This document shows, piece after piece, positions 1 through 64,000 of a stretch of 64,000 nt of DNA. Source of the DNA: Acidobacteriota bacterium (GTDB lineage: Bacteria > Acidobacteriota > Terriglobia > Terriglobales > Acidobacteriaceae); NCBI GenBank assembly GCA_021779935.1, contig JAJXZT010000040.1, positions 62,001-126,000 on the forward strand. Reading direction: 5' to 3'. The first letter of the stretch is position 1; every line of letters begins with the position of its first letter. The notes beneath the pieces were generated by a model, which worked only from the letters and a program-made list of their open reading frames with translations, searched no databases and was not told the origin of the DNA. The position numbers and the translations under genes are program-made.

Positions 1-2102
1 GCGGAGTCGAGCACGGAGGGGAGCTGCATTTTGCGCGCACCGAAGAGATCGCCGACCGTCCTCATGCCGTCAAGCAGGACGTTGTTGATGAGCTCGAGCG
101 GAGTGTAGTTGACGAGCGCTTCTTCGAGAAGCTCATCGAGCAGGCGCTTGTGGTCGCCGACGCCAATTGTCTTTTCGCCCTGAATGATGCAGAACTTCAA
201 CTTATCTTCAATCGAAAGCGAATCGACGTGAGCGGTGGTGACGACATCCTTCTGACCCTTCATGGCATCGAAGTGCGCCATGTATGTCTGAAGGGGATCG
301 CCGTTGGAGCGGTCGGCAAAGATGAGCTTGCGGGCAAGCGCGACTTCGGCTTCGGGGATTTTGTACAGCGGATAAATCTTGCTGTAGTTGACGATGGCAA
401 GATCCAGGCCGCGCTCGACAGCTTCATGCATGAAGACCGAGTTCAAGACACGACGCGCATAGGCGTTCAGACCGAAAGAGATGTTGCTGACGCCGAGCAA
501 CGTTTTGACCTCGGGGAGTTCCTTCTTGATTCCGGCGATGGCGTTGAGCGTCTCAATGCCTGCGCTGCGATAGTCCTCCTGTCCGGTGGAGATGGGCAGC
601 GTCAGGGCGTCAAAAATCAGCTCCTGCGGGCGCATGCCGTATTTGTTGACGGCGAGGTCGTAGATGCGCTTGGCGATGGCGACTTTCTTTTCCGCGGTAA
701 GCGCCATGCCATCTTCATCGATGGTGAGGGCGATGACCGCGGCTCCGTAACGCTTGGCCATGGGAAGGACGCGGCTGGTGCGCTTTTCGCCGTCTTCCAA
801 GTTGATGGAGTTGATGATCGCCTTGCCGGGAATGCGCTTGAGCGCTTCTTCAATAACGTCGGCTTCGGTGGAGTCGACGAGGATGGGCGCGGGAACGCGA
901 GTGGCGATCTTTTCCAGCACGGAGCTCATGTAGCCCTTCTCGTCTTCGCCGACGACGGCGCAGCAGAGGTCGAGCATGTGTGAGCCTTCGTTCACGAGGC
1001 GCTTGGCGAGAGTGAGGATCTCGTCGTAATTGCGCGAGCGAACGAGATTGCGGAAATGCTCCATGCGCGTCGTCGTGTTCATCTCTTCGGCGACGATGAG
1101 CGGCTTGGGTTCGAGATCGAGCGGAACGGCGCTGTAGGCGCTGGCGGCCATGCCCACGGGCTTCACATCGCGGCGGGCAGGCTCGAGGTTAGCCACGGCT
1201 TCAACGACGGCCTTGAGGTGCTCGGGCGTGGTGCCGCAGCATCCGCCGACGACACGAACGCCGTAGTCCTGCACGAAATGCTTGTGATACTGCGCGAGGT
1301 CCGCGGGTTGAAGCAGATAAACGGCGCGGCCACCAACATTCTGCGGGAGCCCGGCATTGGGCAGCACGGAGATGTGCTTGGTGGAGTTGAGTCCGAGGTA
1401 ACGGACAGCATCGTTCATCTCCACCGGGCCGGTGGCGCAATTGAGGCCGATGATATCAACGTCGAAAACTTCGAGAGACGTGAGCGCGGCGCCGATCTCG
1501 GTGCCGAGCAGCATGGTGCCAGTGGCTTCCAGCGTGACCTGTACCTGGACGGGCACACGCTTGCCGGCCTTGCGCATGGAGTCAAAAGCCGCGACCACGG
1601 CGGCTTTGGCCTGGAGGATGTCCTGGCAGGTTTCAATGAGCAGGACATCCACGCCGCCTTCCAGCAGCGCATCCATCTGCTCCACGTAGCCAGCTACCAT
1701 GTCGTCGAACGAGATGTGCCCAAGCGAGGGCAACTTGGTGGTGGGGCCGACGGAGCCAGCGACAAAGCGCGGCTTGTCGGGGGTGCTGAAGCTGTCGGCG
1801 GCCTCGCGCGCGACCTTGACGGCAGCCAGGTTCAACTCGGCGACACGATCCTGAAGGTCGTATTCGGCAAGCACGATGCGACTGGCGCCGAAGGTGTCAG
1901 TTTCCACGACATCACAGCCCACGCGAAAGAAGTCCGCATGAATGTCTCGAATGATGTCCGGGCGGCTGAGCACAAGCAGTTCGTTGCAGCCTTCCTTGCC
2001 CCAGAAGTCGTCAGGGGTGGGGTTGCGGAACTGGATGTTCGTACCCATTGCGCCGTCATAGACGACGACGCGCTCGCTCACTGCCTTCAGGAATTCGCTC
2101 AT
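1..2102 (-). CDS. metH: Cobalamin-dependent methionine synthase, N-terminal about 700 residues (partial)
   Basis: This gene is cut by the left window edge; its N-terminus lies at 2102 (ATG, reading MSEFLKAVSERVVVYDGAMG). Reading the minus strand gives the homocysteine-binding barrel with a start like DGAMGTNIQ and the zinc-ligand motif GGCCGT near residue 285. A pterin (methyl-THF) binding domain follows, then the start of the cobalamin cap domain (LINNVLLDGMRTVGDLFG) near the edge. The enzyme transfers methyl from methyl-THF via B12 to homocysteine in the cytoplasm. The B12 and SAM-activation domains would lie outside the window. The large plus-strand open frames here are antisense shadows. 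The family call is firm. Confidence 0.93.
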   Translation of the reverse strand, partial: MSEFLKAVSERVVVYDGAMGTNIQFRNPTPDDFWGKEGCNELLVLSRPDIIRDIHADFFRVGCDVVETDTFGASRIVLAEYDLQDRVAELNLAAVKVAREAADSFSTPDKPRFVAGSVGPTTKLPSLGHISFDDMVAGYVEQMDALLEGGVDVLLIETCQDILQAKAAVVAAFDSMRKAGKRVPVQVQVTLEATGTMLLGTEIGAALTSLEVFDVDIIGLNCATGPVEMNDAVRYLGLNSTKHISVLPNAGLPQNVGGRAVYLLQPADLAQYHKHFVQDYGVRVVGGCCGTTPEHLKAVVEAVANLEPARRDVKPVGMAASAYSAVPLDLEPKPLIVAEEMNTTTRMEHFRNLVRSRNYDEILTLAKRLVNEGSHMLDLCCAVVGEDEKGYMSSVLEKIATRVPAPILVDSTEADVIEEALKRIPGKAIINSINLEDGEKRTSRVLPMAKRYGAAVIALTIDEDGMALTAEKKVAIAKRIYDLAVNKYGMRPQELIFDALTLPISTGQEDYRSAGIETLNAIAGIKKELPEVKTLLGVSNISFGLNAYARRVLNSVFMHEAVERGLDLAIVNYSKIYPLYKIPEAEVALARKLIFADRSNGDPLQTYMAHFDAMKGQKDVVTTAHVDSLSIEDKLKFCIIQGEKTIGVGDHKRLLDELLEEALVNYTPLELINNVLLDGMRTVGDLFGARKMQLPSVLDS

Positions 2103-2265
2103 GAAGATGGATGCCTTTTCGTCCGAAACCGGAGTTGGGCATCCCCGGGAAGCGGAACGATGTCAGATATTGAATGCTGGCTGTAACTCCTATCAGGATA
2201 AGCCATTTAAGTGGACTCGCCAAACCCGCGGGGCGGAATGGCGAATTTTGACGATGAAACGCAGA

Positions 2266-2290
2266 ATGCCGGCCCTGAATGGACCGGCAT
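2266..2290 (-). terminator. Hairpin downstream of nuoI
   Basis: A 7-bp inverted repeat (ATGCCGG / CCGGCAT) with an 11-nt loop lies just after the nuoI stop codon on the minus strand. The following T tract is poor, so this is a weak intrinsic terminator or only an mRNA 3' hairpin. Confidence 0.4.
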
Positions 2291-2313
2291 ATGCGCAAAG
2301 AAACAAGACTTCC

Positions 2314-2832
2314 CTATTTCGTAATCATCTTCTGCTTGGCGGCTTCAGTGATATTGAAGACGACATTCTGGCCGACGTGAGCGGGAACTCCGGCCAACAA
2401 CTGCTCCTTGCGGTAGACAAGGTTGGTGGCGTTCAAGGTAGCCAACTCAAAGCCGTGTCCGTGCGTGATGGCGTCGGTTGGGCAGGCCTCAACACAGTAT
2501 CCGCAGAAGATGCAGCGGTTGTAGTCGATGTTGTAGACCTTGGCGTAGCGCTCGGCACCGCTGATGCGGTTCTCTTCCGTGTTCTCCGCGGCTTCGATAT
2601 AAATGCAGTTCGAAGGACAGGCGGCGGCACAGAGGAAGCAGGCGACGCACTTCTCGAGACCGTTCTCGTCCCGCTGCAAGACGTGCATGCCACGGAAGCG
2701 TTCCTGGAAGACAGCGCCGCGCAACGGGCCGGGACCGTCCGGATAGTTCTCGACGATGGTCGGCTTGAACATTTCCCCGAAGGTGATGCTCATGCCCTTG
2801 GCGATAGCGGAGACGTTTTTTAGGAATCCCAT
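2314..2832 (-). CDS. nuoI: NADH-quinone oxidoreductase subunit I (two 4Fe-4S ferredoxin)
   Basis: The 172-residue product carries two CxxCxxxCxxxCP motifs (CVACFLCAAACP and CIFCGYCVEACP), the N6a/N6b cluster ligands of complex I subunit NuoI. The N-terminus (MGFLKNVSAIAKGMSITFGE) and length match the family. The frame is open further upstream to 2943, but family length supports the ATG at 2832; no strong ribosome site is visible. NuoI passes electrons between the peripheral arm clusters. No other nuo gene is adjacent: metH follows and a divergent secreted protein precedes. The only other nuo gene in the window is nuoB, about 20 kb away. Confidence 0.9.
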   Translation of the reverse strand: MGFLKNVSAIAKGMSITFGEMFKPTIVENYPDGPGPLRGAVFQERFRGMHVLQRDENGLEKCVACFLCAAACPSNCIYIEAAENTEENRISGAERYAKVYNIDYNRCIFCGYCVEACPTDAITHGHGFELATLNATNLVYRKEQLLAGVPAHVGQNVVFNITEAAKQKMITK

Positions 2833-2926
2833 AACGGTAACGAAATAGTATAACCGGGCGGAACGACATCTTTCCAGCGGAGAGAAAAGTCTTGTTCCGG
2901 CGAGCGCGCGAGGGCTATACACGGAT

Positions 2927-3814
2927 ATGCACGAACGCCGCATTTACAGCTTCCTGACGCTCATCCTGACAGCGATTATTTTTGTCTGCGGCCTGCCAGC
3001 ATTTTCACAGCAGATGCCTTCGAAGGCGAAATCGATGGCCATGCCGGACATGGCGGCCTTGCTGGAAAAACTGCGCGCCAACCAGGACAAGATTGAGGCA
3101 ATCGAAAAGAACTACATCTGTACGAAGACCGACGATCAATTTGAACTCGATAAGTCGGGGAAGAAGAAAGACGAAGAAATACGCCAATACGATTTCTACT
3201 ATGACGGCGATATTCCAGTGCAGAGACTGGTGGCGAAGGACGGCAAGCCGCTGAGTGAGTCGGAACAGAAGAAGGAAGACGAGCGCGTCAAGAAGTCGGT
3301 GGCGAAGGCGAAGGAACGAGAGGCGAAGAATGAAGAAGATTCCGGCAAGCGACAGGTAACGCTTGGAATTGCGACGTTCCTGAAAGTGTCAGAGCTTTCC
3401 AACGCGCGAAAGGAACAATACAAGGGACACGAGGTGCTGGCGGTGGACTTCGCTCCGAACCCGACGTACAAGCCGAAGAATCGCAACGAAGACATCGCGC
3501 ACAAAATCTCAGGGACGCTGTGGATCGACGAAGAGGCGCTGCAAGTGGTGAAGCTGGAAGCCAAGCTCGTGCAGGGCATGAAGATATGGGGCGGGCTGCT
3601 GGCTTCGATCAAGCCGGGATCATCGCTGGTCTTTGAGCAGGAGCGCGTGAACAACGAAATCTGGCTGCCATCGGGCTACGTAATCGACTTCTCGGCACGC
3701 ATCCTGTTTTCCGGCAAGCGCGGAGAGGTGATTGGGACGTATACGAATTACCGCAAGTTCCGCGTGGATACGGTGATCAAGCCGGTGGAAGCGCCGACGG
3801 AACCGAAGCCCTGA
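2927..3814 (+). CDS. Secreted protein of unknown function, 295 aa
   Basis: The N-terminus has a clear signal peptide (basic MHERR, then a hydrophobic stretch ending near GLPAFSQQ). The mature part is Lys/Glu-rich around residues 90-130 and then shows alternating hydrophobic strands. It resembles periplasmic LolA/LolB-like or outer-membrane lipoprotein-sorting proteins in general character, but no diagnostic motif was found. It is divergent from nuoI, so the 95-bp gap probably holds both promoters. It ends directly against the stop codon of the convergent ubiD-like gene (3814/3815). Function is unassigned. Confidence 0.75.
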   Translation: MHERRIYSFLTLILTAIIFVCGLPAFSQQMPSKAKSMAMPDMAALLEKLRANQDKIEAIEKNYICTKTDDQFELDKSGKKKDEEIRQYDFYYDGDIPVQRLVAKDGKPLSESEQKKEDERVKKSVAKAKEREAKNEEDSGKRQVTLGIATFLKVSELSNARKEQYKGHEVLAVDFAPNPTYKPKNRNEDIAHKISGTLWIDEEALQVVKLEAKLVQGMKIWGGLLASIKPGSSLVFEQERVNNEIWLPSGYVIDFSARILFSGKRGEVIGTYTNYRKFRVDTVIKPVEAPTEPKP

Positions 3815-5383
3815 TTATTCCAGCCCGAATTCTTTCCACCGCATTGTCACCTGTTCCTTGATTTCCTTCGACATCTCCAACTCGTCGGGCCAGGGGCGCG
3901 CGAAGCCCTCGGTGGGCCACTTGCGCGTGGCGTCGATGCCCATCTTGGAGCCAAAGTTCGGCAGACGTGAGGCGTGGTCGAGAGAGTCGACGGGGCCGAG
4001 AGTGAATTGAATGTCGCGCTCGGGATCGATGTTGTTGGTGGTGCGGAGGACGACTTCGCGAATGTCGTGCGGGTTGCAATCCTCATCGACGACGATGATG
4101 CACTTGGTCGACATGGCCTGTCCGAGCGACCAGATGGCGTTCATCACCTTGCGCGCCTGTCCGGGATAGGACTTGCGGATGGAGACGATCATGAGGTTGT
4201 GGAAGACGCCTTCGGGCGGAAGGTTGACGTCGACCAGTTCGGGGATGGTGAGCTTCATCAGCGGAAGGAAGATGCGCTCAACGGCCTTGCCCATCCATGC
4301 ATCCTCCTGCGGAGGCTTGCCGACGACGGTGGTGGCATAGATGGGGTTCTTGCGATGCGTGACGCAAGTGATGTGAAAGACCGGGTAAAGGTCTTCGAGT
4401 GAATAGAAACCGGTGTGATCGCCGAAGGGGCCTTCGACCTTGAGTTCGTCGAGTTGGACGTAACCTTCAAGAACGATTTCCGCGGAGGCAGGGACTTCGA
4501 GATCGACGGTTTCGCACTTGACGAGCTCGACGGGCTTCTGGCGAAGGAAGCCGGCAATCATGAATTCTTCGACGTCGGGAGGCGCGGGAACGATGGCTGC
4601 GAAGGTCAGCGTGGGGTCAGTGCCGATAGCGACGGCGACTTCCATGCGTCCGCTGGCCTGCTTCCCTTCCGCGACGATGGAGCCTCCGCCGGAACGCGCC
4701 ATGAGGTCGACCGATGAGGTCGCGCGCAGAGTGTCGCCTTCAGCAACCGCAGCGCGCATGTGCTCGCGATAGTGCTCGGCGGCGACCTTCTGCCGCTGCC
4801 AATGCATGCCGGTGGTGGTGGCGTCATAGACCTGCATGCGGTACATGCCGACGTTGCGCTTGCCGGAGCGCGGGTCGCGGGTGATGACGCACGGAAGAGT
4901 GATGAAGCGTCCGCCATCCTGCGGCCAGCATTGAAGCACCGGGAAATCGAGGACGGAGAAGTTGCCGCGCTTGATGACTTCCTTGCAGGGGCCGGTGGAG
5001 ACGGTCTTGGGAAAGAAGCTGCCCATCTCGGCGAGCATCGGCAGCATCTTGACTTTGTCGAGGAAGCCCTGCGGGGATTTCACGTCCATGAATCCGCGAA
5101 TACGTTCTGCAATTTCGTCGAGGGAGTTGGAGCCGAGCGCGAGATTCATGCGACGCTCGCTGCCGAACTGGTTGATGAGCAACTGCGAGCCGGGATAGCC
5201 CTTGACGTTTTCAAAGAGCAACGCCGGGCCACCGGGCCCCTTGTCGCCGCGAGCACCCCACTTGGAGACACGGTCGGTGATCTCGGTGATTTCGAGGATC
5301 GGATCGACTGCGGCCTTGATGCGCTTCAACTCGCCGGCTTTGTCGAGCGCGGCAATCCATTCGCGAAGATCGTTGTAGGCCAA
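3815..5383 (-). CDS. UbiD-family (de)carboxylase
   Basis: The 522-residue protein has the UbiD hallmarks: N-terminus LREWIAALDKAGELKRI, central GPFGDHTGFYS (family GPFGExxGxY), and VGKPPQEDAWMGKA. UbiD enzymes use prenylated FMN made by UbiX to decarboxylate aromatic or unsaturated acids. The role here may be in quinone biosynthesis, but the substrate cannot be read from sequence and no ubiX lies in the window. Start is TTG at 5383, preceded by GGAGG at 5-nt spacing; the nearby ATG at 5400 is out of frame. Convergent with the secreted protein gene. Confidence 0.88.
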   Translation of the reverse strand: MAYNDLREWIAALDKAGELKRIKAAVDPILEITEITDRVSKWGARGDKGPGGPALLFENVKGYPGSQLLINQFGSERRMNLALGSNSLDEIAERIRGFMDVKSPQGFLDKVKMLPMLAEMGSFFPKTVSTGPCKEVIKRGNFSVLDFPVLQCWPQDGGRFITLPCVITRDPRSGKRNVGMYRMQVYDATTTGMHWQRQKVAAEHYREHMRAAVAEGDTLRATSSVDLMARSGGGSIVAEGKQASGRMEVAVAIGTDPTLTFAAIVPAPPDVEEFMIAGFLRQKPVELVKCETVDLEVPASAEIVLEGYVQLDELKVEGPFGDHTGFYSLEDLYPVFHITCVTHRKNPIYATTVVGKPPQEDAWMGKAVERIFLPLMKLTIPELVDVNLPPEGVFHNLMIVSIRKSYPGQARKVMNAIWSLGQAMSTKCIIVVDEDCNPHDIREVVLRTTNNIDPERDIQFTLGPVDSLDHASRLPNFGSKMGIDATRKWPTEGFARPWPDELEMSKEIKEQVTMRWKEFGLE

Positions 5384-5418
5384 CGGGGCCTCCAGTCATG
5401 ACGATGCGTGAAGGTCGA

Positions 5419-5886
5419 TTATAGAAGCTCGATGATCTCGGGGAAAAGCTCGCCGTCGCGGATGACGATTTTGCCGAGCGATATGGGCAGGCTGAAGCGT
5501 CGCGGGCCCGCGCTGCCGGGGTTGAAGTAAAGCACGCCATCCTGGAAGTAAAACTCGGGCTGGTGCGAATGGCCGGAGATGACGGCGGAGAAACCCGCCG
5601 CCTTGGGATTGAGATCCAGCGCGCGGAGATTGTGGAGAACATAGAGACTCTGCCCGTCGATCTCGGCGACGGTAGTTGCAGGAAACTCGTCGGCAACATC
5701 GCCGAAGTCGACATTGCCGCGAATGGCGACGACGGGCGCAATGCGGCGAAGTTCGGGAACGATGTCCGACGAACCGATGTCTCCGGCATGGATGATGAGG
5801 TTGGAGCCGTAGAGGGCCTTGACGGCTTCGGGACGGAGCTTGCCGTGGGTGTCCGAAATGACGCCGATAATGGACTGCCGGGGCAT
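5419..5886 (-). CDS. YfcE/MJ0936-type metallophosphoesterase
   Basis: The 155-residue calcineurin-like fold protein contains the metal motifs in order: D-x-H (VISDTHGK, residues about 10-17), GD (IIHAGDIG), GNVD (RGNVDF) and GHSH (VISGHSHQP). Single-domain enzymes of this type hydrolyse phosphodiesters in vitro; physiological substrates are mostly unknown. The start is taken at ATG 5886 (MPRQSIIG), which fits family N-termini; the open frame continues 7 codons to a TTG. The gene lies 35 bp from the ubiD-like gene on the same strand and may be cotranscribed with it. Confidence 0.87.
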   Translation of the reverse strand: MPRQSIIGVISDTHGKLRPEAVKALYGSNLIIHAGDIGSSDIVPELRRIAPVVAIRGNVDFGDVADEFPATTVAEIDGQSLYVLHNLRALDLNPKAAGFSAVISGHSHQPEFYFQDGVLYFNPGSAGPRRFSLPISLGKIVIRDGELFPEIIELL

Positions 5887-5912
5887 GGTTGAGGATAACG
5901 CAGACAAGAAAA

Positions 5913-5987
5913 TGGAGCGGGAGACCGGGATCGAACCGGCGACATCCAGCTTGGGAAGCTGGCGTTCTACCGCTGAACTACTCCCGC
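5913..5987 (-). tRNA. tRNA-Gly (anticodon CCC)
   Basis: A complete cloverleaf reads on the minus strand: acceptor GCGGGAG/CTCCCGC, D-arm GTTC...GAAC, anticodon stem CCAGC/GCTGG with loop TTCCCAA (anticodon CCC), a 5-nt variable loop, T-arm GCCGG/CCGGT with TTCGATC. CCA is encoded at 5913-5915. Confidence 0.95.
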
Positions 5988-6124
5988 CCAGCAGCTACAG
6001 CGGAGAGTGTAACACCGGGTTGGCGGCGTCGCAAACGGGCGGGTGGTATTGCTTGAATGCACAGGCGCCGTGTGATACAAGCATCGGGCTAATTGGGCGC
6101 CAAATCCATTGCGGGGTGACGTTG

Positions 6125-6433
6125 ATGCTGCGTGCATTGGATCGAATCTGGTCCGGAATCCTGGGAATTGCCGTGGCGCTCGCCGGCCTTGGTATCTTCA
6201 GCTACGTCGGTCCCATCCCCACCGACTTTCACATCTCCGAGTTCATAAAATCAGGGATGAGCATCACGATGCTGATTGTCGGGGTCGGGATTTTCGCGGC
6301 CTTTGCCACGATCATCGTCGGCGCGTTCGTACTCTCCTTCCGCATGCTGCGGTATGCCTTCACCGGGAAAAAGGCTGAACGACCCTCTGTTTGGCGGAAG
6401 TTCAGCTTCCGCTCAGGCAGCAGACCGTTATAA
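6125..6433 (+). CDS. Small two-helix membrane protein, 102 aa
   Basis: The frame encodes two hydrophobic segments (about residues 9-28 and 45-70) separated by a polar loop, with a basic C-terminus (GKKAERPSVWRKFSFRSGS). ATG 6125 is preceded by GGGGTGA at fair spacing; the frame is open upstream through the tRNA and the phosphodiesterase, which cannot be coding. No family is recognised. It lies just upstream of the Tricorn-like gene, with 87 bp between. Confidence 0.55.
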   Translation: MLRALDRIWSGILGIAVALAGLGIFSYVGPIPTDFHISEFIKSGMSITMLIVGVGIFAAFATIIVGAFVLSFRMLRYAFTGKKAERPSVWRKFSFRSGSRPL

Positions 6434-6520
6434 TCGCTCGACTCAAATTGCAGGAAATCTAAGGGAGCAAGACGCGGCACGCCGTTCGTCGCACTTCCCT
6501 GTTCAAGTTGGAGGCTCTTG

Positions 6521-9500
6521 ATGCGAAGACTTCGTCTGTCGGCCGTATTACTTGGCATGTTATTGTGTGCCGCCTTGCTGGCGGCGCAGGCAGCACCCGC
6601 GCCGGTTCATGCTCTTTTCACGCCGGGGATTTCGCCCGATGCGCAGACGATCGCATTTGTATCGGGAGGCGATATATGGACCGTGCCGGTTGGCGGCGGT
6701 GACGCGCGCATCCTGGTGGCGAACTCGGCCACCGAGGACCGTCCGCTTTACTCGCCAGACGGCAAGTACCTGGTGTTTACGTCGTCGCGCACGGGCAATG
6801 GCGACGTCTATGTTGTGACGCTGGCGACGGGCGACGCCAAGCAGCTGACCTTCGACGATGCCGGGGAGCACGTGGAAGCATGGTCCCCCGACAGCCAGTG
6901 GGTGTACTTCTCCACTTCGGCGGGCGACATCTCATACATGAGCGACATCTACCGCGTGCGCATCAGCGGCGGCACACCGATGCCGGTCACCGCGGACCGG
7001 TATGTCAATGAATTCTTTGCCGCACCTACACCGGATGGAAAGTCGATGGCGTTTTCAGCACGCGGGTTCGCCAACCTGCAATGGTGGAGACACGGACACA
7101 GTCACCTCGACGAAAGCGACATCTGGACGGTGAATCTGACGGGGCCGCGCAAGTACGACCGGCTCATCATGGGCACGGCCAAGACGCTGTGGCCCATGTG
7201 GTCGCGCGACGGCAAGACACTCTACTTTGTCTCCGACCGCTCGGGGCAGGAAAACATCTGGCGGCTGAATGATGGCAAGGAAGAACAGGTGACGCACTTC
7301 ACCGACGGGCGCCTGCTGTGGCCGTCGATTTCGTCCAACGGGAAGATGATCGCCTTCGAGCGCAACATGGCGATCTGGACGCTCGATCTGGGTTCCGGAA
7401 ATGCGCGTGAGGTTCCGATCCAGTTGGTTGGCGTTCCGGCGACTCCGGCGATGCAGCACCTGCGACTCACCGACCACATACAGGACCTTGCGCTGTCGAA
7501 CGACGGCAAGAAGGTTGTTTTCCAGGTCCATGGAGAGCTGTTCGCTGCGTCGGGCAAGGAGGGCGGCGAAGGCGTACTCCTCTCGAACACGCTTGCGCCG
7601 GAATCCGAACCTTCCTGGGCGCCGGATAATAACCGCGTGGTGTACGTCTCCACGCGCGGCGAGCACAGCCACATCTATCTCTACGATTTCACCGCGCAGA
7701 AGGAGACAGAGTTGACGAGCGGCGCCAACGACGACGACCGCCCTGTGTTCTCACCGGACGGAAAATACATTGCCTTCCTGCGCGACCGCGATTCGCTGAT
7801 GGTGATGGATGAAACGACGCACCAGGTTCACGCGCTGGCCAAAACGCCGTTTGCTGGTCCGCCATTCGCACCGGAGCGTCCCTTCGTCTGGTCTCCTGAC
7901 AGCAAGTGGATTGCTTTCCAGCAGATCGGCGCCCAAATGTTCCGCAACGCCAGCGTGGTTCACGTCCCGGATGGAAAGGTGGAACCGGTGAGCTTCCTGG
8001 CGAACGCGCAGATGAGCAATATCTCGTGGAGTCCGGACGGCAAGTATCTGCTCTTCATTACCGGCCAGCGCACGGAGAAAGCCGACATTGCCCGCGTGGA
8101 CCTCGTACCGCGCGTGCCGCGTTTCCGCGAGGACCAATTCCGCGATCTCTTCAAGGAACAGAAACCGCCACAAATCGCTCCAACTACTCCTTCAGAACAG
8201 CCCGGCGAAACGCAACGGACGGCTATGCAGGAGGACGCAGCCAACCAGGAATCGGCAAAGTCCGGCGATAAGAAGAACGCGAAGATCCCCACGGTCGAGG
8301 TTGTCACCGAGGGCATCCGGGAGCGTCTGCACCTGTTGCCGCTGGACATGGACGTGAATGCCGAGGTCATCAGCCCCGACGGCAAGTGGCTGGCGTTCAC
8401 GGCGGACGTGGCAGGCCACGAGAACGTGTACATCTATTCGCTGGACGAGCTGGCGAAAGAACCGCCGGTGCCACAGCAGATTACTTCGACGCCGGGTCCG
8501 AAGCGCGGCGTGCAGTTCACGCCGGACAGCAAGGAAATCGTCTATCTTGACCGCGGGCGCATCTTCCGCACTCCAATCAAGCTGGCACATCCGGAGCCGG
8601 TGGCGGTAACAGCGGAGATGGACGTCGATTTCCAAAAGGAAAAGACGGAGGTCTTCGACCAGGCGTGGCGAGAACTGCGCGACAATTTTTATGACGCCAA
8701 GATGCACGGCGTCGATTGGAACGCAGCGCGCACCTACTACGGCGCTCGTGTTGAGGCAGCCCGCAATGGCGATGAAATGCGGCGGATCATCCTGATGATG
8801 ATAGGCTCGCTGAACTCGTCCCACAGCGGCATCAATGCGCCTCGCGACGAGAGCGTCACGATGACCGGGCACCTCGGACTGCGCTACAACCGCTCCGACT
8901 ATGAGAGCAAGGGAGAACTGAAGATCACCGAAGTCGTCGATCAGGGTCCGGCGGCGGTTGCCGGAATCAAGGTCGGAGAGGACCTGGTCGCGGTGGACGG
9001 GACGCCAATCGGTCTCACCACCAACCTGCAACAACTACTCAACTACAGGATTGGCAAGCAGACCACATTGAGCATCCGCGGAACCGACGGCAAGGTGCGC
9101 AAAGTGGAGCTGAAGCCAGTCAACGTGGGTACCGCGAAGGGGCTGCTCTACCGACAGTGGGTGGAGCGCAACCGGGCGTACGTCAACAAGATCAGCGGCG
9201 GCAAGCTGGGTTATGTGCATATGTACGACATGTCGTCGGAGGCGCTCACGCAGCTCGCAGTGGACCTGGACGCGCAGAACTTCGCCAAAGAAGGCGTGGT
9301 AATTGACGTCCGCAACAACAACGGCGGATTCGTGAATGCTTACGCACTCGACGTCCTCACGCGGAAGGGATACATGGAAATGGCGTGGCGCGGATTCCCT
9401 CCGGCGCCGTCTCGTCCGATCCTCGGACAGCGAGCGTTGGAACATCCGACCGTGCTTGTGACCAATCGGCACTCGCTCTCTGATGCCGAGGATTTCACCG

Positions 9501-9763
9501 AGGGCTATCGCGCACTCCACGTTGGCGAGGTCGTTGGCGAACCAACTGCGGGTTGGATCATCTACACGGGAGAAACCGGGTTACTCGACGGCTCCACCTT
9601 GCGGCTTCCGTTCATTCGCGTTCTGGACCACGAAGGCAAGGACATGGAGCTGCATCCGCGTCCGGTCGATGTGGCGGTGCAACGACCGATTGGCGAAACC
9701 TACACCGGTACTGACTCGCAGCTCGAACGGGCGGTGAAGGTGCTGCTGGAACATGTAAAGTAA
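6521..9763 (+). CDS. Secreted Tricorn-like S41 protease with beta-propeller and PDZ
   Basis: The 1080-residue protein starts with a signal peptide (MRRLRLSAVLLGMLLCAAL). Residues about 30-650 hold many PD40/WD40-like propeller repeats (SPDGKYLVF, SPDSQWVYF, SPDGKWLAF). A PDZ domain sits near 783-860 (GPAAVAGIKVGEDLVAVDG) and the S41 core at the C-terminus. By alignment with Tricorn, the catalytic residues are probably His768 (SSHSG) and nucleophile Ser987 (SLSDAED). It probably degrades peptides in the periplasm. The start is ATG 6521, with GGAGG six bases upstream; the in-frame TTG one codon earlier is less likely. Confidence 0.9.
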   Translation: MRRLRLSAVLLGMLLCAALLAAQAAPAPVHALFTPGISPDAQTIAFVSGGDIWTVPVGGGDARILVANSATEDRPLYSPDGKYLVFTSSRTGNGDVYVVTLATGDAKQLTFDDAGEHVEAWSPDSQWVYFSTSAGDISYMSDIYRVRISGGTPMPVTADRYVNEFFAAPTPDGKSMAFSARGFANLQWWRHGHSHLDESDIWTVNLTGPRKYDRLIMGTAKTLWPMWSRDGKTLYFVSDRSGQENIWRLNDGKEEQVTHFTDGRLLWPSISSNGKMIAFERNMAIWTLDLGSGNAREVPIQLVGVPATPAMQHLRLTDHIQDLALSNDGKKVVFQVHGELFAASGKEGGEGVLLSNTLAPESEPSWAPDNNRVVYVSTRGEHSHIYLYDFTAQKETELTSGANDDDRPVFSPDGKYIAFLRDRDSLMVMDETTHQVHALAKTPFAGPPFAPERPFVWSPDSKWIAFQQIGAQMFRNASVVHVPDGKVEPVSFLANAQMSNISWSPDGKYLLFITGQRTEKADIARVDLVPRVPRFREDQFRDLFKEQKPPQIAPTTPSEQPGETQRTAMQEDAANQESAKSGDKKNAKIPTVEVVTEGIRERLHLLPLDMDVNAEVISPDGKWLAFTADVAGHENVYIYSLDELAKEPPVPQQITSTPGPKRGVQFTPDSKEIVYLDRGRIFRTPIKLAHPEPVAVTAEMDVDFQKEKTEVFDQAWRELRDNFYDAKMHGVDWNAARTYYGARVEAARNGDEMRRIILMMIGSLNSSHSGINAPRDESVTMTGHLGLRYNRSDYESKGELKITEVVDQGPAAVAGIKVGEDLVAVDGTPIGLTTNLQQLLNYRIGKQTTLSIRGTDGKVRKVELKPVNVGTAKGLLYRQWVERNRAYVNKISGGKLGYVHMYDMSSEALTQLAVDLDAQNFAKEGVVIDVRNNNGGFVNAYALDVLTRKGYMEMAWRGFPPAPSRPILGQRALEHPTVLVTNRHSLSDAEDFTEGYRALHVGEVVGEPTAGWIIYTGETGLLDGSTLRLPFIRVLDHEGKDMELHPRPVDVAVQRPIGETYTGTDSQLERAVKVLLEHVK

Positions 9764-9783
9764 CAGTTCGTATGCGAACGATG

Positions 9784-9808
9784 TGGGCGCGGAGATGATC
9801 CGCGCCCA
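9784..9808 (+). terminator. Hairpin after the Tricorn-like gene
   Basis: A 10-bp perfect stem (TGGGCGCGGA / TCCGCGCCCA) with a 5-nt loop, 20 bp after the stop codon, followed by TTCCTATT. Stem is strong, T tract is weak. Confidence 0.6.
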
Positions 9809-9896
9809 TTCCTATTGCTGGTAAAGCAACGTGGCGTGCATCCGATTTGTCGTTGGAACATCTATATAACATCCAGGTTTTGGAAGGTGATTCTCA

Positions 9897-10961
9897 ATGC
9901 ATTTATTTGAACCGTTACAAATTCGCGATGTGAAGTTGCGCAACCGAATTGCTGTCTCGCCCATGTGCCAGTATTCCGCCGAGGATGGTTCCGCGACGGA
10001 TTGGCATCTGGTTCATTTGGGCTCGCGTGCGGTGGGCGGAGCTGCCCTGGTGATTGCCGAAGCCTCGGCGATACTACCGGAGGGACGCATCAGTCCAGGT
10101 GATTTAGGAATCTGGAAAGATGCGCACGTGGAACCGCTGGCGCGGATCGTGAAGTTCATGAAGTCGCAAGGCGCGGCAGCAGGCATTCAACTGGCACATG
10201 CAGGCCGGAAGGCCAGCACGGATCTTCCATGGAAGACCGGACATCCGTTGTCCGTGGCACAAGGTGGGTGGTCGCCAATCCATGCTCCGAGCGCAGTTGC
10301 GTTCGATGCAGGATACCAAGTCCCCGAGGCGCTCGATGTAGACGGCATCCGGCGAATCATTGACGGATTCACCGCGGCGGCAAAACGGTCGCTTGATGCA
10401 GGGTTCGACGTGATTGAGCTGCACGGCGCGCACGGCTACCTGCTCAACGAATTCCTATCACCGCTTTCCAATCAACGCACAGACGAATACGGCGGAAGCT
10501 TTGAGAATCGAACACGTCTGGCGCGCGAACTAGTGGACGCAGTACGGAAGGTGTGGCCAGAACGGCTGCCGCTCTTCCTACGAATCTCAGCGTCCGACTG
10601 GGCCGAGGGCGGCTGGACGGTGGAAGATTCGATCGCGCTGGCGAAGATGGTGAAGCCGCTGGGTGTCGATCTTGTGGACTGCTCGTCGGGAGGTCTTGTT
10701 CCGTACGCGAAAATTCCCGTAGGCGCCGGATACCAGGTTCCATTCTCGCAAGCGGTGCGCAAACTCGGCGGAGTGCTTACAGGAGCGGTGGGCATGATTA
10801 CGAGCGCGATGCAGGCCGACCAGATCATACGCAACGGCGAAGCAGATATCGTGTTGCTGGCGAAAGAAATGCTGCGCGATCCATACTGGGCCCTGCACGC
10901 GGCACCGGCGGTCCACAAAGAGATCGACTACTGGCCGCTGCAGTATCTGCGCGCAAAATAG
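9897..10961 (+). CDS. NADH:flavin oxidoreductase, old yellow enzyme (YqjM class)
   Basis: The 354-residue TIM-barrel flavoprotein has the YqjM-class signatures: SPMCQYSAEDG (redox-tuning Cys near residue 25), QLAHAGRKAS, HGAHGYLLNEFLSPLSNQRT (His pair that binds the substrate) and the FMN phosphate region GAVGMITSA. Such enzymes reduce activated C=C bonds with NAD(P)H. ATG 9897 follows GGAAGGTGA at good spacing. It is a monocistronic unit, flanked by hairpins on both sides. Physiological substrate unknown. Confidence 0.92.
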   Translation: MHLFEPLQIRDVKLRNRIAVSPMCQYSAEDGSATDWHLVHLGSRAVGGAALVIAEASAILPEGRISPGDLGIWKDAHVEPLARIVKFMKSQGAAAGIQLAHAGRKASTDLPWKTGHPLSVAQGGWSPIHAPSAVAFDAGYQVPEALDVDGIRRIIDGFTAAAKRSLDAGFDVIELHGAHGYLLNEFLSPLSNQRTDEYGGSFENRTRLARELVDAVRKVWPERLPLFLRISASDWAEGGWTVEDSIALAKMVKPLGVDLVDCSSGGLVPYAKIPVGAGYQVPFSQAVRKLGGVLTGAVGMITSAMQADQIIRNGEADIVLLAKEMLRDPYWALHAAPAVHKEIDYWPLQYLRAK

Positions 10962-10983
10962 TGAATCGGAAAAAACAGAATGG

Positions 10984-11020
10984 CGCGGCTGACGGAGAAT
11001 CGTGAGCCGCGTTTTCTATT
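10984..11020 (+). terminator. Rho-independent terminator of the old-yellow-enzyme gene
   Basis: A 7-bp stem (CGCGGCT at 10984-10990, AGCCGCG at 11005-11011) with a 14-nt loop, followed by TTTTCTATTT. It lies between two convergent genes and may also serve the response regulator. Confidence 0.7.
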
Positions 11021-11029
11021 TGAAATAAA

Positions 11030-11425
11030 TCAGTGTGTGTGGGAAACACGGGACAGGCCGGAATCACCTACAAGGTCGCCGATTGTCGCGAGAAGGCATT
11101 CGACTTCCACGGGTTTGTAGAGCAGGGGAACGCCGAGAGATTCCGCCCGATCCAGGTCTTCGTCGCTGGCGTACCCGGTAAGCAAAATCGCCGGGATGGC
11201 GCCGTACGTCTTTCGCGCGAACTCGAGAACGTCAAGACCGCTGCCGCGCTCCCTGAGCGTGAGATCGCAGAGCAAGAAGTCAATCTTCCCTTCCGTCAAT
11301 ATCTGCCGGGCTTCAATAGCGGTGCTTGCAGTGCTTACGTTGTAGCCGTTCCTCTCAAGGATGGCTTTATACGTCGCAAGAATGTTCAGTTCGTCGTCAA
11401 CGACAAGAATGTGTTTGCGATCCAT
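11030..11425 (-). CDS. Single-domain response regulator (CheY-like receiver)
   Basis: The 131-residue protein is a receiver domain only: acidic pair in ILVVDDE, phosphoacceptor Asp in LLCDLTL, Thr/Ser position LLTGYAS, and conserved Lys in LLYKPVE. No output domain and no adjacent kinase are seen. ATG 11425 (MDRKHILVVDD) is taken as start; the frame stays open upstream to a TTG at 11452. Partner unknown. Confidence 0.87.
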   Translation of the reverse strand: MDRKHILVVDDELNILATYKAILERNGYNVSTASTAIEARQILTEGKIDFLLCDLTLRERGSGLDVLEFARKTYGAIPAILLTGYASDEDLDRAESLGVPLLYKPVEVECLLATIGDLVGDSGLSRVSHTH

Positions 11426-11610
11426 CCGCTCATTCACACCAGAAATTTCCAAGGTAGCGCATTCACTTTACGGACAATTGGCCAGTCCGCGAGATGATCA
11501 ACCACTGCTTACAACCTATTCATCCTGATAAGTTGTGTCAACGAATGGCGGCGAGAAAATGCGATATGGAATGGACGATGCAGATTGACGATATTTATGT
11601 CACAACGGAC

Positions 11611-11643
11611 AAAAGGAAAAGGGACATGGATGGCTCATGTCCC
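11611..11643 (-). terminator. Rho-independent terminator of the RND efflux operon
   Basis: An 8-bp perfect stem (GGGACATG / CATGTCCC) with a 7-nt loop, followed on the minus strand by TTTTCCTTTT. It lies 18 bp after the RND permease stop codon. Confidence 0.85.
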
Positions 11644-11661
11644 GAATCACAATGATAATCG

Positions 11662-14600
11662 TTAATCGCCCTGACGCCCTGCCAGTAGCGCTTCTTCCCG
11701 ATCAACTTCCTCGGCGCTGATGGTGTCATGCAGGCCATGTCCGCGGAACCAGCCCTGCATCCGCTCCATGTATACGTAAATGACTGGAGTGATGTAGAGG
11801 GTGATGAGCTGCGAGAAGCACAGACCACCGACGACCGCCCAGCCAAGCGGACGGCGCGACTCGGCGCCAGCACCCAATCCGAGGGCAATCGGGAGAGTGC
11901 CCGTGAGAGCGGCCATGGTAGTCATCATGATGGGGCGGAAGCGGACGAGGCAGCCTTGGTAGATGGCTTCGGCCGGACTCTTCCCTTCCGTGCGCTGCGC
12001 TTCGAGAGCGAAATCGATCATCATGATGGCGTTCTTTTTGACAATACCGATCAACATGATGATGCCGACGAAGGAGTAGAGGTTGAGGTCGAAGCCCATC
12101 AGTTTAAGTGTGATGAGTGCTCCGAAGCCAGCCGAAGGCAAGCCGGAAAGAATCGTGATGGGGTGAATGAAGCTTTCGTACAAGACGCCAAGAACGATGT
12201 AAATGACCAGAACGGCCAGCACGAGCAGCCATCCAAGGCCACTGATGGAGGACTGGAAGGCTTGCGCGGTTCCCTGGAATGTGCCGCTGATGGTGTCTGG
12301 CAGCATCTGCCGGGCGATTCCCTGCACAACGTTGACGGCGTCGCCGAGAGCCACGCCAGGCGCTGGATTGAACGAAATGGTGACAGCGGGCAGTTGTCCC
12401 TGGTGGTTGACCTGAAGAGGACCGACACTTCGCGTGAGTTTCGCGACGGTGCTCAGCGGAACCAGTTGGCCCGAACTTGACGATACGTAGAGCAACGAGA
12501 GCATGTTCGGATCAAGCTGATATTTCGGACTGACCTCGACGATCACGCGATAGGTATTGTTGGGAGCGTAGATGGTCGAAATCTGCTGCTGACCGTAGGC
12601 GTTGCCGAGAGAAGTTTCAATTTGCGCCGCCGTAACTCCCAGTTCCGATGCCTTGTCGCGATCGATATCGACGTTGATCTGCGGATTCTTCAGGTAAAGG
12701 TCGCTGGTGACGTCCTGCAATTGCGGAACGGTCTGAAGCTTGGCGACCAGTTGCTGGGACAGTGTGTAGAGCTGCTGAGTGTCCGGGCCCTGCAACGTGA
12801 ACTGGTAAAGACTGTTCGACGATCGACCGCCGATCTGAATTGTCTGCGGCTGCTGCGGATAAGCCTTGATGCCGGGGATTCCAGCCAGTTTCTTGCGGAG
12901 CTCCTGAACGATGACGGCGGCGGGCTGACGCTCGTTGGACGGCTTCAAGTGGAAGAACATGCGCCCGGTGTTGGAGCCTCCAACGAATGACATGAAAGCA
13001 TCGATGCCTGGAATCTTGGCAGCGGTATTGGCAGCTTCCCTCTGGTGCGCCACCATGTCCTTGAAGGAAATGCCCTGGGCGGCTTCCGTGGAACAGGAAA
13101 TTCTGCCAGTGTCTTCCGTTGGCAGGAAGCCCTTTGGAATTTGGACGAAGAGGATGCCGGTGAAGATCAGAATGACGATGGAGACAGCAAACGTGATGTA
13201 GTGATAGCGAATGGCCACCTTCAGCGTGCGGTCGTAGAAGTGCAGCAGGCCATCGAAGAACTTCTCCGAGAGCTGGAAGACCTTGCTTCGCTGTTCGCCA
13301 TGGTGAGTGTGAAGGAAACGACTGGCGAGCATCGGCGTCAGGGTCAGCGAGACGACGCCGGAAACAAGGATCGCCGTGGTGATGACGACGGCAAACTCAT
13401 GCAGCAACCGCCCGATCAATCCGCCCATGAAGAGCACGGGGATGAAAACGGCGGCGAGCGAGATGGTCATCGAGAGAATGGTGAAGCCGATTTCACTGGA
13501 ACCAGTGAGCGCGGCTTCAAGCGGCGACTTGCCCATCTCCATGTGACGAACAATGTTCTCCAGCATGACGATGGCGTCATCGACGACAAATCCGACGGAT
13601 AACGTCAACGCCATCAGGGACAGGTTGTCCAGCGTATAGCCGAGGACGTACATTACGGCAAATGTGCCGACAATGGAGAACGGCAAAGCCATCGACGGAA
13701 TGACGGTTGCAGACAGATTCCGCAGGAAGATGAAGATCACCATGATGACCAGGAAGATGGTCAGCATCAGGGTGAATTTCACGTCGTTGATGGATTCCTG
13801 AATGGAAACCGAACGATCGTAGAGAGTCTCTATCTGAATGGCCGCGGGAATGACGCGCCGGAAGGCCGGCATCAGGTTCTTGATGTTATCGGCTACTTCG
13901 ATGGTATTCGTGCCGGGCTGACGCTGAATGGCCAGAATGATCGCGCGTCGACCAACACCGTCCTTGTAGTACCAGTTCGCCGTCTTATCGTTCTCTACGC
14001 TGTCTATGACCTTGCCCAGTTCGTCGAGACGCACGGGACTGCCGTTGCGATAGGCAACGATAAGGGGCTTGTAATCCGCGGCTTTCTCCAACTGACCGTT
14101 GGTCTGGATGGTGAAGGCCTGGTAATTACCCCACATAGTTCCGGCAGGGGAGCTGGTGTTGCCGCTTTGAATGGCGGAGACAACCTGATTAATGCCTATT
14201 TGCCTGCTGGCAAGCAACTGGGGATCGAGTTGAACATGGACGGCATACTTCTGCGCACCGTATACGTTCACCTGGGCCACACCGCTGATCATGGAAATGC
14301 GCTGCGCCATCGTGGTTTCCGCGTACTCGTCAACGTCCGAGAGACGCATGGTCGGCGAATAAAGCACGAGAAACAGAATCGGCGAATCGGCGGGGTTGAC
14401 TTTCTGGTAGGTGGGCGGAGCAGGCATGTTCTGCGGCAAGTCGCGGGTCGCAGCGGCAATCATGGACTGTACGTCCTGAGCGGCGGCGTCAATATTGCGA
14501 TCGAGCGAGAACTGGAGAGTGATGTTGGTGCCGCCCAGAGAACTGGTGGATGTCATCTGGTCGACGCCGGCAATGGTGGAGAACTTTTTCTCCAGCGGCA

Positions 14601-14793
14601 GAGCGACCGAGGACGCCATGGTATCCGGGCTTGCGCCAGGAAGCGATGCACTCACCGTAATAGTTGGAAAATCGACGTTCGGAAGATCGCTGACGGGCAG
14701 GAGCCTGTAGCCGACAATTCCAAACAAAAGAATCGCAAACATGACCAGGGTGGTCATGATGGGCCGTTTTATGAAGAGTTCAGCGATATTCAT
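11662..14793 (-). CDS. RND efflux permease (HAE1/MdtB-MdtC class)
   Basis: The 1043-residue inner-membrane pump has the standard RND plan: first helix at residues 10-28, a large periplasmic loop, a central helix block, a second loop and a C-terminal helix block. The start MNIAELFIKRPIMTT and the proton-relay motif GFVVDDAIVMLENIVRH (paired Asp) are typical. It would export drugs or lipophilic compounds with an adaptor and an outer-membrane channel. The ATG overlaps the adaptor stop codon by one base (TAATG), so translation is coupled. No outer-membrane factor gene lies in this operon. Confidence 0.95.
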   Translation of the reverse strand: MNIAELFIKRPIMTTLVMFAILLFGIVGYRLLPVSDLPNVDFPTITVSASLPGASPDTMASSVALPLEKKFSTIAGVDQMTSTSSLGGTNITLQFSLDRNIDAAAQDVQSMIAAATRDLPQNMPAPPTYQKVNPADSPILFLVLYSPTMRLSDVDEYAETTMAQRISMISGVAQVNVYGAQKYAVHVQLDPQLLASRQIGINQVVSAIQSGNTSSPAGTMWGNYQAFTIQTNGQLEKAADYKPLIVAYRNGSPVRLDELGKVIDSVENDKTANWYYKDGVGRRAIILAIQRQPGTNTIEVADNIKNLMPAFRRVIPAAIQIETLYDRSVSIQESINDVKFTLMLTIFLVIMVIFIFLRNLSATVIPSMALPFSIVGTFAVMYVLGYTLDNLSLMALTLSVGFVVDDAIVMLENIVRHMEMGKSPLEAALTGSSEIGFTILSMTISLAAVFIPVLFMGGLIGRLLHEFAVVITTAILVSGVVSLTLTPMLASRFLHTHHGEQRSKVFQLSEKFFDGLLHFYDRTLKVAIRYHYITFAVSIVILIFTGILFVQIPKGFLPTEDTGRISCSTEAAQGISFKDMVAHQREAANTAAKIPGIDAFMSFVGGSNTGRMFFHLKPSNERQPAAVIVQELRKKLAGIPGIKAYPQQPQTIQIGGRSSNSLYQFTLQGPDTQQLYTLSQQLVAKLQTVPQLQDVTSDLYLKNPQINVDIDRDKASELGVTAAQIETSLGNAYGQQQISTIYAPNNTYRVIVEVSPKYQLDPNMLSLLYVSSSSGQLVPLSTVAKLTRSVGPLQVNHQGQLPAVTISFNPAPGVALGDAVNVVQGIARQMLPDTISGTFQGTAQAFQSSISGLGWLLVLAVLVIYIVLGVLYESFIHPITILSGLPSAGFGALITLKLMGFDLNLYSFVGIIMLIGIVKKNAIMMIDFALEAQRTEGKSPAEAIYQGCLVRFRPIMMTTMAALTGTLPIALGLGAGAESRRPLGWAVVGGLCFSQLITLYITPVIYVYMERMQGWFRGHGLHDTISAEEVDREEALLAGRQGD

Positions 14794-16025
14794 TAACGAC
14801 TACCAGAAGAGCCCGCCGAGGAATCCTCGCGAAGCATGCTAGCTTGTTGGGTTGCACCGGAGGACACACCGCTGCGATCCGCGTTGTCCGTTTTGATTTC
14901 CACGCTGGTTCCAGGGTTCAGCCGCGACTGGCCATCGGTTACAACGGTTTCGCCGGCGGTTACGCCGCTGTTGAGAACCTGCCAATTGCCTACAACCGGA
15001 CCGAGAGTAACTTGCCTGACTTCGGCGGTCTTCTTTTGATCGATGACAAACACGTACGGACCGTTCTGGCCGGTCTGCACGGCGGACATGGGAACGAGCA
15101 CCGCCTTGGGCCTGGTGGTCAGCGTGAGCACGATGTTCACGTACTGTCCGGGCCAGAGCCGGTGATCCGTGTTCGGGTATTTCGCCATCAGGTTGATGGT
15201 GCCGGTCTGGGTATCGACTGTGTTGTTGACGAAGAATAGCTTGCCTTCGACGGGAGGCTGGGTGGAGTCCGGGAACTGAGCCTCTACGCGCAAGGCGCCG
15301 GCTGCCATGTATTTTTTGACATCCGAAAGGTAACTCTCAGGAATGCTGAAGCTGGCATAGATGGGCGAAATCTGATTGATCACCACCATGGCCAGATCGT
15401 TTGCCTTGATGAGATTCCCAACCTGCACGAGAATGTCGCCCGTTTTTCCGTCGATGGGCGAGTAGACCTTCGTGTAATCGAGATTGACTTTGGCGGACTG
15501 GACGTTGGCCTTGTCGGCGATGACGGTGGCGTTCGCCTGATCGGCGGCTGTCCGCATCTGGTCATACTGCTCGCGAGCTACGACACCGTCCTTGTAAAGC
15601 GCGGCGTAGCGCGTCGCCTGCGTGCGAGCATTCTCGGCGGCGGCTTCATCCTTGGCTAACTGGCCCTTCACTTGCGCGAGCGTCGCCTCAAACGTGCGCG
15701 GATCGAGCGTGAACAGGAGCTGTCCCTTCTTCACGAAGTCGCCCTGCTGGAAATGAACCTTCTCGATTTGTGCGGTCACCATCGACTTGACCTGCACGTT
15801 GTTGTAGGGCGTCACGCTGCCAACGGCGGAGACGGTAACCGGAATATCACGCTGGACAGCGGTAGAGACCGTCACGGGAGTGGGTGGAATTACGGCGGGC
15901 TTGGTCGCTTTCTTCTGTTCGCAACCGGTAGCCACCAGAACAGCACCGAGAAACGATGCCAGAAGCACAACGCCCGCCGGATTCGGCACGCGCATTCCAA
16001 AGGATAAATGCCGCTTAAGAGTCAT
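14793..16025 (-). CDS. RND periplasmic adaptor (membrane fusion protein), lipoprotein
   Basis: The 410-residue protein has a lipobox (VLVATGC, Cys about residue 35), two half-lipoyl motifs around a coiled-coil hairpin (SVTPYNNVQVKSMVTAQIEK to LAQVKGQLAKDEAAAENART) and a beta-barrel region (DHRLWPGQYVNIVL). This is the MdtA/AcrA family. It links the RND pump, encoded directly downstream with a 1-base overlap, to an outer-membrane channel. The TetR gene lies just upstream in the same orientation (21-bp gap), so the three form one operon. Confidence 0.94.
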   Translation of the reverse strand: MTLKRHLSFGMRVPNPAGVVLLASFLGAVLVATGCEQKKATKPAVIPPTPVTVSTAVQRDIPVTVSAVGSVTPYNNVQVKSMVTAQIEKVHFQQGDFVKKGQLLFTLDPRTFEATLAQVKGQLAKDEAAAENARTQATRYAALYKDGVVAREQYDQMRTAADQANATVIADKANVQSAKVNLDYTKVYSPIDGKTGDILVQVGNLIKANDLAMVVINQISPIYASFSIPESYLSDVKKYMAAGALRVEAQFPDSTQPPVEGKLFFVNNTVDTQTGTINLMAKYPNTDHRLWPGQYVNIVLTLTTRPKAVLVPMSAVQTGQNGPYVFVIDQKKTAEVRQVTLGPVVGNWQVLNSGVTAGETVVTDGQSRLNPGTSVEIKTDNADRSGVSSGATQQASMLREDSSAGSSGSR

Positions 16026-16046
16026 GATCTTTAAAATTCCTGTCGC

Positions 16047-16757
16047 CTAATTCACGTCTGAGATTTTTTCCTGTCCTACCTGACGAGAACGGGGCCTCCG
16101 AGCCACAGAGCCGCGTTTTCGGATGGGAGGTGCTTTATGCTTTGCGTGAGGTCTCGGAACAACACCATCGAGCCAGATCGAGGAAATTGTTTCTGCAACG
16201 CGCTGATTCTCGAAAGGATGAAGGCTGCTTCCCCCGAAAAGATTCTGAACCAGCCCGTGGTACACCACCATACCAAGGAAACTCCGCGCAGCCAGCAGCG
16301 GGTCAGTCGGACGGAAGACCCCACGGTCGATCTGTTGTCGAATGTAGTCCGCCAGTAATTCGTAATACTCAGCCACATAAGTCCGGAAAAAGCGGTGCGA
16401 AAGTTCGTGGTTTTCGAGGGCGGTGAAAAACAGCAACCTCGACAGCTTCGGCTCCTTGTCTCTTCGCTGCAACAATCCCAGCGCCAGTTCTGAAAAGAGC
16501 TTGTGCGGTTCCTGATCGAGCCGCAACTTCTCTTTCAAGAAGTCGTTCTTTTTCGCGGCGCGGCACTGATCGTCGATAACGGCCCAGTAAAGGTCGTCCT
16601 TACAGGGAAAATGGCGGAAGATAATCGCTTCATTGACGCCCGCCTTGTTGGCAATTTCCCGGGTAGTGGTGCCATCGTAACCCTGGTTGGCAAACAAATC
16701 GGTTGCGATTTCAAGAATCTGCTGGCGACGGTCTTCGGCCGAAAATCTGTGTTGCAT
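16047..16757 (-). CDS. TetR/AcrR-family transcriptional repressor
   Basis: The N-terminal 50 residues form a TetR DNA-binding domain (RRQQILEIATDLFANQGYDG, TTREIANKAGVNEAIIFRHF). The rest is a helical ligand domain with a basic tail (PIRKRGSVARRPRSRQ). It heads the RND operon and probably represses it and itself. Two in-frame ATGs are possible: 16766 (MVSMQHRF) lies inside the upstream dyad, and 16757 (MQHRFSAEDRR) lies just after it; the latter is preferred but this is not certain. Inducer unknown. Confidence 0.9.
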   Translation of the reverse strand: MQHRFSAEDRRQQILEIATDLFANQGYDGTTTREIANKAGVNEAIIFRHFPCKDDLYWAVIDDQCRAAKKNDFLKEKLRLDQEPHKLFSELALGLLQRRDKEPKLSRLLFFTALENHELSHRFFRTYVAEYYELLADYIRQQIDRGVFRPTDPLLAARSFLGMVVYHGLVQNLFGGSSLHPFENQRVAETISSIWLDGVVPRPHAKHKAPPIRKRGSVARRPRSRQVGQEKISDVN

Positions 16758-16758
16758 A

Positions 16759-16779
16759 CTTACCATTGTAAGTGCTTAC
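16759..16779. promoter_or_regulatory. Probable TetR operator
   Basis: Overlapping dyads occur here: CTTAC-N4-GTAAG (16759-16772) and GTAAG-TG-CTTAC (16768-16779), followed by another CTTAC. The repeated half-site at the start of the tetR gene and between it and divergent ndh is what an autorepressor operator should look like. Binding is inferred. Confidence 0.6.
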
Positions 16780-16926
16780 TTACGCGAATTGCCACTGCAT
16801 AAGTTCTTCACTCCCGGTCAGGCGTCCGCTGAATGCGGCTGAAGCACGCCTCGGTTGGACGGCGGGCCCGAGAAAAAGAAATCAACCTTGTTCCACACAA
16901 ATTAATCCTAAGAGTATTAACCGAAG

Positions 16927-18267
16927 ATGAATACCACTCCTCACGTTGTCATCGTAGGCGCCGGATTCGCGGGTCTCTATGCCGCACGCATCCTTGGCCG
17001 CGCTCCCGTCCGCGTAACCGTGGTCGATCGCAAGAATCACCACACCTTCCAGCCGCTTCTCTACCAGGTTGCCACCGCTGGTCTTTCTCCCGGAGAAATT
17101 GCCGCCCCCATCCGGTCCATCCTCTCGAACAACCGCAACACGGATGTTCTTCTGGCGGAGGCGACGGGAGTAGATCTCGCGGAAAAGCGGCTTCACACGC
17201 ACGATGGGGAGGTTCCTTTCGACTATCTGATTGTGGCGGGAGGCGCGACACATGCGTATTTTGGCCACGACGAATGGGAACCGCTCGCGCCAGGACTGAA
17301 GACAGTGGAGGATGCCACCGAGATACGACGGCGAATCCTGCTGGCCTTTGAGATGGCGGAAAGGAGAGCCTGCCTCAACGACATGCACGATCCGATCAAT
17401 ATTGTCGTAATCGGTGGCGGCCCGACAGGCGTGGAACTGGCGGGAGCACTGGCCGAGATTACGCGCCGCGTGCTGGCCGAGGACTTTCGATCGATTGATC
17501 CACGCAGAGCGCGAATCATTTTGATCGAGGCCGGACCGCGCGTTCTGGCCGGCTATAGCCCGGATCTCTCCTACTCGGCGGAGGTCCAGCTCAAACATCT
17601 GGGCGTCGAAGTCATGACCGGTCAACGTGTCATGGATGTTGCGGCGACCTACGTCACGGTCGATGGACAGCAACTCCCTGCGGCCGTGACGCTGTGGTGC
17701 GCTGGAGTGGCATCGTCGCCGCTGGGAAAGACACTTGGCGTGCCTCTCGACAAGGCTGGACGGGTCATTGTCGAGCCGGATTTGTCGATCCCCGGATATC
17801 CAAACGTATTCGTCACAGGAGATATGGCGTCAGTAAGGAAGGCGGACGGAACGCCGGTTCCAGGCGTTGCTTCGGCAGCCATACAGATGGGAGAATTTGC
17901 GGCACGGACAATCGTCGCGGACCTTCGCGGGAAACCCCGGCAAGCGTTCCATTATCGCGACAAGGGCAGCCTGGCAACCATTGGACGGAACGCCGGGATT
18001 GCGCAGATAGGGCGCGTGCATCTCTCCGGGTTCACGGCCTGGCTGGCGTGGCTCTTTGTGCACGTCTACTTTCTGATTGGATTTCGCAATCGCTTGTTTG
18101 TCATCTGGGAGTGGGCATGGTCGTATCTCACGTTCCAAAGGGGCGCTCGGCTGATCACGGGCCAGAGCAACTGGATCAGCCCGCCAAAGGTGCCAGAGGC
18201 CGCGCCGCATGAAGGAAATGACGAAGCAACCGCAAGGACGCATGCTCAGATAGATTCCGTGCGGTGA
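16927..18267 (+). CDS. ndh: Type II NADH dehydrogenase (NDH-2)
   Basis: The 446-residue flavoprotein has two Rossmann motifs (VIVGAGFAGLYAARILG near residue 8; VVIGGGPTGVELAGALAE near 160), the FAD motif YPNVFVTGDMA near 300, and a C-terminal amphipathic or membrane-contact segment (AWLAWLFVHVYFLIGFRNR). NDH-2 oxidises NADH and reduces quinone at the inner membrane without pumping protons. It is transcribed divergently from tetR. The TetR operator lies about 150 bp upstream, so cross-regulation is possible but unproven. Confidence 0.92.
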   Translation: MNTTPHVVIVGAGFAGLYAARILGRAPVRVTVVDRKNHHTFQPLLYQVATAGLSPGEIAAPIRSILSNNRNTDVLLAEATGVDLAEKRLHTHDGEVPFDYLIVAGGATHAYFGHDEWEPLAPGLKTVEDATEIRRRILLAFEMAERRACLNDMHDPINIVVIGGGPTGVELAGALAEITRRVLAEDFRSIDPRRARIILIEAGPRVLAGYSPDLSYSAEVQLKHLGVEVMTGQRVMDVAATYVTVDGQQLPAAVTLWCAGVASSPLGKTLGVPLDKAGRVIVEPDLSIPGYPNVFVTGDMASVRKADGTPVPGVASAAIQMGEFAARTIVADLRGKPRQAFHYRDKGSLATIGRNAGIAQIGRVHLSGFTAWLAWLFVHVYFLIGFRNRLFVIWEWAWSYLTFQRGARLITGQSNWISPPKVPEAAPHEGNDEATARTHAQIDSVR

Positions 18268-18310
18268 CGAACCGCCTGGAAAACACCTGGGACGATATAA
18301 TGACCGTATC

Positions 18311-19954
18311 TTGAGAATCGCACGGACTTATCTGTCACTGATTTTGATCGCGCTCGTGTCTGGATTCGCGGCGAGCGCGAAGGCCCAGGACCAGCCGCCC
18401 AGCAGCACCCAAACCATCCTGATACTCCCCTTCGACAACGCATCGAATACGGCGAGCCTGGAATGGATCAGCGAGGCATTTCCGGAGATTCTCGGGCAAC
18501 GCCTGGCAATACCGACGACTTACGTCATCAGCCGCGACGACCGCCACTACGCCTTCGATCGGATGGGCATCCCGAAAAACCTGCACGCCTCACGGGCTAC
18601 GCTCTACCGGATTGCAGAGCAGATGGATGCGGATTACGTCATCCTTGGCGATTACTCGTACGATGGCAAGACATTTACGGCGCATGCCCAGCTGCTGGAC
18701 ATGAAGCAGCTACATCTGACGAAACCATTTACCGCCTCGGGGCCACTCATTGACCTGGTGCAGATTCAGAGCTCGCTGGCGTGGCAGATACTGAAGACAA
18801 TCCGGCCGCAATTGCCGATGACGCACGAAGAATTCATGCAGGACGTGAAGCCAATCCGCCTGGATGCATTCGAGAATTACATACGCGCCCTTCTGGCCAC
18901 TACACAGGCGGAGAAAATTCAACGGCTGAAGGACGCCATACAGGAAAATCCGAAATACACCGCGGCGATTCTTGAGCTGGGAAAAACCTACTTCGATGAT
19001 CGTCAGTACCAGCCGGCAGCCTCATGGCTCACGCAGGTTCCGCTCAGCGACAAAGCCGCAGGAGAAGCGAACTTTCTCGCTGGGCGCGCTTACTACTACC
19101 TGGGGCAGTTCAATAAGGCAAGGGCTGCGTTTAAGGTTACGGAAGCCCGCCTTCCGTTAACCGAGGTGTACAACAACCTGGGAGTGGTGGCCAGCCGCCT
19201 AGGAGATCGTTCGGCCCTCGATTATTTCCAGAAGACGATCGACGCCGACCCGCACGATCCCGACTATCACTTCAACATGGCGATTGCCCTCTATAAGAAG
19301 GGGGATACGGCCGGAGCCGTGCGTAATCTACGGGACACGCTGGCGCATAGTCCCAACGATACCGAGGCCCGCCAGTTCCTGGATTCCCTAACCGGCGCGA
19401 GCACAAGCGGCGCAAGCGGGCCGGCGGCGAGCGGGACTCCAGCAACGCAGGCATCGATTCGCGTCCCGCTGCCGAGGCTCAAACAGAATTACGACGAAAC
19501 GTCGTATCAGCAACTGGCGCTGGAAGTGCAAAATGCGATGGAGAAGTCGCTGGCAAATGTCGACCCGAAGACGCGTTCGAAGATTTACACCGAGCAGGGG
19601 ATGAACCTGCTGGACAAGGGACTGACGGCGGATGCCGACCGGGAGTTCCACGAAGCGGTCGTACAGGATCCGACGAACGCCACGGCCCATGCCGGGATTG
19701 CCAGTGTTGCCGAGTCGCGCGGCGATGCCGTAATGGCACGATCCGAGGCGAACAGTTCGATTCAACTCGAACCAAACGTTGAGGCTTACCTTGTGCTTGC
19801 ACGGCTTGACCTGAAGGAGAACAATCTAGACAGCGCGAGCCGTCAGGTGGAGCACGCACTGGCCCTGCAACCTTCCAATGCAGCGGCACTGTCGCTGAAA
19901 CGCGAAGTGGACGCGCAGCGGACACAGCCATCGGAGCCGAGTCCGCGGAATTAG
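18311..19954 (+). CDS. Exported TPR-repeat protein
   Basis: The 547-residue protein has a signal peptide (IARTYLSLILIALVSGFAASA). A region at residues about 35-140 (ILILPFDNASNTASLEWISE, DADYVILGDYSYDG) resembles the FlgO/TolB-N-like fold found before TPRs. TPR units follow from about residue 200 to the C-terminus (LDKGLTADADREFHEAVVQD). The start is TTG 18311; the ATG at 18300 is out of frame and stops at once. It is nine bases upstream of the NfeD gene, whose ribosome site overlaps this stop codon, so they are cotranscribed. Partner unknown. Confidence 0.82.
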   Translation: MRIARTYLSLILIALVSGFAASAKAQDQPPSSTQTILILPFDNASNTASLEWISEAFPEILGQRLAIPTTYVISRDDRHYAFDRMGIPKNLHASRATLYRIAEQMDADYVILGDYSYDGKTFTAHAQLLDMKQLHLTKPFTASGPLIDLVQIQSSLAWQILKTIRPQLPMTHEEFMQDVKPIRLDAFENYIRALLATTQAEKIQRLKDAIQENPKYTAAILELGKTYFDDRQYQPAASWLTQVPLSDKAAGEANFLAGRAYYYLGQFNKARAAFKVTEARLPLTEVYNNLGVVASRLGDRSALDYFQKTIDADPHDPDYHFNMAIALYKKGDTAGAVRNLRDTLAHSPNDTEARQFLDSLTGASTSGASGPAASGTPATQASIRVPLPRLKQNYDETSYQQLALEVQNAMEKSLANVDPKTRSKIYTEQGMNLLDKGLTADADREFHEAVVQDPTNATAHAGIASVAESRGDAVMARSEANSSIQLEPNVEAYLVLARLDLKENNLDSASRQVEHALALQPSNAAALSLKREVDAQRTQPSEPSPRN

Positions 19955-19963
19955 GAGGTCGTT

Positions 19964-21271
19964 GTGAAACGCCGCCTTTGCCGTTCCCTCTTCGTACTTT
20001 TGCTGGCCGCCCTCGCGGGTGCCCCGGCATTGCACGCGCAGGTATTGCGCATTCAAATCGACGGTGCGATTCAGCCAATCGTAGAGGAATACATCGGCCG
20101 GACCATCAACCTGGCGGCACGAAAACATGCCGACGCGGTACTGATCGAACTGCGCACGCCGGGTGGACTCGTCGACTCAACCCACGGAATCATCGAAAAG
20201 ATGCTGGCATCGCCGGTGCCGGTGATCGTCTATGTGTCGCCCAGCGGAGCACGCGCCGCCTCGGCCGGCTTCTACATTCTGGAAGCTGCCGACGTGGCGG
20301 CCATGGCTCCCGGCACAAATACCGGCGCCGCGCATCCCGTAATGATCACGGGCAAGATGGACGAGGTGATGAAGGCGAAGGTGGAGAACGATGCCGCCGC
20401 CTTCCTGCGCTCGTTCGTCACGAAGCGGGGACGCAACGCCGAACTGGCCGAGACAGCGGTACGCGAATCAAAGTCGTGGACCGACCAGGAAGCACTGTCA
20501 CAACATTTGATCGACGTGGTGGCCTCGTCAGACCAGGATCTTTTCCGTCAGTTACAGGGAAAGACGATTACGCGCTTCAACGGCGACAAGGTCACGCTGA
20601 ACCTGGTCGGCAAGCCGGTCGAGAATGTACCGATGACGTTGCGGCAGGACATTCTGGACTGGCTGATGGACCCGAATATTGCATTCATCATCCTCGCAAT
20701 TGGCGGACTTTCGCTTTATGCCGAGTTTACGCATCCGGGGGCGATTGTCCCGGGAGTCGTGGGCACAATCTTCATTCTGCTCTCCGCGTTCGCGCTGAAC
20801 CTGCTCCCGGTAAGCTGGGCGGCAGTGACGTTGATTTTTGCGGGGTTTGTGCTCTTCGCCCTGGAGGCGCACTTCGCGACGCATGGAATCCTTGGAATCG
20901 GCGGGATCGCAGCACTGACGATGGGCGGGTTGTTCCTGGTGGATGGCCCGATCCCACAAATGCGCGTCCATATCTGGACGGCATTGGGCGTGAGCATACC
21001 GATGGGAGTCATCACCATTTTTCTGACTACGCTGGCAATCAAGGCGTATCGAAACAAGGTGGTTACGGGCCCGCAAGGCCTGGTGGGAGAACTCGGCATT
21101 GCGCGAACCGATCTAATGCCAGCGGGGAAGGTTTTCGTCCACGGCGAGTTGTGGGATGCGCATTCAACGCAACCCGTTGAGGTCGGCAAGGCGGTGCGTG
21201 TGCTTGAACTTCACGACATGGAACTGGTGGTGGAGCCGATCAGTACGACCGAACCAGTCGCACGCGCGTGA
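19964..21271 (+). CDS. NfeD-family membrane serine protease (ClpP-class)
   Basis: The 435-residue protein has a signal segment, an N-terminal ClpP-like domain (RTPGGLVDST; catalytic Ser in ARAASAGFYIL; probable Lys further on), four to five membrane helices (about residues 235-350) and a C-terminal OB-fold NfeD domain (TGPQGLVGELGIARTDL). Full-length NfeD proteins pair with slipins, which they cleave in archaea (PH1510/PH1511). Start is GTG 19964 with AGGAGGT upstream. A slipin gene follows, consistent with that pairing. Confidence 0.92.
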   Translation: MKRRLCRSLFVLLLAALAGAPALHAQVLRIQIDGAIQPIVEEYIGRTINLAARKHADAVLIELRTPGGLVDSTHGIIEKMLASPVPVIVYVSPSGARAASAGFYILEAADVAAMAPGTNTGAAHPVMITGKMDEVMKAKVENDAAAFLRSFVTKRGRNAELAETAVRESKSWTDQEALSQHLIDVVASSDQDLFRQLQGKTITRFNGDKVTLNLVGKPVENVPMTLRQDILDWLMDPNIAFIILAIGGLSLYAEFTHPGAIVPGVVGTIFILLSAFALNLLPVSWAAVTLIFAGFVLFALEAHFATHGILGIGGIAALTMGGLFLVDGPIPQMRVHIWTALGVSIPMGVITIFLTTLAIKAYRNKVVTGPQGLVGELGIARTDLMPAGKVFVHGELWDAHSTQPVEVGKAVRVLELHDMELVVEPISTTEPVARA

Positions 21272-21358
21272 CACCCGGCGCTTATCAGTATCGGCATGGC
21301 GGTCGAGTGGGATACAATCCGCGCGAAGCTATATATCGATATTTTGCAGGAGGCAAAT

Positions 21359-22129
21359 GTGGGTCTATTCGGCATTGTAGTGATCGTTGTCGTTGTTCTC
21401 TACCTCTTGAATTCCATCAAGATCCTCGCCGAGTACGAACGCGGCGTAATCTTCCGCCTTGGCCGCCTGCTTTCCTTGCCCAAGGGACCGGGCATCATCC
21501 TTGTCTTCGCACCAATTGACCGGATGATGCGCGTGGACCTGCGCCAGGTAGCGTTCGATGTTCCACCGCAGGACATCATCACGCGAGACAACGTCACGCT
21601 GAAGGTGAATGCAGTCGTGTTCCTGCGCGTGATCGATCCAAGCAAGGCAATGGTCGAGGTTACAAATTACCAGTATCAGACGCAGCAATTTGCGGTCACC
21701 ACGCTGCGGTCGGTGCTCGGCGAAGTCGAACTCGATGAACTGCTTGCGCATCGCGACAAGATCAACCTGCGCCTGCAATCCATCCTCGACCAGCACACGG
21801 CTCCGTGGGGCGTGAAGGTCGTGAATGTTGAAGTGAAGCAGGTCGATCTGCCGGAGACCATGATGCGCGCCATGGCAAAGCAAGCCGAGGCCGAGCGCGA
21901 AAAGCGCTCAAAGATCATTCATGCGGAAGGCGAGTTCTCTGCCGCCCAACGCCTGGTGGATGCCGCCGAATTGTTGTCGCAGCAGCCAGCGGCGATTCAA
22001 CTGCGCTACTTGCAGACCTTGACGGAGATTGGTGTCGAGAAAAATACGACGATTATTTTCCCGCTGCCCATCGATCTGCTTGGCGGACTTCGCAAGCTGC
22101 TTCAGCAAGACGGGGAAACCAAGGCATAA
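21359..22129 (+). CDS. Slipin / stomatin-like SPFH protein
   Basis: The 256-residue protein has one N-terminal membrane anchor ([18 protein letters not shown]), an SPFH/band-7 domain ([17 protein letters not shown]-like [20 protein letters not shown]) and a C-terminal helical region ([21 protein letters not shown]). The start is GTG 21359, with a perfect AGGAGG five bases upstream; the frame is open 21 codons further but lacks a ribosome site. Slipins form membrane-bound oligomers. Position right after NfeD matches the conserved NfeD-slipin pair. Confidence 0.92.
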
Positions 22130-22182
22130 TGGGACAGGCATAATTCCTGCCCTTGCCTGGGCACCTAAGTGGAGCAGGCTTC

Positions 22183-22806
22183 ATGAGTGAGTCGCAGGAC
22201 ACGGAAATCGTATTGGGAGCCGGGAAACTGCTCGGGCTCTTCTTCGTGCTGGTTATCCTTTGCGGAGTGTTTCTGAGCATTGGATACGGGCTGGGGCGGA
22301 ACTCGGTCAAGCCGGAGGGGTCGCTGATCACCGACTCTTCGCAGGCCGGCGGCGTGACGCAGAGCGGCGGGAAGCCACTCGCCGGAGAGTCGGCTCCGGC
22401 CAATACCGGTACAACCACTCCTCCGCAGGATTTGACGTTTTACAAATCGGTGGAGCAGAAGGACCCCAATGCGCAGTTGACGCCGCAGAACAACGCACCA
22501 GCCCAGGGACAGCCACCACAGCAATCGCCGGCAACTTCGGCGCAAGGCAATGTCCAACAATCTCAGCCGGTTGCGGCGCCGGTTACGTCGGGATACACGG
22601 TTCAGGTGGCCGCAGTCAGCAAGAAAGAAGACGCTGATCTGTTACGTGACGCGCTGCAGGCCAAGCAATATCCGGTGCTTGTGACGACGGCTCCCAATGA
22701 CAAACTTTTCCACGTGCAGGTGGGACCGTTTGCAACGATTCAGGACGCGGATGCGATGCGGTCAAGGCTCGTCAGCGACGGGTATAACCCGATCGTCAAA
22801 CGCTGA
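22183..22806 (+). CDS. SPOR-domain inner-membrane protein
   Basis: The 207-residue protein has one membrane helix (residues about 14-36), a Pro/Gln-rich linker (about 50-130) and a C-terminal SPOR domain (GYTVQVAAVSKKEDADLLRD ... FHVQVGPFATIQDADAMRSR). SPOR domains bind denuded glycan strands at the septum. ATG 22183 follows GGAG; the frame is open upstream 10 codons. It ends the TPR/NfeD/slipin cluster, followed by a strong terminator. Confidence 0.87.
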   Translation: MSESQDTEIVLGAGKLLGLFFVLVILCGVFLSIGYGLGRNSVKPEGSLITDSSQAGGVTQSGGKPLAGESAPANTGTTTPPQDLTFYKSVEQKDPNAQLTPQNNAPAQGQPPQQSPATSAQGNVQQSQPVAAPVTSGYTVQVAAVSKKEDADLLRDALQAKQYPVLVTTAPNDKLFHVQVGPFATIQDADAMRSRLVSDGYNPIVKR

Positions 22807-22827
22807 ACATTTTGCAACGAACCAGAG

Positions 22828-22852
22828 GCAGGCGACGGTCGCCTGCTTTTTT
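22828..22852 (+). terminator. Rho-independent terminator after the SPOR gene
   Basis: An 8-bp perfect stem (GCAGGCGA / TCGCCTGC) with a 3-nt loop, directly followed by six T. Confidence 0.93.
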
Positions 22853-22858
22853 GTGCGC

Positions 22859-22888
22859 AAAAACAGAAACACCGGCCGAAGCCGGTGT
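22859..22888 (-). terminator. Rho-independent terminator of nuoB
   Basis: An 8-bp perfect stem (ACACCGGC / GCCGGTGT) with a 4-nt loop, followed on the minus strand by TTCTGTTTTTG. Lies 25 bp downstream of the nuoB stop codon. Confidence 0.85.
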
Positions 22889-22912
22889 CTGAAGTCTGTC
22901 GTGGATAGCGCT

Positions 22913-23479
22913 CTAGTCGCCCAGGTTCAATGCACGCTTAAACGAGCCCCGCTCGTTCATGATCTTCTGCTGGAGAACCGTGATGGCATAGATCAACTGC
23001 TCGGGCCGTGGCGGACATCCGGGCACATAGACGTCGACGGGAATCCACTGGTTCACGCCCTGCACGATGGCGTAGTTGTTGAACACGCCGCCGGAGGTTG
23101 CACACGCCCCCATCGAGATGACCCACTTGGGTTCGGGCATTTGCTGATAGAGCTGCTTGATCACCGGCGCCATTTTCTGCGAGACGCGGCCGGCAATAAT
23201 CATCAGGTCGGACTGCCGCGGCGACGGGCGGAAGACTTCCGCGCCGAAACGCGCAATGTCGAAGCGCGAGGCTCCCATCGACATCATCTCGATGGCGCAG
23301 CATGCCAGACCAAACGTCATTGGCCAGATGGAACTTTTGCGGACCCAGTTGACGGCCTGATCGAGCGTGGTAAGAATCAGTCCTTCCTGCTCGTGGCTGC
23401 CACCATACGTCACTTGCGCAATCCGCGAAAAGCTCTGCGGATCGCCGGCGAGATTGTCGAAGTTTTCAGTACCATTCAT
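22913..23479 (-). CDS. nuoB: NADH-quinone oxidoreductase subunit B
   Basis: The 188-residue protein is NuoB: the N2-cluster Cys pair in [12 protein letters not shown], then MGACATSGG and [12 protein letters not shown]. It carries the terminal 4Fe-4S cluster N2, which reduces quinone. ATG 23479 (MNGTENFD) matches family length; the frame is open to 23575 but the extension looks unconserved. It stands alone between a SPOR protein and an alcohol-dehydrogenase-like gene, with its own terminator. The rest of complex I, apart from nuoI at 2.3 kb, must be elsewhere. Confidence 0.92.
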
Positions 23480-23574
23480 GATTGATGTCGAGTACCTTGA
23501 CCCGTTCCATTGTACCTGCCCCTGCCTGTTCGATGCCAGTCCGGAGGGCACAGACGCGTTTTTCTCTTTCAGCA

Positions 23575-24597
23575 TTATGGATTGAGGATGACTTTCCCGA
23601 ACATATTGCTCTTTGCCAGATATTCATGCGCGGCGGCAGCTTCGCGCAATGGAAAACTCCGGTCAACAACTGGCTTGAGTCTTCCTGCAAACACGTGCTT
23701 GAGCACTTCATGGAGTTCGCCCATCGTCCCCATGAACGATCCGAGGAAAGAAAGCTGTCGCGTAAACAGGACGCGGAGATCGAATTCCGCCTCGCCGCCG
23801 GTAGTCGCGCCGCAGGTCACGATGGTGCCTCCAGGCCGCAGCGATCTCATGCTCTCGCGCCACGTTGCCTTGCCAACGTGCTCAAGGACGACATCGACGC
23901 CGCGCTTCTCCGTAATCTTCTTCACCTCGTCGGAGATTTTGTCGCGGTAGTGGTGGATCGTGTAATCGGCACCGAGTCCCTTCGCCCTTTCGAGTTTCGC
24001 ATCGTCACCCGCGGTCGTAATCACGGTGCAGTTCCACAGCTTTGCGATCTGTATGGCTGCCGAGCCCACGCCCGAACCGGCGCCCAGCACCAGCACGGTT
24101 TGTCCGGGATGGATCTTCGCGCGGCCAACAAGCATGTGCCACGCGGTCACGAAGACCAGCGGAACGGATGCGGCCTCGTCGTAGGACATACTCTCGGGAA
24201 TCGGGATGACACTCGCGCGGGGTACGGCAATCATTTCGCAATCGCCGCCGGGAACGCGGTAGCCCAACACGCTGTACTCCGGGCAGAAGTTCTGATCGCC
24301 GCGTAGACAGTGCTCGCAGTGTCCACAAAAAGACATGGGCGCAAGGAGCACGCGAGTACCGGCCTTCACGTCCGTCACGTATTCGCCTGACTCAACAACA
24401 TCGCCCGCGATATCGCTTCCCGGAATCTGCGGCAGAGGGACACCGGGGACGCCCTCGCGCACGAAGAGGTCGAGATGATTTAACGCGCACGCCTTCACGC
24501 GCACCAGGACGTGATCCTTGCGCAACACAGGATCTGGCACGTCTTCGTATTGCAAAACCTCAGGCCCGCCGAATTGATGAAAACGAATTGCCTTCAT
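23575..24597 (-). CDS. Zinc-type alcohol dehydrogenase / quinone oxidoreductase-like (MDR)
   Basis: The 340-residue MDR-superfamily enzyme has a catalytic-domain start typical of the group ([20 protein letters not shown]), the structural zinc motif C-x2-C-x2-C-x7-C ([15 protein letters not shown]) and the nucleotide motif [14 protein letters not shown]. It should oxidise or reduce small alcohols, aldehydes or enones with NAD(P)H; the substrate is unknown. It reads in the same direction as nuoB, 95 bp upstream of it. Confidence 0.9.
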
Positions 24598-24750
24598 GAT
24601 TCCGTCTCCTTGCCCATGAAAGCTGTCACTTTAACACGTATGCCCGCGCTGGTTGGAGGTCTCCGCTATTTCACAAACGGTTTCACTCGCAAACGCAGCG
24701 GGGACGCGGTACATTCTTTGGAGTCCTGACTTCCGTCATTGGACCTGAAC

Positions 24751-26310
24751 ATGCTCTGGCTCCTAGTGCGTCTGCGGTACAAGCTGATATGGGCGAACAT
24801 GCGCACCAGCAACGGCAAGGTGATTGCGTTTCTGTGTCTCTATGTCCTGGGAGCGCTCGTTGCGGCCGTCGTAGCCTTTGGCGGACTGGGTGCGGCGGTC
24901 ATAGCGGTAAAAGCCGGACGGGCTGAAATGGTGGCGCGACTGGCGCTTGCCGGTCTCTTCGCATCCTGCACAAGCATAAGCCTGTTCCTCGGCATGGGTC
25001 CCACGTCGGCGATGTCCGATAGCGCACTGCGGGCTTATCCACTGAATGCGCGCGCGCGTTTTCTCTTCAAACATCTGGTTGCCGCACTTGATCCCATTTG
25101 GCTCTTTCTGCTGGTCGCGACCCTGGGCATGGCCGTCGGCTTCCAGATTCTCGGCGTAACGCCAATCGTCTTTGGGCTGCCGCTGGTGCTGATTTTCACG
25201 TTTGTCTGCTATCTCTGGGCGGCCGCTCTGCTGGCCGTCATCGGCAAACTGCTCGAATTCCGCTCCGGTGCGCTCATCCTGATGGTCGTGGTGATGGGCA
25301 GCATTCTGACAGTGCAGCTATCCGCCGAATCGAAGTGGATACATGGACCCATCGTTGTCGCAATTTTGAACCGCGCGATTGATTTTTCCCCCGCTGGAGC
25401 CTGTGCCCGTGCCATGGTGGCAGACGAATGGACCACGCGGCTGGCGGGATTTGTTGTATTGCTCATCTGCGGATTCGTGGGAGCCACCGCGCTGCGCATC
25501 GCGGAAGTCGTGAGGTTGCGCTCCGGACGACGGAAGACGGGACCGGCCTCTGCGTACGACGCCTATGACCGCGTGGCCCATCGGATCTCTCCGCGCCTCG
25601 CCCCGCTCGTTGCTGCATCGCTGCGATACCATCTGCGCTGCAACCGCATCCGCTACGCGCTGATCTCCACGGTTCCGATCCTGCTCCTGATGGCTCTCAC
25701 GCAGGACCGTTCGCGCAATTTCCAGGGCAGCATGTTGTTGATCATTTTGTTTGTAACGTGTTTTCTCTCGACGGCAGTCATGGCGGTGAATTTCTTCGGG
25801 TGGGAAGGCAATGGTGTCGCGCGCTATCCCCTGCTGCCTGTCCCGCTGGTCGATGTCCTGCGCGCACACGTCACGGCAAGCATCGCGCTGGGCTCGGTCC
25901 CCACGCTGATCGTCTTTGGAGCGGTATTGTGGTTATCGCGCGCCGCGCTGAGTGTCGAACTCGTCATCTTTGCCATCGCGAACACCGTCGCCGGTGCGCT
26001 CTTCTTTTTCACACTCGCCTCCTGGCTTACCGTGCTTGCGCCCAGAAGAGTGAATTTCGACGGGATGATGGGGAATGTCATGTCGCGAACCGCGCAGTTC
26101 ACCCTCATCGTGGCCGCCGTGGGCACCATGTTCCTGCTGCGATTTCTTGCTGGCGACGTGGTGGCACTGGCGCGCTGGTGGTGGGAGATGGCGCTGTTTG
26201 CCGTCGCCATGTACTTCGTCTACCAATTCTCCATGCGGACACTCGCGCCTGTCCTCGCACGGCGGCGCGAAAGGCTCTTGGATGCAATCGTCGGGGCACC
26301 CATCTCATGA
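24751..26310 (+). CDS. ABC exporter membrane subunit, 519 aa
   Basis: The protein has about ten to twelve hydrophobic helices spread over its length (for example [52 protein letters not shown]), with a charged loop near residue 250-290. It has no recognisable name but its stop codon overlaps the ATG of an ABC ATPase (ATGA at 26307-26310), which marks it as the permease of that pair. The start may be ATG 24751 or TTG 24739. Substrate unknown. Confidence 0.8.
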
Positions 26311-27089
26311 ATGAAATGCAGCAGAATTCGGCGCCAGCCATTCAGATCGCAGGGCTCACCAAGCGCTATGGCGACTTTACCGCCGTCGATAACCTCTCGC
26401 TCGCCGTACTCAGTGGGGTGATCTACGGATTTCTCGGCCCGAACGGTGCGGGCAAAAGCACTACGATTGGATGCCTGACGGGACTTCTCGATCCGACATC
26501 GGGATCAATCGAACTGCTGGGCGAGCGGTTCAGCAGCGATGCTGTGGCGCTCAAGCGGCGCATCGGTGTGATGCCCGAAGGGCTTGCACTTCTCGACCAG
26601 TTGTATGCCGACGAATTCCTCGTATTCCAGGCGCAGATGTTCGGGCTGGATAAGAAAACCGCGCAGAATCGGACCGACGAATTGCTTCAGACACTTGGAC
26701 TGGCCGACACGCGGAAGAAACGCATCGCCGACTTTAGCACGGGAATGCGCAAGAAGATCGCCTTCGCTGCCGCCGTCATTCACTCGCCGGAAATCCTCTT
26801 CCTCGACGAACCCTTCGAGAGCATCGATCCCACGACGGTCGCGATGCTGAAAGAGTGGCTGCGGCGCTTCGCCGCCGAAGGGCGCACGGTCTTCATGACA
26901 AGCCACGTGTTGGAGACGGTGGAGAAACTTTGCAACCACGTGGCCATCATCAAGGAAGGCAAACTGGCGTGGAATGCCGCGTTGAACGGCGTATCCACGC
27001 TCGAATACGGCGGGCAGCAGTACTCGTCGCTGGAAGAAGTCTTCCTGACGATCACCGGACGGCAGGACAGTTCGTTGAGCTGGATGTGA
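26307..27089 (+). CDS. ABC transporter ATP-binding protein
   Basis: The 260-residue ATPase has Walker [10 protein letters not shown], an ABC signature ([13 protein letters not shown]; degenerate LSGGQ), Walker [11 protein letters not shown] and switch His in MTSHVLE. This is the exporter class used for drugs, lantibiotics or polysaccharide precursors. Start ATG 26307 overlaps the permease stop codon, so the two are coupled. It ends five bases before the tRNA-Arg gene on the opposite strand, at the left border of the integrated element. Confidence 0.92.
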
Positions 27090-27094
27090 AAGCG

Positions 27095-27170
27095 TGGAGG
27101 CCCTGGGCAGAGTCGAACTGCCGACCAACGGTTTAGGAAACCGCTGCTCTATCCACTGAGCTACAGGGCC
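27095..27170 (-). tRNA. tRNA-Arg (anticodon CCT), reconstituted by the integrated element
   Basis: A complete cloverleaf: acceptor GGCCCTG/CAGGGCC, D-arm GCTC...GAGC, anticodon stem GCGGT/ACCGT with loop TTCCTAA (anticodon CCT), a 5-nt variable loop, T-arm GGCAG/CTGCC with TTCGACT. CCA is encoded at 27095-27097. Nucleotides 1-38 (27133-27170) lie inside the 41-bp att repeat; nucleotides 39 onward are flanking chromosome. The tRNA is therefore a chimera of an element-borne 5' half and a resident 3' half. Confidence 0.97.
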
Positions 27171-27173
27171 ACG
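27133..27173. repeat. att site, left copy (41 bp direct repeat)
   Basis: Identical over 41 bp to 33779-33819; the bases just outside differ on both sides (T versus A on the left, G versus A on the right). It covers tRNA-Arg nucleotides 1-38 and three bases upstream of the tRNA, ending exactly at the last base of the anticodon loop. Confidence 0.95.
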
Positions 27174-27200
27174 GGTTGCAATCTACTGATAGGCAGCAAG

Positions 27201-28445
27201 TTAACTAGCATTTGCCACCTCGGTTTTCTGCTGGTCGAAACCAAATAAAACCAATTTGGATTGTACACCGTTAACCTGCTCCTTCAGCAATCGGAGCGCA
27301 GCGCTGTTCGCTTGACGTTTTGATGCCATCAACGCATTGCCATAGACGTTCATCGTCGTTGAAATTTCCGCGTGACGCATCAACTTCTGCTGTACACCCA
27401 CAGGAGCACCAGCAGCATCAAGCAGCGAACGATACGTGTGTCTGAATGTGTGCCAGCCCACACCCTCAAGGCTGATGCCCTGCCCTGCCTTGCGAATGAT
27501 CTTCTGCTGGATGGTTCCCGGCTCATACGGCCTACCCGTTCTTGGGCTGGGAAATACCCATCCGCCAGTAGATGCTGGGCACATGTTTTGCCACTCTAAT
27601 AGTTCGGCTGCGAACGCTGCATCAAGCGGTAAGTCATCTTCCGAATACTCGGTCTTGACGGTATCAACTATCCCGCGAACTACTGCCCTCGTTACCCGTA
27701 CAGACAACTGCTCGAAGTCGAAGTCTGCCCACTTCAGAGCAAGTATTTCGCTGACTCGCAATCCAGTGCAGGCCGCAACCAGAACCATCGTCCGGTACGG
27801 CTGCTCCAGAGAGTCAATCAGCGCCATGCACTGCTCTGGCGTAAGCACTATCGGCCTCTTGCGCCGTTTGGTTGCGCCTTTGATTTCGACTAGCTCCATC
27901 GGGTTACGCTGTGTCGGAAGAATCTGCCACAGCATTGCCCTTTCAAACAGCCGAAAAAGCAAAGCCTTGATGTGTGCCTTCGTCAGCAAGGACACACTCA
28001 GGTGCTTGAGCCATACATCAACCTCAGCAGCCGTTATCGTGCTTACGGTTGCCTCACCAAATTCTGGCTTAAGGTATTTGTCGATGATGGTCAAGTAGCC
28101 TCTTGCTGTCGAAACCTTTAGCGTTCCAAACGTTCGTTGTTCACCGCTCCGCAATTCCGCCAACTTCCGCAGTTGTTCGTCCTCTATGAAACGCTCGCAC
28201 AAACTTGAGAACGAAAGCTCTTGCGAGACCGACTGCGGAGCATCAGCATTGACTTTCCACAACAGTCCTTCAATATGCTTCCATACAGCAGCTTTTGTCG
28301 GAAATTCTTCTGAGCTAAACCGCAATGCGCGGAGCGGAGACCCTTCAATACTCCGATCTGGATACCTCCACTCCCACGCATCTGGCCCTCGCTTCAGTTT
28401 GATCTTCCGTAGGCTGCCACGTACATACCGTTTCCGTGTGAACAT
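27201..28445 (-). CDS. int: Tyrosine integrase of the element
   Basis: The 414-residue protein has an N-terminal arm-binding region, a SAM-like core-binding domain (about residues 75-170) and a C-terminal catalytic domain. Catalytic residues seen in order: Arg in CTGLRVSEILALKW, His-x-x-Arg in WHTFRHTYRSLL, and nucleophile Tyr in STTMNVYGNAL. ATG 28445 has GGAG at 6-nt spacing; an ATG four codons upstream lacks one. It catalyses integration and excision at tRNA-Arg. It is last in a minus-strand run behind a 13-bp gap, and ends 30 bp from the tRNA 5' end. Confidence 0.95.
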   Translation of the reverse strand: MFTRKRYVRGSLRKIKLKRGPDAWEWRYPDRSIEGSPLRALRFSSEEFPTKAAVWKHIEGLLWKVNADAPQSVSQELSFSSLCERFIEDEQLRKLAELRSGEQRTFGTLKVSTARGYLTIIDKYLKPEFGEATVSTITAAEVDVWLKHLSVSLLTKAHIKALLFRLFERAMLWQILPTQRNPMELVEIKGATKRRKRPIVLTPEQCMALIDSLEQPYRTMVLVAACTGLRVSEILALKWADFDFEQLSVRVTRAVVRGIVDTVKTEYSEDDLPLDAAFAAELLEWQNMCPASTGGWVFPSPRTGRPYEPGTIQQKIIRKAGQGISLEGVGWHTFRHTYRSLLDAAGAPVGVQQKLMRHAEISTTMNVYGNALMASKRQANSAALRLLKEQVNGVQSKLVLFGFDQQKTEVANAS

Positions 28446-28458
28446 TCGTTTCTCCATT

Positions 28459-28710
28459 TCAGTTCACGCGGTCAGGTTGGCTTTGGCTGACTGAATTTAG
28501 CTTACTTCTTAACCATTCGTCCAGTTCGGAAGCCCTAAACAACCATTGACCACGGGGAACAAACTGGTATCCCGGTATTGCTCCCGCCTTGGCCCAGCGT
28601 TCAAGTGTCTTGTGGTTGACGTGCAAAAGCTCACCAGCCTGTCTGCTTGAGAGCAGCGACTCGAAAATAGTTGCACAATATTCACTCTGAAGATTCAAGC
28701 CCTGATTCAT
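28459..28710 (-). CDS. Excisionase-type helix-turn-helix protein (MerR-like HTH_17)
   Basis: The 83-residue protein carries a single winged-helix domain of the excisionase family: LLSSRQAGELLHVNHKTLER, WAKAGAIPG, then a Trp-Arg-Phe-like wing (GQWLFRASELDEWL). Such proteins bend att DNA or act as repressors. It lies 13 bp upstream of int and 11 bp downstream of the coiled-coil gene, so the three are likely cotranscribed. A role as the recombination directionality factor is inferred from position. Confidence 0.85.
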   Translation of the reverse strand: MNQGLNLQSEYCATIFESLLSSRQAGELLHVNHKTLERWAKAGAIPGYQFVPRGQWLFRASELDEWLRSKLNSVSQSQPDRVN

Positions 28711-28721
28711 GCTTTGTCCCG

Positions 28722-29165
28722 TTAGAAAATTCCGCGCTCCCGTGCGACAACCCGCAATGCTTTGTACTTGCTGGGATTGAGTTTTGCCAGCGATGCAGCG
28801 GCCATAGCATTGCTCTTGGAGCCAAAGTACCTCGATATTTCGTCGTCCGAGATGTTGTCCGTGACTCCCAGAATCGCGCTGCGCTGTTCGACACGCATCT
28901 GATTCCAGATCGCAAGACCGCCAACGCTACGGATTGCCTTTTCACGCGCTGCCTCTTGCTGCCCTGTTCCCAGAGGAGCGACCGGGCCATTCTTCTTTAC
29001 GGCTGCCGCCGCCGCTTGCAACCGAAGCTGCTCAATCTCTGCCTTCAGTTGGGCAATCTCTTCCACTCTAGTGTCTTCTGCTGGCGCGTTGGCCTGTTCG
29101 GACGGTATTTCTGTGTTTGCTTGTTTGGTGGTTGTTGCTTGTTTCAATTCTTCAGTAAGTTCCAT
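28722..29165 (-). CDS. Coiled-coil protein of unknown function, 147 aa
   Basis: The N-terminal third is low-complexity and Gln/Thr/Glu-rich, followed by a heptad-like helix (VEEIAQLKAEIEQLRLQAAA, about residues 34-55). A compact C-terminal part follows (AAREKAIRSVGGLAIWNQMR ... KLNPSKYKALRVVARERGIF). No family recognised. ATG 29165 has GAGAAG just upstream; the frame continues seven codons. It sits in the int operon between two HTH genes, which suggests a role in element maintenance or regulation, but nothing more can be said. Confidence 0.7.
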   Translation of the reverse strand: MELTEELKQATTTKQANTEIPSEQANAPAEDTRVEEIAQLKAEIEQLRLQAAAAAVKKNGPVAPLGTGQQEAAREKAIRSVGGLAIWNQMRVEQRSAILGVTDNISDDEISRYFGSKSNAMAAASLAKLNPSKYKALRVVARERGIF

Positions 29166-29275
29166 GATCTTCTCATTCACGCACACCCCAAGCGTGTGCA
29201 GTGTTCGGCTGCATCAATCAGCCAGATTGTCGTTGGTATCTGCCCTTCTGGAGAGTGTAGGTAATCTCCCCAGAT

Positions 29276-29318
29276 AAAAAAGACCGGAGCAGGGACGCCC
29301 AGATTTTGCGTCCCACTC
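29276..29318 (-). terminator. Rho-independent terminator inside the element's left operon
   Basis: A 7-bp perfect stem (GGGACGC 29292-29298, GCGTCCC 29308-29314), extended by a GGAG/CTCC helix across a small internal loop, followed on the minus strand by TCTTTTTT. It separates the upstream HTH gene (29375-29560) from the downstream coiled-coil/xis/int genes, so these may need readthrough or their own promoter. Confidence 0.8.
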
Positions 29319-29374
29319 CACGGCCTCACCCGTCCCCGGAGACTAAGACAGGTGGTAATAATTATGTGTGTCTG

Positions 29375-29560
29375 TTAGTTGCTGCCCTCAAGAATAGCGT
29401 TAAGTTGTTCGGTGGTCATGTAGAACTTCCCTCTGACCTTGCGGCAGGGGAACACACCTTCACGGCACAGACGGCGCACGTATTCGTGACTCATGTGGAG
29501 ATGTTCGCTAGCTTCTTTCGTGTTAAATAGTCGGACGATCTCCGACGCAATACCGGACAT
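29375..29560 (-). CDS. Small HTH DNA-binding protein (excisionase family), 61 aa
   Basis: The protein is one MerR-like helix-turn-helix domain: LFNTKEASEHLHMSHEYVRR, LCREGVFPCRKV, RGKFYMTTEQLNAIL. ATG 29560 has AAGAAGG at 4-nt spacing. It is the first gene downstream of promoter P1 and its leader. By size and position it is a good candidate for the element's regulator or excisionase, working with or instead of the 28459-28710 product. Target sites could be the dyads at 29689-29714 or 30093-30136. Confidence 0.8.
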   Translation of the reverse strand: MSGIASEIVRLFNTKEASEHLHMSHEYVRRLCREGVFPCRKVRGKFYMTTEQLNAILEGSN

Positions 29561-29688
29561 AAAGCCTTCTTTCTATCTTCTGGAGATTATTAACCTGTGT
29601 ATGAATAGGGAGAGAGACACTCCCTTTACATCGTTTGTTCGTTGTGTAACTCTTTAGTGTTTGTACATACCGGAGCAGTGTAGAGACA

Positions 29689-29714
29689 CTGTGACCAAAC
29701 CGTCATGGTCACAG
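29689..29714. repeat. 26-bp dyad (operator or RNA hairpin)
   Basis: Perfect 9-bp inverted repeat CTGTGACCA-N8-TGGTCACAG, 129 bp upstream of the small HTH gene. Could be an operator for a dimeric regulator or a hairpin in the P1 transcript. Confidence 0.6.
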
Positions 29715-29988
29715 CGCATACCGTATGCAGGCAGCTTAACTGGCGTGGTTCCCAGAGTCCCCGTTTGACGACTGCGAGAGTCGATTGGTCGGAATTAACG
29801 AGTATCACTCTGGCAGTTTCCAGCAAGTGTTTGTTAGCGTATTTCATCGCCTCGCAGCGGAGCTACTTCGTTCCGCTGTTACGTGGCCAACACTGCCCCA
29901 GATTCAGCCTGTGCGGAGGTCAACCCGACAGACGATGTTCACCTGGGCGCAACTGCAACCCTACTCGCCGAGGTCGCCCCCGGATTTT

Positions 29989-30018
29989 AAACATAAAAAT
30001 ACCGCCTCGATTGGGCGG
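29989..30018 (-). terminator. Leader terminator / attenuator candidate below P1
   Basis: On the minus strand a CCGCC-N7-GGCGG hairpin is followed by TATTTTTATGTTT, starting only about 35 nt after the expected P1 start site. A 16-codon frame (ATG at 30037) spans it, with AAGGA too close for a good ribosome site. A short terminated RNA or attenuation are both possible. Confidence 0.5.
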
Positions 30019-30058
30019 ATAAGACGTGGTAAGTCATCTTCCTTCACTATCTATTATT

Positions 30059-30087
30059 ATTATACACTAAAACCAGCCAGTTGTCAA
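30059..30087 (-). promoter_or_regulatory. Promoter P1, perfect sigma-70 consensus, leftward
   Basis: On the minus strand TTGACA (30087-30082), a 17-bp spacer, and TATAAT (30064-30059). Expected start near 30052, reading toward the small HTH, coiled-coil, xis-like and int genes. Confidence 0.85.
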
Positions 30088-30092
30088 TAGGA

Positions 30093-30136
30093 TATCATGT
30101 AGATATCGACGATGAAATCGACATAACTACATGATA
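30093..30136. repeat. 10-bp inverted repeat just upstream of P1
   Basis: Perfect arms TATCATGTAG and CTACATGATA with a 24-bp spacer that contains two direct copies of ATCGAC. It lies 5 bp upstream of the P1 -35 box. Candidate binding site for an element regulator or recombinase. Confidence 0.55.
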
Positions 30137-30344
30137 CTACGCTACTTATAGAATTATTCTAAATGTGCTAACTTTTCTCCCACTGCCAATTTCTAGTACA
30201 CGAAATTGTGCCATTTACTACTTTCTTGACACTATAGATTGATTATCTGAGGGATTACCGTGTACGAAACGCTGTTACAGAGCAAAGGGTGTCACGCAGC
30301 GCTAGGACTGTATAATACTATGCAACCGACGCAACAACAATTGT

Positions 30345-30373
30345 ATTATACACCCAAATTAGTGAGTTGTCAA
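30345..30373 (-). promoter_or_regulatory. Promoter P2, perfect sigma-70 consensus, leftward
   Basis: On the minus strand TTGACA (30373-30368), a 17-bp spacer, and TATAAT (30350-30345). It shares flanking bases with P1 (CTATTGACAACT and GTGTATAATA). The 250 bp below it before P1 hold no recognisable gene. Confidence 0.85.
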
Positions 30374-30416
30374 TAGCTTTGTGAAACATTTAGAAATCAA
30401 CCATAGCCAATAGCTA

Positions 30417-31112
30417 TTATAAATTGTTCGCTCTAGCTTTCACGTTAGAAAGTATCCTCCGAACCTGTACAGCGCTCCACTCCCCTCCCCTTGCGGTAGG
30501 AATTCCCCGCCTATTTAGCGCTGCTGCAATCTCTCGCAGTGATTCAGCACCATCAGCCTTGATCGCCTCGATTACTGGCAACAAGTCTTCAGCCTTTTTC
30601 CTCGACTTCGCCTGTCGTACCGATGCACTCGCCTTTGCTCCTGCACTCGCCTGAGAGCCAATGGTTCCTCTATCTCCACCCAGAATGACGCCACGCGCTT
30701 TTGCAGCGGCTAGAGCGGCCTTCGTTCGCTGGGAGATCATAGTTGCTTCATACTCCGCAACAGCGGCCAGTACGTGAACGGTAAGCCTGTTTGCGTGTGG
30801 AAAATCAGCAGCGGTAAACTCCACATCGCTGTCCATGAGGTTCGAGATAAACGCGACATTGCGGGCAAGTCTGTCCAGCTTCGCAATAATCAGAGTGGCG
30901 TTATGGATTCGACAGAGCGACAGCGCACGAGCAAGAGCAGGGCGATCATTACGCTTACCGCTCTCTACTTCTGTCACTTCGTCTACAAGTTTCCAGCGAC
31001 CACCATTCAGATACGACAGTACCGCTTCCCTCTGGGCTTCCAATCCAAGGCCCGACTTCCCCTGCCGCTCTGTGCTAACTCTGTAGTACGCAACATACCG
31101 TCCGTTTGCCAT
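30417..31112 (-). CDS. Serine recombinase (resolvase/invertase family)
   Basis: The 231-residue protein has the N-terminal resolvase catalytic domain: nucleophile Ser in AYYRVSTERQGKSG (about residue 11), the motif IAKLDRLARN (about 72-81) and EATMISQRTKAALAAAKARG. The C-terminal HTH region is SLREIAAALNRRGIPTARGG. It is of the small resolvase type, not the large serine integrase type. ATG 31112 has GGAAGGAAACGA upstream; the frame is open 37 codons further. It has its own upstream promoter candidate and dyad. Its role beside a tyrosine integrase is unclear: multimer resolution, inversion, or a relic of a transposon. Confidence 0.92.
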   Translation of the reverse strand: MANGRYVAYYRVSTERQGKSGLGLEAQREAVLSYLNGGRWKLVDEVTEVESGKRNDRPALARALSLCRIHNATLIIAKLDRLARNVAFISNLMDSDVEFTAADFPHANRLTVHVLAAVAEYEATMISQRTKAALAAAKARGVILGGDRGTIGSQASAGAKASASVRQAKSRKKAEDLLPVIEAIKADGAESLREIAAALNRRGIPTARGGEWSAVQVRRILSNVKARANNL

Positions 31113-31154
31113 TCGTTTCCTTCCGTGACGTTTTCTTCTACGTCGGTTGTTGCT

Positions 31155-31183
31155 TATGTAACAGACGCCGCTAGCACTGTCAA
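31155..31183 (-). promoter_or_regulatory. Promoter candidate of the serine recombinase
   Basis: Minus strand TTGACA (31183-31178), 17-bp spacer, TACATA (31160-31155; poor -10). It lies 43 bp upstream of the recombinase start. Confidence 0.5.
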
Positions 31184-31194
31184 CACTTGAAAAC

Positions 31195-31208
31195 TGCACA
31201 ACTGTGCA
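31195..31208. promoter_or_regulatory. Dyad upstream of the serine recombinase promoter
   Basis: Perfect palindrome TGCACA-AC-TGTGCA. Position just upstream of the -35 box suggests an operator or a recombinase subsite. A second palindrome, CTGTATACAG, lies at 31242-31251. Confidence 0.45.
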
Positions 31209-31309
31209 ATCGCACTTTTCCACACAACCAACTGAGTTGAACTGTATACAGAGTCCCTAGCAGAGACTACAGTAGTGCCGCTTCAATCCTTCATCTGGAG
31301 AACTTCTCA

Positions 31310-31525
31310 ATGGCTTACTGTTTTTCTTGTGGCAAAGAACGAGAGGTAGATCATCTCGGGACATGTACTCGCTGTTTTGCGCTGACATGTGGCCTTGAAA
31401 CTTGCACTGGTTCGTGTGTATGCGACCTTCAACCAGAATCATCACTGCTGACGTTCTCGGCCACGCTGAGCAATCGACAGCAACATGGGAAGGTAATTCC
31501 ATGGCCGTGCCCGTCGAAGGCTTAA
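31310..31525 (+). CDS. Cysteine-rich small protein, probable zinc ribbon, 71 aa
   Basis: The first 45 residues hold nine cysteines in metal-knuckle spacing: CFSCGK, CTRCFALTC, CTGSCVC. The C-terminal third is polar and unremarkable. ATG 31310 is preceded by GGAG at about 8-nt spacing and the gene is followed by a good intrinsic terminator (31600-31626), both supporting a real gene. It is the only rightward gene of the element. Function unknown; a nucleic-acid-binding or anti-restriction type role would be a guess. Confidence 0.55.
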   Translation: MAYCFSCGKEREVDHLGTCTRCFALTCGLETCTGSCVCDLQPESSLLTFSATLSNRQQHGKVIPWPCPSKA

Positions 31526-31599
31526 ATCGAATTTAAACGCGAAGTATTCCCCGCTGCGACAGAATTCATGTCATGGTGGGGCTTTCTCGCGCACACGAC

Positions 31600-31626
31600 T
31601 ATGCGGAGGTTGCGCATAAGTTTTTT
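31600..31626 (+). terminator. Rho-independent terminator after the Cys-rich gene
   Basis: A 6-bp perfect stem (TATGCG / CGCATA) with a 7-nt loop, followed by AG and six T. Confidence 0.75.
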
Positions 31627-31695
31627 GCAAATTTTGGAGCTGTCTACATGTTTCCTGGGTATGGCTTGAGGCTATAAGTGAACCAAAGGAAGGAG

Positions 31696-31722
31696 GCTGC
31701 CTCCGTATCCAGAGGAGGCAGC
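31696..31722 (-). terminator. Hairpin after the zinc-ribbon membrane protein gene
   Basis: A 9-bp perfect stem (GCTGCCTCC / GGAGGCAGC) with a 9-nt loop, 14 bp after the stop codon. On the minus strand it is followed by CTCCTTCCTTT, so it is a strong stem with an imperfect T tract. Confidence 0.65.
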
Positions 31723-31736
31723 GTTTAGGCTTCGAA

Positions 31737-32540
31737 CTATAGAACAGTAAGATTCGTGAGCTTGCAGGATGACGAAGAGGCTTGGCTGTTAATGAAGCCC
31801 ATATTCTGCTCTCTGATAACCTTCGTGGATTTCGGCTGGACTATCTGGTAAATCGTGCGCGTATTGCTGTCTATAATCGTTCCGCTTGGGCCAAAATAAT
31901 TGCAAGTGATCTCAATATCCTTAAACCTGTAGGCAGTTGGATTCTTGATTGTAAAATCGGCAATCATCACCGTGCCGAACCCGTCTGTATGCCAATTAAA
32001 ATCGAGTTGCACAGTATTCAGTAAAACTTGCTTTGGATTTACTGGAACCGGGGTCATGGAGCTAGATACCTGTCTGGTGCTGCCGTCCGTGAATAAGTTA
32101 GTTACCCCGCCCAAGAACACCAGCACGAGCAACGCAGTCCAGAATAGTCCAAAAGCCTTTCCTTTCACGAGTATCTCGCGCTTTTTCTCCCAGCCTTTCC
32201 ACGTCGCACTGACATACGCGCTGGCAATGCCAAAGCATATGGTCATCGTAAATGCCACATACTTACCTTCGCTATCAGCACCGATTGCAACAACTTTGCT
32301 TCCAGCAGCGAGGGCAATAACGATGGCAACAGTGGCGATAAAAGCCAGCGCAAACGCTCTGAAAGCCATTCGCCCTGCTTTCTTAATCACTACGCCGGTC
32401 ACGCATGGCTGCTGTGGAGTAGGAATAGCAGCAGGCATAGCTACCGCGCCAGAATTTTCCGAAGATACATTCTGGCCACAAGACGAACAGAACCTTGCAT
32501 CACCTTGCATCGATTGCCCACAACTTGCACAAAACGTCAT
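31737..32540 (-). CDS. Zinc-ribbon membrane protein with extracytoplasmic C-terminal domain
   Basis: The 267-residue protein begins with a double zinc-knuckle (FCASCGQSMQGDARFCSSCGQ lacks its last residue in register; C-x2-C ... C-x2-C, residues 3-22). A Pro-rich linker follows, then three membrane helices (about residues 58-85, 95-115, 130-150). The C-terminal 110 residues look like a beta-sandwich similar in style to FxLYD domains (ADFTIKNPTAYRFKDIEIT). ATG 32540 has GGGAGG at 7-nt spacing. It is 117 bp downstream of the HYTT gene on the same strand. Function unknown. Confidence 0.75.
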   Translation of the reverse strand: MTFCASCGQSMQGDARFCSSCGQNVSSENSGAVAMPAAIPTPQQPCVTGVVIKKAGRMAFRAFALAFIATVAIVIALAAGSKVVAIGADSEGKYVAFTMTICFGIASAYVSATWKGWEKKREILVKGKAFGLFWTALLVLVFLGGVTNLFTDGSTRQVSSSMTPVPVNPKQVLLNTVQLDFNWHTDGFGTVMIADFTIKNPTAYRFKDIEITCNYFGPSGTIIDSNTRTIYQIVQPKSTKVIREQNMGFINSQASSSSCKLTNLTVL

Positions 32541-32657
32541 CAAAGAACCTCCCAAGGGTCTGGGCACATCGCAGCTACACGCCTTAGCATGTGGCATAGT
32601 TTTTGCCCGAAACATTCGGCCACACGTTCAAGTATTCGTCAAATGATTTTCCAATCA

Positions 32658-33287
32658 TCATTCTGGAAAAGCGCTGTTCACTCTGTTACGCGGCCACGAT
32701 ATTGGCAACCAGCCTCCTACAGCATTGTCCTCAGCAATGGAGACAAACTTCTCCACAACGTCTATCTGGGACAAGGGTAGCGACTCCGCAACCAGCCCCA
32801 TGACGTTGTGCTCGTTGTAGCTCTGGAGTCTTGCCCATAACGCGACAGGTAGAGGCACCCCGGCCCGGATCATCAATTCACCGTGCTTGAGCAATTCTTC
32901 TTCTCGCAGACCCAGACGGACTAGACCATTGCCGCGCTCGCACATCTCCAACTGCGTGAGTTGCGCCATGATATTTGCTTCCTCCTCCGCTGTTCCGCCC
33001 TTAAATGTGTTCGGTATCGCTGCCTGAGATTCCCATACCTGATTGCGGCTAAACCAGAGAATAGGCTTACATCTAAGAGGCGAGAATTGTCCCTTGTGGC
33101 GCTCCGGGAGAATGTCGCACAGTATTGCCTCCGCTTTCGCTGGTTCTGCCTTCATTCGAGCCTCAATCTCCGGCCAATCTGGACGGGCTTTCAATCGTTC
33201 CGCAATGAGCAGGTTTTCAGACTTCAGCAATCCTGATTCGACAATTTTGTCGTAGTTGTTCTGGGTCGTGTAATGCCAACAAATCAC
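32658..33287 (-). CDS. HYTT-type protein, possible ADP-ribosyltransferase-like fold, 209 aa
   Basis: The N-terminus ICWHYTTQNNYDKIVESGLL resembles the first strand and helix of PARP/Tpt1/DarT-like proteins (His-Tyr followed by a helix ending in SGLL). Later KPILWFSRNQVWE resembles the second conserved strand, and Glu-rich stretches near the end could supply a catalytic Glu. No named domain can be assigned with certainty. Start is GTG 33287 with AAAGGAA at 9-nt spacing. In the element it is upstream of the zinc-ribbon membrane gene. A toxin or defence role is inference only. Confidence 0.6.
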   Translation of the reverse strand: MICWHYTTQNNYDKIVESGLLKSENLLIAERLKARPDWPEIEARMKAEPAKAEAILCDILPERHKGQFSPLRCKPILWFSRNQVWESQAAIPNTFKGGTAEEEANIMAQLTQLEMCERGNGLVRLGLREEELLKHGELMIRAGVPLPVALWARLQSYNEHNVMGLVAESLPLSQIDVVEKFVSIAEDNAVGGWLPISWPRNRVNSAFPE

Positions 33288-33778
33288 TGTGATGTATTCC
33301 TTTACCGTTTGGTCATTGCTCAGTGCAAACGACGTTGAGTGGATTGGGAGAAGCTGTAGGGCACGTTTACGGCGTAGTAGGGCGCTGGAGGGCTTATCGC
33401 CAAATCCTAAATCAGAAGTACGATCTTGGCGTTTTGTGCAGAAGTGTTTCTCGAACAGTGCCGGTGCGGGTTAGAGTCCCAAATCGTCTATTGCGGAATA
33501 TGAGGGTACTAGTACGAATGTCAGGGCAATGCTTGGCGTGTACATGGATACTGGAGATAAGCCACCGTACCCAATCCCGCTCGCGTCGTACCGCTCAGGG
33601 CTAAAATCATCACTGCAACGTACCGGGAGAAGTACGAGGTAGACATCAAGCTGCTTTCGGAATGCACTGTCACTTGAAACCAAAATCAGACCAAAATAGC
33701 TGTGCTACCTGTGTCTATGCGTGCCTAAACCAAGCTAACCTGACCGCGTAAGTTGTTGATATTCCGTTTGCTTCGAGA
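33288..33778. other. Right end of the element without a recognisable gene (491 bp)
   Basis: Short overlapping frames on both strands show no conserved motif or ribosome site. A stretch near 33463-33480 reads GGGTTAGAGTCCC, similar to a tRNA T-arm, but no cloverleaf closes around it. May be decayed sequence or contain integrase arm sites. Confidence 0.5.
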
Positions 33779-33819
33779 TTAGGAAACCGCTGCTCTATCC
33801 ACTGAGCTACAGGGCCACG
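33779..33819. repeat. att site, right copy, with tRNA-Arg 5'-half remnant
   Basis: Identical 41 bp to 27133-27173. On the minus strand it contains tRNA-Arg(CCT) nucleotides 1-38 and then diverges, so the 3' side of the anticodon stem and everything after is missing. It is a non-functional tRNA fragment that still faces the original upstream region of the gene. Confidence 0.95.
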
Positions 33820-33887
33820 AAAACTACCGATTGCGGACTTTCAGTTTACACCAACCTTCCGTGGGGCACAGCCATCACCACACTCGC

Positions 33888-33920
33888 AAAAACAAAACCG
33901 GCGGCACTTGAGGCCGCCGG
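33888..33920 (-). terminator. Rho-independent terminator of the M48 protease gene
   Basis: An 8-bp perfect stem (CCGGCGGC / GCCGCCGG), 7-nt loop, followed on the minus strand by TTTTGTTTTTG. Confidence 0.92.
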
Positions 33921-33946
33921 AGGATCCATGGTTCTGCAACTTACTT

Positions 33947-34981
33947 TCAATCTCGCCGTTTCAACGTTGGGCGTCCATCGTCGGTCTTAGTCTGGGTTTT
34001 GTCATCTGGAGTGGCGCGACGAAGTGATGGGCCGCTCGTCTTGTCCTGCTCTACCTTGTGGCGGTTCTCCAACTGCGCCAGGCGTCCCTTTACATCGTCG
34101 AATTCCGAAGTGCTGACGATGTAGCTTTCCTTCGCCGGGAGGATGCGGGCGATCTCCTCCTGAGTTTTTTCAATTCGATCGGGCGTCTGTGGATGCGAAG
34201 AGAATGCCTTTGCCAGCGAACCCGGTTTCTTCTTTTCCTTCGCCTGAATCTTTTCGAAGAACGTGATGTAGGACTGCGGGTCGTAGCCAGACTTGTACAT
34301 GTACTGCACACCGAGGAAGTCCGCCTCTGACTCGAAGTTTCGCGAGAATTTCAGGAAGGTAAGCGGAAGCCCGATGTTCGCTGCGTTGTAAGCCGCATAG
34401 CCGATGCCGCCGCCTACGAAGATCAACGGGATCGAGGCAAGGTTTGCCCACTGCATGCGGGTCATCTGGCGGGTGGCGTGGCGGGCGCAGACGTGCGCGA
34501 TTTCGTGCGCCATGACGCCGGCAAGCTCGGACTCTTCATCAGCGGCCATGATCAAGCCGGTGTTCACGTAGAAGAATCCTCCGGGCAATGCGAACGCGTT
34601 CACCTCGTCGGAGTCGATGACCTTGATGGTGAACGGAACCTGCGCATCGGAGTTGCGGACGAGGTTCTGGCCGATCCGGTTGACGTATTCGTTAATCACC
34701 GGGTCTTGCAGCATCTTCGCGCTCGCCTCAATCTGTTGCGCGTACTGCTTGCCAATGGCGACCTCTTTTTCGACCGAGTACCAGTTCCCCATGCCCTTGC
34801 CGCCCATTTTGCGGTTGCCAATGGCGTTCACGTCATCCTTTGAGCCGGCCTTAACGTCGGGATTGCTGGTGCTTTTAGCCGTGGCGCTGGTATCGGCGGG
34901 TTGGTCCGTCTGAGCCCAAGTGCTGGGCAGGCATAACGCAAGTGCGGCCACGAATAGAACCCATCTGGCACGAGTCTTCAT
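33947..34981 (-). CDS. Exported M48-family metalloprotease
   Basis: The 344-residue protein has a signal peptide (MKTRARWVLFVAALALCLPS), the zinc motif HEIAHVCARH (HExxH) and downstream Glu in NFESEADFLG, characteristic of M48 peptidases (BepA/YfgC-like, LoiP). It probably works in periplasmic or outer-membrane protein quality control. The C-terminal 50 residues are polar and low complexity. ATG 34981 follows AGGAGAAG; the open frame continues 35 codons upstream. Before the element inserted, it would have been the upstream neighbour of tRNA-Arg. Confidence 0.9.
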   Translation of the reverse strand: MKTRARWVLFVAALALCLPSTWAQTDQPADTSATAKSTSNPDVKAGSKDDVNAIGNRKMGGKGMGNWYSVEKEVAIGKQYAQQIEASAKMLQDPVINEYVNRIGQNLVRNSDAQVPFTIKVIDSDEVNAFALPGGFFYVNTGLIMAADEESELAGVMAHEIAHVCARHATRQMTRMQWANLASIPLIFVGGGIGYAAYNAANIGLPLTFLKFSRNFESEADFLGVQYMYKSGYDPQSYITFFEKIQAKEKKKPGSLAKAFSSHPQTPDRIEKTQEEIARILPAKESYIVSTSEFDDVKGRLAQLENRHKVEQDKTSGPSLRRATPDDKTQTKTDDGRPTLKRRD

Positions 34982-35217
34982 GGTACTTCTCCTGTTCCTC
35001 ACAGTGCCGTCCCTGACTGGATACGGCAAACCGTCCCTAACCCGCGCCGTCTGAACACGCCTGCGGGTTAATAACATTATAACCACCTGAAAGTGCCATT
35101 TCCTCTAATAATCGGACACGCCACCCGTCACCAAAGTTGCAGTATTTTCTTGATTTTCCGTGTTGAAAGAGTCCGAATCGGAGCACACGGAAGATGTCCG
35201 AAAGATGACCGCAGGTC

Positions 35218-35562
35218 TTAGGCGGACTTTTTTTCGGGCAGCGGGAGGGGTTCGGCTTCGACAGTACGGTACCAGAAGCGCTCGCAAACTCCTCCCATGA
35301 TGACGGAAATGAGTGCCCAGTTGAGGGCGACGGTCACGCTGAACCATGCATCCAGAAAGCGGACGCTCCCGGTAAAGATCATAAGCGGCGCAGTCAGTAG
35401 ACCGGTGGGAAGAACCAGAAAGCCCATTCCGCAAGCCCATACGGGGTTCGGCAGGCGCGGGCCGGCAAGCCAGAGCAGGGAGAAGTCCGCCGCCATCAGG
35501 ACTGCCACTATGATGGCCGCATGTACGAACGGAAGCCGGAGTTGTTGCCGAAGATCGAGCAT
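35218..35562 (-). CDS. Small integral membrane protein, 114 aa
   Basis: Three to four hydrophobic helices (FVHAAIIVAVLMAADFSLLW, GFLVLPTGLLTAPLMIF, FSVTVALNWALISVIMGGV) and a short charged tail. No family recognised. ATG 35562 is chosen because the ino1 terminator lies between it and the upstream alternative start at 35622. Confidence 0.6.
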   Translation of the reverse strand: MLDLRQQLRLPFVHAAIIVAVLMAADFSLLWLAGPRLPNPVWACGMGFLVLPTGLLTAPLMIFTGSVRFLDAWFSVTVALNWALISVIMGGVCERFWYRTVEAEPLPLPEKKSA

Positions 35563-35567
35563 GGCGC

Positions 35568-35596
35568 AAAACAAACGGGACCGGTTTCCCGGTCCC
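35568..35596 (-). terminator. Rho-independent terminator of ino1
   Basis: An 8-bp perfect stem (GGGACCGG / CCGGTCCC), 4-nt loop, followed on the minus strand by GTTTGTTTT. Confidence 0.85.
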
Positions 35597-35658
35597 GAAG
35601 TGTACATCCTTTTGCCACGCACGCGCTGTGATATCGCGCGACCGCGGCAAATGAGTTC

Positions 35659-37008
35659 CTAGTCGTAATACTCCAAGCCGAGATGGGTGATCAACTCTTC
35701 GCCCTTCAGATGGCGGAGCGTGTTCTTCAGCTTGATGAGCTGGATGAACAGATCGTGCTCGGGGTAAAGCCCCGGGGCCGTCATCGGCGACTTAAAGTAG
35801 AAGCTCAACCACTCCTGGATACCGATGCCCTTCAGCTCAGACGTACGCTGCGCGAGATCCATGAAGAGGACGACATCGAGGACGATTGGAGCGGCAAGGA
35901 TCGAGTCGCGGCAGAGGAAGTCGACCTTGATCTGCATGGGATAGCCGAGCCATCCGAAGATGTCGATGTTGTCCCAGCCTTCCTTGTTGTCGCCGCGCGG
36001 CGGATAGTAGTTGATGCGAACTTTGTGACAGATATTGCCGTAGAGTTCGGGGTAAAGCTCAGGCTGCAGGATGTGCTCCAGCACGCTCAGTTTGGACTCT
36101 TCCTTGGTCTTGAACGAACCCGGATCGTCAAGCACTTCGCCGTCGCGGTTGCCAAGGATGTTGGTGGAGAACCAGCCGTTGAGGCCGAGCATGCGAGCCT
36201 TGAAGCCCGGCGCAAGGATCGTCTTCATCAGCGTCTGGCCGGTCTTGTAGTCCTTGCCGCAGATGGGAGCGTTGTTCCGGCGCGAAAGTTCGTGCATGGC
36301 CGGAATGTCGGTGGTCAGGTTAGGCGCGCCATTCGCGTAGCCGACGCCTTCCTGCAGCGCGGCATAGGCATAAACCATCGACGGAGCGATGTTCTCGTCG
36401 TTCTCCAGCAGGCCCTTCTCGAAGTTCTTCACAGTCTGATGAACTTCGTGGGGCGTGATGAAGGTCTCGGTGGAGCCGCACCAGATCATCACAACGCGAT
36501 CAAGCTTGTGCGTCTTCTTGAAGTTCCGGATGTCCTCGCGAACCTGCTCGGCGAGCTCCATCTTGTTCTTGCCGGTCTTGACGTTCGGGCCATCGAGCTT
36601 CTTGACGTAGTTCTTGTCGAAGACGGCCTTCATCGGCTTGATGCTCGACAGGAAAGGCTTGATCTGCTCAAGCAGTTCCTTCTCCAGTACGCCGGCCTTG
36701 CGAGCCGCCTCATACATATTGTCTTCAAAGATATCCCAGCCGCCGAATACCAGGTCGTCGAGGTTGGCGAGGGGAACGAAGTCCTTGATCTTCGGGGAGC
36801 GGCCATCGGTGCGCTTGCCGAGGCGGATCGTGCCCATCTGCGTCAACGAACCGATCGGCGCTGCAATGCCTTTCCGCACGGCTTCGACACCGGCCACAAA
36901 TGTTGTGGCCACGGCGCCCATGCCGGGGATCAGAATTCCAAGTTTTCCCTTGGGTTCAACTATTTCGGTGGGGGTAGGCTTGTTCGCGTTCTTTTGCCCT
37001 GTCGCCAT
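35659..37008 (-). CDS. ino1: myo-Inositol-1-phosphate synthase
   Basis: The 449-residue protein is an inositol-3-phosphate synthase: NAD-binding start LGILIPGMGAVATTFVAG, the family motif NGAPNLTTDIPAM, GKDYKTGQTLMKT with catalytic Lys, and LGLNGWFSTNILGNRDG. It converts glucose-6-phosphate to inositol-1-phosphate with NAD. The product could feed inositol lipids or compatible solutes; no dedicated downstream gene is adjacent. It is divergent from the SDR gene and has its own terminator. Confidence 0.93.
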   Translation of the reverse strand: MATGQKNANKPTPTEIVEPKGKLGILIPGMGAVATTFVAGVEAVRKGIAAPIGSLTQMGTIRLGKRTDGRSPKIKDFVPLANLDDLVFGGWDIFEDNMYEAARKAGVLEKELLEQIKPFLSSIKPMKAVFDKNYVKKLDGPNVKTGKNKMELAEQVREDIRNFKKTHKLDRVVMIWCGSTETFITPHEVHQTVKNFEKGLLENDENIAPSMVYAYAALQEGVGYANGAPNLTTDIPAMHELSRRNNAPICGKDYKTGQTLMKTILAPGFKARMLGLNGWFSTNILGNRDGEVLDDPGSFKTKEESKLSVLEHILQPELYPELYGNICHKVRINYYPPRGDNKEGWDNIDIFGWLGYPMQIKVDFLCRDSILAAPIVLDVVLFMDLAQRTSELKGIGIQEWLSFYFKSPMTAPGLYPEHDLFIQLIKLKNTLRHLKGEELITHLGLEYYD

Positions 37009-37176
37009 TTCGGAGAGTCACTTCCTTGTAGAAAATATCGCACAATCAAAACAAGGTATCTTCTCGTATCACCTGCTGTTTTGCAAACATTGTTGTACTC
37101 TGATGTACCGCTTCGGGCTCGGATGGTTGTCCAGAGGGGTTGTAACGCGATTATTTGAAGTCCAAGGGAGATGCAA

Positions 37177-38019
37177 ATGGACAGAAAAATTGCCGTTATT
37201 ACAGGCGCTTCCAGCGGTATCGGGTTGCTTACCGCGCTCGAACTGGCCCGCAGCGGATACTCGGTGGTGGCCACGATGCGCAACCCAATGGGCCGGACGG
37301 CGCTCGACGAGGCAGCGGCCAAGGCCGGAGTTCAGGATCGCATCGACGTCCGGCGGCTCGACATCACGGAATCAGCATCGGTCGCTCCGGCAATCGAGGA
37401 GATCGTGCAACACTATGGCCGCCTCGATGTCCTGGTCAACAACGCCGGCTTCGCCATGGCTGGGTTCGCGGATGACGTTGCGCTGGAGGAGTTGCGCACG
37501 CAGTTTGACACCAACTTCTTTGGACACGTCGCCGTCACTCTCGCCGTGCTTCCCCACATGCGGCGACAACAAAGCGGACACATCATCATGGTGTCGTCGA
37601 TCGCGGGACGAGCCGCACATCCGGGAATTGGAAGCTACTCGGCATCGAAGTTTGCGCTGGAGGGTTGGAGCGAAGCGCTCCGGTTGGAGATGAACCCGCT
37701 GGGTATCCGGGTCGTCCTGGTCGAGCCCGGTTCCTACGAGACCAATATCTGGGAAAAGAACGTCCACATCGCGAGTGCGGCATTCAGCGACGGCTCGCCC
37801 AACAAGGAACGGTCTCGCCGCTTCGCGGAACATGTCAAAACACAGGTCGCAAAAGGCGATGCCCGGGAGGTGGCCCGGCTGATAGCTCGCGTCTCCACCA
37901 TGCCCCATCCCCGCCTGCGTTATCTCGTTGGCAAGGATGCCCGGCTGTATCACTGGGTTCGGCTACTGATGCCATGGAAGCGGTACGAAAAGATGGTGGC
38001 CCGGACGGTTGGCATATAG
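37177..38019 (+). CDS. Short-chain dehydrogenase/reductase
   Basis: The 280-residue classical SDR has the cofactor motif TGASSGIG (residues 9-16), NNAG near 91, catalytic Ser in IMVSSIAG and YSASK near 156. Start ATG 37177 has AGGGAG six bases upstream; the ATG two codons earlier touches it. Cofactor and substrate cannot be read. The start is 168 bp from the divergent ino1 start. Confidence 0.9.
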   Translation: MDRKIAVITGASSGIGLLTALELARSGYSVVATMRNPMGRTALDEAAAKAGVQDRIDVRRLDITESASVAPAIEEIVQHYGRLDVLVNNAGFAMAGFADDVALEELRTQFDTNFFGHVAVTLAVLPHMRRQQSGHIIMVSSIAGRAAHPGIGSYSASKFALEGWSEALRLEMNPLGIRVVLVEPGSYETNIWEKNVHIASAAFSDGSPNKERSRRFAEHVKTQVAKGDAREVARLIARVSTMPHPRLRYLVGKDARLYHWVRLLMPWKRYEKMVARTVGI

Positions 38020-38107
38020 ACGACAACGTTTTTTTGTGCGCTTTTCTGCTCCGAGCATGGCGACTTCTGATATGCTCCGCGCGATCAAATTTCTCCGTGG
38101 AGGAAGT

Positions 38108-39445
38108 ATGAAGTCCATGTACTGGAGATCCCTCCTTCTGCTTCTGGTGTGCGGCTGTCTTCTCTTCCCTACCGTTGCGAATTCACAGACCACGCAGACA
38201 CCACAACCCACAAGCTCGGCCACCGCAGAATCGACGGTGCCGCAAACCGTGCCGCCGGATTATCACCTGTCGCCCGAGCAGATGCGGCGCTCGATCGCAC
38301 TCTACCGTACCGAAAACGTTCTTCTCGTTATAGGCACGGTGTACTCGATCATTATCCTGATTGCAGTGATCGTCTTCCGCTTTGCTCCTTGGCTTGCCGC
38401 CTGGGCGGAGGGCATAAGCCGGCATCGTTTCGTGCAGGCAATACTCTTTCTGCCGCCGTTACTGCTGCTGCTGGATGTGCTCAACTTGCCTATTTCCATA
38501 TATGGACATCACATCTCACTCGTCTATGGGCTCTCCGTGCAGGGATGGGGATCGTGGTTCTGGGATTGGACGAAGGGTGAGGTCATCGGGCTCGTTCTTG
38601 GGACGCTGCTCATCTGGCTGATGTATGCCGTCATACGGCGCAGTCCGCAACGCTGGTGGTTCTACTTCTGGCTGTGCACGCTGCCAATCATTCTGTTTGT
38701 CGTTTTCCTGCAACCCGTTCTGCTTGACCCAATATTCAACAAGTTCGAGCCGCTGGAGAAGACAAACCCCGAGCTGGTCACGCAGCTTGAAAAGGTGGTC
38801 CATCGCGGCGGTCTCGTGATTCCTCCTTCGCGCATGTTCCTGATGAAGGCCAGCGAGAAGGTGACGACCTACAACGCTTACGTTACCGGCATTGGCGCAA
38901 CAAAGCGCGTGGTTGTGTGGGACACGACGGCGCGAGACATGACGATCCCGGAGACGATGTTTGTTTTCGGACACGAGATGGGGCACTACGTCCTGAACCA
39001 CGTTTACAAGGGGCTGGCGTTCTTTGCCGTCATGATGCTCATAGCCCTCTGGCTGGGCCGCAAGGTTACGCTCTGGGCACTTGCCCGCTGGGGAGAACGC
39101 TGGAAGGTGACCGATCTCGGCGCGTGGGCCTCACTGCCGGTGCTTTTGCTGATCCTTTCCGTCTTCTCCTTCTTTGGACAGCCAATCGGCAACGCTTTCA
39201 GTCGCTACATCGAACACCAGGCTGACATTTACGGTTTGGAAATCACGCATGGACTCGTCCCGCATTCTTCGCAGAACGCGGCATTGGCCTTCCAGAAGCT
39301 GGGAGAAAAGAGTTTCGCGTATCCATACCCCAACCGCTGGCTGGTGATTTGGACGTATTCCCACCCAGACATCAGTTCGCGCTATCACTTTGCGCTCGAC
39401 TACAAGCCGTGGGATGAAGGCAAGCCGAACGAGTTTGTGAAATAG
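38108..39445 (+). CDS. Ste24-like M48A membrane metalloprotease
   Basis: The 445-residue protein has a signal segment (MKSMYWRSLLLLLVCGCLLF), several membrane helices, the zinc motif GHEMGHYVLNH and downstream Glu in YIEHQADIYGL. This is the Ste24/CAAX-protease-like M48A group, here probably in membrane-protein turnover. ATG 38108 follows GGAGGAAGT. It reads after the SDR with 88 bp between and ends in a strong bidirectional terminator. Confidence 0.9.
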   Translation: MKSMYWRSLLLLLVCGCLLFPTVANSQTTQTPQPTSSATAESTVPQTVPPDYHLSPEQMRRSIALYRTENVLLVIGTVYSIIILIAVIVFRFAPWLAAWAEGISRHRFVQAILFLPPLLLLLDVLNLPISIYGHHISLVYGLSVQGWGSWFWDWTKGEVIGLVLGTLLIWLMYAVIRRSPQRWWFYFWLCTLPIILFVVFLQPVLLDPIFNKFEPLEKTNPELVTQLEKVVHRGGLVIPPSRMFLMKASEKVTTYNAYVTGIGATKRVVVWDTTARDMTIPETMFVFGHEMGHYVLNHVYKGLAFFAVMMLIALWLGRKVTLWALARWGERWKVTDLGAWASLPVLLLILSVFSFFGQPIGNAFSRYIEHQADIYGLEITHGLVPHSSQNAALAFQKLGEKSFAYPYPNRWLVIWTYSHPDISSRYHFALDYKPWDEGKPNEFVK

Positions 39446-39468
39446 AAATGTTCCGGTGCAATACGAAA

Positions 39469-39490
39469 CGGGAGGGGTTCGCCCCTCCCG
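39469..39490. terminator. Bidirectional hairpin between Ste24-like and DedA genes
   Basis: A 9-bp perfect stem (CGGGAGGGG / CCCCTCCCG) with a TTCG tetraloop between convergent genes. T tracts are short on both sides. Confidence 0.75.
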
Positions 39491-39512
39491 TAATCTTTGC
39501 CTTGCGAAGCTC

Positions 39513-40166
39513 TTACTCTGCCGCGGCCTCCGCTGCCTCCCGCATACGGTTCCTCCAGTGGCTCCAGACGAACCACAAGATGCCGGCCACCAGCACCAGC
39601 ACGATCGCCAGGTCGAAGCGGTGGAACCACTGCTTCAGTCTTGGGTCGGAGTCCCAACGCTCGCCCAGCTTGAAGCCTACATACGCCAGCACATAACACC
39701 AGGGCCACGAACCGAGGAAGGTGTAGAGGTGGAACTTCCCTCTCGGCATGCGTGCAATGCCAGCGGGTAGAGCAATGAACGTGCGAATCACCGGCAGGAG
39801 TCTTCCGAGGAAAACCGTGATGCTGCCGTACCTCTGGAAGAAGTGATCCGAACGCTCCAGGTCGTGCTTGTTCATCAGAATGTAGCGCCCGTACTTCTCG
39901 ATCAGCGGGCGGCCACCGTAAGCGCCGACTTCATAGGCGAGCACGGAGCCGAGGTTGCAGCCGATCGCGCCCATGGTGGCCACCAGCCAGAGAGAACTAA
40001 AACGGCCGGTGTACACAAGAAAGCCCGCAAACGGCATGATGACTTCCGACGGCAAAGGGATACATGCCGATTCAATCGCCATCAACAACACGACACCCGG
40101 ATAGCTCAGGGTGGAGATGACCGATTGAATGAAAGCGGCCAGCAACAGGAGGATTTTCGCGGTCAT
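39513..40166 (-). CDS. DedA-family membrane protein
   Basis: The 217-residue protein shows the DedA/SNARE-associated pattern: ESACIPLPSEVIMPFAGFLV near the N-terminus, then GSVLAYEVGAYGGRPLIEKYG, and FLGRLLPVIRTFIALPAGIARM. DedA proteins take part in lipid flipping or membrane-potential homeostasis. ATG 40166 (MTAKILLLL) is taken; the frame is open upstream through the neighbouring gene. Ten bases from the small gene 40177-40407, so likely one operon. Confidence 0.9.
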   Translation of the reverse strand: MTAKILLLLAAFIQSVISTLSYPGVVLLMAIESACIPLPSEVIMPFAGFLVYTGRFSSLWLVATMGAIGCNLGSVLAYEVGAYGGRPLIEKYGRYILMNKHDLERSDHFFQRYGSITVFLGRLLPVIRTFIALPAGIARMPRGKFHLYTFLGSWPWCYVLAYVGFKLGERWDSDPRLKQWFHRFDLAIVLVLVAGILWFVWSHWRNRMREAAEAAAE

Positions 40167-40176
40167 TTGTTTTCTA

Positions 40177-40407
40177 TCAGAATCCCTGATCGGAATCTTG
40201 CGTAAACGTATATCCCGGTAGAGTAGCCCCGTCGCCAGTTTTGGCAACTTTCACGCGCATGGTGTCGGTAGTGCTCGCCGAACTGTCGGCAGGCCGGAGA
40301 ATCGCGTACTGCGAGAAGACTTCCGTATAGAGCTTGGTGACGAGAAAGTTCTTGCCGGTCCCGTCGCTTCGCCACACTTGTCCAGGTTGGATTGACTTAA
40401 CGCCCAT
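40177..40407 (-). CDS. Small conserved-looking protein, 76 aa
   Basis: The protein (start MGVKSIQPGQVWRSDGTGKN) is beta-rich and soluble, with spacing reminiscent of small KOW/SH3-like proteins, but no domain is certain. ATG 40407 has AAAGG at about 5-nt spacing. It sits between hemQ and dedA on the same strand, 63 bp after hemQ. Confidence 0.6.
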   Translation of the reverse strand: MGVKSIQPGQVWRSDGTGKNFLVTKLYTEVFSQYAILRPADSSASTTDTMRVKVAKTGDGATLPGYTFTQDSDQGF

Positions 40408-40470
40408 TTGCCTTTCTCTTTCGCACGCCTGCCCATGCATGACGCACCACATCGTAACACCGGCCTGCGC

Positions 40471-41325
40471 CTAGCGCGCGGGTGCAGAGCCGTCCAGTAC
40501 TCCGGCAAGCTGTTCCAGCCGGCAGCGGATACCCATGAAGAACTGCCCGAAGTTCGAATAAACCGCACTGACTTCGTCGAAGCGCATTTCGTAGATCAAT
40601 TTCTTGAACGTCACCGGATCTTCCCCGAAGAGATCCACCGCCCACTCCCAATCGTCAAAGCCAACCGATCCGGAAATGATCTGGCGAACACGACCAGCAT
40701 AACGCCGTCCAACGGTCCCATGGAGATCCATCTGTCGCTGACGTTCTTCAATCGGCAGCACGTACCAATTTTTGTCTTCGCCGCGCCGCCGGTCCATGGG
40801 ATAAAAACAGATATATCGATTCTCGGGAATCTTCGGGTAGAGACGCGGCTTCATGGCCTCACGCTGACGCTCCATCGTCTCCTGCACCACGGCATTCCAA
40901 GGCTCACTGAACGGAGCCACGCCCTGCTCGGCCAAACCACGGTAGAGCTTCAGCGAAGAGTCATGGAGGCTGAGCTCAACTACAGACAGGTACGACATGC
41001 TCATTTCGCAGAAGTCGCTGAGCCGCAATGTTTGCCACTTGAGTTCGGCGGCGTTCAATTCATCGAATGAGTCGCGAAAGTGGAGAAGCAGCAGGTCTCC
41101 CTTGTGTCCGAGCACGGAGTAGAGAGCGCTGGCGCCAGATTCCTCTGCCGTGCGAAAGGCTTCAACAGCCTCCGCCACAATCGCCGCACGGTCGGTTGCC
41201 GGCACATTGCGCCACGCGGCCCAGCGGAAGCGGAAGACCTGGTGCAACACGCTGAGGCCTTCCAGAGTCATCGGAACGCCATAGGTTTCGGCTCCAGTGA
41301 TGCGCTCGCCTGAAGGATTCGACAT
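40471..41325 (-). CDS. hemQ: Coproheme decarboxylase HemQ (chlorite-dismutase family)
   Basis: The 284-residue protein has HemQ features: RYICFYPMDRRRGEDKNWY (radical Tyr in YPM), the proximal His in MDLHGTVGRRYAGRVRQI, and FGEDPVTFKKLIYEMRFDEV. HemQ decarboxylates coproheme to protoheme in the coproporphyrin-dependent heme route, using peroxide. ATG 41325 has AGGAG at good spacing; the frame is open another 31 codons. The hem operon at 44.5-48.5 kb supplies earlier steps; CpfC and CgoX were not found here. Confidence 0.9.
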   Translation of the reverse strand: MSNPSGERITGAETYGVPMTLEGLSVLHQVFRFRWAAWRNVPATDRAAIVAEAVEAFRTAEESGASALYSVLGHKGDLLLLHFRDSFDELNAAELKWQTLRLSDFCEMSMSYLSVVELSLHDSSLKLYRGLAEQGVAPFSEPWNAVVQETMERQREAMKPRLYPKIPENRYICFYPMDRRRGEDKNWYVLPIEERQRQMDLHGTVGRRYAGRVRQIISGSVGFDDWEWAVDLFGEDPVTFKKLIYEMRFDEVSAVYSNFGQFFMGIRCRLEQLAGVLDGSAPAR

Positions 41326-41447
41326 CGCTCTCCTCGTGAGGGACTTGGTTGCAGGGTACCTTCCATTGTAATCTGCACGAGGAATCGTCGCGAGACTCTC
41401 ACCCAAATTAGCCGGCACTTCGCTCGATTCCTCGAGGACATCAGTAC

Positions 41448-42296
41448 ATGACCCGTGGAAAAGTTCCCCGTCAACCCTCCAAGGCTGGCCGCCAGGCAGC
41501 AGTTAAGCGGATTCGCGGAGGCGTAAAACCTCCAAAGACCTCTGCCCCCGCGAAGCTCTCACCCAGGAAGCCAGCGATGAAACCTGCGGCCACGCGGGTG
41601 AAAAAGCAGGCTGCCGCTGAAAATCCAATTGCGCCGGGGCGTGTCGCCGAGATCCTCCGCCGTCTCGACGTGCTCTATCCGGACGTTCGCTGCGCGCTCA
41701 CCCATCGCAGCGCCTGGGAGTTGCTGGTCGCCACGATACTTTCGGCACAGTGCACGGACGTACGCGTCAACATGGTGACTCCAGTGCTGTTCCAGAAATA
41801 CCCCACGCCGCAGCACTTTGCGGCGCTGAATCCGGAGGAACTGGAGGGGGATATTCGGTCCACGGGATTCTTCCGCAACAAGGCCAAGTCGATTGTTGGC
41901 GCCGCGCGAAAAGTGGTCAACGACTTCGGCGGAGAGGTTCCCGCCGATATGGACAAACTGCTGACCGTTCCCGGAGCCGCCCGCAAAACGGCAAACGTGG
42001 TGCTGGGTTCGTGGTTCGGCAAGGCGGACGGAGTTGTTGTGGATACGCACGTTCATCGCATATCGCGCCGCCTCGAGCTTACGGACAAGGACGACCCACA
42101 GAAGATCGAGCAGGACTTGATGAAGATTCTACCGCGCGAAAAGTGGATCGATTTTTCGCACCAGATCATTCACCACGGACGCGCACTATGCATTGCGCGC
42201 AAGCCAAAGTGTGCTGATTGCCCGCTGGAAAATATCTGTCACGCCGCCGACAAGACGTGGAGCACGGTGGAAATTCATCCTTCAGCCAAACTGTAG
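41448..42296 (+). CDS. nth: Endonuclease III (DNA glycosylase/AP lyase)
   Basis: The 282-residue protein has the HhH-GPD core: LSAQCTDVRVN, hairpin VPGAARKTANVVLG (catalytic Lys), VDTHVHRISRRL (catalytic Asp), and a C-terminal 4Fe-4S site C-x6-C-x2-C-x5-C (CIARKPKCADCPLENIC). The first 60 residues form a Lys/Pro/Ala-rich extension not found in Escherichia coli Nth. It excises oxidised pyrimidines. Divergent from hemQ. Confidence 0.94.
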   Translation: MTRGKVPRQPSKAGRQAAVKRIRGGVKPPKTSAPAKLSPRKPAMKPAATRVKKQAAAENPIAPGRVAEILRRLDVLYPDVRCALTHRSAWELLVATILSAQCTDVRVNMVTPVLFQKYPTPQHFAALNPEELEGDIRSTGFFRNKAKSIVGAARKVVNDFGGEVPADMDKLLTVPGAARKTANVVLGSWFGKADGVVVDTHVHRISRRLELTDKDDPQKIEQDLMKILPREKWIDFSHQIIHHGRALCIARKPKCADCPLENICHAADKTWSTVEIHPSAKL

Positions 42297-42388
42297 CAAC
42301 CTGGCGGCATCTCACAAAGGGGTGCCGCAGTTGTTCTTCTCGCGGTATCCTTTGAATGCCCATCAGTTCCATCCAAAAGGACGGTCCC

Positions 42389-44374
42389 ATGCGGTGGTTT
42401 CGAACCCCACTCTGGTTGTCTGCTATCGTGATCCTTATGAGTTCGACGTTCCTTGCACAGTCCCTCCCCGCGCCAAATGCCATTACCGATCCTAAACAGC
42501 TCGTCAGCACCAACGTTCCTGATCTGCAGCCGAATCTTACGATCGACAAGCTGTTCATGACGCGGACTGTCGGCGGCTCTGACTGGTCGCCCGATGGCAA
42601 GCAGGTCGTTTTCGTCAGCAACATCAGCGGCCGAAACAATCTCTGGCTGGTGCCCTCGAATGGCGGATGGCCGACGCAACTTACGGTCAGCAACCAGAGG
42701 CAGTCCGACCCTGTATGGTCTCCGGATGGCAAGTGGATCGCATTTATCAGCGACGCCGACGGCAATGAACTTTGGGACATTTACCTGGTTTCACCAACCA
42801 GCGGCAACGTCGTAAACCTTACGGCTTCCGCAGACACGGCGGACGAAGCCCCGGCCTGGTCACCCGACGGCAAGCAGGTTGCCTACATGACCAAGGCCAA
42901 AACTTCTCCGAGCTTCGAAATTGACGTCATCAATGTTGACACCAGGATGACGCGCCACATCACCCACGATTCTCCCCGCGATATTGGCAACGTAGAGCCC
43001 ATCTGGTCCCACGACGGCAAGTTCCTGGCGTGGACACAGGAGAACGCCAACGGCAAGGACTCCGACGTAATGATGATTGACCTTGCCAGCGGAGCCGTTA
43101 CCAACCTGACCAGGCACACCGGGGATCAGACTTACTCCGCCGCCGAGTTTTCGCCGGACGGCAAGAAGATGCTGATTACTTCCGACGCCGCCAATGGGTA
43201 CGAAAACGTTGGGCTCCTCGACATCGCGACTCACAAGGTGGACTGGCTGACGCAGGACAAGTGGGAGATCAGTGCAGGCGAATTCTCACCGGACGGCCGG
43301 CTGATCATATGGACCGCGAACGTCGATGGCTACGAAGACGTCTATGTTCACGATCTTTCCACCGGAAAAACCGAATCATTGCCATTGAACAAGGGCATCA
43401 ACACACTCCACTCTGGCTACTCGTCGTTCTCGCGCGATGGCTCGCGGCTTATCTATTACCACAGCGGTGCGACGACTCCGAACGATCTGTGGGTTTATGA
43501 CCTGAAGAGTGGCGGGTCAACGCAAATCACTCACTCGCTGATGGCGGGCGTGCGTACTGACTACATGGTGGAGCCGTACCTGGTGCACTACCCGAGCGCG
43601 GACGGCAAGTACACGATATCCGCGTTCGCCTACGTGCCGCATAACATCATTCGAAATGCGCACTACCCGGCCATTGTCTACATCCATGGTGGCCCCGCGT
43701 CGCAATCGGTGGATGGATTCAATCGCATTGTCCAGTACATGACAAACCAGGGATATCTGGTGATTGCCCCCAATTACCGCGGCTCGTCCGGCTACGGCAA
43801 GGAATTCCAGGACGCGAATCGCATGGACGCCGGCGGCGGCGAACTACAGGACGTAATTGGAGCGGCAAAGTTCATCGAAGCGTCGGGATTTGTCGATCCG
43901 AAAAAGATGATCGTGATGGGTGGAAGTTACGGCGGCTATCTCAGCATGATGGCCGTGACCAAGGCTCCCGACATGTGGGCCGCGGCGGTTCCCATCGTGC
44001 CCTTCGTCAACTGGTTCACTGAGTTCGCCAACGAAGATCCGCAGTTGCAGGAATCCGACCGGCTCTTTATGGGCGACCCCGTCAAGAACAAGGCCCTGTG
44101 GGAAGATCGCTCACCGATCAATTTCGTGGACAAGATCAAGGCGCCGCTGCTGCTGTTGGCGGGAGGTAACGATCCGCGCTGTCCGAAAACCGAAGCGCAA
44201 CAGGTGGCCGACGCCATCCGTAAACAGGGCGGCTCCGTGCAGTTGAAGATCTATGCGGATGAAGGCCACGGATTTGCGCGAGTGGAGAACCAGATTGACG
44301 CTTACCGGCGAGTGTCAGACTTCCTTAAGTCGCATGTGCCATCGCCAGGATGCGGATGCTCGCTGATCGATTAG
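42389..44374 (+). CDS. Secreted S9-family peptidase (acylaminoacyl/dipeptidyl peptidase type)
   Basis: The 661-residue protein has a signal peptide (RWFRTPLWLSAIVILMSSTF), a beta-propeller of PD40-type repeats (SPDGKQVVFVSN and similar, residues about 60-400) and an alpha/beta-hydrolase domain. Catalytic triad candidates are Ser in GGSYGGYLS, Asp in GGNDPRCP and His in EGHGFAR. It probably releases peptides outside the cytoplasm. The C-terminus ends in a short Cys pair (GCGC). ATG 42389 has AAGGA upstream. Confidence 0.92.
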   Translation: MRWFRTPLWLSAIVILMSSTFLAQSLPAPNAITDPKQLVSTNVPDLQPNLTIDKLFMTRTVGGSDWSPDGKQVVFVSNISGRNNLWLVPSNGGWPTQLTVSNQRQSDPVWSPDGKWIAFISDADGNELWDIYLVSPTSGNVVNLTASADTADEAPAWSPDGKQVAYMTKAKTSPSFEIDVINVDTRMTRHITHDSPRDIGNVEPIWSHDGKFLAWTQENANGKDSDVMMIDLASGAVTNLTRHTGDQTYSAAEFSPDGKKMLITSDAANGYENVGLLDIATHKVDWLTQDKWEISAGEFSPDGRLIIWTANVDGYEDVYVHDLSTGKTESLPLNKGINTLHSGYSSFSRDGSRLIYYHSGATTPNDLWVYDLKSGGSTQITHSLMAGVRTDYMVEPYLVHYPSADGKYTISAFAYVPHNIIRNAHYPAIVYIHGGPASQSVDGFNRIVQYMTNQGYLVIAPNYRGSSGYGKEFQDANRMDAGGGELQDVIGAAKFIEASGFVDPKKMIVMGGSYGGYLSMMAVTKAPDMWAAAVPIVPFVNWFTEFANEDPQLQESDRLFMGDPVKNKALWEDRSPINFVDKIKAPLLLLAGGNDPRCPKTEAQQVADAIRKQGGSVQLKIYADEGHGFARVENQIDAYRRVSDFLKSHVPSPGCGCSLID

Positions 44375-44396
44375 AGGGGCCAGGTCCCAGGTATGT

Positions 44397-44440
44397 TTTC
44401 CGGGGCCGGATCGGCAAAGAAATACATCCGGCCCCGGAAA
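44397..44440. terminator. Long hairpin between convergent S9 and hemD genes
   Basis: A perfect 15-bp stem (44397-44411 and 44426-44440; arms begin TTTCCGGGGCC) with a 14-nt loop. Probably a bidirectional terminator. Confidence 0.75.
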
Positions 44441-44486
44441 CTTTCGAACGATCAGGACACGTGGAACCGATGAGATTTTCTTCCGA

Positions 44487-45380
44487 TCAACTGTGTTTGG
44501 AAGAAGGATCCCCGCCGGTCTTCATGCGGTAGCGACCCGTTGGCGAGTTGGCGAAATCGGAAATCGCCTTGACCAGGCCAGGCATGGTGTACTCCTGCGC
44601 TTGCACATCCACATTCAATTCAAACTCACGCAGAGTGTCGGAAGTCACGGGCCCAATCGATGCGTTCAGCACTCCGGTCAGCAGTTTCGATTTTCCAGAC
44701 CGAATACCCAGCAGGCTGACAAAATTCCTTACCGTTGACGAACTTGTGAACGTAATGACATGCGGCCTGCGATCCGGGTCCTTCAATACTGCGCGGAGCT
44801 TCACGCGGGACGACTGAGGAATCACCGTCTCATACGCTTCCACTACATCCAGGTAGGCGCCGAGGCGCTTCAATTCGCGAGGAATGACGTCGCGGGCGAT
44901 CTTGGCACGGCAGAGCAGAACGCGCTTGCCCCGAACTTTGTCGCGCAGCGCCGCCACGATGGATTCCGCCACGTACTCTTTCGGCATGACCGTGACCTTC
45001 AATCCCTCGCGTTCGAGAGCCGACCTGGTCGCGGGACCAATTGCAGCGATCTTGAGATGCGAAAGAACCCGCTTCGGAATATTCAGCTTCGCCATCCGCT
45101 CGAACAGGGCTTCCACGCCGTTCACGCTCGTCAGGATCAGCCACTCATATTCCGAAATCAACTTCAACGCGTCGTTCAACGCCTTGTATGAACGAGGGGG
45201 CCGAATCTCAATGAACGGAATTTCCAGTACATCCGCACCCAGTGCCGAAAGTCCGTCCGTAAGCACTCCCGCCTGTTTCTTTGCCCGTGAAACAAGGACA
45301 CGCCAACCGTTCAGAGGAAGCAACTCGCTTGCCTCTTCGCGGGCCCTTAGACTGCTCGTAGGTTCCATTAACATGCTCAT
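44487..45380 (-). CDS. hemD: Uroporphyrinogen-III synthase
   Basis: The 297-residue protein has the two-lobe HemD pattern: GWRVLVSRAKKQAG, WLILTSVNGVEALFERM, AIGPATRSALEREG, ITFTSSSTVRNF and ASIGPVTSDTLRE. It closes hydroxymethylbilane to uroporphyrinogen III. Its ATG overlaps the hemC stop codon by one base (TGATG). Last gene of the hemX-hemA-hemC-hemD operon. Confidence 0.92.
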   Translation of the reverse strand: MSMLMEPTSSLRAREEASELLPLNGWRVLVSRAKKQAGVLTDGLSALGADVLEIPFIEIRPPRSYKALNDALKLISEYEWLILTSVNGVEALFERMAKLNIPKRVLSHLKIAAIGPATRSALEREGLKVTVMPKEYVAESIVAALRDKVRGKRVLLCRAKIARDVIPRELKRLGAYLDVVEAYETVIPQSSRVKLRAVLKDPDRRPHVITFTSSSTVRNFVSLLGIRSGKSKLLTGVLNASIGPVTSDTLREFELNVDVQAQEYTMPGLVKAISDFANSPTGRYRMKTGGDPSSKHS

Positions 45381-46315
45381 CACGACTGCCTTGGAACAGC
45401 TTCAGCCGCACCGTATACTTCCTGCAAAATTCGATCCGCACCGCGACTCAGCAGAATGTCACCCGTGCGCTCGCCAAGTTCAACCGGGTCCGTTCCCGTC
45501 TGAACTTCGCGCAATAGCTCCGTTCCGTCGGGCCTTGCACAAATCGCTGTCAGGGTAATCACGCCATCCTTAACTTCAGCCGAAGCGCCAATCGGCACCT
45601 GGCAACCGCCACCGAGTTTGTTGAGCAGCGCCCTCTCACAGACGGTCGCCACGCGTGAAGGTTTATCGTCGAGAAACGCCAGATGGGCGCGCGTCTCGGC
45701 ATCCCCAAGGCGAATCTCTATTCCCAGCGCACCCTGTCCCGCCGCCGGGCACATCACATCCGCGGCAATTATCTGCCGGATATATTGCGTCTTGCCCAGA
45801 CGGGTCAAGCCGGCTGCAGCAAGAATAATCGCATCGTACTGCCCTTCTTCCAGCTTCCTCACACGGGTATCCACATTCCCCCGAAGCGGGTATATATCCA
45901 AGTCCGGGCGAAACTGCTTCAGTTGCGCTTGCCGGCGGAGACTGCTGGTTCCAACCTTGGCTCCCTGCGGCAACTCATCGATGCTCTTATATTTGATCGA
46001 CAGGAAGGCGTCGCGGGGATCAACCCGGGGAGTGATGGCGGCAATCTCAAACGGTCCCTGCAACTCCGTTGGCAGATCTTTCAGGCTGTGCACCGCAAGA
46101 TCGACGCGCCCTTCCTGCAACGCCTCCTCGATCTCCTTCGTAAACATTCCCTTGGTGCCCACCTTGGCAAGCGCCACGTCGGTGATCTTGTCGCCCGTAG
46201 TCTTAATAATCTCGAGTTCGACCTTGTGACCGCGGGCCCGCAGGAGATCGGAAATGTGATTCGCCTGCCAAAGCGCCAACTGCGAACCTCGGGAACCTAT
46301 ACGAAGAAGGGCCAT
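45380..46315 (-). CDS. hemC: Porphobilinogen deaminase
   Basis: The 311-residue protein shows [19 protein letters not shown], the catalytic Asp region SLKDLPTEL and the dipyrromethane-cofactor Cys in [11 protein letters not shown]. It builds hydroxymethylbilane from four porphobilinogen molecules. It lies 34 bp after hemA and overlaps hemD. Confidence 0.96.
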
Positions 46316-46349
46316 TGCCTCAGACTTCCTTTACCTCTGCGAATTCTGA

Positions 46350-47666
46350 CTACTTGCCACACTTTGTTTCAGATACGGCAGCCACGGGATGCTCTTCCTC
46401 CGGGGGCTGCTCCGTGCGCAGGTTAAACAGCCTGCGTACAAGGTCGATCACGGTCGTGGCCTCGGGATCGCGCGCCGACTGCTTCAGCGTGGTGATCGGC
46501 GTGTGCATGATCTTGTTGATGATGCCGCGCGTCATCGCTTCCAGCGCAATCTCCTGCTCGGGGGATAGTTCTCCGAGCCGGCCACGTACACGATCTATCT
46601 CGGCCTGCCGAATCGTCTCCAGGTGTTCCTGCAAAGACACGATGGTCGGCACGACATCGGCAGTCAGCATCCGGGCTTCGAATTTGTCGACCTCCAGTTC
46701 CACCAACGCTTCGGCACGTTCCGCCTCGCGCTTGCGGTCGCCCAGGTGCGACTGCACTACCTGCTGCAGGTCATCAATGTCGTAAACGAAAATTCCGTCG
46801 AGTTCGTTCAGGGCCGGGTCGATATCGCGCGGAACGGCGATATCGATGAAGAACATCGGCTTGTTTTTCCGCCGGGCCAGGAACTTTTCCGCATGTTCCT
46901 TGCGGAAGATGGCGTGCGGCGCGCCGGTCGAGCTGATAATGATGTCAGCCTTGTCCGCCGTTTCATACAACTGATCGAACGGAATTGCCTCGCCGTCGAA
47001 CTTCTTGGCGAGCGCCAGCGCCCGCTCGTAAGTGCGGTTGCCTACATAAATCTTCTTCGCGCCGTGCGCCATGAGATGGCGCGCCGCCAGCTCGCACATC
47101 TTCCCCGCGCCGACGAGATAAACGGCCTTGCCCGACAGGTTGCCGAAGATCTTTTCCGCCAATTCCACGGCTACGGACGCGATGGACACCGACGAACTGG
47201 CTACCGCTGTTTCGCTGCGAACCTTCTTCGCGACCGCAAAAGCGCGCGTCATCAGCGCATCAAGTTGCGACTGCACGGTCCCGACTGCGCGCGCAACCGC
47301 GTAGGATTCCTTGACCTGTCCGAGAATCTGCGGTTCGCCGACCACCATTGAGTCCAGGCTCGAGGCGACGCGAAAGATGTGCTTCACGGCGTCGCGCTTC
47401 TGGTGCTCGAATACGTACTTCTCGTACTCACCCGGTTTCAGGTTGTAGTACTCGCGCAGAAAACCGTGAAGATCGCAACTTCCGTTCGTGGAGCGAGCCA
47501 CCATCTCCACCCGGTTACAGGTCGAGACGATCATCGCCTCTTCCACTCCGGGGTAACGGGCGAGCCTCTGCATCGCCTCCGGGAGCTGCGACTCGGGAAT
47601 GGCAAACCGTTCGCGTACCTCTACCGGTGCGGTTTTGTGGTTCACGCCAATGACGAAGAAGTTCAT
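46350..47666 (-). CDS. hemA: Glutamyl-tRNA reductase
   Basis: The 438-residue protein has VNHKTAPVEVRERFA, catalytic Cys in IVSTCNRVEM, EPQILGQVKESY, an NADPH domain VYLVGAGKMCELAARHL and a C-terminal dimerisation helix. It commits glutamyl-tRNA to 5-aminolevulinate. ATG 47666 overlaps the hemX stop codon (ATGA). The family extension upstream of 47666 is unlikely. Confidence 0.96.
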   Translation of the reverse strand: MNFFVIGVNHKTAPVEVRERFAIPESQLPEAMQRLARYPGVEEAMIVSTCNRVEMVARSTNGSCDLHGFLREYYNLKPGEYEKYVFEHQKRDAVKHIFRVASSLDSMVVGEPQILGQVKESYAVARAVGTVQSQLDALMTRAFAVAKKVRSETAVASSSVSIASVAVELAEKIFGNLSGKAVYLVGAGKMCELAARHLMAHGAKKIYVGNRTYERALALAKKFDGEAIPFDQLYETADKADIIISSTGAPHAIFRKEHAEKFLARRKNKPMFFIDIAVPRDIDPALNELDGIFVYDIDDLQQVVQSHLGDRKREAERAEALVELEVDKFEARMLTADVVPTIVSLQEHLETIRQAEIDRVRGRLGELSPEQEIALEAMTRGIINKIMHTPITTLKQSARDPEATTVIDLVRRLFNLRTEQPPEEEHPVAAVSETKCGK

Positions 47667-48478
47667 GGGGCGATAAACCTGTGCAAGGGGCTGAGGTAGT
47701 TCGCGATCCACGCACCAACGGCGGCGGCAAACGCGAAGGTTGCAAGATATGCGGCCTTACGACCGCGCCAACCGGCACTCCAACGCGTGTACATAAGCAC
47801 CATGTACACGCCCCACATCAGGATCGACAAGAGTACTTTGGGATCAGCGAAATACTTGGCGCCAAATTTCTCGGTGGCGACAACGGCACCGGCCATCAAA
47901 CCGAGCGTCATGAACGGAAAGCCGATCAGGAGCGCGCGGTAGCCAAGTTCATCAATGACCTGCAGGGCCGGCATGCGCGATGCCCAGCCTCCGGGTTGCT
48001 TCGACTTCAGGTTTCGAGATTGCAGTAGATAAAGCAGGCTGGCAACGAAACTGAAAAACAGCGCCGCGTATCCAATCAGAAGCAGCGTAACGTGCGCGAT
48101 GATCCAGCGACTGCGCAGCGCCGGTGACGTAAACGCCGGTGGATGCTGTGCAAGGACCGAACCGAAAGTAAGAAAAAACGCCAGCGGAAAGATGAACATG
48201 CCCAGCGACGTCATGTCGTAGCGGACATACATAAACATGAAGGTAACGACCATCAGCAGGGCCAGCCCCGACTCCGCATGGCGAATGGTCATCAGATCCA
48301 TGTAACCGAGCAGGATTGCCGTCTCAACCAGGGATACAAAATGGAATACCATTCCCAGCGCTACTGCGGGGATGGCGATCTTTCCCAACCACTCCCCCCG
48401 CCTGCTGAGCTGCATGAGGGCGTAAATCAGGCCGATCCCGTATAAAACCGTCGCAACTCTGAGCCAAAGTAACGGCAT
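47663..48478 (-). CDS. hemX: HemX/CcsA-like membrane protein
   Basis: The protein has eight or so membrane helices (start MPLLWLRVATVLYGIGLIYA) and the conserved His positions of cytochrome-c-assembly type proteins (GMVFHFVSLVE, RWIIAHVTLLLIGYA). HemX controls or accompanies HemA in many bacteria. The start may be 48478 or ATG 48529; a -10-like TATACT at 48534-48539 favours the former. The gene is first in the hem operon and overlaps hemA by four bases. Confidence 0.85.
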   Translation of the reverse strand: MPLLWLRVATVLYGIGLIYALMQLSRRGEWLGKIAIPAVALGMVFHFVSLVETAILLGYMDLMTIRHAESGLALLMVVTFMFMYVRYDMTSLGMFIFPLAFFLTFGSVLAQHPPAFTSPALRSRWIIAHVTLLLIGYAALFFSFVASLLYLLQSRNLKSKQPGGWASRMPALQVIDELGYRALLIGFPFMTLGLMAGAVVATEKFGAKYFADPKVLLSILMWGVYMVLMYTRWSAGWRGRKAAYLATFAFAAAVGAWIANYLSPLHRFIAP

Positions 48479-48533
48479 AGATCCCAATGCCAGATCCCCC
48501 AGGGACTTATACGGTCCCGATCCAGTCATTACT

Positions 48534-48597
48534 AGTATACAAACCACTCGATTAGGCTACAGTGTGACTGTCACGCAAGTATGTGACTACAATCACA
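48534..48597 (-). promoter_or_regulatory. hem operon promoter region with CRP/FNR-type palindrome
   Basis: TGTGA-N6-TCACA (48582-48597) matches the CRP consensus exactly. A second, shorter dyad GTGAC-T-GTCAC lies at 48564-48574 and a -10-like TATACT at 48534-48539 on the minus strand. Binding by a CRP/FNR-family regulator is inferred. Confidence 0.5.
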
Positions 48598-48656
48598 CCC
48601 GGACTGGAATCACCGCTCCGTGGTTTTGGTCGACCCGAAGAGGCTCTCTATCCGAG

Positions 48657-49019
48657 TCAATCATCCAGTTTGAGCGGTTCCAATAGCTCCTCCACGCGCC
48701 CGGGTTCCACCCGCAGTCTTCGCCCGTCCTGGAACATCACCTCGATCTCGTCAAATGCCTTGCACAGCCTCAGCTTGGCGACCGCATACCGCTCCGCGGA
48801 GGTGAGCGACCGTCCGTGAACCGTCTGCCATGCGGACAGAGCATCCGTGCCCAGAAACACGCTCACGGAGTATTGCGGTGGTTGCCCACCCACTACGTCA
48901 AAGATGTACTCGGTGGTCGCAATGCCAAAATCCTCGAGCGCCTCGCGCTGCCCTACAAAAAAATATTGATAAACGTGTCCCAGTTCTGACGGGTACGTCT
49001 TGATTCTGCGCGGCGGCAT
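48657..49019 (-). CDS. Protein of unknown function, 120 aa
   Basis: A soluble protein with mixed alpha/beta pattern (YQYFFVGQREALEDFGIATT, YSVSVFLGTDALSAWQTV) and an acidic C-terminus. No family recognised. ATG 49019 has GGGGTGAGG upstream. Lies between galT and the hem operon on the same strand. Confidence 0.65.
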   Translation of the reverse strand: MPPRRIKTYPSELGHVYQYFFVGQREALEDFGIATTEYIFDVVGGQPPQYSVSVFLGTDALSAWQTVHGRSLTSAERYAVAKLRLCKAFDEIEVMFQDGRRLRVEPGRVEELLEPLKLDD

Positions 49020-49085
49020 GCCTCACCCCCCTTGGGGTCGATATTGTAGTCCCGTTTGTAATTGATCAGTGGAGAAACCTCATGT

Positions 49086-49113
49086 AAAAAGCGGTGGGGC
49101 TGAAGCCACCGCT
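49086..49113 (-). terminator. Rho-independent terminator of galT
   Basis: An 8-bp perfect stem (AGCGGTGG / CCACCGCT), loop of 8 nt, followed on the minus strand by TTTT. It lies 33 bp after the galT stop codon. Confidence 0.85.
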
Positions 49114-49146
49114 CTTTGTTCCTTGATTGAGGCGACAAACTCGATG

Positions 49147-50169
49147 TCATCGCGCCCAGGTTGTGGAACCCAGGCTGTTGTACTCGGTGGGGGCCTCGCG
49201 CAATCTGGCTGCCGCAGACTCGGAGGTCACAGGTGTGTAGTACACCTCTTTAAACGTATAGGACTTCGCCTTGCTCGTCAGGATCGGAACAATCTCGATG
49301 TGCCAGTGATAATCATCGTCGATGGTTCGCCAATAGTTCAGTATCTTCGTTTTGCGCATAGTGTTCGGAGCGGTGTGCAGAACAAGATGGAAGCTTTCCG
49401 TCACGCTTCGAATGCGATTCAGCGTCCGACGCAGCAGCGCCGCGAAATCGCGCAAGGCGCCGGGTTTTGACGTTGCCGTCCGCTCAAAGTGCGCGCTATG
49501 CGTGGTAGGAAGAATCCATGTTTCGTAGGGCACACGCGGCGCGTATGGACAGCAAGCGACAAAGTCTCCACGCACTTCGATAATCCTGTCCCGCGCCTGC
49601 ATCTCCTGTACCAGAATGTCGCAGAAAACACAGCGTTCCTTGTGGGCGTAGTGCTCGCGCGCCGCACGCAATTCATAGAGCACTCGCCTGGGGACAAAGG
49701 TAGTTGCCACGATTTGCGAAGTGGGATGGTCGAACTCCTGACCGGCCAGCGCGCCCTGGTCCTTGAAGACGCTCACGTACTTGAAGCGATGATCGTTCTT
49801 CAGATCCTGTATTCGGGCGGCGCAAAGAAGCAAAAATTGTTCGATCTCGGCATCGGTGGCCATCCAGAGCTGGCGGTCGTGACGCGCATTTTCCACCAGC
49901 ACTTCATGCGCGCCCACGGCACGCATGATGTCATAAAGCCCAACACCGCGCCGTCCCGGATCGCCTTCCACGTGGTACAGCGGGTCCGGGTGGACTACAG
50001 CGCGCGCCGACCATGGGCCGTAGTTGACGGACGCCATCGTCGAAATCACCTGCGGCTGCTTTGGCGATTCAGGACAGAACTTGCAGAAAGGCTCCGCCTG
50101 ACGCTGTGTGTCCGGCAGGTCTCCCGTGATCACCCACGAACGTGTGATTGGGTCCTTACGAAGTTCCAT
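49147..50169 (-). CDS. galT: Galactose-1-phosphate uridylyltransferase family protein
   Basis: The 340-residue HIT-superfamily protein has the zinc Cys pair (FCKFCPES), GAHEVLVEN, CVFCDIL, and the active-site HxH motif in DYHWHIEI. The second half has a family-typical KYVSVFKDQG. Alternative nucleotidyl transfer (for example ADP-glucose phosphorylase) cannot be excluded. ATG 50169 is taken; a 13-codon upstream extension lacks support. Divergent from the DUF3857 gene. Confidence 0.85.
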   Translation of the reverse strand: MELRKDPITRSWVITGDLPDTQRQAEPFCKFCPESPKQPQVISTMASVNYGPWSARAVVHPDPLYHVEGDPGRRGVGLYDIMRAVGAHEVLVENARHDRQLWMATDAEIEQFLLLCAARIQDLKNDHRFKYVSVFKDQGALAGQEFDHPTSQIVATTFVPRRVLYELRAAREHYAHKERCVFCDILVQEMQARDRIIEVRGDFVACCPYAPRVPYETWILPTTHSAHFERTATSKPGALRDFAALLRRTLNRIRSVTESFHLVLHTAPNTMRKTKILNYWRTIDDDYHWHIEIVPILTSKAKSYTFKEVYYTPVTSESAAARLREAPTEYNSLGSTTWAR

Positions 50170-50273
50170 GATGTGCTCTAGAACATCAAACCTCGGAAGG
50201 ATAGTCAAATGCAGAAATAATTCATCGAGAACTCAGTTGACTGTCCGCCACGCCTATTGGAAGATTCCCAACT

Positions 50274-53200
50274 ATGTCGAAATCCCACCTCGGCCGTATC
50301 CTGCTCCTTTCGGTTGTCTTGTCAGCGTTCCCCCTTCTTTCCCAGCAACCGGCGGTTGCTCCCCCAAAACCGAAAGAGGAAGCCCAGCCGGCTGTTGTCG
50401 TGGAGAATTTCATTAACAGCATTAAATATGAAAACGATGGCACCGGAGTTCAGCACGTTGAGGCCGTATATCGGATCACATCCCAGGCAGGCGTACAGCG
50501 CTTCGGAGTGCTTGCTTTCGCATACCCAAAGGCAAGCGACACGCTCGACATCGACTACGTTCGCGTCCGCAAGCCCGATGGCACGGTAATTCCGACATCG
50601 TCCGATCTCATCGACGACATGCCTGCGGATATTACGCGCGCTGCACCCGAATACAGCGACATTCGGGAGAAGCACCTTGCCGTCAAGTCCCTTGCTGTTG
50701 GCGATCTTCTGGAATACGCCTACACCGAGCATGTGCAAAAACCACTCATCCCTGGGCAATTCTGGATTACCTACGACTTCACTCGCGACGCGGTGGTCAA
50801 GTCGGAAATACTGCAACTTGACGTTCCACGGGATCGCGCTCTGCACGTCGACAGCCGGACGGTCCAACCCGCCATTGAAGACAAGGGCGACCGGCGCGTC
50901 TACACCTGGAAATCGAGCAATCCGGAGGTCCAGAAGCAGGCGCAACGTAAGTTACTTGCGCCACCGGACGTGCTCGTTTCCACCTTCAAATCGTGGGATG
51001 ATGTCGGGAAATGGTGGTCATCCCTGGCCACGGAGCGCGCCACGCCATCACCTGAGATTCAGGCCAAAGTCGCCGCTCTTACCAAGGATGCGAAGACCGA
51101 GGACGAAAAGGTTCGAATCCTTTACGACTACGTCTCCACCCACTTTCGGTATATCGGGGTCTCGTTCGGCATAGGCCGTTATCAGCCACATCAGGCGCTG
51201 GACGTGCTGCAAAACGGTTATGGGGACTGCAAGGACAAGCACACTCTCCTCACTGCGATGCTCCAAACCATCGGTATCCACGCATATGCCGCACTGCTCA
51301 ACTCCAGCCGCGAGATCGATCCAAACGTGCCATCGCCGGCTCAGTTTGACCATGTGATCACGGTGGTTCCGCTCGATGGCAAGCAGATGTTTCTCGACAC
51401 AACTACCGAAGTCGGCCCCTTTGGATACCTGCTGTTTCCGATTCGCGGTAGCCAGGCTCTGTTGGTCCCCGATACAAGTCCGGCAATTCTTGCCAAAATA
51501 CCCTCGACTCTTCCGTACCCGGCAGAAGATCACATAGACGTCACTGGCAAACTAAATACCAGTGGAGTCCTTACCGCGAAGGTCACGGGAACATTTCGCA
51601 GTGATCGCGAAGTATTGATGCGAGCTGTTTTTCGTGCATCTCCGCCTTCCAAGTGGAAAGACGTAATGCAGGCGCTCTCATACGCGCAAGGCTACGGCGG
51701 CACGGTTTCCAATATCGATGTCTCCGACCCGGGCGATCTCGACAAACCTTTCCACTATACGTACGACTACATGCGCGAGAATTATTCTGACTGGTCGAAT
51801 CATCGCATCACACCACCGATTCCGATCACGGGCATCGGCGTGCGTGATACTCAAGATGAAAAGGACGAGCCTAAGTCGGACACAATTCTCCTTGGCCCTC
51901 TTGTCACTGTGGATTTAACGAGTCACGTTCAGTTGCCGGTCTCCCAACTCAATCCCCCTGCGCCAGTTCATCTGTCAACTGATTTCGCCGACTACAACAG
52001 CGAATCGACATTCAAGGATGGTGTGCTCACTACAACCCGTGACGTGAAAATAAAGGAGACGGAAATTCCTTCTTCCCGCCAAGCCGACTGGGACAAGTTC
52101 CGCCGAGCCATATATGACGATGAGAACAACTACATCGAGTTGACCGGACTCCCGTCGACTGCCGCTTCTTCCTCTGAAAGCGATCAACCGACAGCACTGA
52201 TCCAACAAGCCCAGCAGGCGCTTCAGCAGCGCGATATCACCTCCGCTCGCCGCATGGTGGAACAGGCGCTCCATGCCGATCCCAAAGCCCTGGATGCGCA
52301 TCTGTTGATGGCTAACATCGACATGATGAGCGGCGCCAGAACCGACGACGCAATCGCCGAGCTTCACAAGGAGATCGATTTCCATCCCACGAACATCTAT
52401 GCGTACCGGATGCTTGGTTCGCTGCTTACCTTCAGCAAACGTACCCAGGAAGCCCACGACCTCTGGGCGCAGATGGTCAAGGCCATGCCGGATAATCCAG
52501 ACGCAAACGCAAATCTCGCCGGGTCGGAATACGATCTGGGACACTACGACCTCGCAGCCAAGTACTACGAGAAGGCGCTGGTAGCTTACCCGGACAACTC
52601 CGCGTTGATGATGCGCTATGCCGGCGCGTTGATAAAGAGTGGCCAGTCCGACAAGGCGTTTCCGCTGCTGGAGAAAAGCGTCGCGCTAAATCCATCTCCG
52701 GACGCGTGGAATACGGCCGCGTTCTATCTCGCGGATGGAAACGTCAAGCTGGATGAAGCACTGAAGTTTGTTACCCAGGCAATCGAGGCTGACGAGAAAG
52801 AAACCACGACAATCTCCCTCAATTCCCTGCAATCATCGGACCTCCGCCGGATGACATCACTGGCAGCCGACTGGGATACTCTTGGATGGATTTATTTCCA
52901 CCAGGGAAACTACCCACGTTCGGAAAGATTCCTTCTGGCGGCGTGGCAAGTGGGAGGCCATGCAGCAGCAGCCGAACACCTCGGTAACCTGGAAGAGAAG
53001 AAGGGGAACAAGCAGGCCGCGATACGTTACTACCGAATGTCTCTTGCAGTAGAGTCGCACCCAAGTACTCTGGCGGCCCTGGAGCGGCTTACCGGCAACA
53101 AGAACATTCAGGCCGACGAGGCCGCGGGTAGCACCAATATCCTCTCTCCGTATACCGTCAATATCGCTAACTGGAAGCCCACGGCCGACTTCGCAACGTA

Positions 53201-53432
53201 CTATATGCTCATCAAGCCGGATGGAACGATTGCAGATCTCCATTGGGTTTCCGGGGACAAGAAACTGGGGTCGTCGTTAAAACAAATCCACGGACTTGGC
53301 TTCCCAACGCTTGGAGTGCCGAATGAACCGGATGTCCGCATCGTCCGGAAGGCGGACTTCCTCTGCAACGGATACACCCCAAAGTGTAGCGTCACGATCT
53401 ACCCGGCAAGTTTTGCGATGTCCGTGAATTGA
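50274..53432 (+). CDS. Secreted DUF3857 / transglutaminase / TPR protein
   Basis: The 1052-residue protein has a signal peptide (GRILLLSVVLSAFPLLSQQ), DUF3857 (about residues 50-240), a transglutaminase-like domain with the catalytic-Cys motif NGYGDCKDKHTLLTAML (about residue 305-325), a second DUF domain, and TPR repeats from about residue 640. The C-terminus contains a TonB-like segment (GYTPKCSVTIYP). Substrate unknown; such proteins are common in Acidobacteriota and Bacteroidota. Confidence 0.85.
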   Translation: MSKSHLGRILLLSVVLSAFPLLSQQPAVAPPKPKEEAQPAVVVENFINSIKYENDGTGVQHVEAVYRITSQAGVQRFGVLAFAYPKASDTLDIDYVRVRKPDGTVIPTSSDLIDDMPADITRAAPEYSDIREKHLAVKSLAVGDLLEYAYTEHVQKPLIPGQFWITYDFTRDAVVKSEILQLDVPRDRALHVDSRTVQPAIEDKGDRRVYTWKSSNPEVQKQAQRKLLAPPDVLVSTFKSWDDVGKWWSSLATERATPSPEIQAKVAALTKDAKTEDEKVRILYDYVSTHFRYIGVSFGIGRYQPHQALDVLQNGYGDCKDKHTLLTAMLQTIGIHAYAALLNSSREIDPNVPSPAQFDHVITVVPLDGKQMFLDTTTEVGPFGYLLFPIRGSQALLVPDTSPAILAKIPSTLPYPAEDHIDVTGKLNTSGVLTAKVTGTFRSDREVLMRAVFRASPPSKWKDVMQALSYAQGYGGTVSNIDVSDPGDLDKPFHYTYDYMRENYSDWSNHRITPPIPITGIGVRDTQDEKDEPKSDTILLGPLVTVDLTSHVQLPVSQLNPPAPVHLSTDFADYNSESTFKDGVLTTTRDVKIKETEIPSSRQADWDKFRRAIYDDENNYIELTGLPSTAASSSESDQPTALIQQAQQALQQRDITSARRMVEQALHADPKALDAHLLMANIDMMSGARTDDAIAELHKEIDFHPTNIYAYRMLGSLLTFSKRTQEAHDLWAQMVKAMPDNPDANANLAGSEYDLGHYDLAAKYYEKALVAYPDNSALMMRYAGALIKSGQSDKAFPLLEKSVALNPSPDAWNTAAFYLADGNVKLDEALKFVTQAIEADEKETTTISLNSLQSSDLRRMTSLAADWDTLGWIYFHQGNYPRSERFLLAAWQVGGHAAAAEHLGNLEEKKGNKQAAIRYYRMSLAVESHPSTLAALERLTGNKNIQADEAAGSTNILSPYTVNIANWKPTADFATYYMLIKPDGTIADLHWVSGDKKLGSSLKQIHGLGFPTLGVPNEPDVRIVRKADFLCNGYTPKCSVTIYPASFAMSVN

Positions 53433-53440
53433 TCTCACAC

Positions 53441-53477
53441 GGCTGGGCCGCTTACCGCAGTCCAGCCTTTTCCCTTT
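53441..53477 (+). terminator. Rho-independent terminator after the DUF3857 gene
   Basis: A 6-bp GGCTGG / CCAGCC stem with a 15-nt loop that can fold further, followed by TTTTCCCTTT. Confidence 0.65.
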
Positions 53478-53560
53478 CATAGACGCCAACTTCTCATTGG
53501 GTTCCAGGAACATTTGTAGCGACGCTGCCTCTGCTATACTCACCACCGTTCAGGCTTTCC

Positions 53561-56251
53561 ATGAGTGATCCACAGACCCCATTGATGCGGCAGCACGCTG
53601 CCGTCAAAAAAGAGCATCCTACCGCGCTCCTTTTCTTTCGCGTGGGAGATTTCTACGAGCTCTTTTTTGAGGACGCCGTGGTGGCCTCTCGCGAATTGCA
53701 GCTCACGCTCACGTCCCGCCAGAAGGAACATGGAGTTCCGGTTCCCATGTGCGGTGTTCCCTACCACGCCGCCGAGAATTACATTTCAAAGCTCATTCGT
53801 AAGGGATACAAGGTCGCCATCTGCGACCAGGTGGAAGATCCGAAGCTCACGAAGAAACTCGTGCGCCGAGAAGTCACCCGCGTTGTAACTCCCGGCACCG
53901 TTGCGGACTCGCAGCTTGGCTCGGAGGAGAACAACTTCCTTGCCGCCATTGCGCGCGCAGGCGAGACCGTTGGCTTTGCCGCGCTTGATCTCTCGACCGG
54001 CGAGTTTCGCGCCACCGAATTCACCGGGCCGGATGCCGATCGCCGCGTCACCGAAGAACTCCAGACGCTCCGCCCGCGCGAATTGCTCTACGCGTCTTCC
54101 CTTCCGCTGTTCAACCAGCACTCCCCGGCGCAGACCTCCGTTGCCGTTCCGAGCGGAGCACCTGTTACCGCCGCCGCGCCTCGCTTCGCCTCGATGGAGA
54201 TTGCTCCTGACGTCCGCTGGGCGGAGACGCCGCTGGAAGACTGGATATTCTCGCCTGACTACGCCATCCCGCTCGTCGAGAACCATTTCGCGGTGCTGTC
54301 GCTCGAAGGTTTTGGCCTTGCGAATCGCACGGCGGCCGCTTGCGCTGCCGGAGCCATTCTTCATTACGTCCGGCAGACACAACGCGGCACGCTCGAGCAC
54401 ATTGACCGCATCGGCTATTATCAGCGCCAGAACTGCCTCATTCTCGACGCCGTCACCGTTCGCAACCTTGAACTGATCGAACCGCTTTTTGCCGGATCAG
54501 GTGACTCGGTCACGCTCTTCCGCGCCGTGGACAATACCATCACGCCCATGGGCAAGCGCCTGCTGCGTGCGTGGATGCTTCGCCCGTCGATCGACCCAGT
54601 GGAGATCAATCTCCGCCTCGACGCCGTTGAGGCCGGCGTGCGGGACACAGTCTCGCGCGAAGAATTGCGCCGCTCGCTCGATGGCATTCTCGACATCGAG
54701 CGCCTCTTGAGCCGCATCACGCTGGAAACGGCGAACCCGCGCGATGTGCTCGCGCTGTCAGCCTCATTCGCAAAATTGCCTGCGGTGAAGTCCGGACTTT
54801 CCCGACTCTCCGCAACGCGACTTGCGCAGCTCAATGAACTTCTGGACGAACTCGCCGACTTGCGCGAACGCATCGACCGCACGGTCGTCCCCGAACCGCC
54901 ACTCACGCTCAATGACGGCGGAGTGATCCAATCCGGCATCGATCCGCAACTTGACGAACTGCGCGACATCAGTCACAACAGCAAGCGCTACATCGCCCAG
55001 ATTGAGCAACGCGAGCGCGAACGGACCGGTATCGGTTCGCTCAAGGTCAAGTTCAATAACGTCTTTGGTTTTTACATCGAGATCAGTAAATCTAATCAGC
55101 ACCTGGCGCCTTCGGATTACGAGCGCAAGCAGACGCTGGTGAACGCCGAACGCTTCACCACGCCGGAATTGAAGGAATACGAGACGAAGGTGCTTGATGC
55201 GGAAGAAAAGATTGTTGAGATCGAGCGCCGGCTATTTGCCGAACTAAGGCAAGCCGTCGCCGCCGAGGCACGCCGCATACGGCAGACCGCCCTGGCACTC
55301 GCCGAGGTTGACGTACTGGCCTCATTCGCGCACCTGGCTGCTGTACGAAACTACTGCCGGCCTGCCTTCGACACATCGGGCGATCTGGAGATTATCGAAG
55401 GCCGGCACCCGGTCATCGAACAACCGGAGCTTACCGGCTCCACGGATCGCTTCGTGCCGAATGATCTCTATCTCAACGCGACTTCGCACAACATTTTGCT
55501 CATCACCGGGCCTAACATGGGCGGCAAGTCGACCTATCTTCGACAAACCGCGCTGGTTGTTCTGCTCGCGCAGATGGGTTCGTTCGTGCCGGCGACGCGG
55601 GCACGTCTTAGCGTGGTTGACCGCATCTTTACGCGCATTGGTGCTTCCGATAATCTCGCCCGCGGGCGCTCGACATTCATGGTCGAGATGACCGAAACGG
55701 CCGCCATCCTGAACACGGCTACGCCGAACTCGCTGATTCTCCTCGACGAGATTGGCCGCGGGACAGCCACGTATGACGGATTGGCCATTGCGTGGGCCGT
55801 GGTGGAATACATCCACCAGAGGACGCGTGCCAAGACGTTGTTCGCAACCCACTATCACGAACTGACCGACCTGGAAACGCTGCTCGACTCGGTGAAGAAC
55901 TTCCACGTCTCGGTGAAGGAGACCGGTGGCAACGTTGTTTTTCTGCGGAAGATTCGCCAGGGCTCGGCCGACAAGAGCTACGGCATCGAAGTGGCGAAAC
56001 TCGCCGGCCTTCCCTCTGACGTAATCTCCCGGGCGCGTGAGGTCCTGCGCGAGCACGAAACCGCCGAACAGCGTGCCACGGAGCACCTCGGCACGGACGC
56101 GGAAAAGAAGCACAATCGCGGCATCCAACTGACGATCTTCACGCCGCTTTCCAACCAGGTGCTTGATCGCCTCCGTGACGCCGACCTCAATAACCTGACT
56201 CCTCTCGAAGCGCTCAACCTGCTGCACGAACTGAAGAAGCAAATCGATTAA
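53561..56251 (+). CDS. mutS: DNA mismatch repair protein MutS
   Basis: The 896-residue protein has the mismatch-reading motif [13 protein letters not shown] near residue 28, connector, lever and clamp regions, Walker [10 protein letters not shown] near 650, [14 protein letters not shown] and the final HTH. It recognises mismatches and hydrolyses ATP in concert with MutL, which is not in the window. The gene is single, flanked by hairpins. Confidence 0.97.
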
Positions 56252-56280
56252 TCCTTGTGATCCGGGGTACAGTACGAGTG

Positions 56281-56316
56281 CCCACGTTCACGCCCCAAGG
56301 TGGGCGATAACGTGGG
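56281..56316. repeat. Nested hairpin after mutS
   Basis: CCCACGTT (56281-56288) pairs with AACGTGGG (56309-56316) and inside it CGCCC pairs with GGGCG. A T-rich stretch follows about 16 nt later, so terminator function is possible but not typical. Confidence 0.5.
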
Positions 56317-56345
56317 GAGTCATGGCTCAGTCGTTTTTCTTTTCG

Positions 56346-56380
56346 AAACTTCCGAAACCTCCGACACTTCCGAAACTTGC
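56346..56380. repeat. Short 9-bp tandem repeats upstream of nagZ
   Basis: Three to four copies of an AAACTTCCG-like unit (AAACTTCCG, AAACCTCCG, ACACTTCCG, AAACTTGC) lie in the mutS-nagZ gap. Function unknown; may affect the nagZ promoter. Confidence 0.6.
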
Positions 56381-56422
56381 TTTTAGTGAATCGGCTTCGC
56401 AAATCTGCCATAATGCCTCATC

Positions 56423-57538
56423 ATGCCGCGCAAAACTGATCTCTCCGCCCTTGTCGGTCAGTTGTTGATCTTCGGATTCGACGGTACTACCGTCTCCGCC
56501 AAACTTCGCTCCACGCTTGCCACCATGCAACCCGGCGGCATTGTTCTCTTCGCGCGCAATATCGAAGAGCCCCGCCAGACGCACGCGCTGCTTCGCGATG
56601 CGCAGCGCACGGTTAATCGCCCCATGTTCTTGTGCGTCGACATGGAAGGCGGCACGGTGGACCGGCTCAAGAACATCATTGCGCCCGCCATGCCGGCGCA
56701 CGAGGTTTATCGCAGCAAGAACCGGCGTCTCTTCCGGGAACATGGCCATGTGATCGGTGAGGAAGTTGCCGCACTTGGCTTTAACACGGACTTTGCACCG
56801 GTGCTCGATCTGCGATTTGAAGCTTCGCTTCCGGTAATGACGTCGCGCACGATTTCACCCGACCCCAAGCAGACGGTCGCTTACGCACGCGAGTTTCTCC
56901 GTGGCCTCAAGAGCGCGCACGTCCTCGGATGCGGCAAGCACTTTCCCGGACTCGGCGAGGGTTCGCTCGATTCACACAAAGACCTGCCGACGATCTCGAA
57001 ACCATGGAAACGGTTGTGGGAAGAAGATCTAGCCCCGTACCGCACGCTGCGCAGCAGCCTGCCGCTTGTGATGGTGGCGCACGCGGCCTATCCGGACGTG
57101 ACGAAAGACACTACGCCCGCGTCGATTTCGAAGAAGTGGATCACCGATGTGCTTCGTAAAAAGATCGGCTACAAGGGGCTGGTCATCTCCGACGATCTCG
57201 AAATGGGCGGCGTGCTGAATTCCACCCCGATCGAACAGGCCGCCGTCGAAACGATTCGCGCTGGAGCCGATATTTTCCTGGTGTGCCACAACGAAGAGTT
57301 CGTCTACCGCTCCTATCTCGCTGTTCTTAATGAAGCCGAAAAGAACGCAAACTTCCGGCGACAGGTAGAAACGGCCGCGCGGCGCATCATGGCTTTCAAG
57401 AAGCGGTCGCGTGAGTTGAATGGTCGCGCCGTCCCGCCGCCCACGGACAAGACGGTCGACAAACTCCGCCGCAAGCTCTGGCTATTCGACGAAGAGGTGC
57501 GGCTCGCCATCAATGTGGAGGCCGCCGCCACTCTGTAG
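56423..57538 (+). CDS. nagZ: Beta-N-acetylglucosaminidase NagZ (GH3)
   Basis: The 371-residue protein has LFARNIEEPRQTHAL, the GH3 motif KHFPGLGEGSLDSHKDLP and nucleophile Asp in VISDDLEMGG, as in NagZ. It cleaves GlcNAc from anhydro-muropeptides in the cytoplasm. The usual KHFPGHG His is Leu here (GLGEGS); the general-acid Asp-His dyad (DSH) is present. No signal peptide. anmK follows, making a peptidoglycan-recycling pair. Confidence 0.92.
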   Translation: MPRKTDLSALVGQLLIFGFDGTTVSAKLRSTLATMQPGGIVLFARNIEEPRQTHALLRDAQRTVNRPMFLCVDMEGGTVDRLKNIIAPAMPAHEVYRSKNRRLFREHGHVIGEEVAALGFNTDFAPVLDLRFEASLPVMTSRTISPDPKQTVAYAREFLRGLKSAHVLGCGKHFPGLGEGSLDSHKDLPTISKPWKRLWEEDLAPYRTLRSSLPLVMVAHAAYPDVTKDTTPASISKKWITDVLRKKIGYKGLVISDDLEMGGVLNSTPIEQAAVETIRAGADIFLVCHNEEFVYRSYLAVLNEAEKNANFRRQVETAARRIMAFKKRSRELNGRAVPPPTDKTVDKLRRKLWLFDEEVRLAINVEAAATL

Positions 57539-57600
57539 CCGGATCGCGACCCGCGACGAACTTGCTACAATCACCCTTCACTCCAGTTGCGAGGGACTCT

Positions 57601-58749
57601 TTGATTGTTGCCGGCATCATGTCCGGAACTTCCGCCGATGGGATCAATGTCGCGCTCGTGCGACTGATGGGCCGGGGTTTCAATACGCGGCTTCAACTCC
57701 TCGCTCAGCACGAATTCCCGTACCCATCGGCCGTCCGGCGAGCTGTGCTTGGGGCGATGAACTCCAAGTCGGCTTCCGTGGCCGATCTCGCCCGCCTCAA
57801 TTTTTTACTGGCCGAACTTTATTCAGAGGCTGTAGCCGGAGTACAGCGCGAATCCGGCCTCAAGGCTGATCTCGTCGGCTGCCACGGACAAACGCTCTAT
57901 CACCAGGGCGAGCCGGCACTATTCCTGGGACGCAAAATTGCCTGCACCTGGCAGACCGGTGAAGGCTCCCTGCTTGCGGCTCGGCTTGGTGTTCCCGTCG
58001 TCAGCGACTTCCGCCCGGCTGATATGGCCGCTGGCGGCAAAGGTGCGCCACTGGTGCCTTACCTCGACTACCTTCTCTATCGCCATCGCCGTCGCGGGCG
58101 CATTGTGCAGAACATCGGAGGCATCGGGAACTTCACTGCAATTCCCGCCGCAGCGACTCCTGAGCAAGTCATCGCCTTCGACACTGGCCCCGGCAACATG
58201 GTCATTGACGCGGTGGCCGAGGCACTCTTCTCCAAGCCATTCGATCGTGACGGGCGATTCGCCGCCGCAGGTACGCCACTCGATACGGTCGTATCGGAGG
58301 TTCTGCGCGCGCCGTTCTTCCGCCGCAAGCCTCCTAAAACAGCCGGACGCGAAGAGTTCGGACGAGAGTTCGTGCGACAGTTCCTGTCGCTCTGCCGCCG
58401 CGCCTCGAAACATGACGTGATTGCCACAGCCACCCTTCTCACCGCGCGAAGTATCGGCCTGGCGATCAGGCCAATCATGGGAGCGGAGAACTCCGGCGCT
58501 TACCGCGACTACCTTGTTTCGGGTGGAGGCGCGAACAATCCGACATTGCTGGCGATGATCGAGCGCGAAATCCAGCCTTTCGGACTCAAGCTGCAATCGA
58601 CCGACGCCTTCGGCCTGCCCAGCGAAGCCAAGGAAGCCGCCGCCTTTGCCGTGCTCGCTTACGAGACGTGGCGCCGCCAACCATCGAACATTCCCTCCGC
58701 AACCGGGGCAAGCCGCCCGGTCGTCCTCGGGAAAATTTCGTATGTTTGA
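57601..58749 (+). CDS. anmK: Anhydro-N-acetylmuramic acid kinase AnmK
   Basis: The 382-residue sugar kinase has GIMSGTSADGINVALV at the N-terminus, VGCHGQTLYHQ, and GPGNMVIDA motifs of AnmK. It converts anhydro-MurNAc to MurNAc-6-phosphate. TTG 57601 with GAGGGA at 7-8 nt spacing is chosen since it fits family N-termini; an earlier TTG at 57562 is possible. It overlaps the next gene by eight bases. Confidence 0.92.
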   Translation: MIVAGIMSGTSADGINVALVRLMGRGFNTRLQLLAQHEFPYPSAVRRAVLGAMNSKSASVADLARLNFLLAELYSEAVAGVQRESGLKADLVGCHGQTLYHQGEPALFLGRKIACTWQTGEGSLLAARLGVPVVSDFRPADMAAGGKGAPLVPYLDYLLYRHRRRGRIVQNIGGIGNFTAIPAAATPEQVIAFDTGPGNMVIDAVAEALFSKPFDRDGRFAAAGTPLDTVVSEVLRAPFFRRKPPKTAGREEFGREFVRQFLSLCRRASKHDVIATATLLTARSIGLAIRPIMGAENSGAYRDYLVSGGGANNPTLLAMIEREIQPFGLKLQSTDAFGLPSEAKEAAAFAVLAYETWRRQPSNIPSATGASRPVVLGKISYV

Positions 58750-60301
58750 TTCAAGGTCGCCCATGCCTGGAGCGGGTGCCGTGGCGCGCGGCCTTTCAAT
58801 TCTGTTGCTCGTAACGCTTGTCTTTTCGACGGCATGTTCACGCAAACCAGATCCCAACACCGCCGTCGTCATCATTGAGAGCAGCCCGACAAATCTGGAC
58901 CCGCGCATTGGAACCGACGCTCAGTCGGAACGCATTGACGAACTCCTTTTTGACGCACTGGTTCATCGCGATGCCAACTTCAATCTCGAACCATGGCTTG
59001 CCGTGAGCTGGGAGATTCCGAACCCGACGACGTATATCTTCCACCTGCGTCACGACGTTTACTTTCACAACGGACAACCTCTCACTTCCGCGGACGTGAA
59101 GTGGACATTTGACTCGATCCTCTCCGGTAAACTGCGCTCGCCTAAGACGAGCACCTACGAGCCCGTCGATCACATCGACGCCCCCGATCCCTACACGGTC
59201 GTCTTTCACCTCAAGAGGCCGTGGGCTTCGCTGCTCTGGAACCTCTCTGACGGCGCTATCGGAATCGTGCCCAATGGCGCTCTCGACAAATTCGGCGCGC
59301 ACCCCATCGGCAGCGGCCCGTTTAAATTCGTTTCCAGCTCACAAGACCGCGATGTCGTCATCGAACGCAACGATCACTACTGGGGGACGGAGCCGAGGAT
59401 TGCGCGCGTGCGATTCGCCGTGGTGCCCGACTCCACCACACGGGCACTGGAGCTTCGCAAGGGCAGCGCCGATGTCGCCATCAATTCTCTTACGCCGGAC
59501 ACGGTGCTTACGCTCCAGCGCGAGACGAATCTCGTCGTCCAACGTGCACCGGGGACGATCTTCACCTATCTCGCGCTCAACCTGCGCGATCCCATTCTCA
59601 AGCACCTCCGCGTCCGTCGCGCCATCGCACACGCCATCGACGTCCAGCCGTTGATCCATTACCTCTGGCGGGACATGGCACGGCCCGCGAATAGCGTCCT
59701 TCCTCCCCAACAGTGGGCCTATGACCCGAATGCTCGTGTGTATGCGTACGACCCGGCACGCGCCCGGCAGTTGCTCGACGAGGCGGGCTTCCCGCCTGGA
59801 CCGGATGGAATTCGTTTTCACCTTGTGATGAAGACTTCTACCGAGGAGACAACCCGCCTGCTCGCTGCCGTGTTGCAACAACAGTTACGGGCTGTTGGCA
59901 TAGATCTAAACATCCGCAGTTACGAGTTTGCCACCTTCTATTCCGACGTCACCAAGGGCGCCTACCAGATGTATTCGCTGCGATGGATTGGCGGGAATGA
60001 GGATCCGGACATCTTCCAATACATCTTCGACTCCGAGAGCTTCCCTCCGAAACGCGCCAACCGCAGCTTTTATGCCGATCCGCGCGTCGATCAGCTGATC
60101 GACGACGGTCTCTCCACCACGGATCAGCAACGCCGCAAGGCTGACTATTGGAAGATCCAGGAGATCGTGAACGAGGATCTGCCTTACATCAATCTCTGGT
60201 ACCTGGACAACGTTGTCGTCCATACACGCCGAATTTCCAATATCGACATCAGCTCCAGCGGCAACTACGACTTTCTCAAGACCGCTCAGTTGCTGCGCTG
60301 A
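58742..60301 (+). CDS. ABC-type oligopeptide-binding lipoprotein (family 5 SBP)
   Basis: The 519-residue protein has a lipobox (LVTLVFSTAC, Cys about residue 34) and the family-5 SBP pattern: SSPTNLDPRIGTDAQSERI, HNGQPLTSADVKWTFDSIL, GSGPFKFVSS, RVRRAIAHAID, and ALELRKGSADVAIN. It binds peptides or related solutes in the periplasm. Its overlap with anmK suggests a muropeptide or cell-wall-peptide ligand; the permease genes are absent. ATG 58742 is chosen. Confidence 0.9.
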   Translation: MFDSRSPMPGAGAVARGLSILLLVTLVFSTACSRKPDPNTAVVIIESSPTNLDPRIGTDAQSERIDELLFDALVHRDANFNLEPWLAVSWEIPNPTTYIFHLRHDVYFHNGQPLTSADVKWTFDSILSGKLRSPKTSTYEPVDHIDAPDPYTVVFHLKRPWASLLWNLSDGAIGIVPNGALDKFGAHPIGSGPFKFVSSSQDRDVVIERNDHYWGTEPRIARVRFAVVPDSTTRALELRKGSADVAINSLTPDTVLTLQRETNLVVQRAPGTIFTYLALNLRDPILKHLRVRRAIAHAIDVQPLIHYLWRDMARPANSVLPPQQWAYDPNARVYAYDPARARQLLDEAGFPPGPDGIRFHLVMKTSTEETTRLLAAVLQQQLRAVGIDLNIRSYEFATFYSDVTKGAYQMYSLRWIGGNEDPDIFQYIFDSESFPPKRANRSFYADPRVDQLIDDGLSTTDQQRRKADYWKIQEIVNEDLPYINLWYLDNVVVHTRRISNIDISSSGNYDFLKTAQLLR

Positions 60302-60417
60302 GCGCAGTGGAGCATGAGGCTGGCCCGTTTTGTTCTGAATCCGGAACATTGTCACGAAAGTTTTACCGTCGCGTTGGTGCTGGATAACGTTAGAATGTGC
60401 TTCAGGGAGTAAGCACC

Positions 60418-60645
60418 TTGCCAAAGTTTGAAGATTCGTTACAACGTCTGGAAGAGATCGTGAATCAGTTGGAGAAGGGTGATCTTCCTCTCGAACAAGC
60501 CCTGAAGCTCTTCGAGGAAGGCGTCAAGCTTTCCAACTCCTGTCGGACGGAACTCGAAGATGCGGAGGGTAAGGTGGAACTCCTCCTGAAGCAGAATGGC
60601 AAGCTCCAGCCTGAGCCGTTTGATCGGCCCGAGGCGAAACGTTAA
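60418..60645 (+). CDS. xseB: Exodeoxyribonuclease VII small subunit
   Basis: The 75-residue protein (KFEDSLQRLEEIVNQLEKGD, LPLEQALKLFEEGVKLSNSC) is XseB. It forms a complex with XseA, which is not in the window, and degrades single-stranded DNA. TTG 60418 has AGGGAGT seven bases upstream, clearly better than the frame start 7 codons earlier. Confidence 0.94.
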   Translation: MPKFEDSLQRLEEIVNQLEKGDLPLEQALKLFEEGVKLSNSCRTELEDAEGKVELLLKQNGKLQPEPFDRPEAKR

Positions 60646-60764
60646 TCACCAGCCAACCCTGCCACGCGTCGTGTGGCGAAACATTTTTGGTTTCCCGCCT
60701 GCATGTGACGAGCACGTCATCATCTTCGATGCCCGTCTGTTGTGGGTCCCCTAGGAAGTGTTGT

Positions 60765-61136
60765 ATGCAGTCGCTCACAGTTGTAATCGCGCAAGCAGAC
60801 ACCGTCGCCGCCCAGCAACTCGCTTCCAACCTTCATGCCCACTTCCGCCGCGTCGTCGTTGCCACGAGAGCGGAGGAAATCTGTGCCACCGTCGCTCGTA
60901 ATCGAGCCCAGGTTGCCGTCGTTGATCTCGACCTCCTCTCTCTCGATTGCGTTCGCAAACTTTGCAACGAACTTTCGCACGTCGCCGTCGTTTGTACTCA
61001 TCGCGTGCCCGACGACGGCATGTGGACTGCATCAGTCAACGCCGGCGCCGTCGATTTCTGCCACCCGTCGGACATTCGCACCATCATCAACGCCGCGCGA
61101 AGTCTCCCACCGGGAAGGATTGCGTCCGCCGCATAG
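60765..61136 (+). CDS. Degenerate receiver-domain protein, 123 aa
   Basis: A CheY-like fold is seen: LTVVIAQADTVAAQQL, an Asp in VAVVDLDLLSLD (possible phosphoacceptor), and C-terminal helix. The acidic pair of the first strand is replaced by QAD and the conserved Lys-Pro by His-Pro (DFCHPSD). It may be a pseudo-receiver that does not switch by phosphorylation. ATG 60765 has AGGAAG upstream. Between xseB and the prenyl synthase gene. Confidence 0.7.
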   Translation: MQSLTVVIAQADTVAAQQLASNLHAHFRRVVVATRAEEICATVARNRAQVAVVDLDLLSLDCVRKLCNELSHVAVVCTHRVPDDGMWTASVNAGAVDFCHPSDIRTIINAARSLPPGRIASAA

Positions 61137-61161
61137 AGTTGCATCAATCCGCAAACCGTAC

Positions 61162-61187
61162 AGGCCCCGGCACGTGCCGGGGCTTTC
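61162..61187 (+). terminator. Rho-independent terminator after the receiver gene
   Basis: A 10-bp self-complementary stem (GCCCCGGCAC / GTGCCGGGGC) followed by TTTCTC. Confidence 0.65.
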
Positions 61188-61276
61188 TCATGCTTGCTTC
61201 CAGTTGTTCCATTAACGCCCTTGCAGTTTCCCTGCACTAGCCCCGTCTCGCTTGCCGCTGTTACACTTTGTCTTTC

Positions 61277-62158
61277 ATGCTGAAAGACACATTACAACAA
61301 GGCCAGAAGCTCGCCGACGCCGCTCTTGAACGTCTGCTCCCGCAGGGGACGCAGGTACCGCCATCTATTCATCAGGCCATGCGCCATAGCGTATTCGCGG
61401 GGGGCAAGCGACTCCGCCCCATCTTGTGCATGGAATCCGCACGCATGGTTGCGGGTGATCTCCCCAAGGGTGTCGAGGAACTTGGAGCGGCGATTGAGAT
61501 GCTTCACACCTATTCGCTCATCCATGACGATCTTCCGGCGCTCGACAACGACGATCTCCGTCGCGGACGCCCAACCTGTCACGTCGCCTATGGAGAAGCC
61601 ACTGCGATTCTTGCTGGCGATGCCTTGCAGACATACGCGTATGAGGTGCTCGCGCGCCTGCAATGCTCGGCTGAGCAGCGCATCCGGATCGTCGAAGAAC
61701 TGTCGCACGCAACCGGCACGATAGAAGGCATGATCGGCGGCCAGGTCATGGACCTGGAATACGAGCACAAGCGCGCCGACGCCACCACGCTTGAGTACAT
61801 TCATCGCGCCAAGACGGGGGCGCTGATCACAGCGTCGCTCCTGACTGGGTGCATTTACGCCAACGCGAACTCTACCGAACTTCAGCGCGTAAGAGAGTTT
61901 GGTCGCGCCGCCGGACTTGCCTTCCAGATCGCCGACGACATCCTCGACGTCACACAAACCTCCGAACAACTTGGCAAGACGGCCGGCAAAGACGTTGCGT
62001 CGGAGAAGTCAACATACCCGGCCCTCTTCGGGCTTCCAAAGGCAGAGGAGATGGCCGACCGGCTCATCAACGAAGCATGCAGCGCTCTGGACAGTTTTGG
62101 CGCTCGAGCCGAGACTCTGAAGGCCATCGCCCGGTATCTTGTCGAACGCAAGAAGTAG
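61277..62158 (+). CDS. ispA: Polyprenyl (farnesyl/geranylgeranyl) diphosphate synthase
   Basis: The 293-residue protein has both aspartate-rich motifs: DDLPALDNDD near residue 83 and DDILD near 220, with GGKRLRPIL and the IHDDL region typical of short-chain IspA. It condenses IPP and DMAPP to C15-C20 diphosphates. Chain length is not certain. ATG 61277 is preferred over TTG 61268. It lies 3 bp upstream of the bshB-like gene. Confidence 0.9.
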   Translation: MLKDTLQQGQKLADAALERLLPQGTQVPPSIHQAMRHSVFAGGKRLRPILCMESARMVAGDLPKGVEELGAAIEMLHTYSLIHDDLPALDNDDLRRGRPTCHVAYGEATAILAGDALQTYAYEVLARLQCSAEQRIRIVEELSHATGTIEGMIGGQVMDLEYEHKRADATTLEYIHRAKTGALITASLLTGCIYANANSTELQRVREFGRAAGLAFQIADDILDVTQTSEQLGKTAGKDVASEKSTYPALFGLPKAEEMADRLINEACSALDSFGARAETLKAIARYLVERKK

Positions 62159-62161
62159 CTC

Positions 62162-62914
62162 ATGAACATCGACATTCTGGCCATTGCGGCTCATCGCGAC
62201 GACGTCGAACAGACGTGCGGGGGGACGCTCCTCAAGGCTGCGGAGCACGGTCAGCAAACGGGCATTCTGGACCTGACGCAGGGCGAGATGGGCACGCGAG
62301 GTACTCGCGAGGATCGCGCTCGCGAAGCCGAGGAGGCCGCGCGCATCCTTCGCGTGGCGTGGCGAGAAGCACTCGACATCCCGGATGGACGAGTCGAGAA
62401 CAACTGGGAAAACCGCATCAAGATTGCACGGGGAATTCGCGAACTGCGTCCCCGGGTCGTCATTCTCCCCTACTGGCAGGGTCGCCATCCTGACCACTAC
62501 ACCTGTTCGACCCTCGGATACGAAGCATGCTTTCTCGCTGGACTGACGAAGCTCGGACAAACAGAGACATTTGAGGGAACGGACGATCTTCGCGCCCTGT
62601 CGCTACTCCCGCCGCACCGGCCATTTAAGATCATCTACGCCAGTCTTTACTTCGATGTCCGACCGTCATTTGTCGTGGATATCACCGATCAGTTTGACCG
62701 CCGGACCGATTCATTGCTCGCCTATCACTCACAATATGACAACCAGCAGGCCGGTTCCGGCATCTTTCCTGAGATGGATGAAATCCGCGAACGCCTGCAT
62801 ACCCTGGCCTCCTTCTATGGACTGCTCGCGGGAGTGAAATACGCAGAGCCGTTTGTGCAGAAGGAAGTCGGCCTTGTGGAAGATCTTCTCGCGATTTCCG
62901 TGAAGTCTCTTTGA
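62162..62914 (+). CDS. BshB1-like LmbE/PIG-L deacetylase
   Basis: The 250-residue protein has the LmbE signature at the N-terminus (IAAHRDDVEQTCGGTL) and the second zinc His in GRHPDHYT, as well as LDLTQGEMGTRGTREDR. BshB1 deacetylates GlcNAc-malate in bacillithiol synthesis. The usual HPDD is HRDD here, with the metal-binding His, Asp and Asp kept. ATG 62162 is four bases after the ispA stop codon. bshA and bshC are not in the window. Confidence 0.82.
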   Translation: MNIDILAIAAHRDDVEQTCGGTLLKAAEHGQQTGILDLTQGEMGTRGTREDRAREAEEAARILRVAWREALDIPDGRVENNWENRIKIARGIRELRPRVVILPYWQGRHPDHYTCSTLGYEACFLAGLTKLGQTETFEGTDDLRALSLLPPHRPFKIIYASLYFDVRPSFVVDITDQFDRRTDSLLAYHSQYDNQQAGSGIFPEMDEIRERLHTLASFYGLLAGVKYAEPFVQKEVGLVEDLLAISVKSL

Positions 62915-62985
62915 TCCTGATCAGTCAGACGCCTTTGTCTGGCCAGCCTTAGTCTGAATTCAATTCGTGGCTATGGGACTTGCCG

Positions 62986-64000
62986 ATGACGCCTCAGATT
63001 GCGAAGACGCCCGAAGCAGCTTCACACAAAAAACGACTGATCTTTTCGGCTGTCGTCGCCGTGCTCATCCTCGTGCTCGGAACAGTCTTTCGGCCTGCGA
63101 GCCTTCGAACGTCCTTGAAAACAGAATCGGAAGTCACGGTCTCTCAGGCAGAGATCGAACAGATCCGCAAGATCGCTTCCAATACCGCAATCAGCTTTGT
63201 GTCAGGACGTTTTGCAGGAGCCGCTCAAATCGTCGATCCGTATCTCGGAGTCTTTCTCGGGTCTCACATGCCATTTGTTGCATGGAAGAATGGGATGGCT
63301 GTCAGCGCCATGCCAAACCAACCATTACCGGCTGAAGCGTTTGGCGTTACTTCTTCCGGGCCGGTAAACATGCAACCGATCCTTAACTCTTCCGCATTTC
63401 CAATTGCGGCTTTCAAGAGCGATCAACTGGCAGTTCCGAACATTGCGCTTAACTGGACGCCCACCGACGGAGCCTCCGTCATCCTGGCGACCAGGAGCAG
63501 CGAAGGGAAGGTAAGCTTTGTGCCCGGTAGCTTCATTGGCGCCGAGCCTTTCTCCTGTTCCGGAACGCCTTTGGAAGAACTCCGCACGACGGTTCCCGTC
63601 TCGGCGCGTTCCATCGGAAGTGTGCTTTTCGATACCAATGGCACTCTTCTTGGACTCGTCGTTTCCTGTCGCCAGTCTGCCGCTATCATCAGCGCCCTGG
63701 ATATCGATGGAATCATCAAAAAGGCAACTTCGGCGGAAGCCACGCTTCGAGCGCGCTACGGCATTGCCTCTTCCCCAGTCCCGCAAGTCAGCAAGAAGTT
63801 TTTTGACGTAGACGGACTGTTGGTTACCAATATCTGGAAAGGCCTCCCAGCCGCCGATGCCGGCTTCCTGCCGGGCGACATCATACTCTCCTCGAAGAAG
63901 CAACCGATTGCCACGCCTGCCGACCTTTTACAACTGCTTCAATCCTCCAGCACGACGAGTATCCCAATTCGAAGATTCGGCCGCCGCATCTATCTGCACT
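62986..64000 (+). CDS. HtrA-like protein with PDZ domain, N-terminal 338 residues (partial)
   Basis: The frame runs off the right edge. It has a membrane anchor (residues about 18-36), a trypsin-like barrel pattern and, from about residue 280, a PDZ domain (LVTNIWKGLPAADAGFLPGD). The expected nucleophile region reads ARSIGSVLFDTNGTLLGLVV instead of GNSGGPL, so the protease is probably inactive; His and Asp of the triad could not be placed. Role may be peptide sensing or chaperone. Start ATG 62986. Confidence 0.7.
   Translation, partial: MTPQIAKTPEAASHKKRLIFSAVVAVLILVLGTVFRPASLRTSLKTESEVTVSQAEIEQIRKIASNTAISFVSGRFAGAAQIVDPYLGVFLGSHMPFVAWKNGMAVSAMPNQPLPAEAFGVTSSGPVNMQPILNSSAFPIAAFKSDQLAVPNIALNWTPTDGASVILATRSSEGKVSFVPGSFIGAEPFSCSGTPLEELRTTVPVSARSIGSVLFDTNGTLLGLVVSCRQSAAIISALDIDGIIKKATSAEATLRARYGIASSPVPQVSKKFFDVDGLLVTNIWKGLPAADAGFLPGDIILSSKKQPIATPADLLQLLQSSSTTSIPIRRFGRRIYLH

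Follow-up and report, generated by a model that had tools for sequence, protein, structure and literature searches.

Two perfect consensus promoters of the sigma-70 type, P1 and P2, lie upstream and on the same strand of a structured RNA which, by sequence comparison, is conserved between two genera of one family. We propose that P2 and probably also P1 drive this RNA, that a terminator-like hairpin meters it, and that the RNA acts for the integrative element on which it resides, a reading that we hold at a probability of roughly 0.47, just short of even odds. Mechanistically, P2, and probably P1 as a start further upstream, would be strong sigma-70 promoters of the 6.65-kb element, from which leftward transcription would continue into a structured RNA with a length of roughly 310-380 nt, of which 29983-29672 is the conserved part. 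A hairpin 34-50 nt past the P2 start would pass only part of the transcripts and would thereby form a gate that sets the RNA level. The RNA in turn would serve the element, most likely as a free and stable molecule, in the way that the sgm-sRNA serves its island SGI1. All positions refer to the window, i.e., the whole stretch of 64,000 nucleotides that was analysed, unless a locus of another genome is named.

The initial annotation had described two perfect leftward TTGACA-N17-TATAAT sites, 286 bp apart, and both are indeed present on the minus strand: P1 at 30345-30373 and P2, with the same spacer pattern, at 30059-30087. Both were located by pattern matching and carry the sigma-70-type signature, with hexamers agreeing at 12 of 12 positions at each site and a spacing within 16-18 bp; the transcription starts are expected near 30338 and 30052, respectively. 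That such a pair is rare, as had been suspected, is borne out by the 4.49-Mb host genome (72 contigs), in which P1 and P2 are the only perfect sites with a spacing of 17. Widening the spacing to 16-18 yields three perfect matches in the whole genome, the third of which (spacing 16) lies outside the window on contig C23, inside a 405-codon open reading frame (ORF) of the same strand. Sites with a spacing of 17 and one mismatch number six, and those with up to two mismatches 72 in all, compared with 54 for a reversed control pattern; near-perfect promoters are thus only mildly enriched in the host, and it is the P1/P2 pair that stands out. One might still ask whether two consensus matches without any role have arisen by chance in an AT-rich stretch, since the G+C content of 30003-30416 is 38% (57% in the window) and weaker promoter matches occur there on both strands. 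We consider this extremely improbable: Among 4000 dinucleotide shuffles of this 414-bp stretch at least one match appeared in six and two appeared in none, and when the whole window was shuffled in this manner 100 times, the mean was 0.02 matches, again without any case of two. Moreover, the agreement extends past the hexamers into the spacer, and the combined shared 29-mer pattern TTGACAACTNNCTNNTTTNNGTGTATAAT has no further match in the host genome with up to three mismatches. The twin promoters are real and not a product of chance. The exact shared promoter pattern also had no match in the collections of genome contigs and viral contigs, from which the own genome or very near genomes were possibly left out.

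P1 and P2 constitute a direct repeat (D2) of 33 nt with 82% identity. The shared flanks to which the earlier description had drawn attention are found within the spacers, which agree at 11 of 17 bases (binomial p about 0.0006-0.002), and more than 10 bp outside the promoters the likeness is at chance level (26% upstream, 18% downstream). Because the likeness ends at the promoter edges, the 33-bp unit coincides with the promoter, and a duplicated promoter and a site read by a regulator would fit it equally well. The proposal of a dual regulator binding over the boxes would accordingly fit the shared unit. Of the nine ORFs scanned, those for the recombinases and for two proteins of the HTH_17/excisionase type are the DNA-binding candidates, and none was assigned to a classical repressor family. 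Phage P4 has two promoters in tandem, and in lambda PL and PR the operators are located in the spacer. As in PL and PR, consensus-like promoters of an element share sequence between the −35 and −10 boxes; unlike in lambda, both promoters point in the same direction and a CI-like repressor family is absent among the ORFs scanned. Around P1, an inverted copy of its −10 region (30309-30321 vs 30340-30352) is found 18 nt downstream of that region, together with a rightward promoter match (10 of 12 positions, 30289-30316), giving a dyad that encloses the position where P1 is expected to start.

Between P1 and P2 there is no recognisable gene, in line with the earlier reading, which had assigned about 250 bp with no gene to the second promoter and had named a small RNA as one possible explanation. 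The idea of a noncoding RNA is supported, a location between the promoters is not: The interval has no match in the 61 genomes searched by DNA, and its main feature is an imperfect palindrome (30093-30136, no strand assigned) with 14-nt arms directly upstream of the P2 −35 box, which as RNA would form a 19-bp hairpin (about 30140-30090, −20.8 kcal/mol) without a U tract. This palindrome could act as an operator or in recombination, or it could mark the 3′ end of a P1 transcript. The conserved RNA lies downstream of P2, at 29983-29672, beyond the coordinates of the initial annotation, and the earlier interpretation was half right, in that the product is likely an RNA, albeit one downstream of both promoters. 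About 34-50 nt past the expected P2 start, a terminator-like hairpin (30018-30002, minus strand) combines five G-C pairs with a U-rich tail (−8.5 kcal/mol). It might stop most P2 transcripts before they reach the RNA, which counts against our preferred reading. The promoters could make short RNAs only, one of about 50 nt from P2 ending at 30018-30002 and one of about 250 nt from P1 ending near the 19-bp hairpin, with the structured RNA having an unseen promoter of its own. The terminator-like site directly past P2 and the strong hairpin before P2 would agree with this, as would the terminator-like hairpin that also precedes the second known copy of the RNA (see below). However, in the window the hairpin and the RNA are only about 18 nt apart, so that a further promoter would have to overlap the hairpin. 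In addition, the hairpin before P2 lacks a U tract, and the 61 genomes show no conservation of the P1-P2 interval. We regard short products alone as unlikely. The predicted P1 transcript up to its hairpin and the short predicted P2 transcript do not fold much better than their shuffles (z −1.54 and −1.08, respectively). Inspection by eye additionally revealed a 16-codon ORF (30037-29987, minus strand) that is preceded by a purine-rich stretch and spans the terminator-like hairpin; it is conceivable that it encodes a leader peptide. Furthermore, a 13-nt direct repeat (29781-29793 vs 30007-30019, 12 of 13 identical) makes UCCGnCCAAUCGA common to the hairpin and a part of the RNA, and by eye it is absent in the second copy.

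The structured RNA (29672-29983, minus strand, the ends being those of the conserved part) begins about 75 bp past P2 and about 360 bp past P1 on the strand of both and spans about 75-390 bp past P2. When 61 genomes were searched with the whole noncoding region, three gave matches: the own genome, a genome of the same family (G015) and a third (G055), in which the match of 40 bp lies in antisense orientation to an ORF of 892 aa and was attributed to chance. The G015 locus, hereafter L005, matches 29902-29672 only, with 72% identity. The predicted architecture starts with a 5′ hairpin capped by a GCGA tetraloop, which is followed by a second arm and then by a multibranch core. The arms of the 5′ hairpin read CCGGGG/CCUCGG in the window and CCUGAG/CUCAGG in L005, with the loop GCGA, and many further substitutions between the copies fall in pairs such that the helices are kept. 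A covariance model built from the window sequence, the structure of which was drawn by hand with both copies in view, scores L005 at 109.5 bits. In the alignment fitted by this model, 12 of 48 pairs are compensatory (5 of the 48 having no letters in L005), compared with 6.0±1.7 after shuffling (none of 500 shuffles reaching 12) and with 0-1 in controls with slid partners. A structure-blind MAFFT alignment gave a consensus fold of 66 pairs, 18 of which are compensatory, against a null of 9.4±2.7 (2 of 500 reaching 18), obtained by shuffling columns within conservation classes, and against 0-3 pairs in slid-partner controls. Its consensus energy is −70.1 kcal/mol compared with −44.3±5.3 kcal/mol for the shuffled alignments (0 of 500), and a slightly longer alignment with 200 shuffles yielded a z of −5.1. 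The compensatory changes thus exceed chance, as expected of a structured RNA under selection, in a comparison of two sequences. Taken singly, the two copies fold only modestly better than their shuffles (z −1.35 and −1.14). Part of the hand-drawn structure was discarded: The outer helix GGCAGUGU/ACACUGCU loses 2 of its 8 pairs in L005, and the structure-blind fold prefers a local helix. We also rejected a protein-coding gene in place of the RNA, as the indels between the copies are not multiples of three and the ORF at 29626-29847 matches no family. With two copies known and the promoters beside only one of them, the RNA family has the status of a candidate.

Folding energy does not decide which strand is transcribed, since the consensus of the antisense strand (−71.9 kcal/mol) is similar to that of the leftward strand (−70.1 kcal/mol). 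On this basis, the RNA could be made rightward, in which case the twin promoters would oppose it instead of transcribing it. Three features of the RNA favor the leftward strand over this option: It has more compensatory pairs (18 vs 14), the GCGA loop is of the GNRA type on this strand, and the conserved unpaired bases, counted on the predicted leftward fold, are rich in A (42 A vs 19 U). The direction of the genes is leftward as well, and we judge a rightward RNA to be quite improbable.

By all searches the RNA is rare. A covariance-model scan of both copies against the 4227 families of Rfam 15 gave nothing at the gathering threshold; the matches listed have E values of 1.3-3.9 and scores far below gathering. 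Neither Acido-1 (RF01686) nor Acido-Lenti-1 (RF01687), described as candidate structured RNAs from Acidobacteria (PMC2864571), appeared in the cmscan of the copies at E values up to 10. A text search of the literature, which cannot reveal an unnamed sequence, found no such RNA. Using overlapping samples of genomes, we detected the RNA by DNA search in 2 of 398 genomes of the family, the own included. In the order, model R2 (E up to 0.01) matched 3 of 397 genomes, namely the own, G015 and G306 (17.3 bits, taken as chance). In the phylum, model R1 (E up to 0.1) matched 4 of 396, namely the own and, at 16-20 bits and taken as chance, G755, G501 and G565; G015, which may have been outside the draw, is not among these matches. 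The 62 genomes of one genus gave no match, a result that carries no weight in a set without a known positive, and the genera of the window and of G015 are represented by one genome each. Weak model matches were dropped because the calibration is rough, because between a third and more than half of the model is passed over in the alignments, and because four of the loci (L064, L066, L074 and L077) lie within long ORFs. On small-search rescoring, L066 (G565) has 13.6 bits and an E value of 0.006 inside a 791-aa ORF, L074 (G306) 17.3 bits and 3e-5 inside an open-ended ORF of 904 aa, and L077 13.2 bits and 7e-4 inside a 1031-aa ORF; L064, inside a 702-aa ORF, has no match with R2. The least secure rejection concerns L065 (G501), which has 19.4 bits and an E value of 6e-5 on such rescoring and overlaps only ORFs of 115-133 aa. 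Plasmids and phages gave no match with the window copy as query; with the L005 copy there was none in plasmids and a single match of 32 bases (E 0.4) in phages. Pattern scans of viral sequences returned 0, 1, 13, 5 and 3 stretches, and outside the pattern itself none of these could be aligned convincingly.

When 27001-33700 of the window is compared with L005, the RNA alone is matched. The genes around it differ: A zinc-ribbon-like ORF precedes the RNA in L005 and other ORFs follow it, up to the contig end about 1.1 kb after the copy. The scan that detects P1 and P2 found no promoter-like site in 1.6 kb of L005, from which it follows that the promoters belong to the element of the window and not to the RNA wherever it is found. 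This weakens the link between promoters and RNA and, together with the small number of copies, counts against our preferred reading, in favor of which stand the two genome-unique perfect promoters upstream on the strand of the RNA. The ORF after the RNA in L005 (1787-2005, plus strand) matches the phage terminase small-subunit family PF10668 weakly (E 0.022, below the cut-off), and the real gene there may instead be an ORF that overlaps it in a different frame. The 11-mer TATGTACAAAC stands after the RNA in the window (29658-29668) and before it in L005 (1320-1330).

The surroundings of the RNA in the window are those expected of a small integrative element. The gene for tRNA-Arg(CCT) occupies 27095-27170, its 5′ half is covered by an att-like direct repeat of 41 bp (27133-27173), and an exact second copy of this repeat lies at 33779-33819 (no strand assigned to either). 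Given an integrase beside the tRNA gene and a partial tRNA repeat at the other end, 6.65 kb apart, we read 27133-33819 as an integrative element in the tRNA-Arg gene, with a G+C content of 50%. Domain searches identified the tyrosine integrase (27201-28457) and an 83-aa HTH_17/excisionase-family protein (28459-28710), which are joined by a 154-aa protein of no recognised family (28722-29186), a 61-aa HTH_17 (excisionase-like) protein (29375-29560), whose gene is the first recognisable one past the RNA, and a serine recombinase with Resolvase and Recombinase domains (30417-31223). All five are encoded leftward, on the minus strand, and the element has several further ORFs of no assigned function. 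The true start of the recombinase is likely 31112, because most alignments of close homologues begin there and a Shine-Dalgarno sequence, GGAAGGAA, is present. By eye, a TTGACA-N17-TACATA site is located upstream of this start (region 31110-31190, minus strand), and the element may thus use TTGACA as a −35 box at other places, too. Relatives of the recombinase occur in Granulicella and other Acidobacteria, in Rhizobiales and in others. Among loci that encode a related recombinase, 33 were examined (12 of the 19 non-own loci from one search and 21 of 21 from another), and none has a promoter within one mismatch up to 1.5 kb downstream; chosen by their recombinase, these loci may belong to other kinds of element. 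The 154-aa protein has matches in 2 of 260 genomes, one of which is the own; in the other (G271), within 1099-1671 of the 3.1-kb locus looked at (L076), a 38-aa stretch near the C-terminus is matched at 50%, beside a small HTH-like ORF, and is possibly a small domain common to such elements.

The main rival interpretation of the RNA is that of a cis-acting leader, resembling an attenuator or riboswitch, of the genes for the HTH_17 protein, the 154-aa protein, the excisionase and the integrase: P1 and P2 would then be the promoters of this operon, and the RNA would control excision in the way in which the leader of phage P4 governs its operon. All genes from the RNA up to and including the integrase lie on one strand, the HTH_17 gene starts about 110 nt past the conserved RNA, and a same-strand ORF starts about 50 nt past the RNA in L005. 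The terminator scan found no site between the RNA and the HTH_17 gene, the hairpin inside 29600-29632 (−10.5) having no U tract. P4 provides a precedent: According to the description in PMC4825925, termination is caused there by an RNA that is processed out of an untranslated transcript, the CI RNA acting by pairing with seqA and seqC. As in the P4 immunity leader described there, an integrative element carries an untranslated stretch with a structured RNA upstream of its genes; unlike in P4, neither copy of the RNA matches the c4 antisense RNA family. The leader reading is, however, weakened by a gap of 188 nt between the HTH_17 gene and the next gene, and by the gene after the RNA, which differs between the two loci. 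Because L005 has the RNA alone in common with the window, its neighboring genes being different, we favor a free product, and consider a leader less probable, though the most serious of the alternatives.

For the RNA as a free product of the promoters, the closest known parallel in layout is the sgm-sRNA of the island SGI1. It is described as island-encoded and as stemming from the 3′ portion of a longer RNA whose promoter has a terminator-like sequence close by, and SGI1 needs it for mobilization and transfer (PMC9299015). In both cases an integrative island has an RNA of its own, whose functional core lies well downstream of the promoter, and several promoter-like sites are found upstream. 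The order of promoter, nearby terminator-like sequence and functional RNA core reported for SGI1 is the order seen here, a likeness of layout. Unlike SGI1, in which, by the same account, the RNA lies between mpsA and oriT of an mpsA/mpsB-oriT module, the element here has no such module that was recognised in the general scan of its ORFs. While the SGI1 RNA was shown to be necessary for transfer (PMC9299015), the RNA here is known from sequence alone; that P1 and P2 are active and make it, that the hairpin meters it and that it acts in trans, we infer from their arrangement.

Small integrative elements tend to be studied for the proteins that they encode, and here two outlier promoters point at a folded RNA without an Rfam match. 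In the most far-reaching version, which we regard as rather unlikely, the RNA would represent a new class of structured RNAs that integrative elements of Acidobacteria encode and that act in trans for excision, transfer or the exclusion of rivals; tandem consensus promoters of a kind rarely used by the host would drive it, and a terminator close to the promoter would meter it. Should the RNA turn out to be a leader, it would constitute a new switch over the excision operon. If, on the other hand, the element proves to express and require it, this would be another island, besides SGI1, that depends on an RNA of its own.
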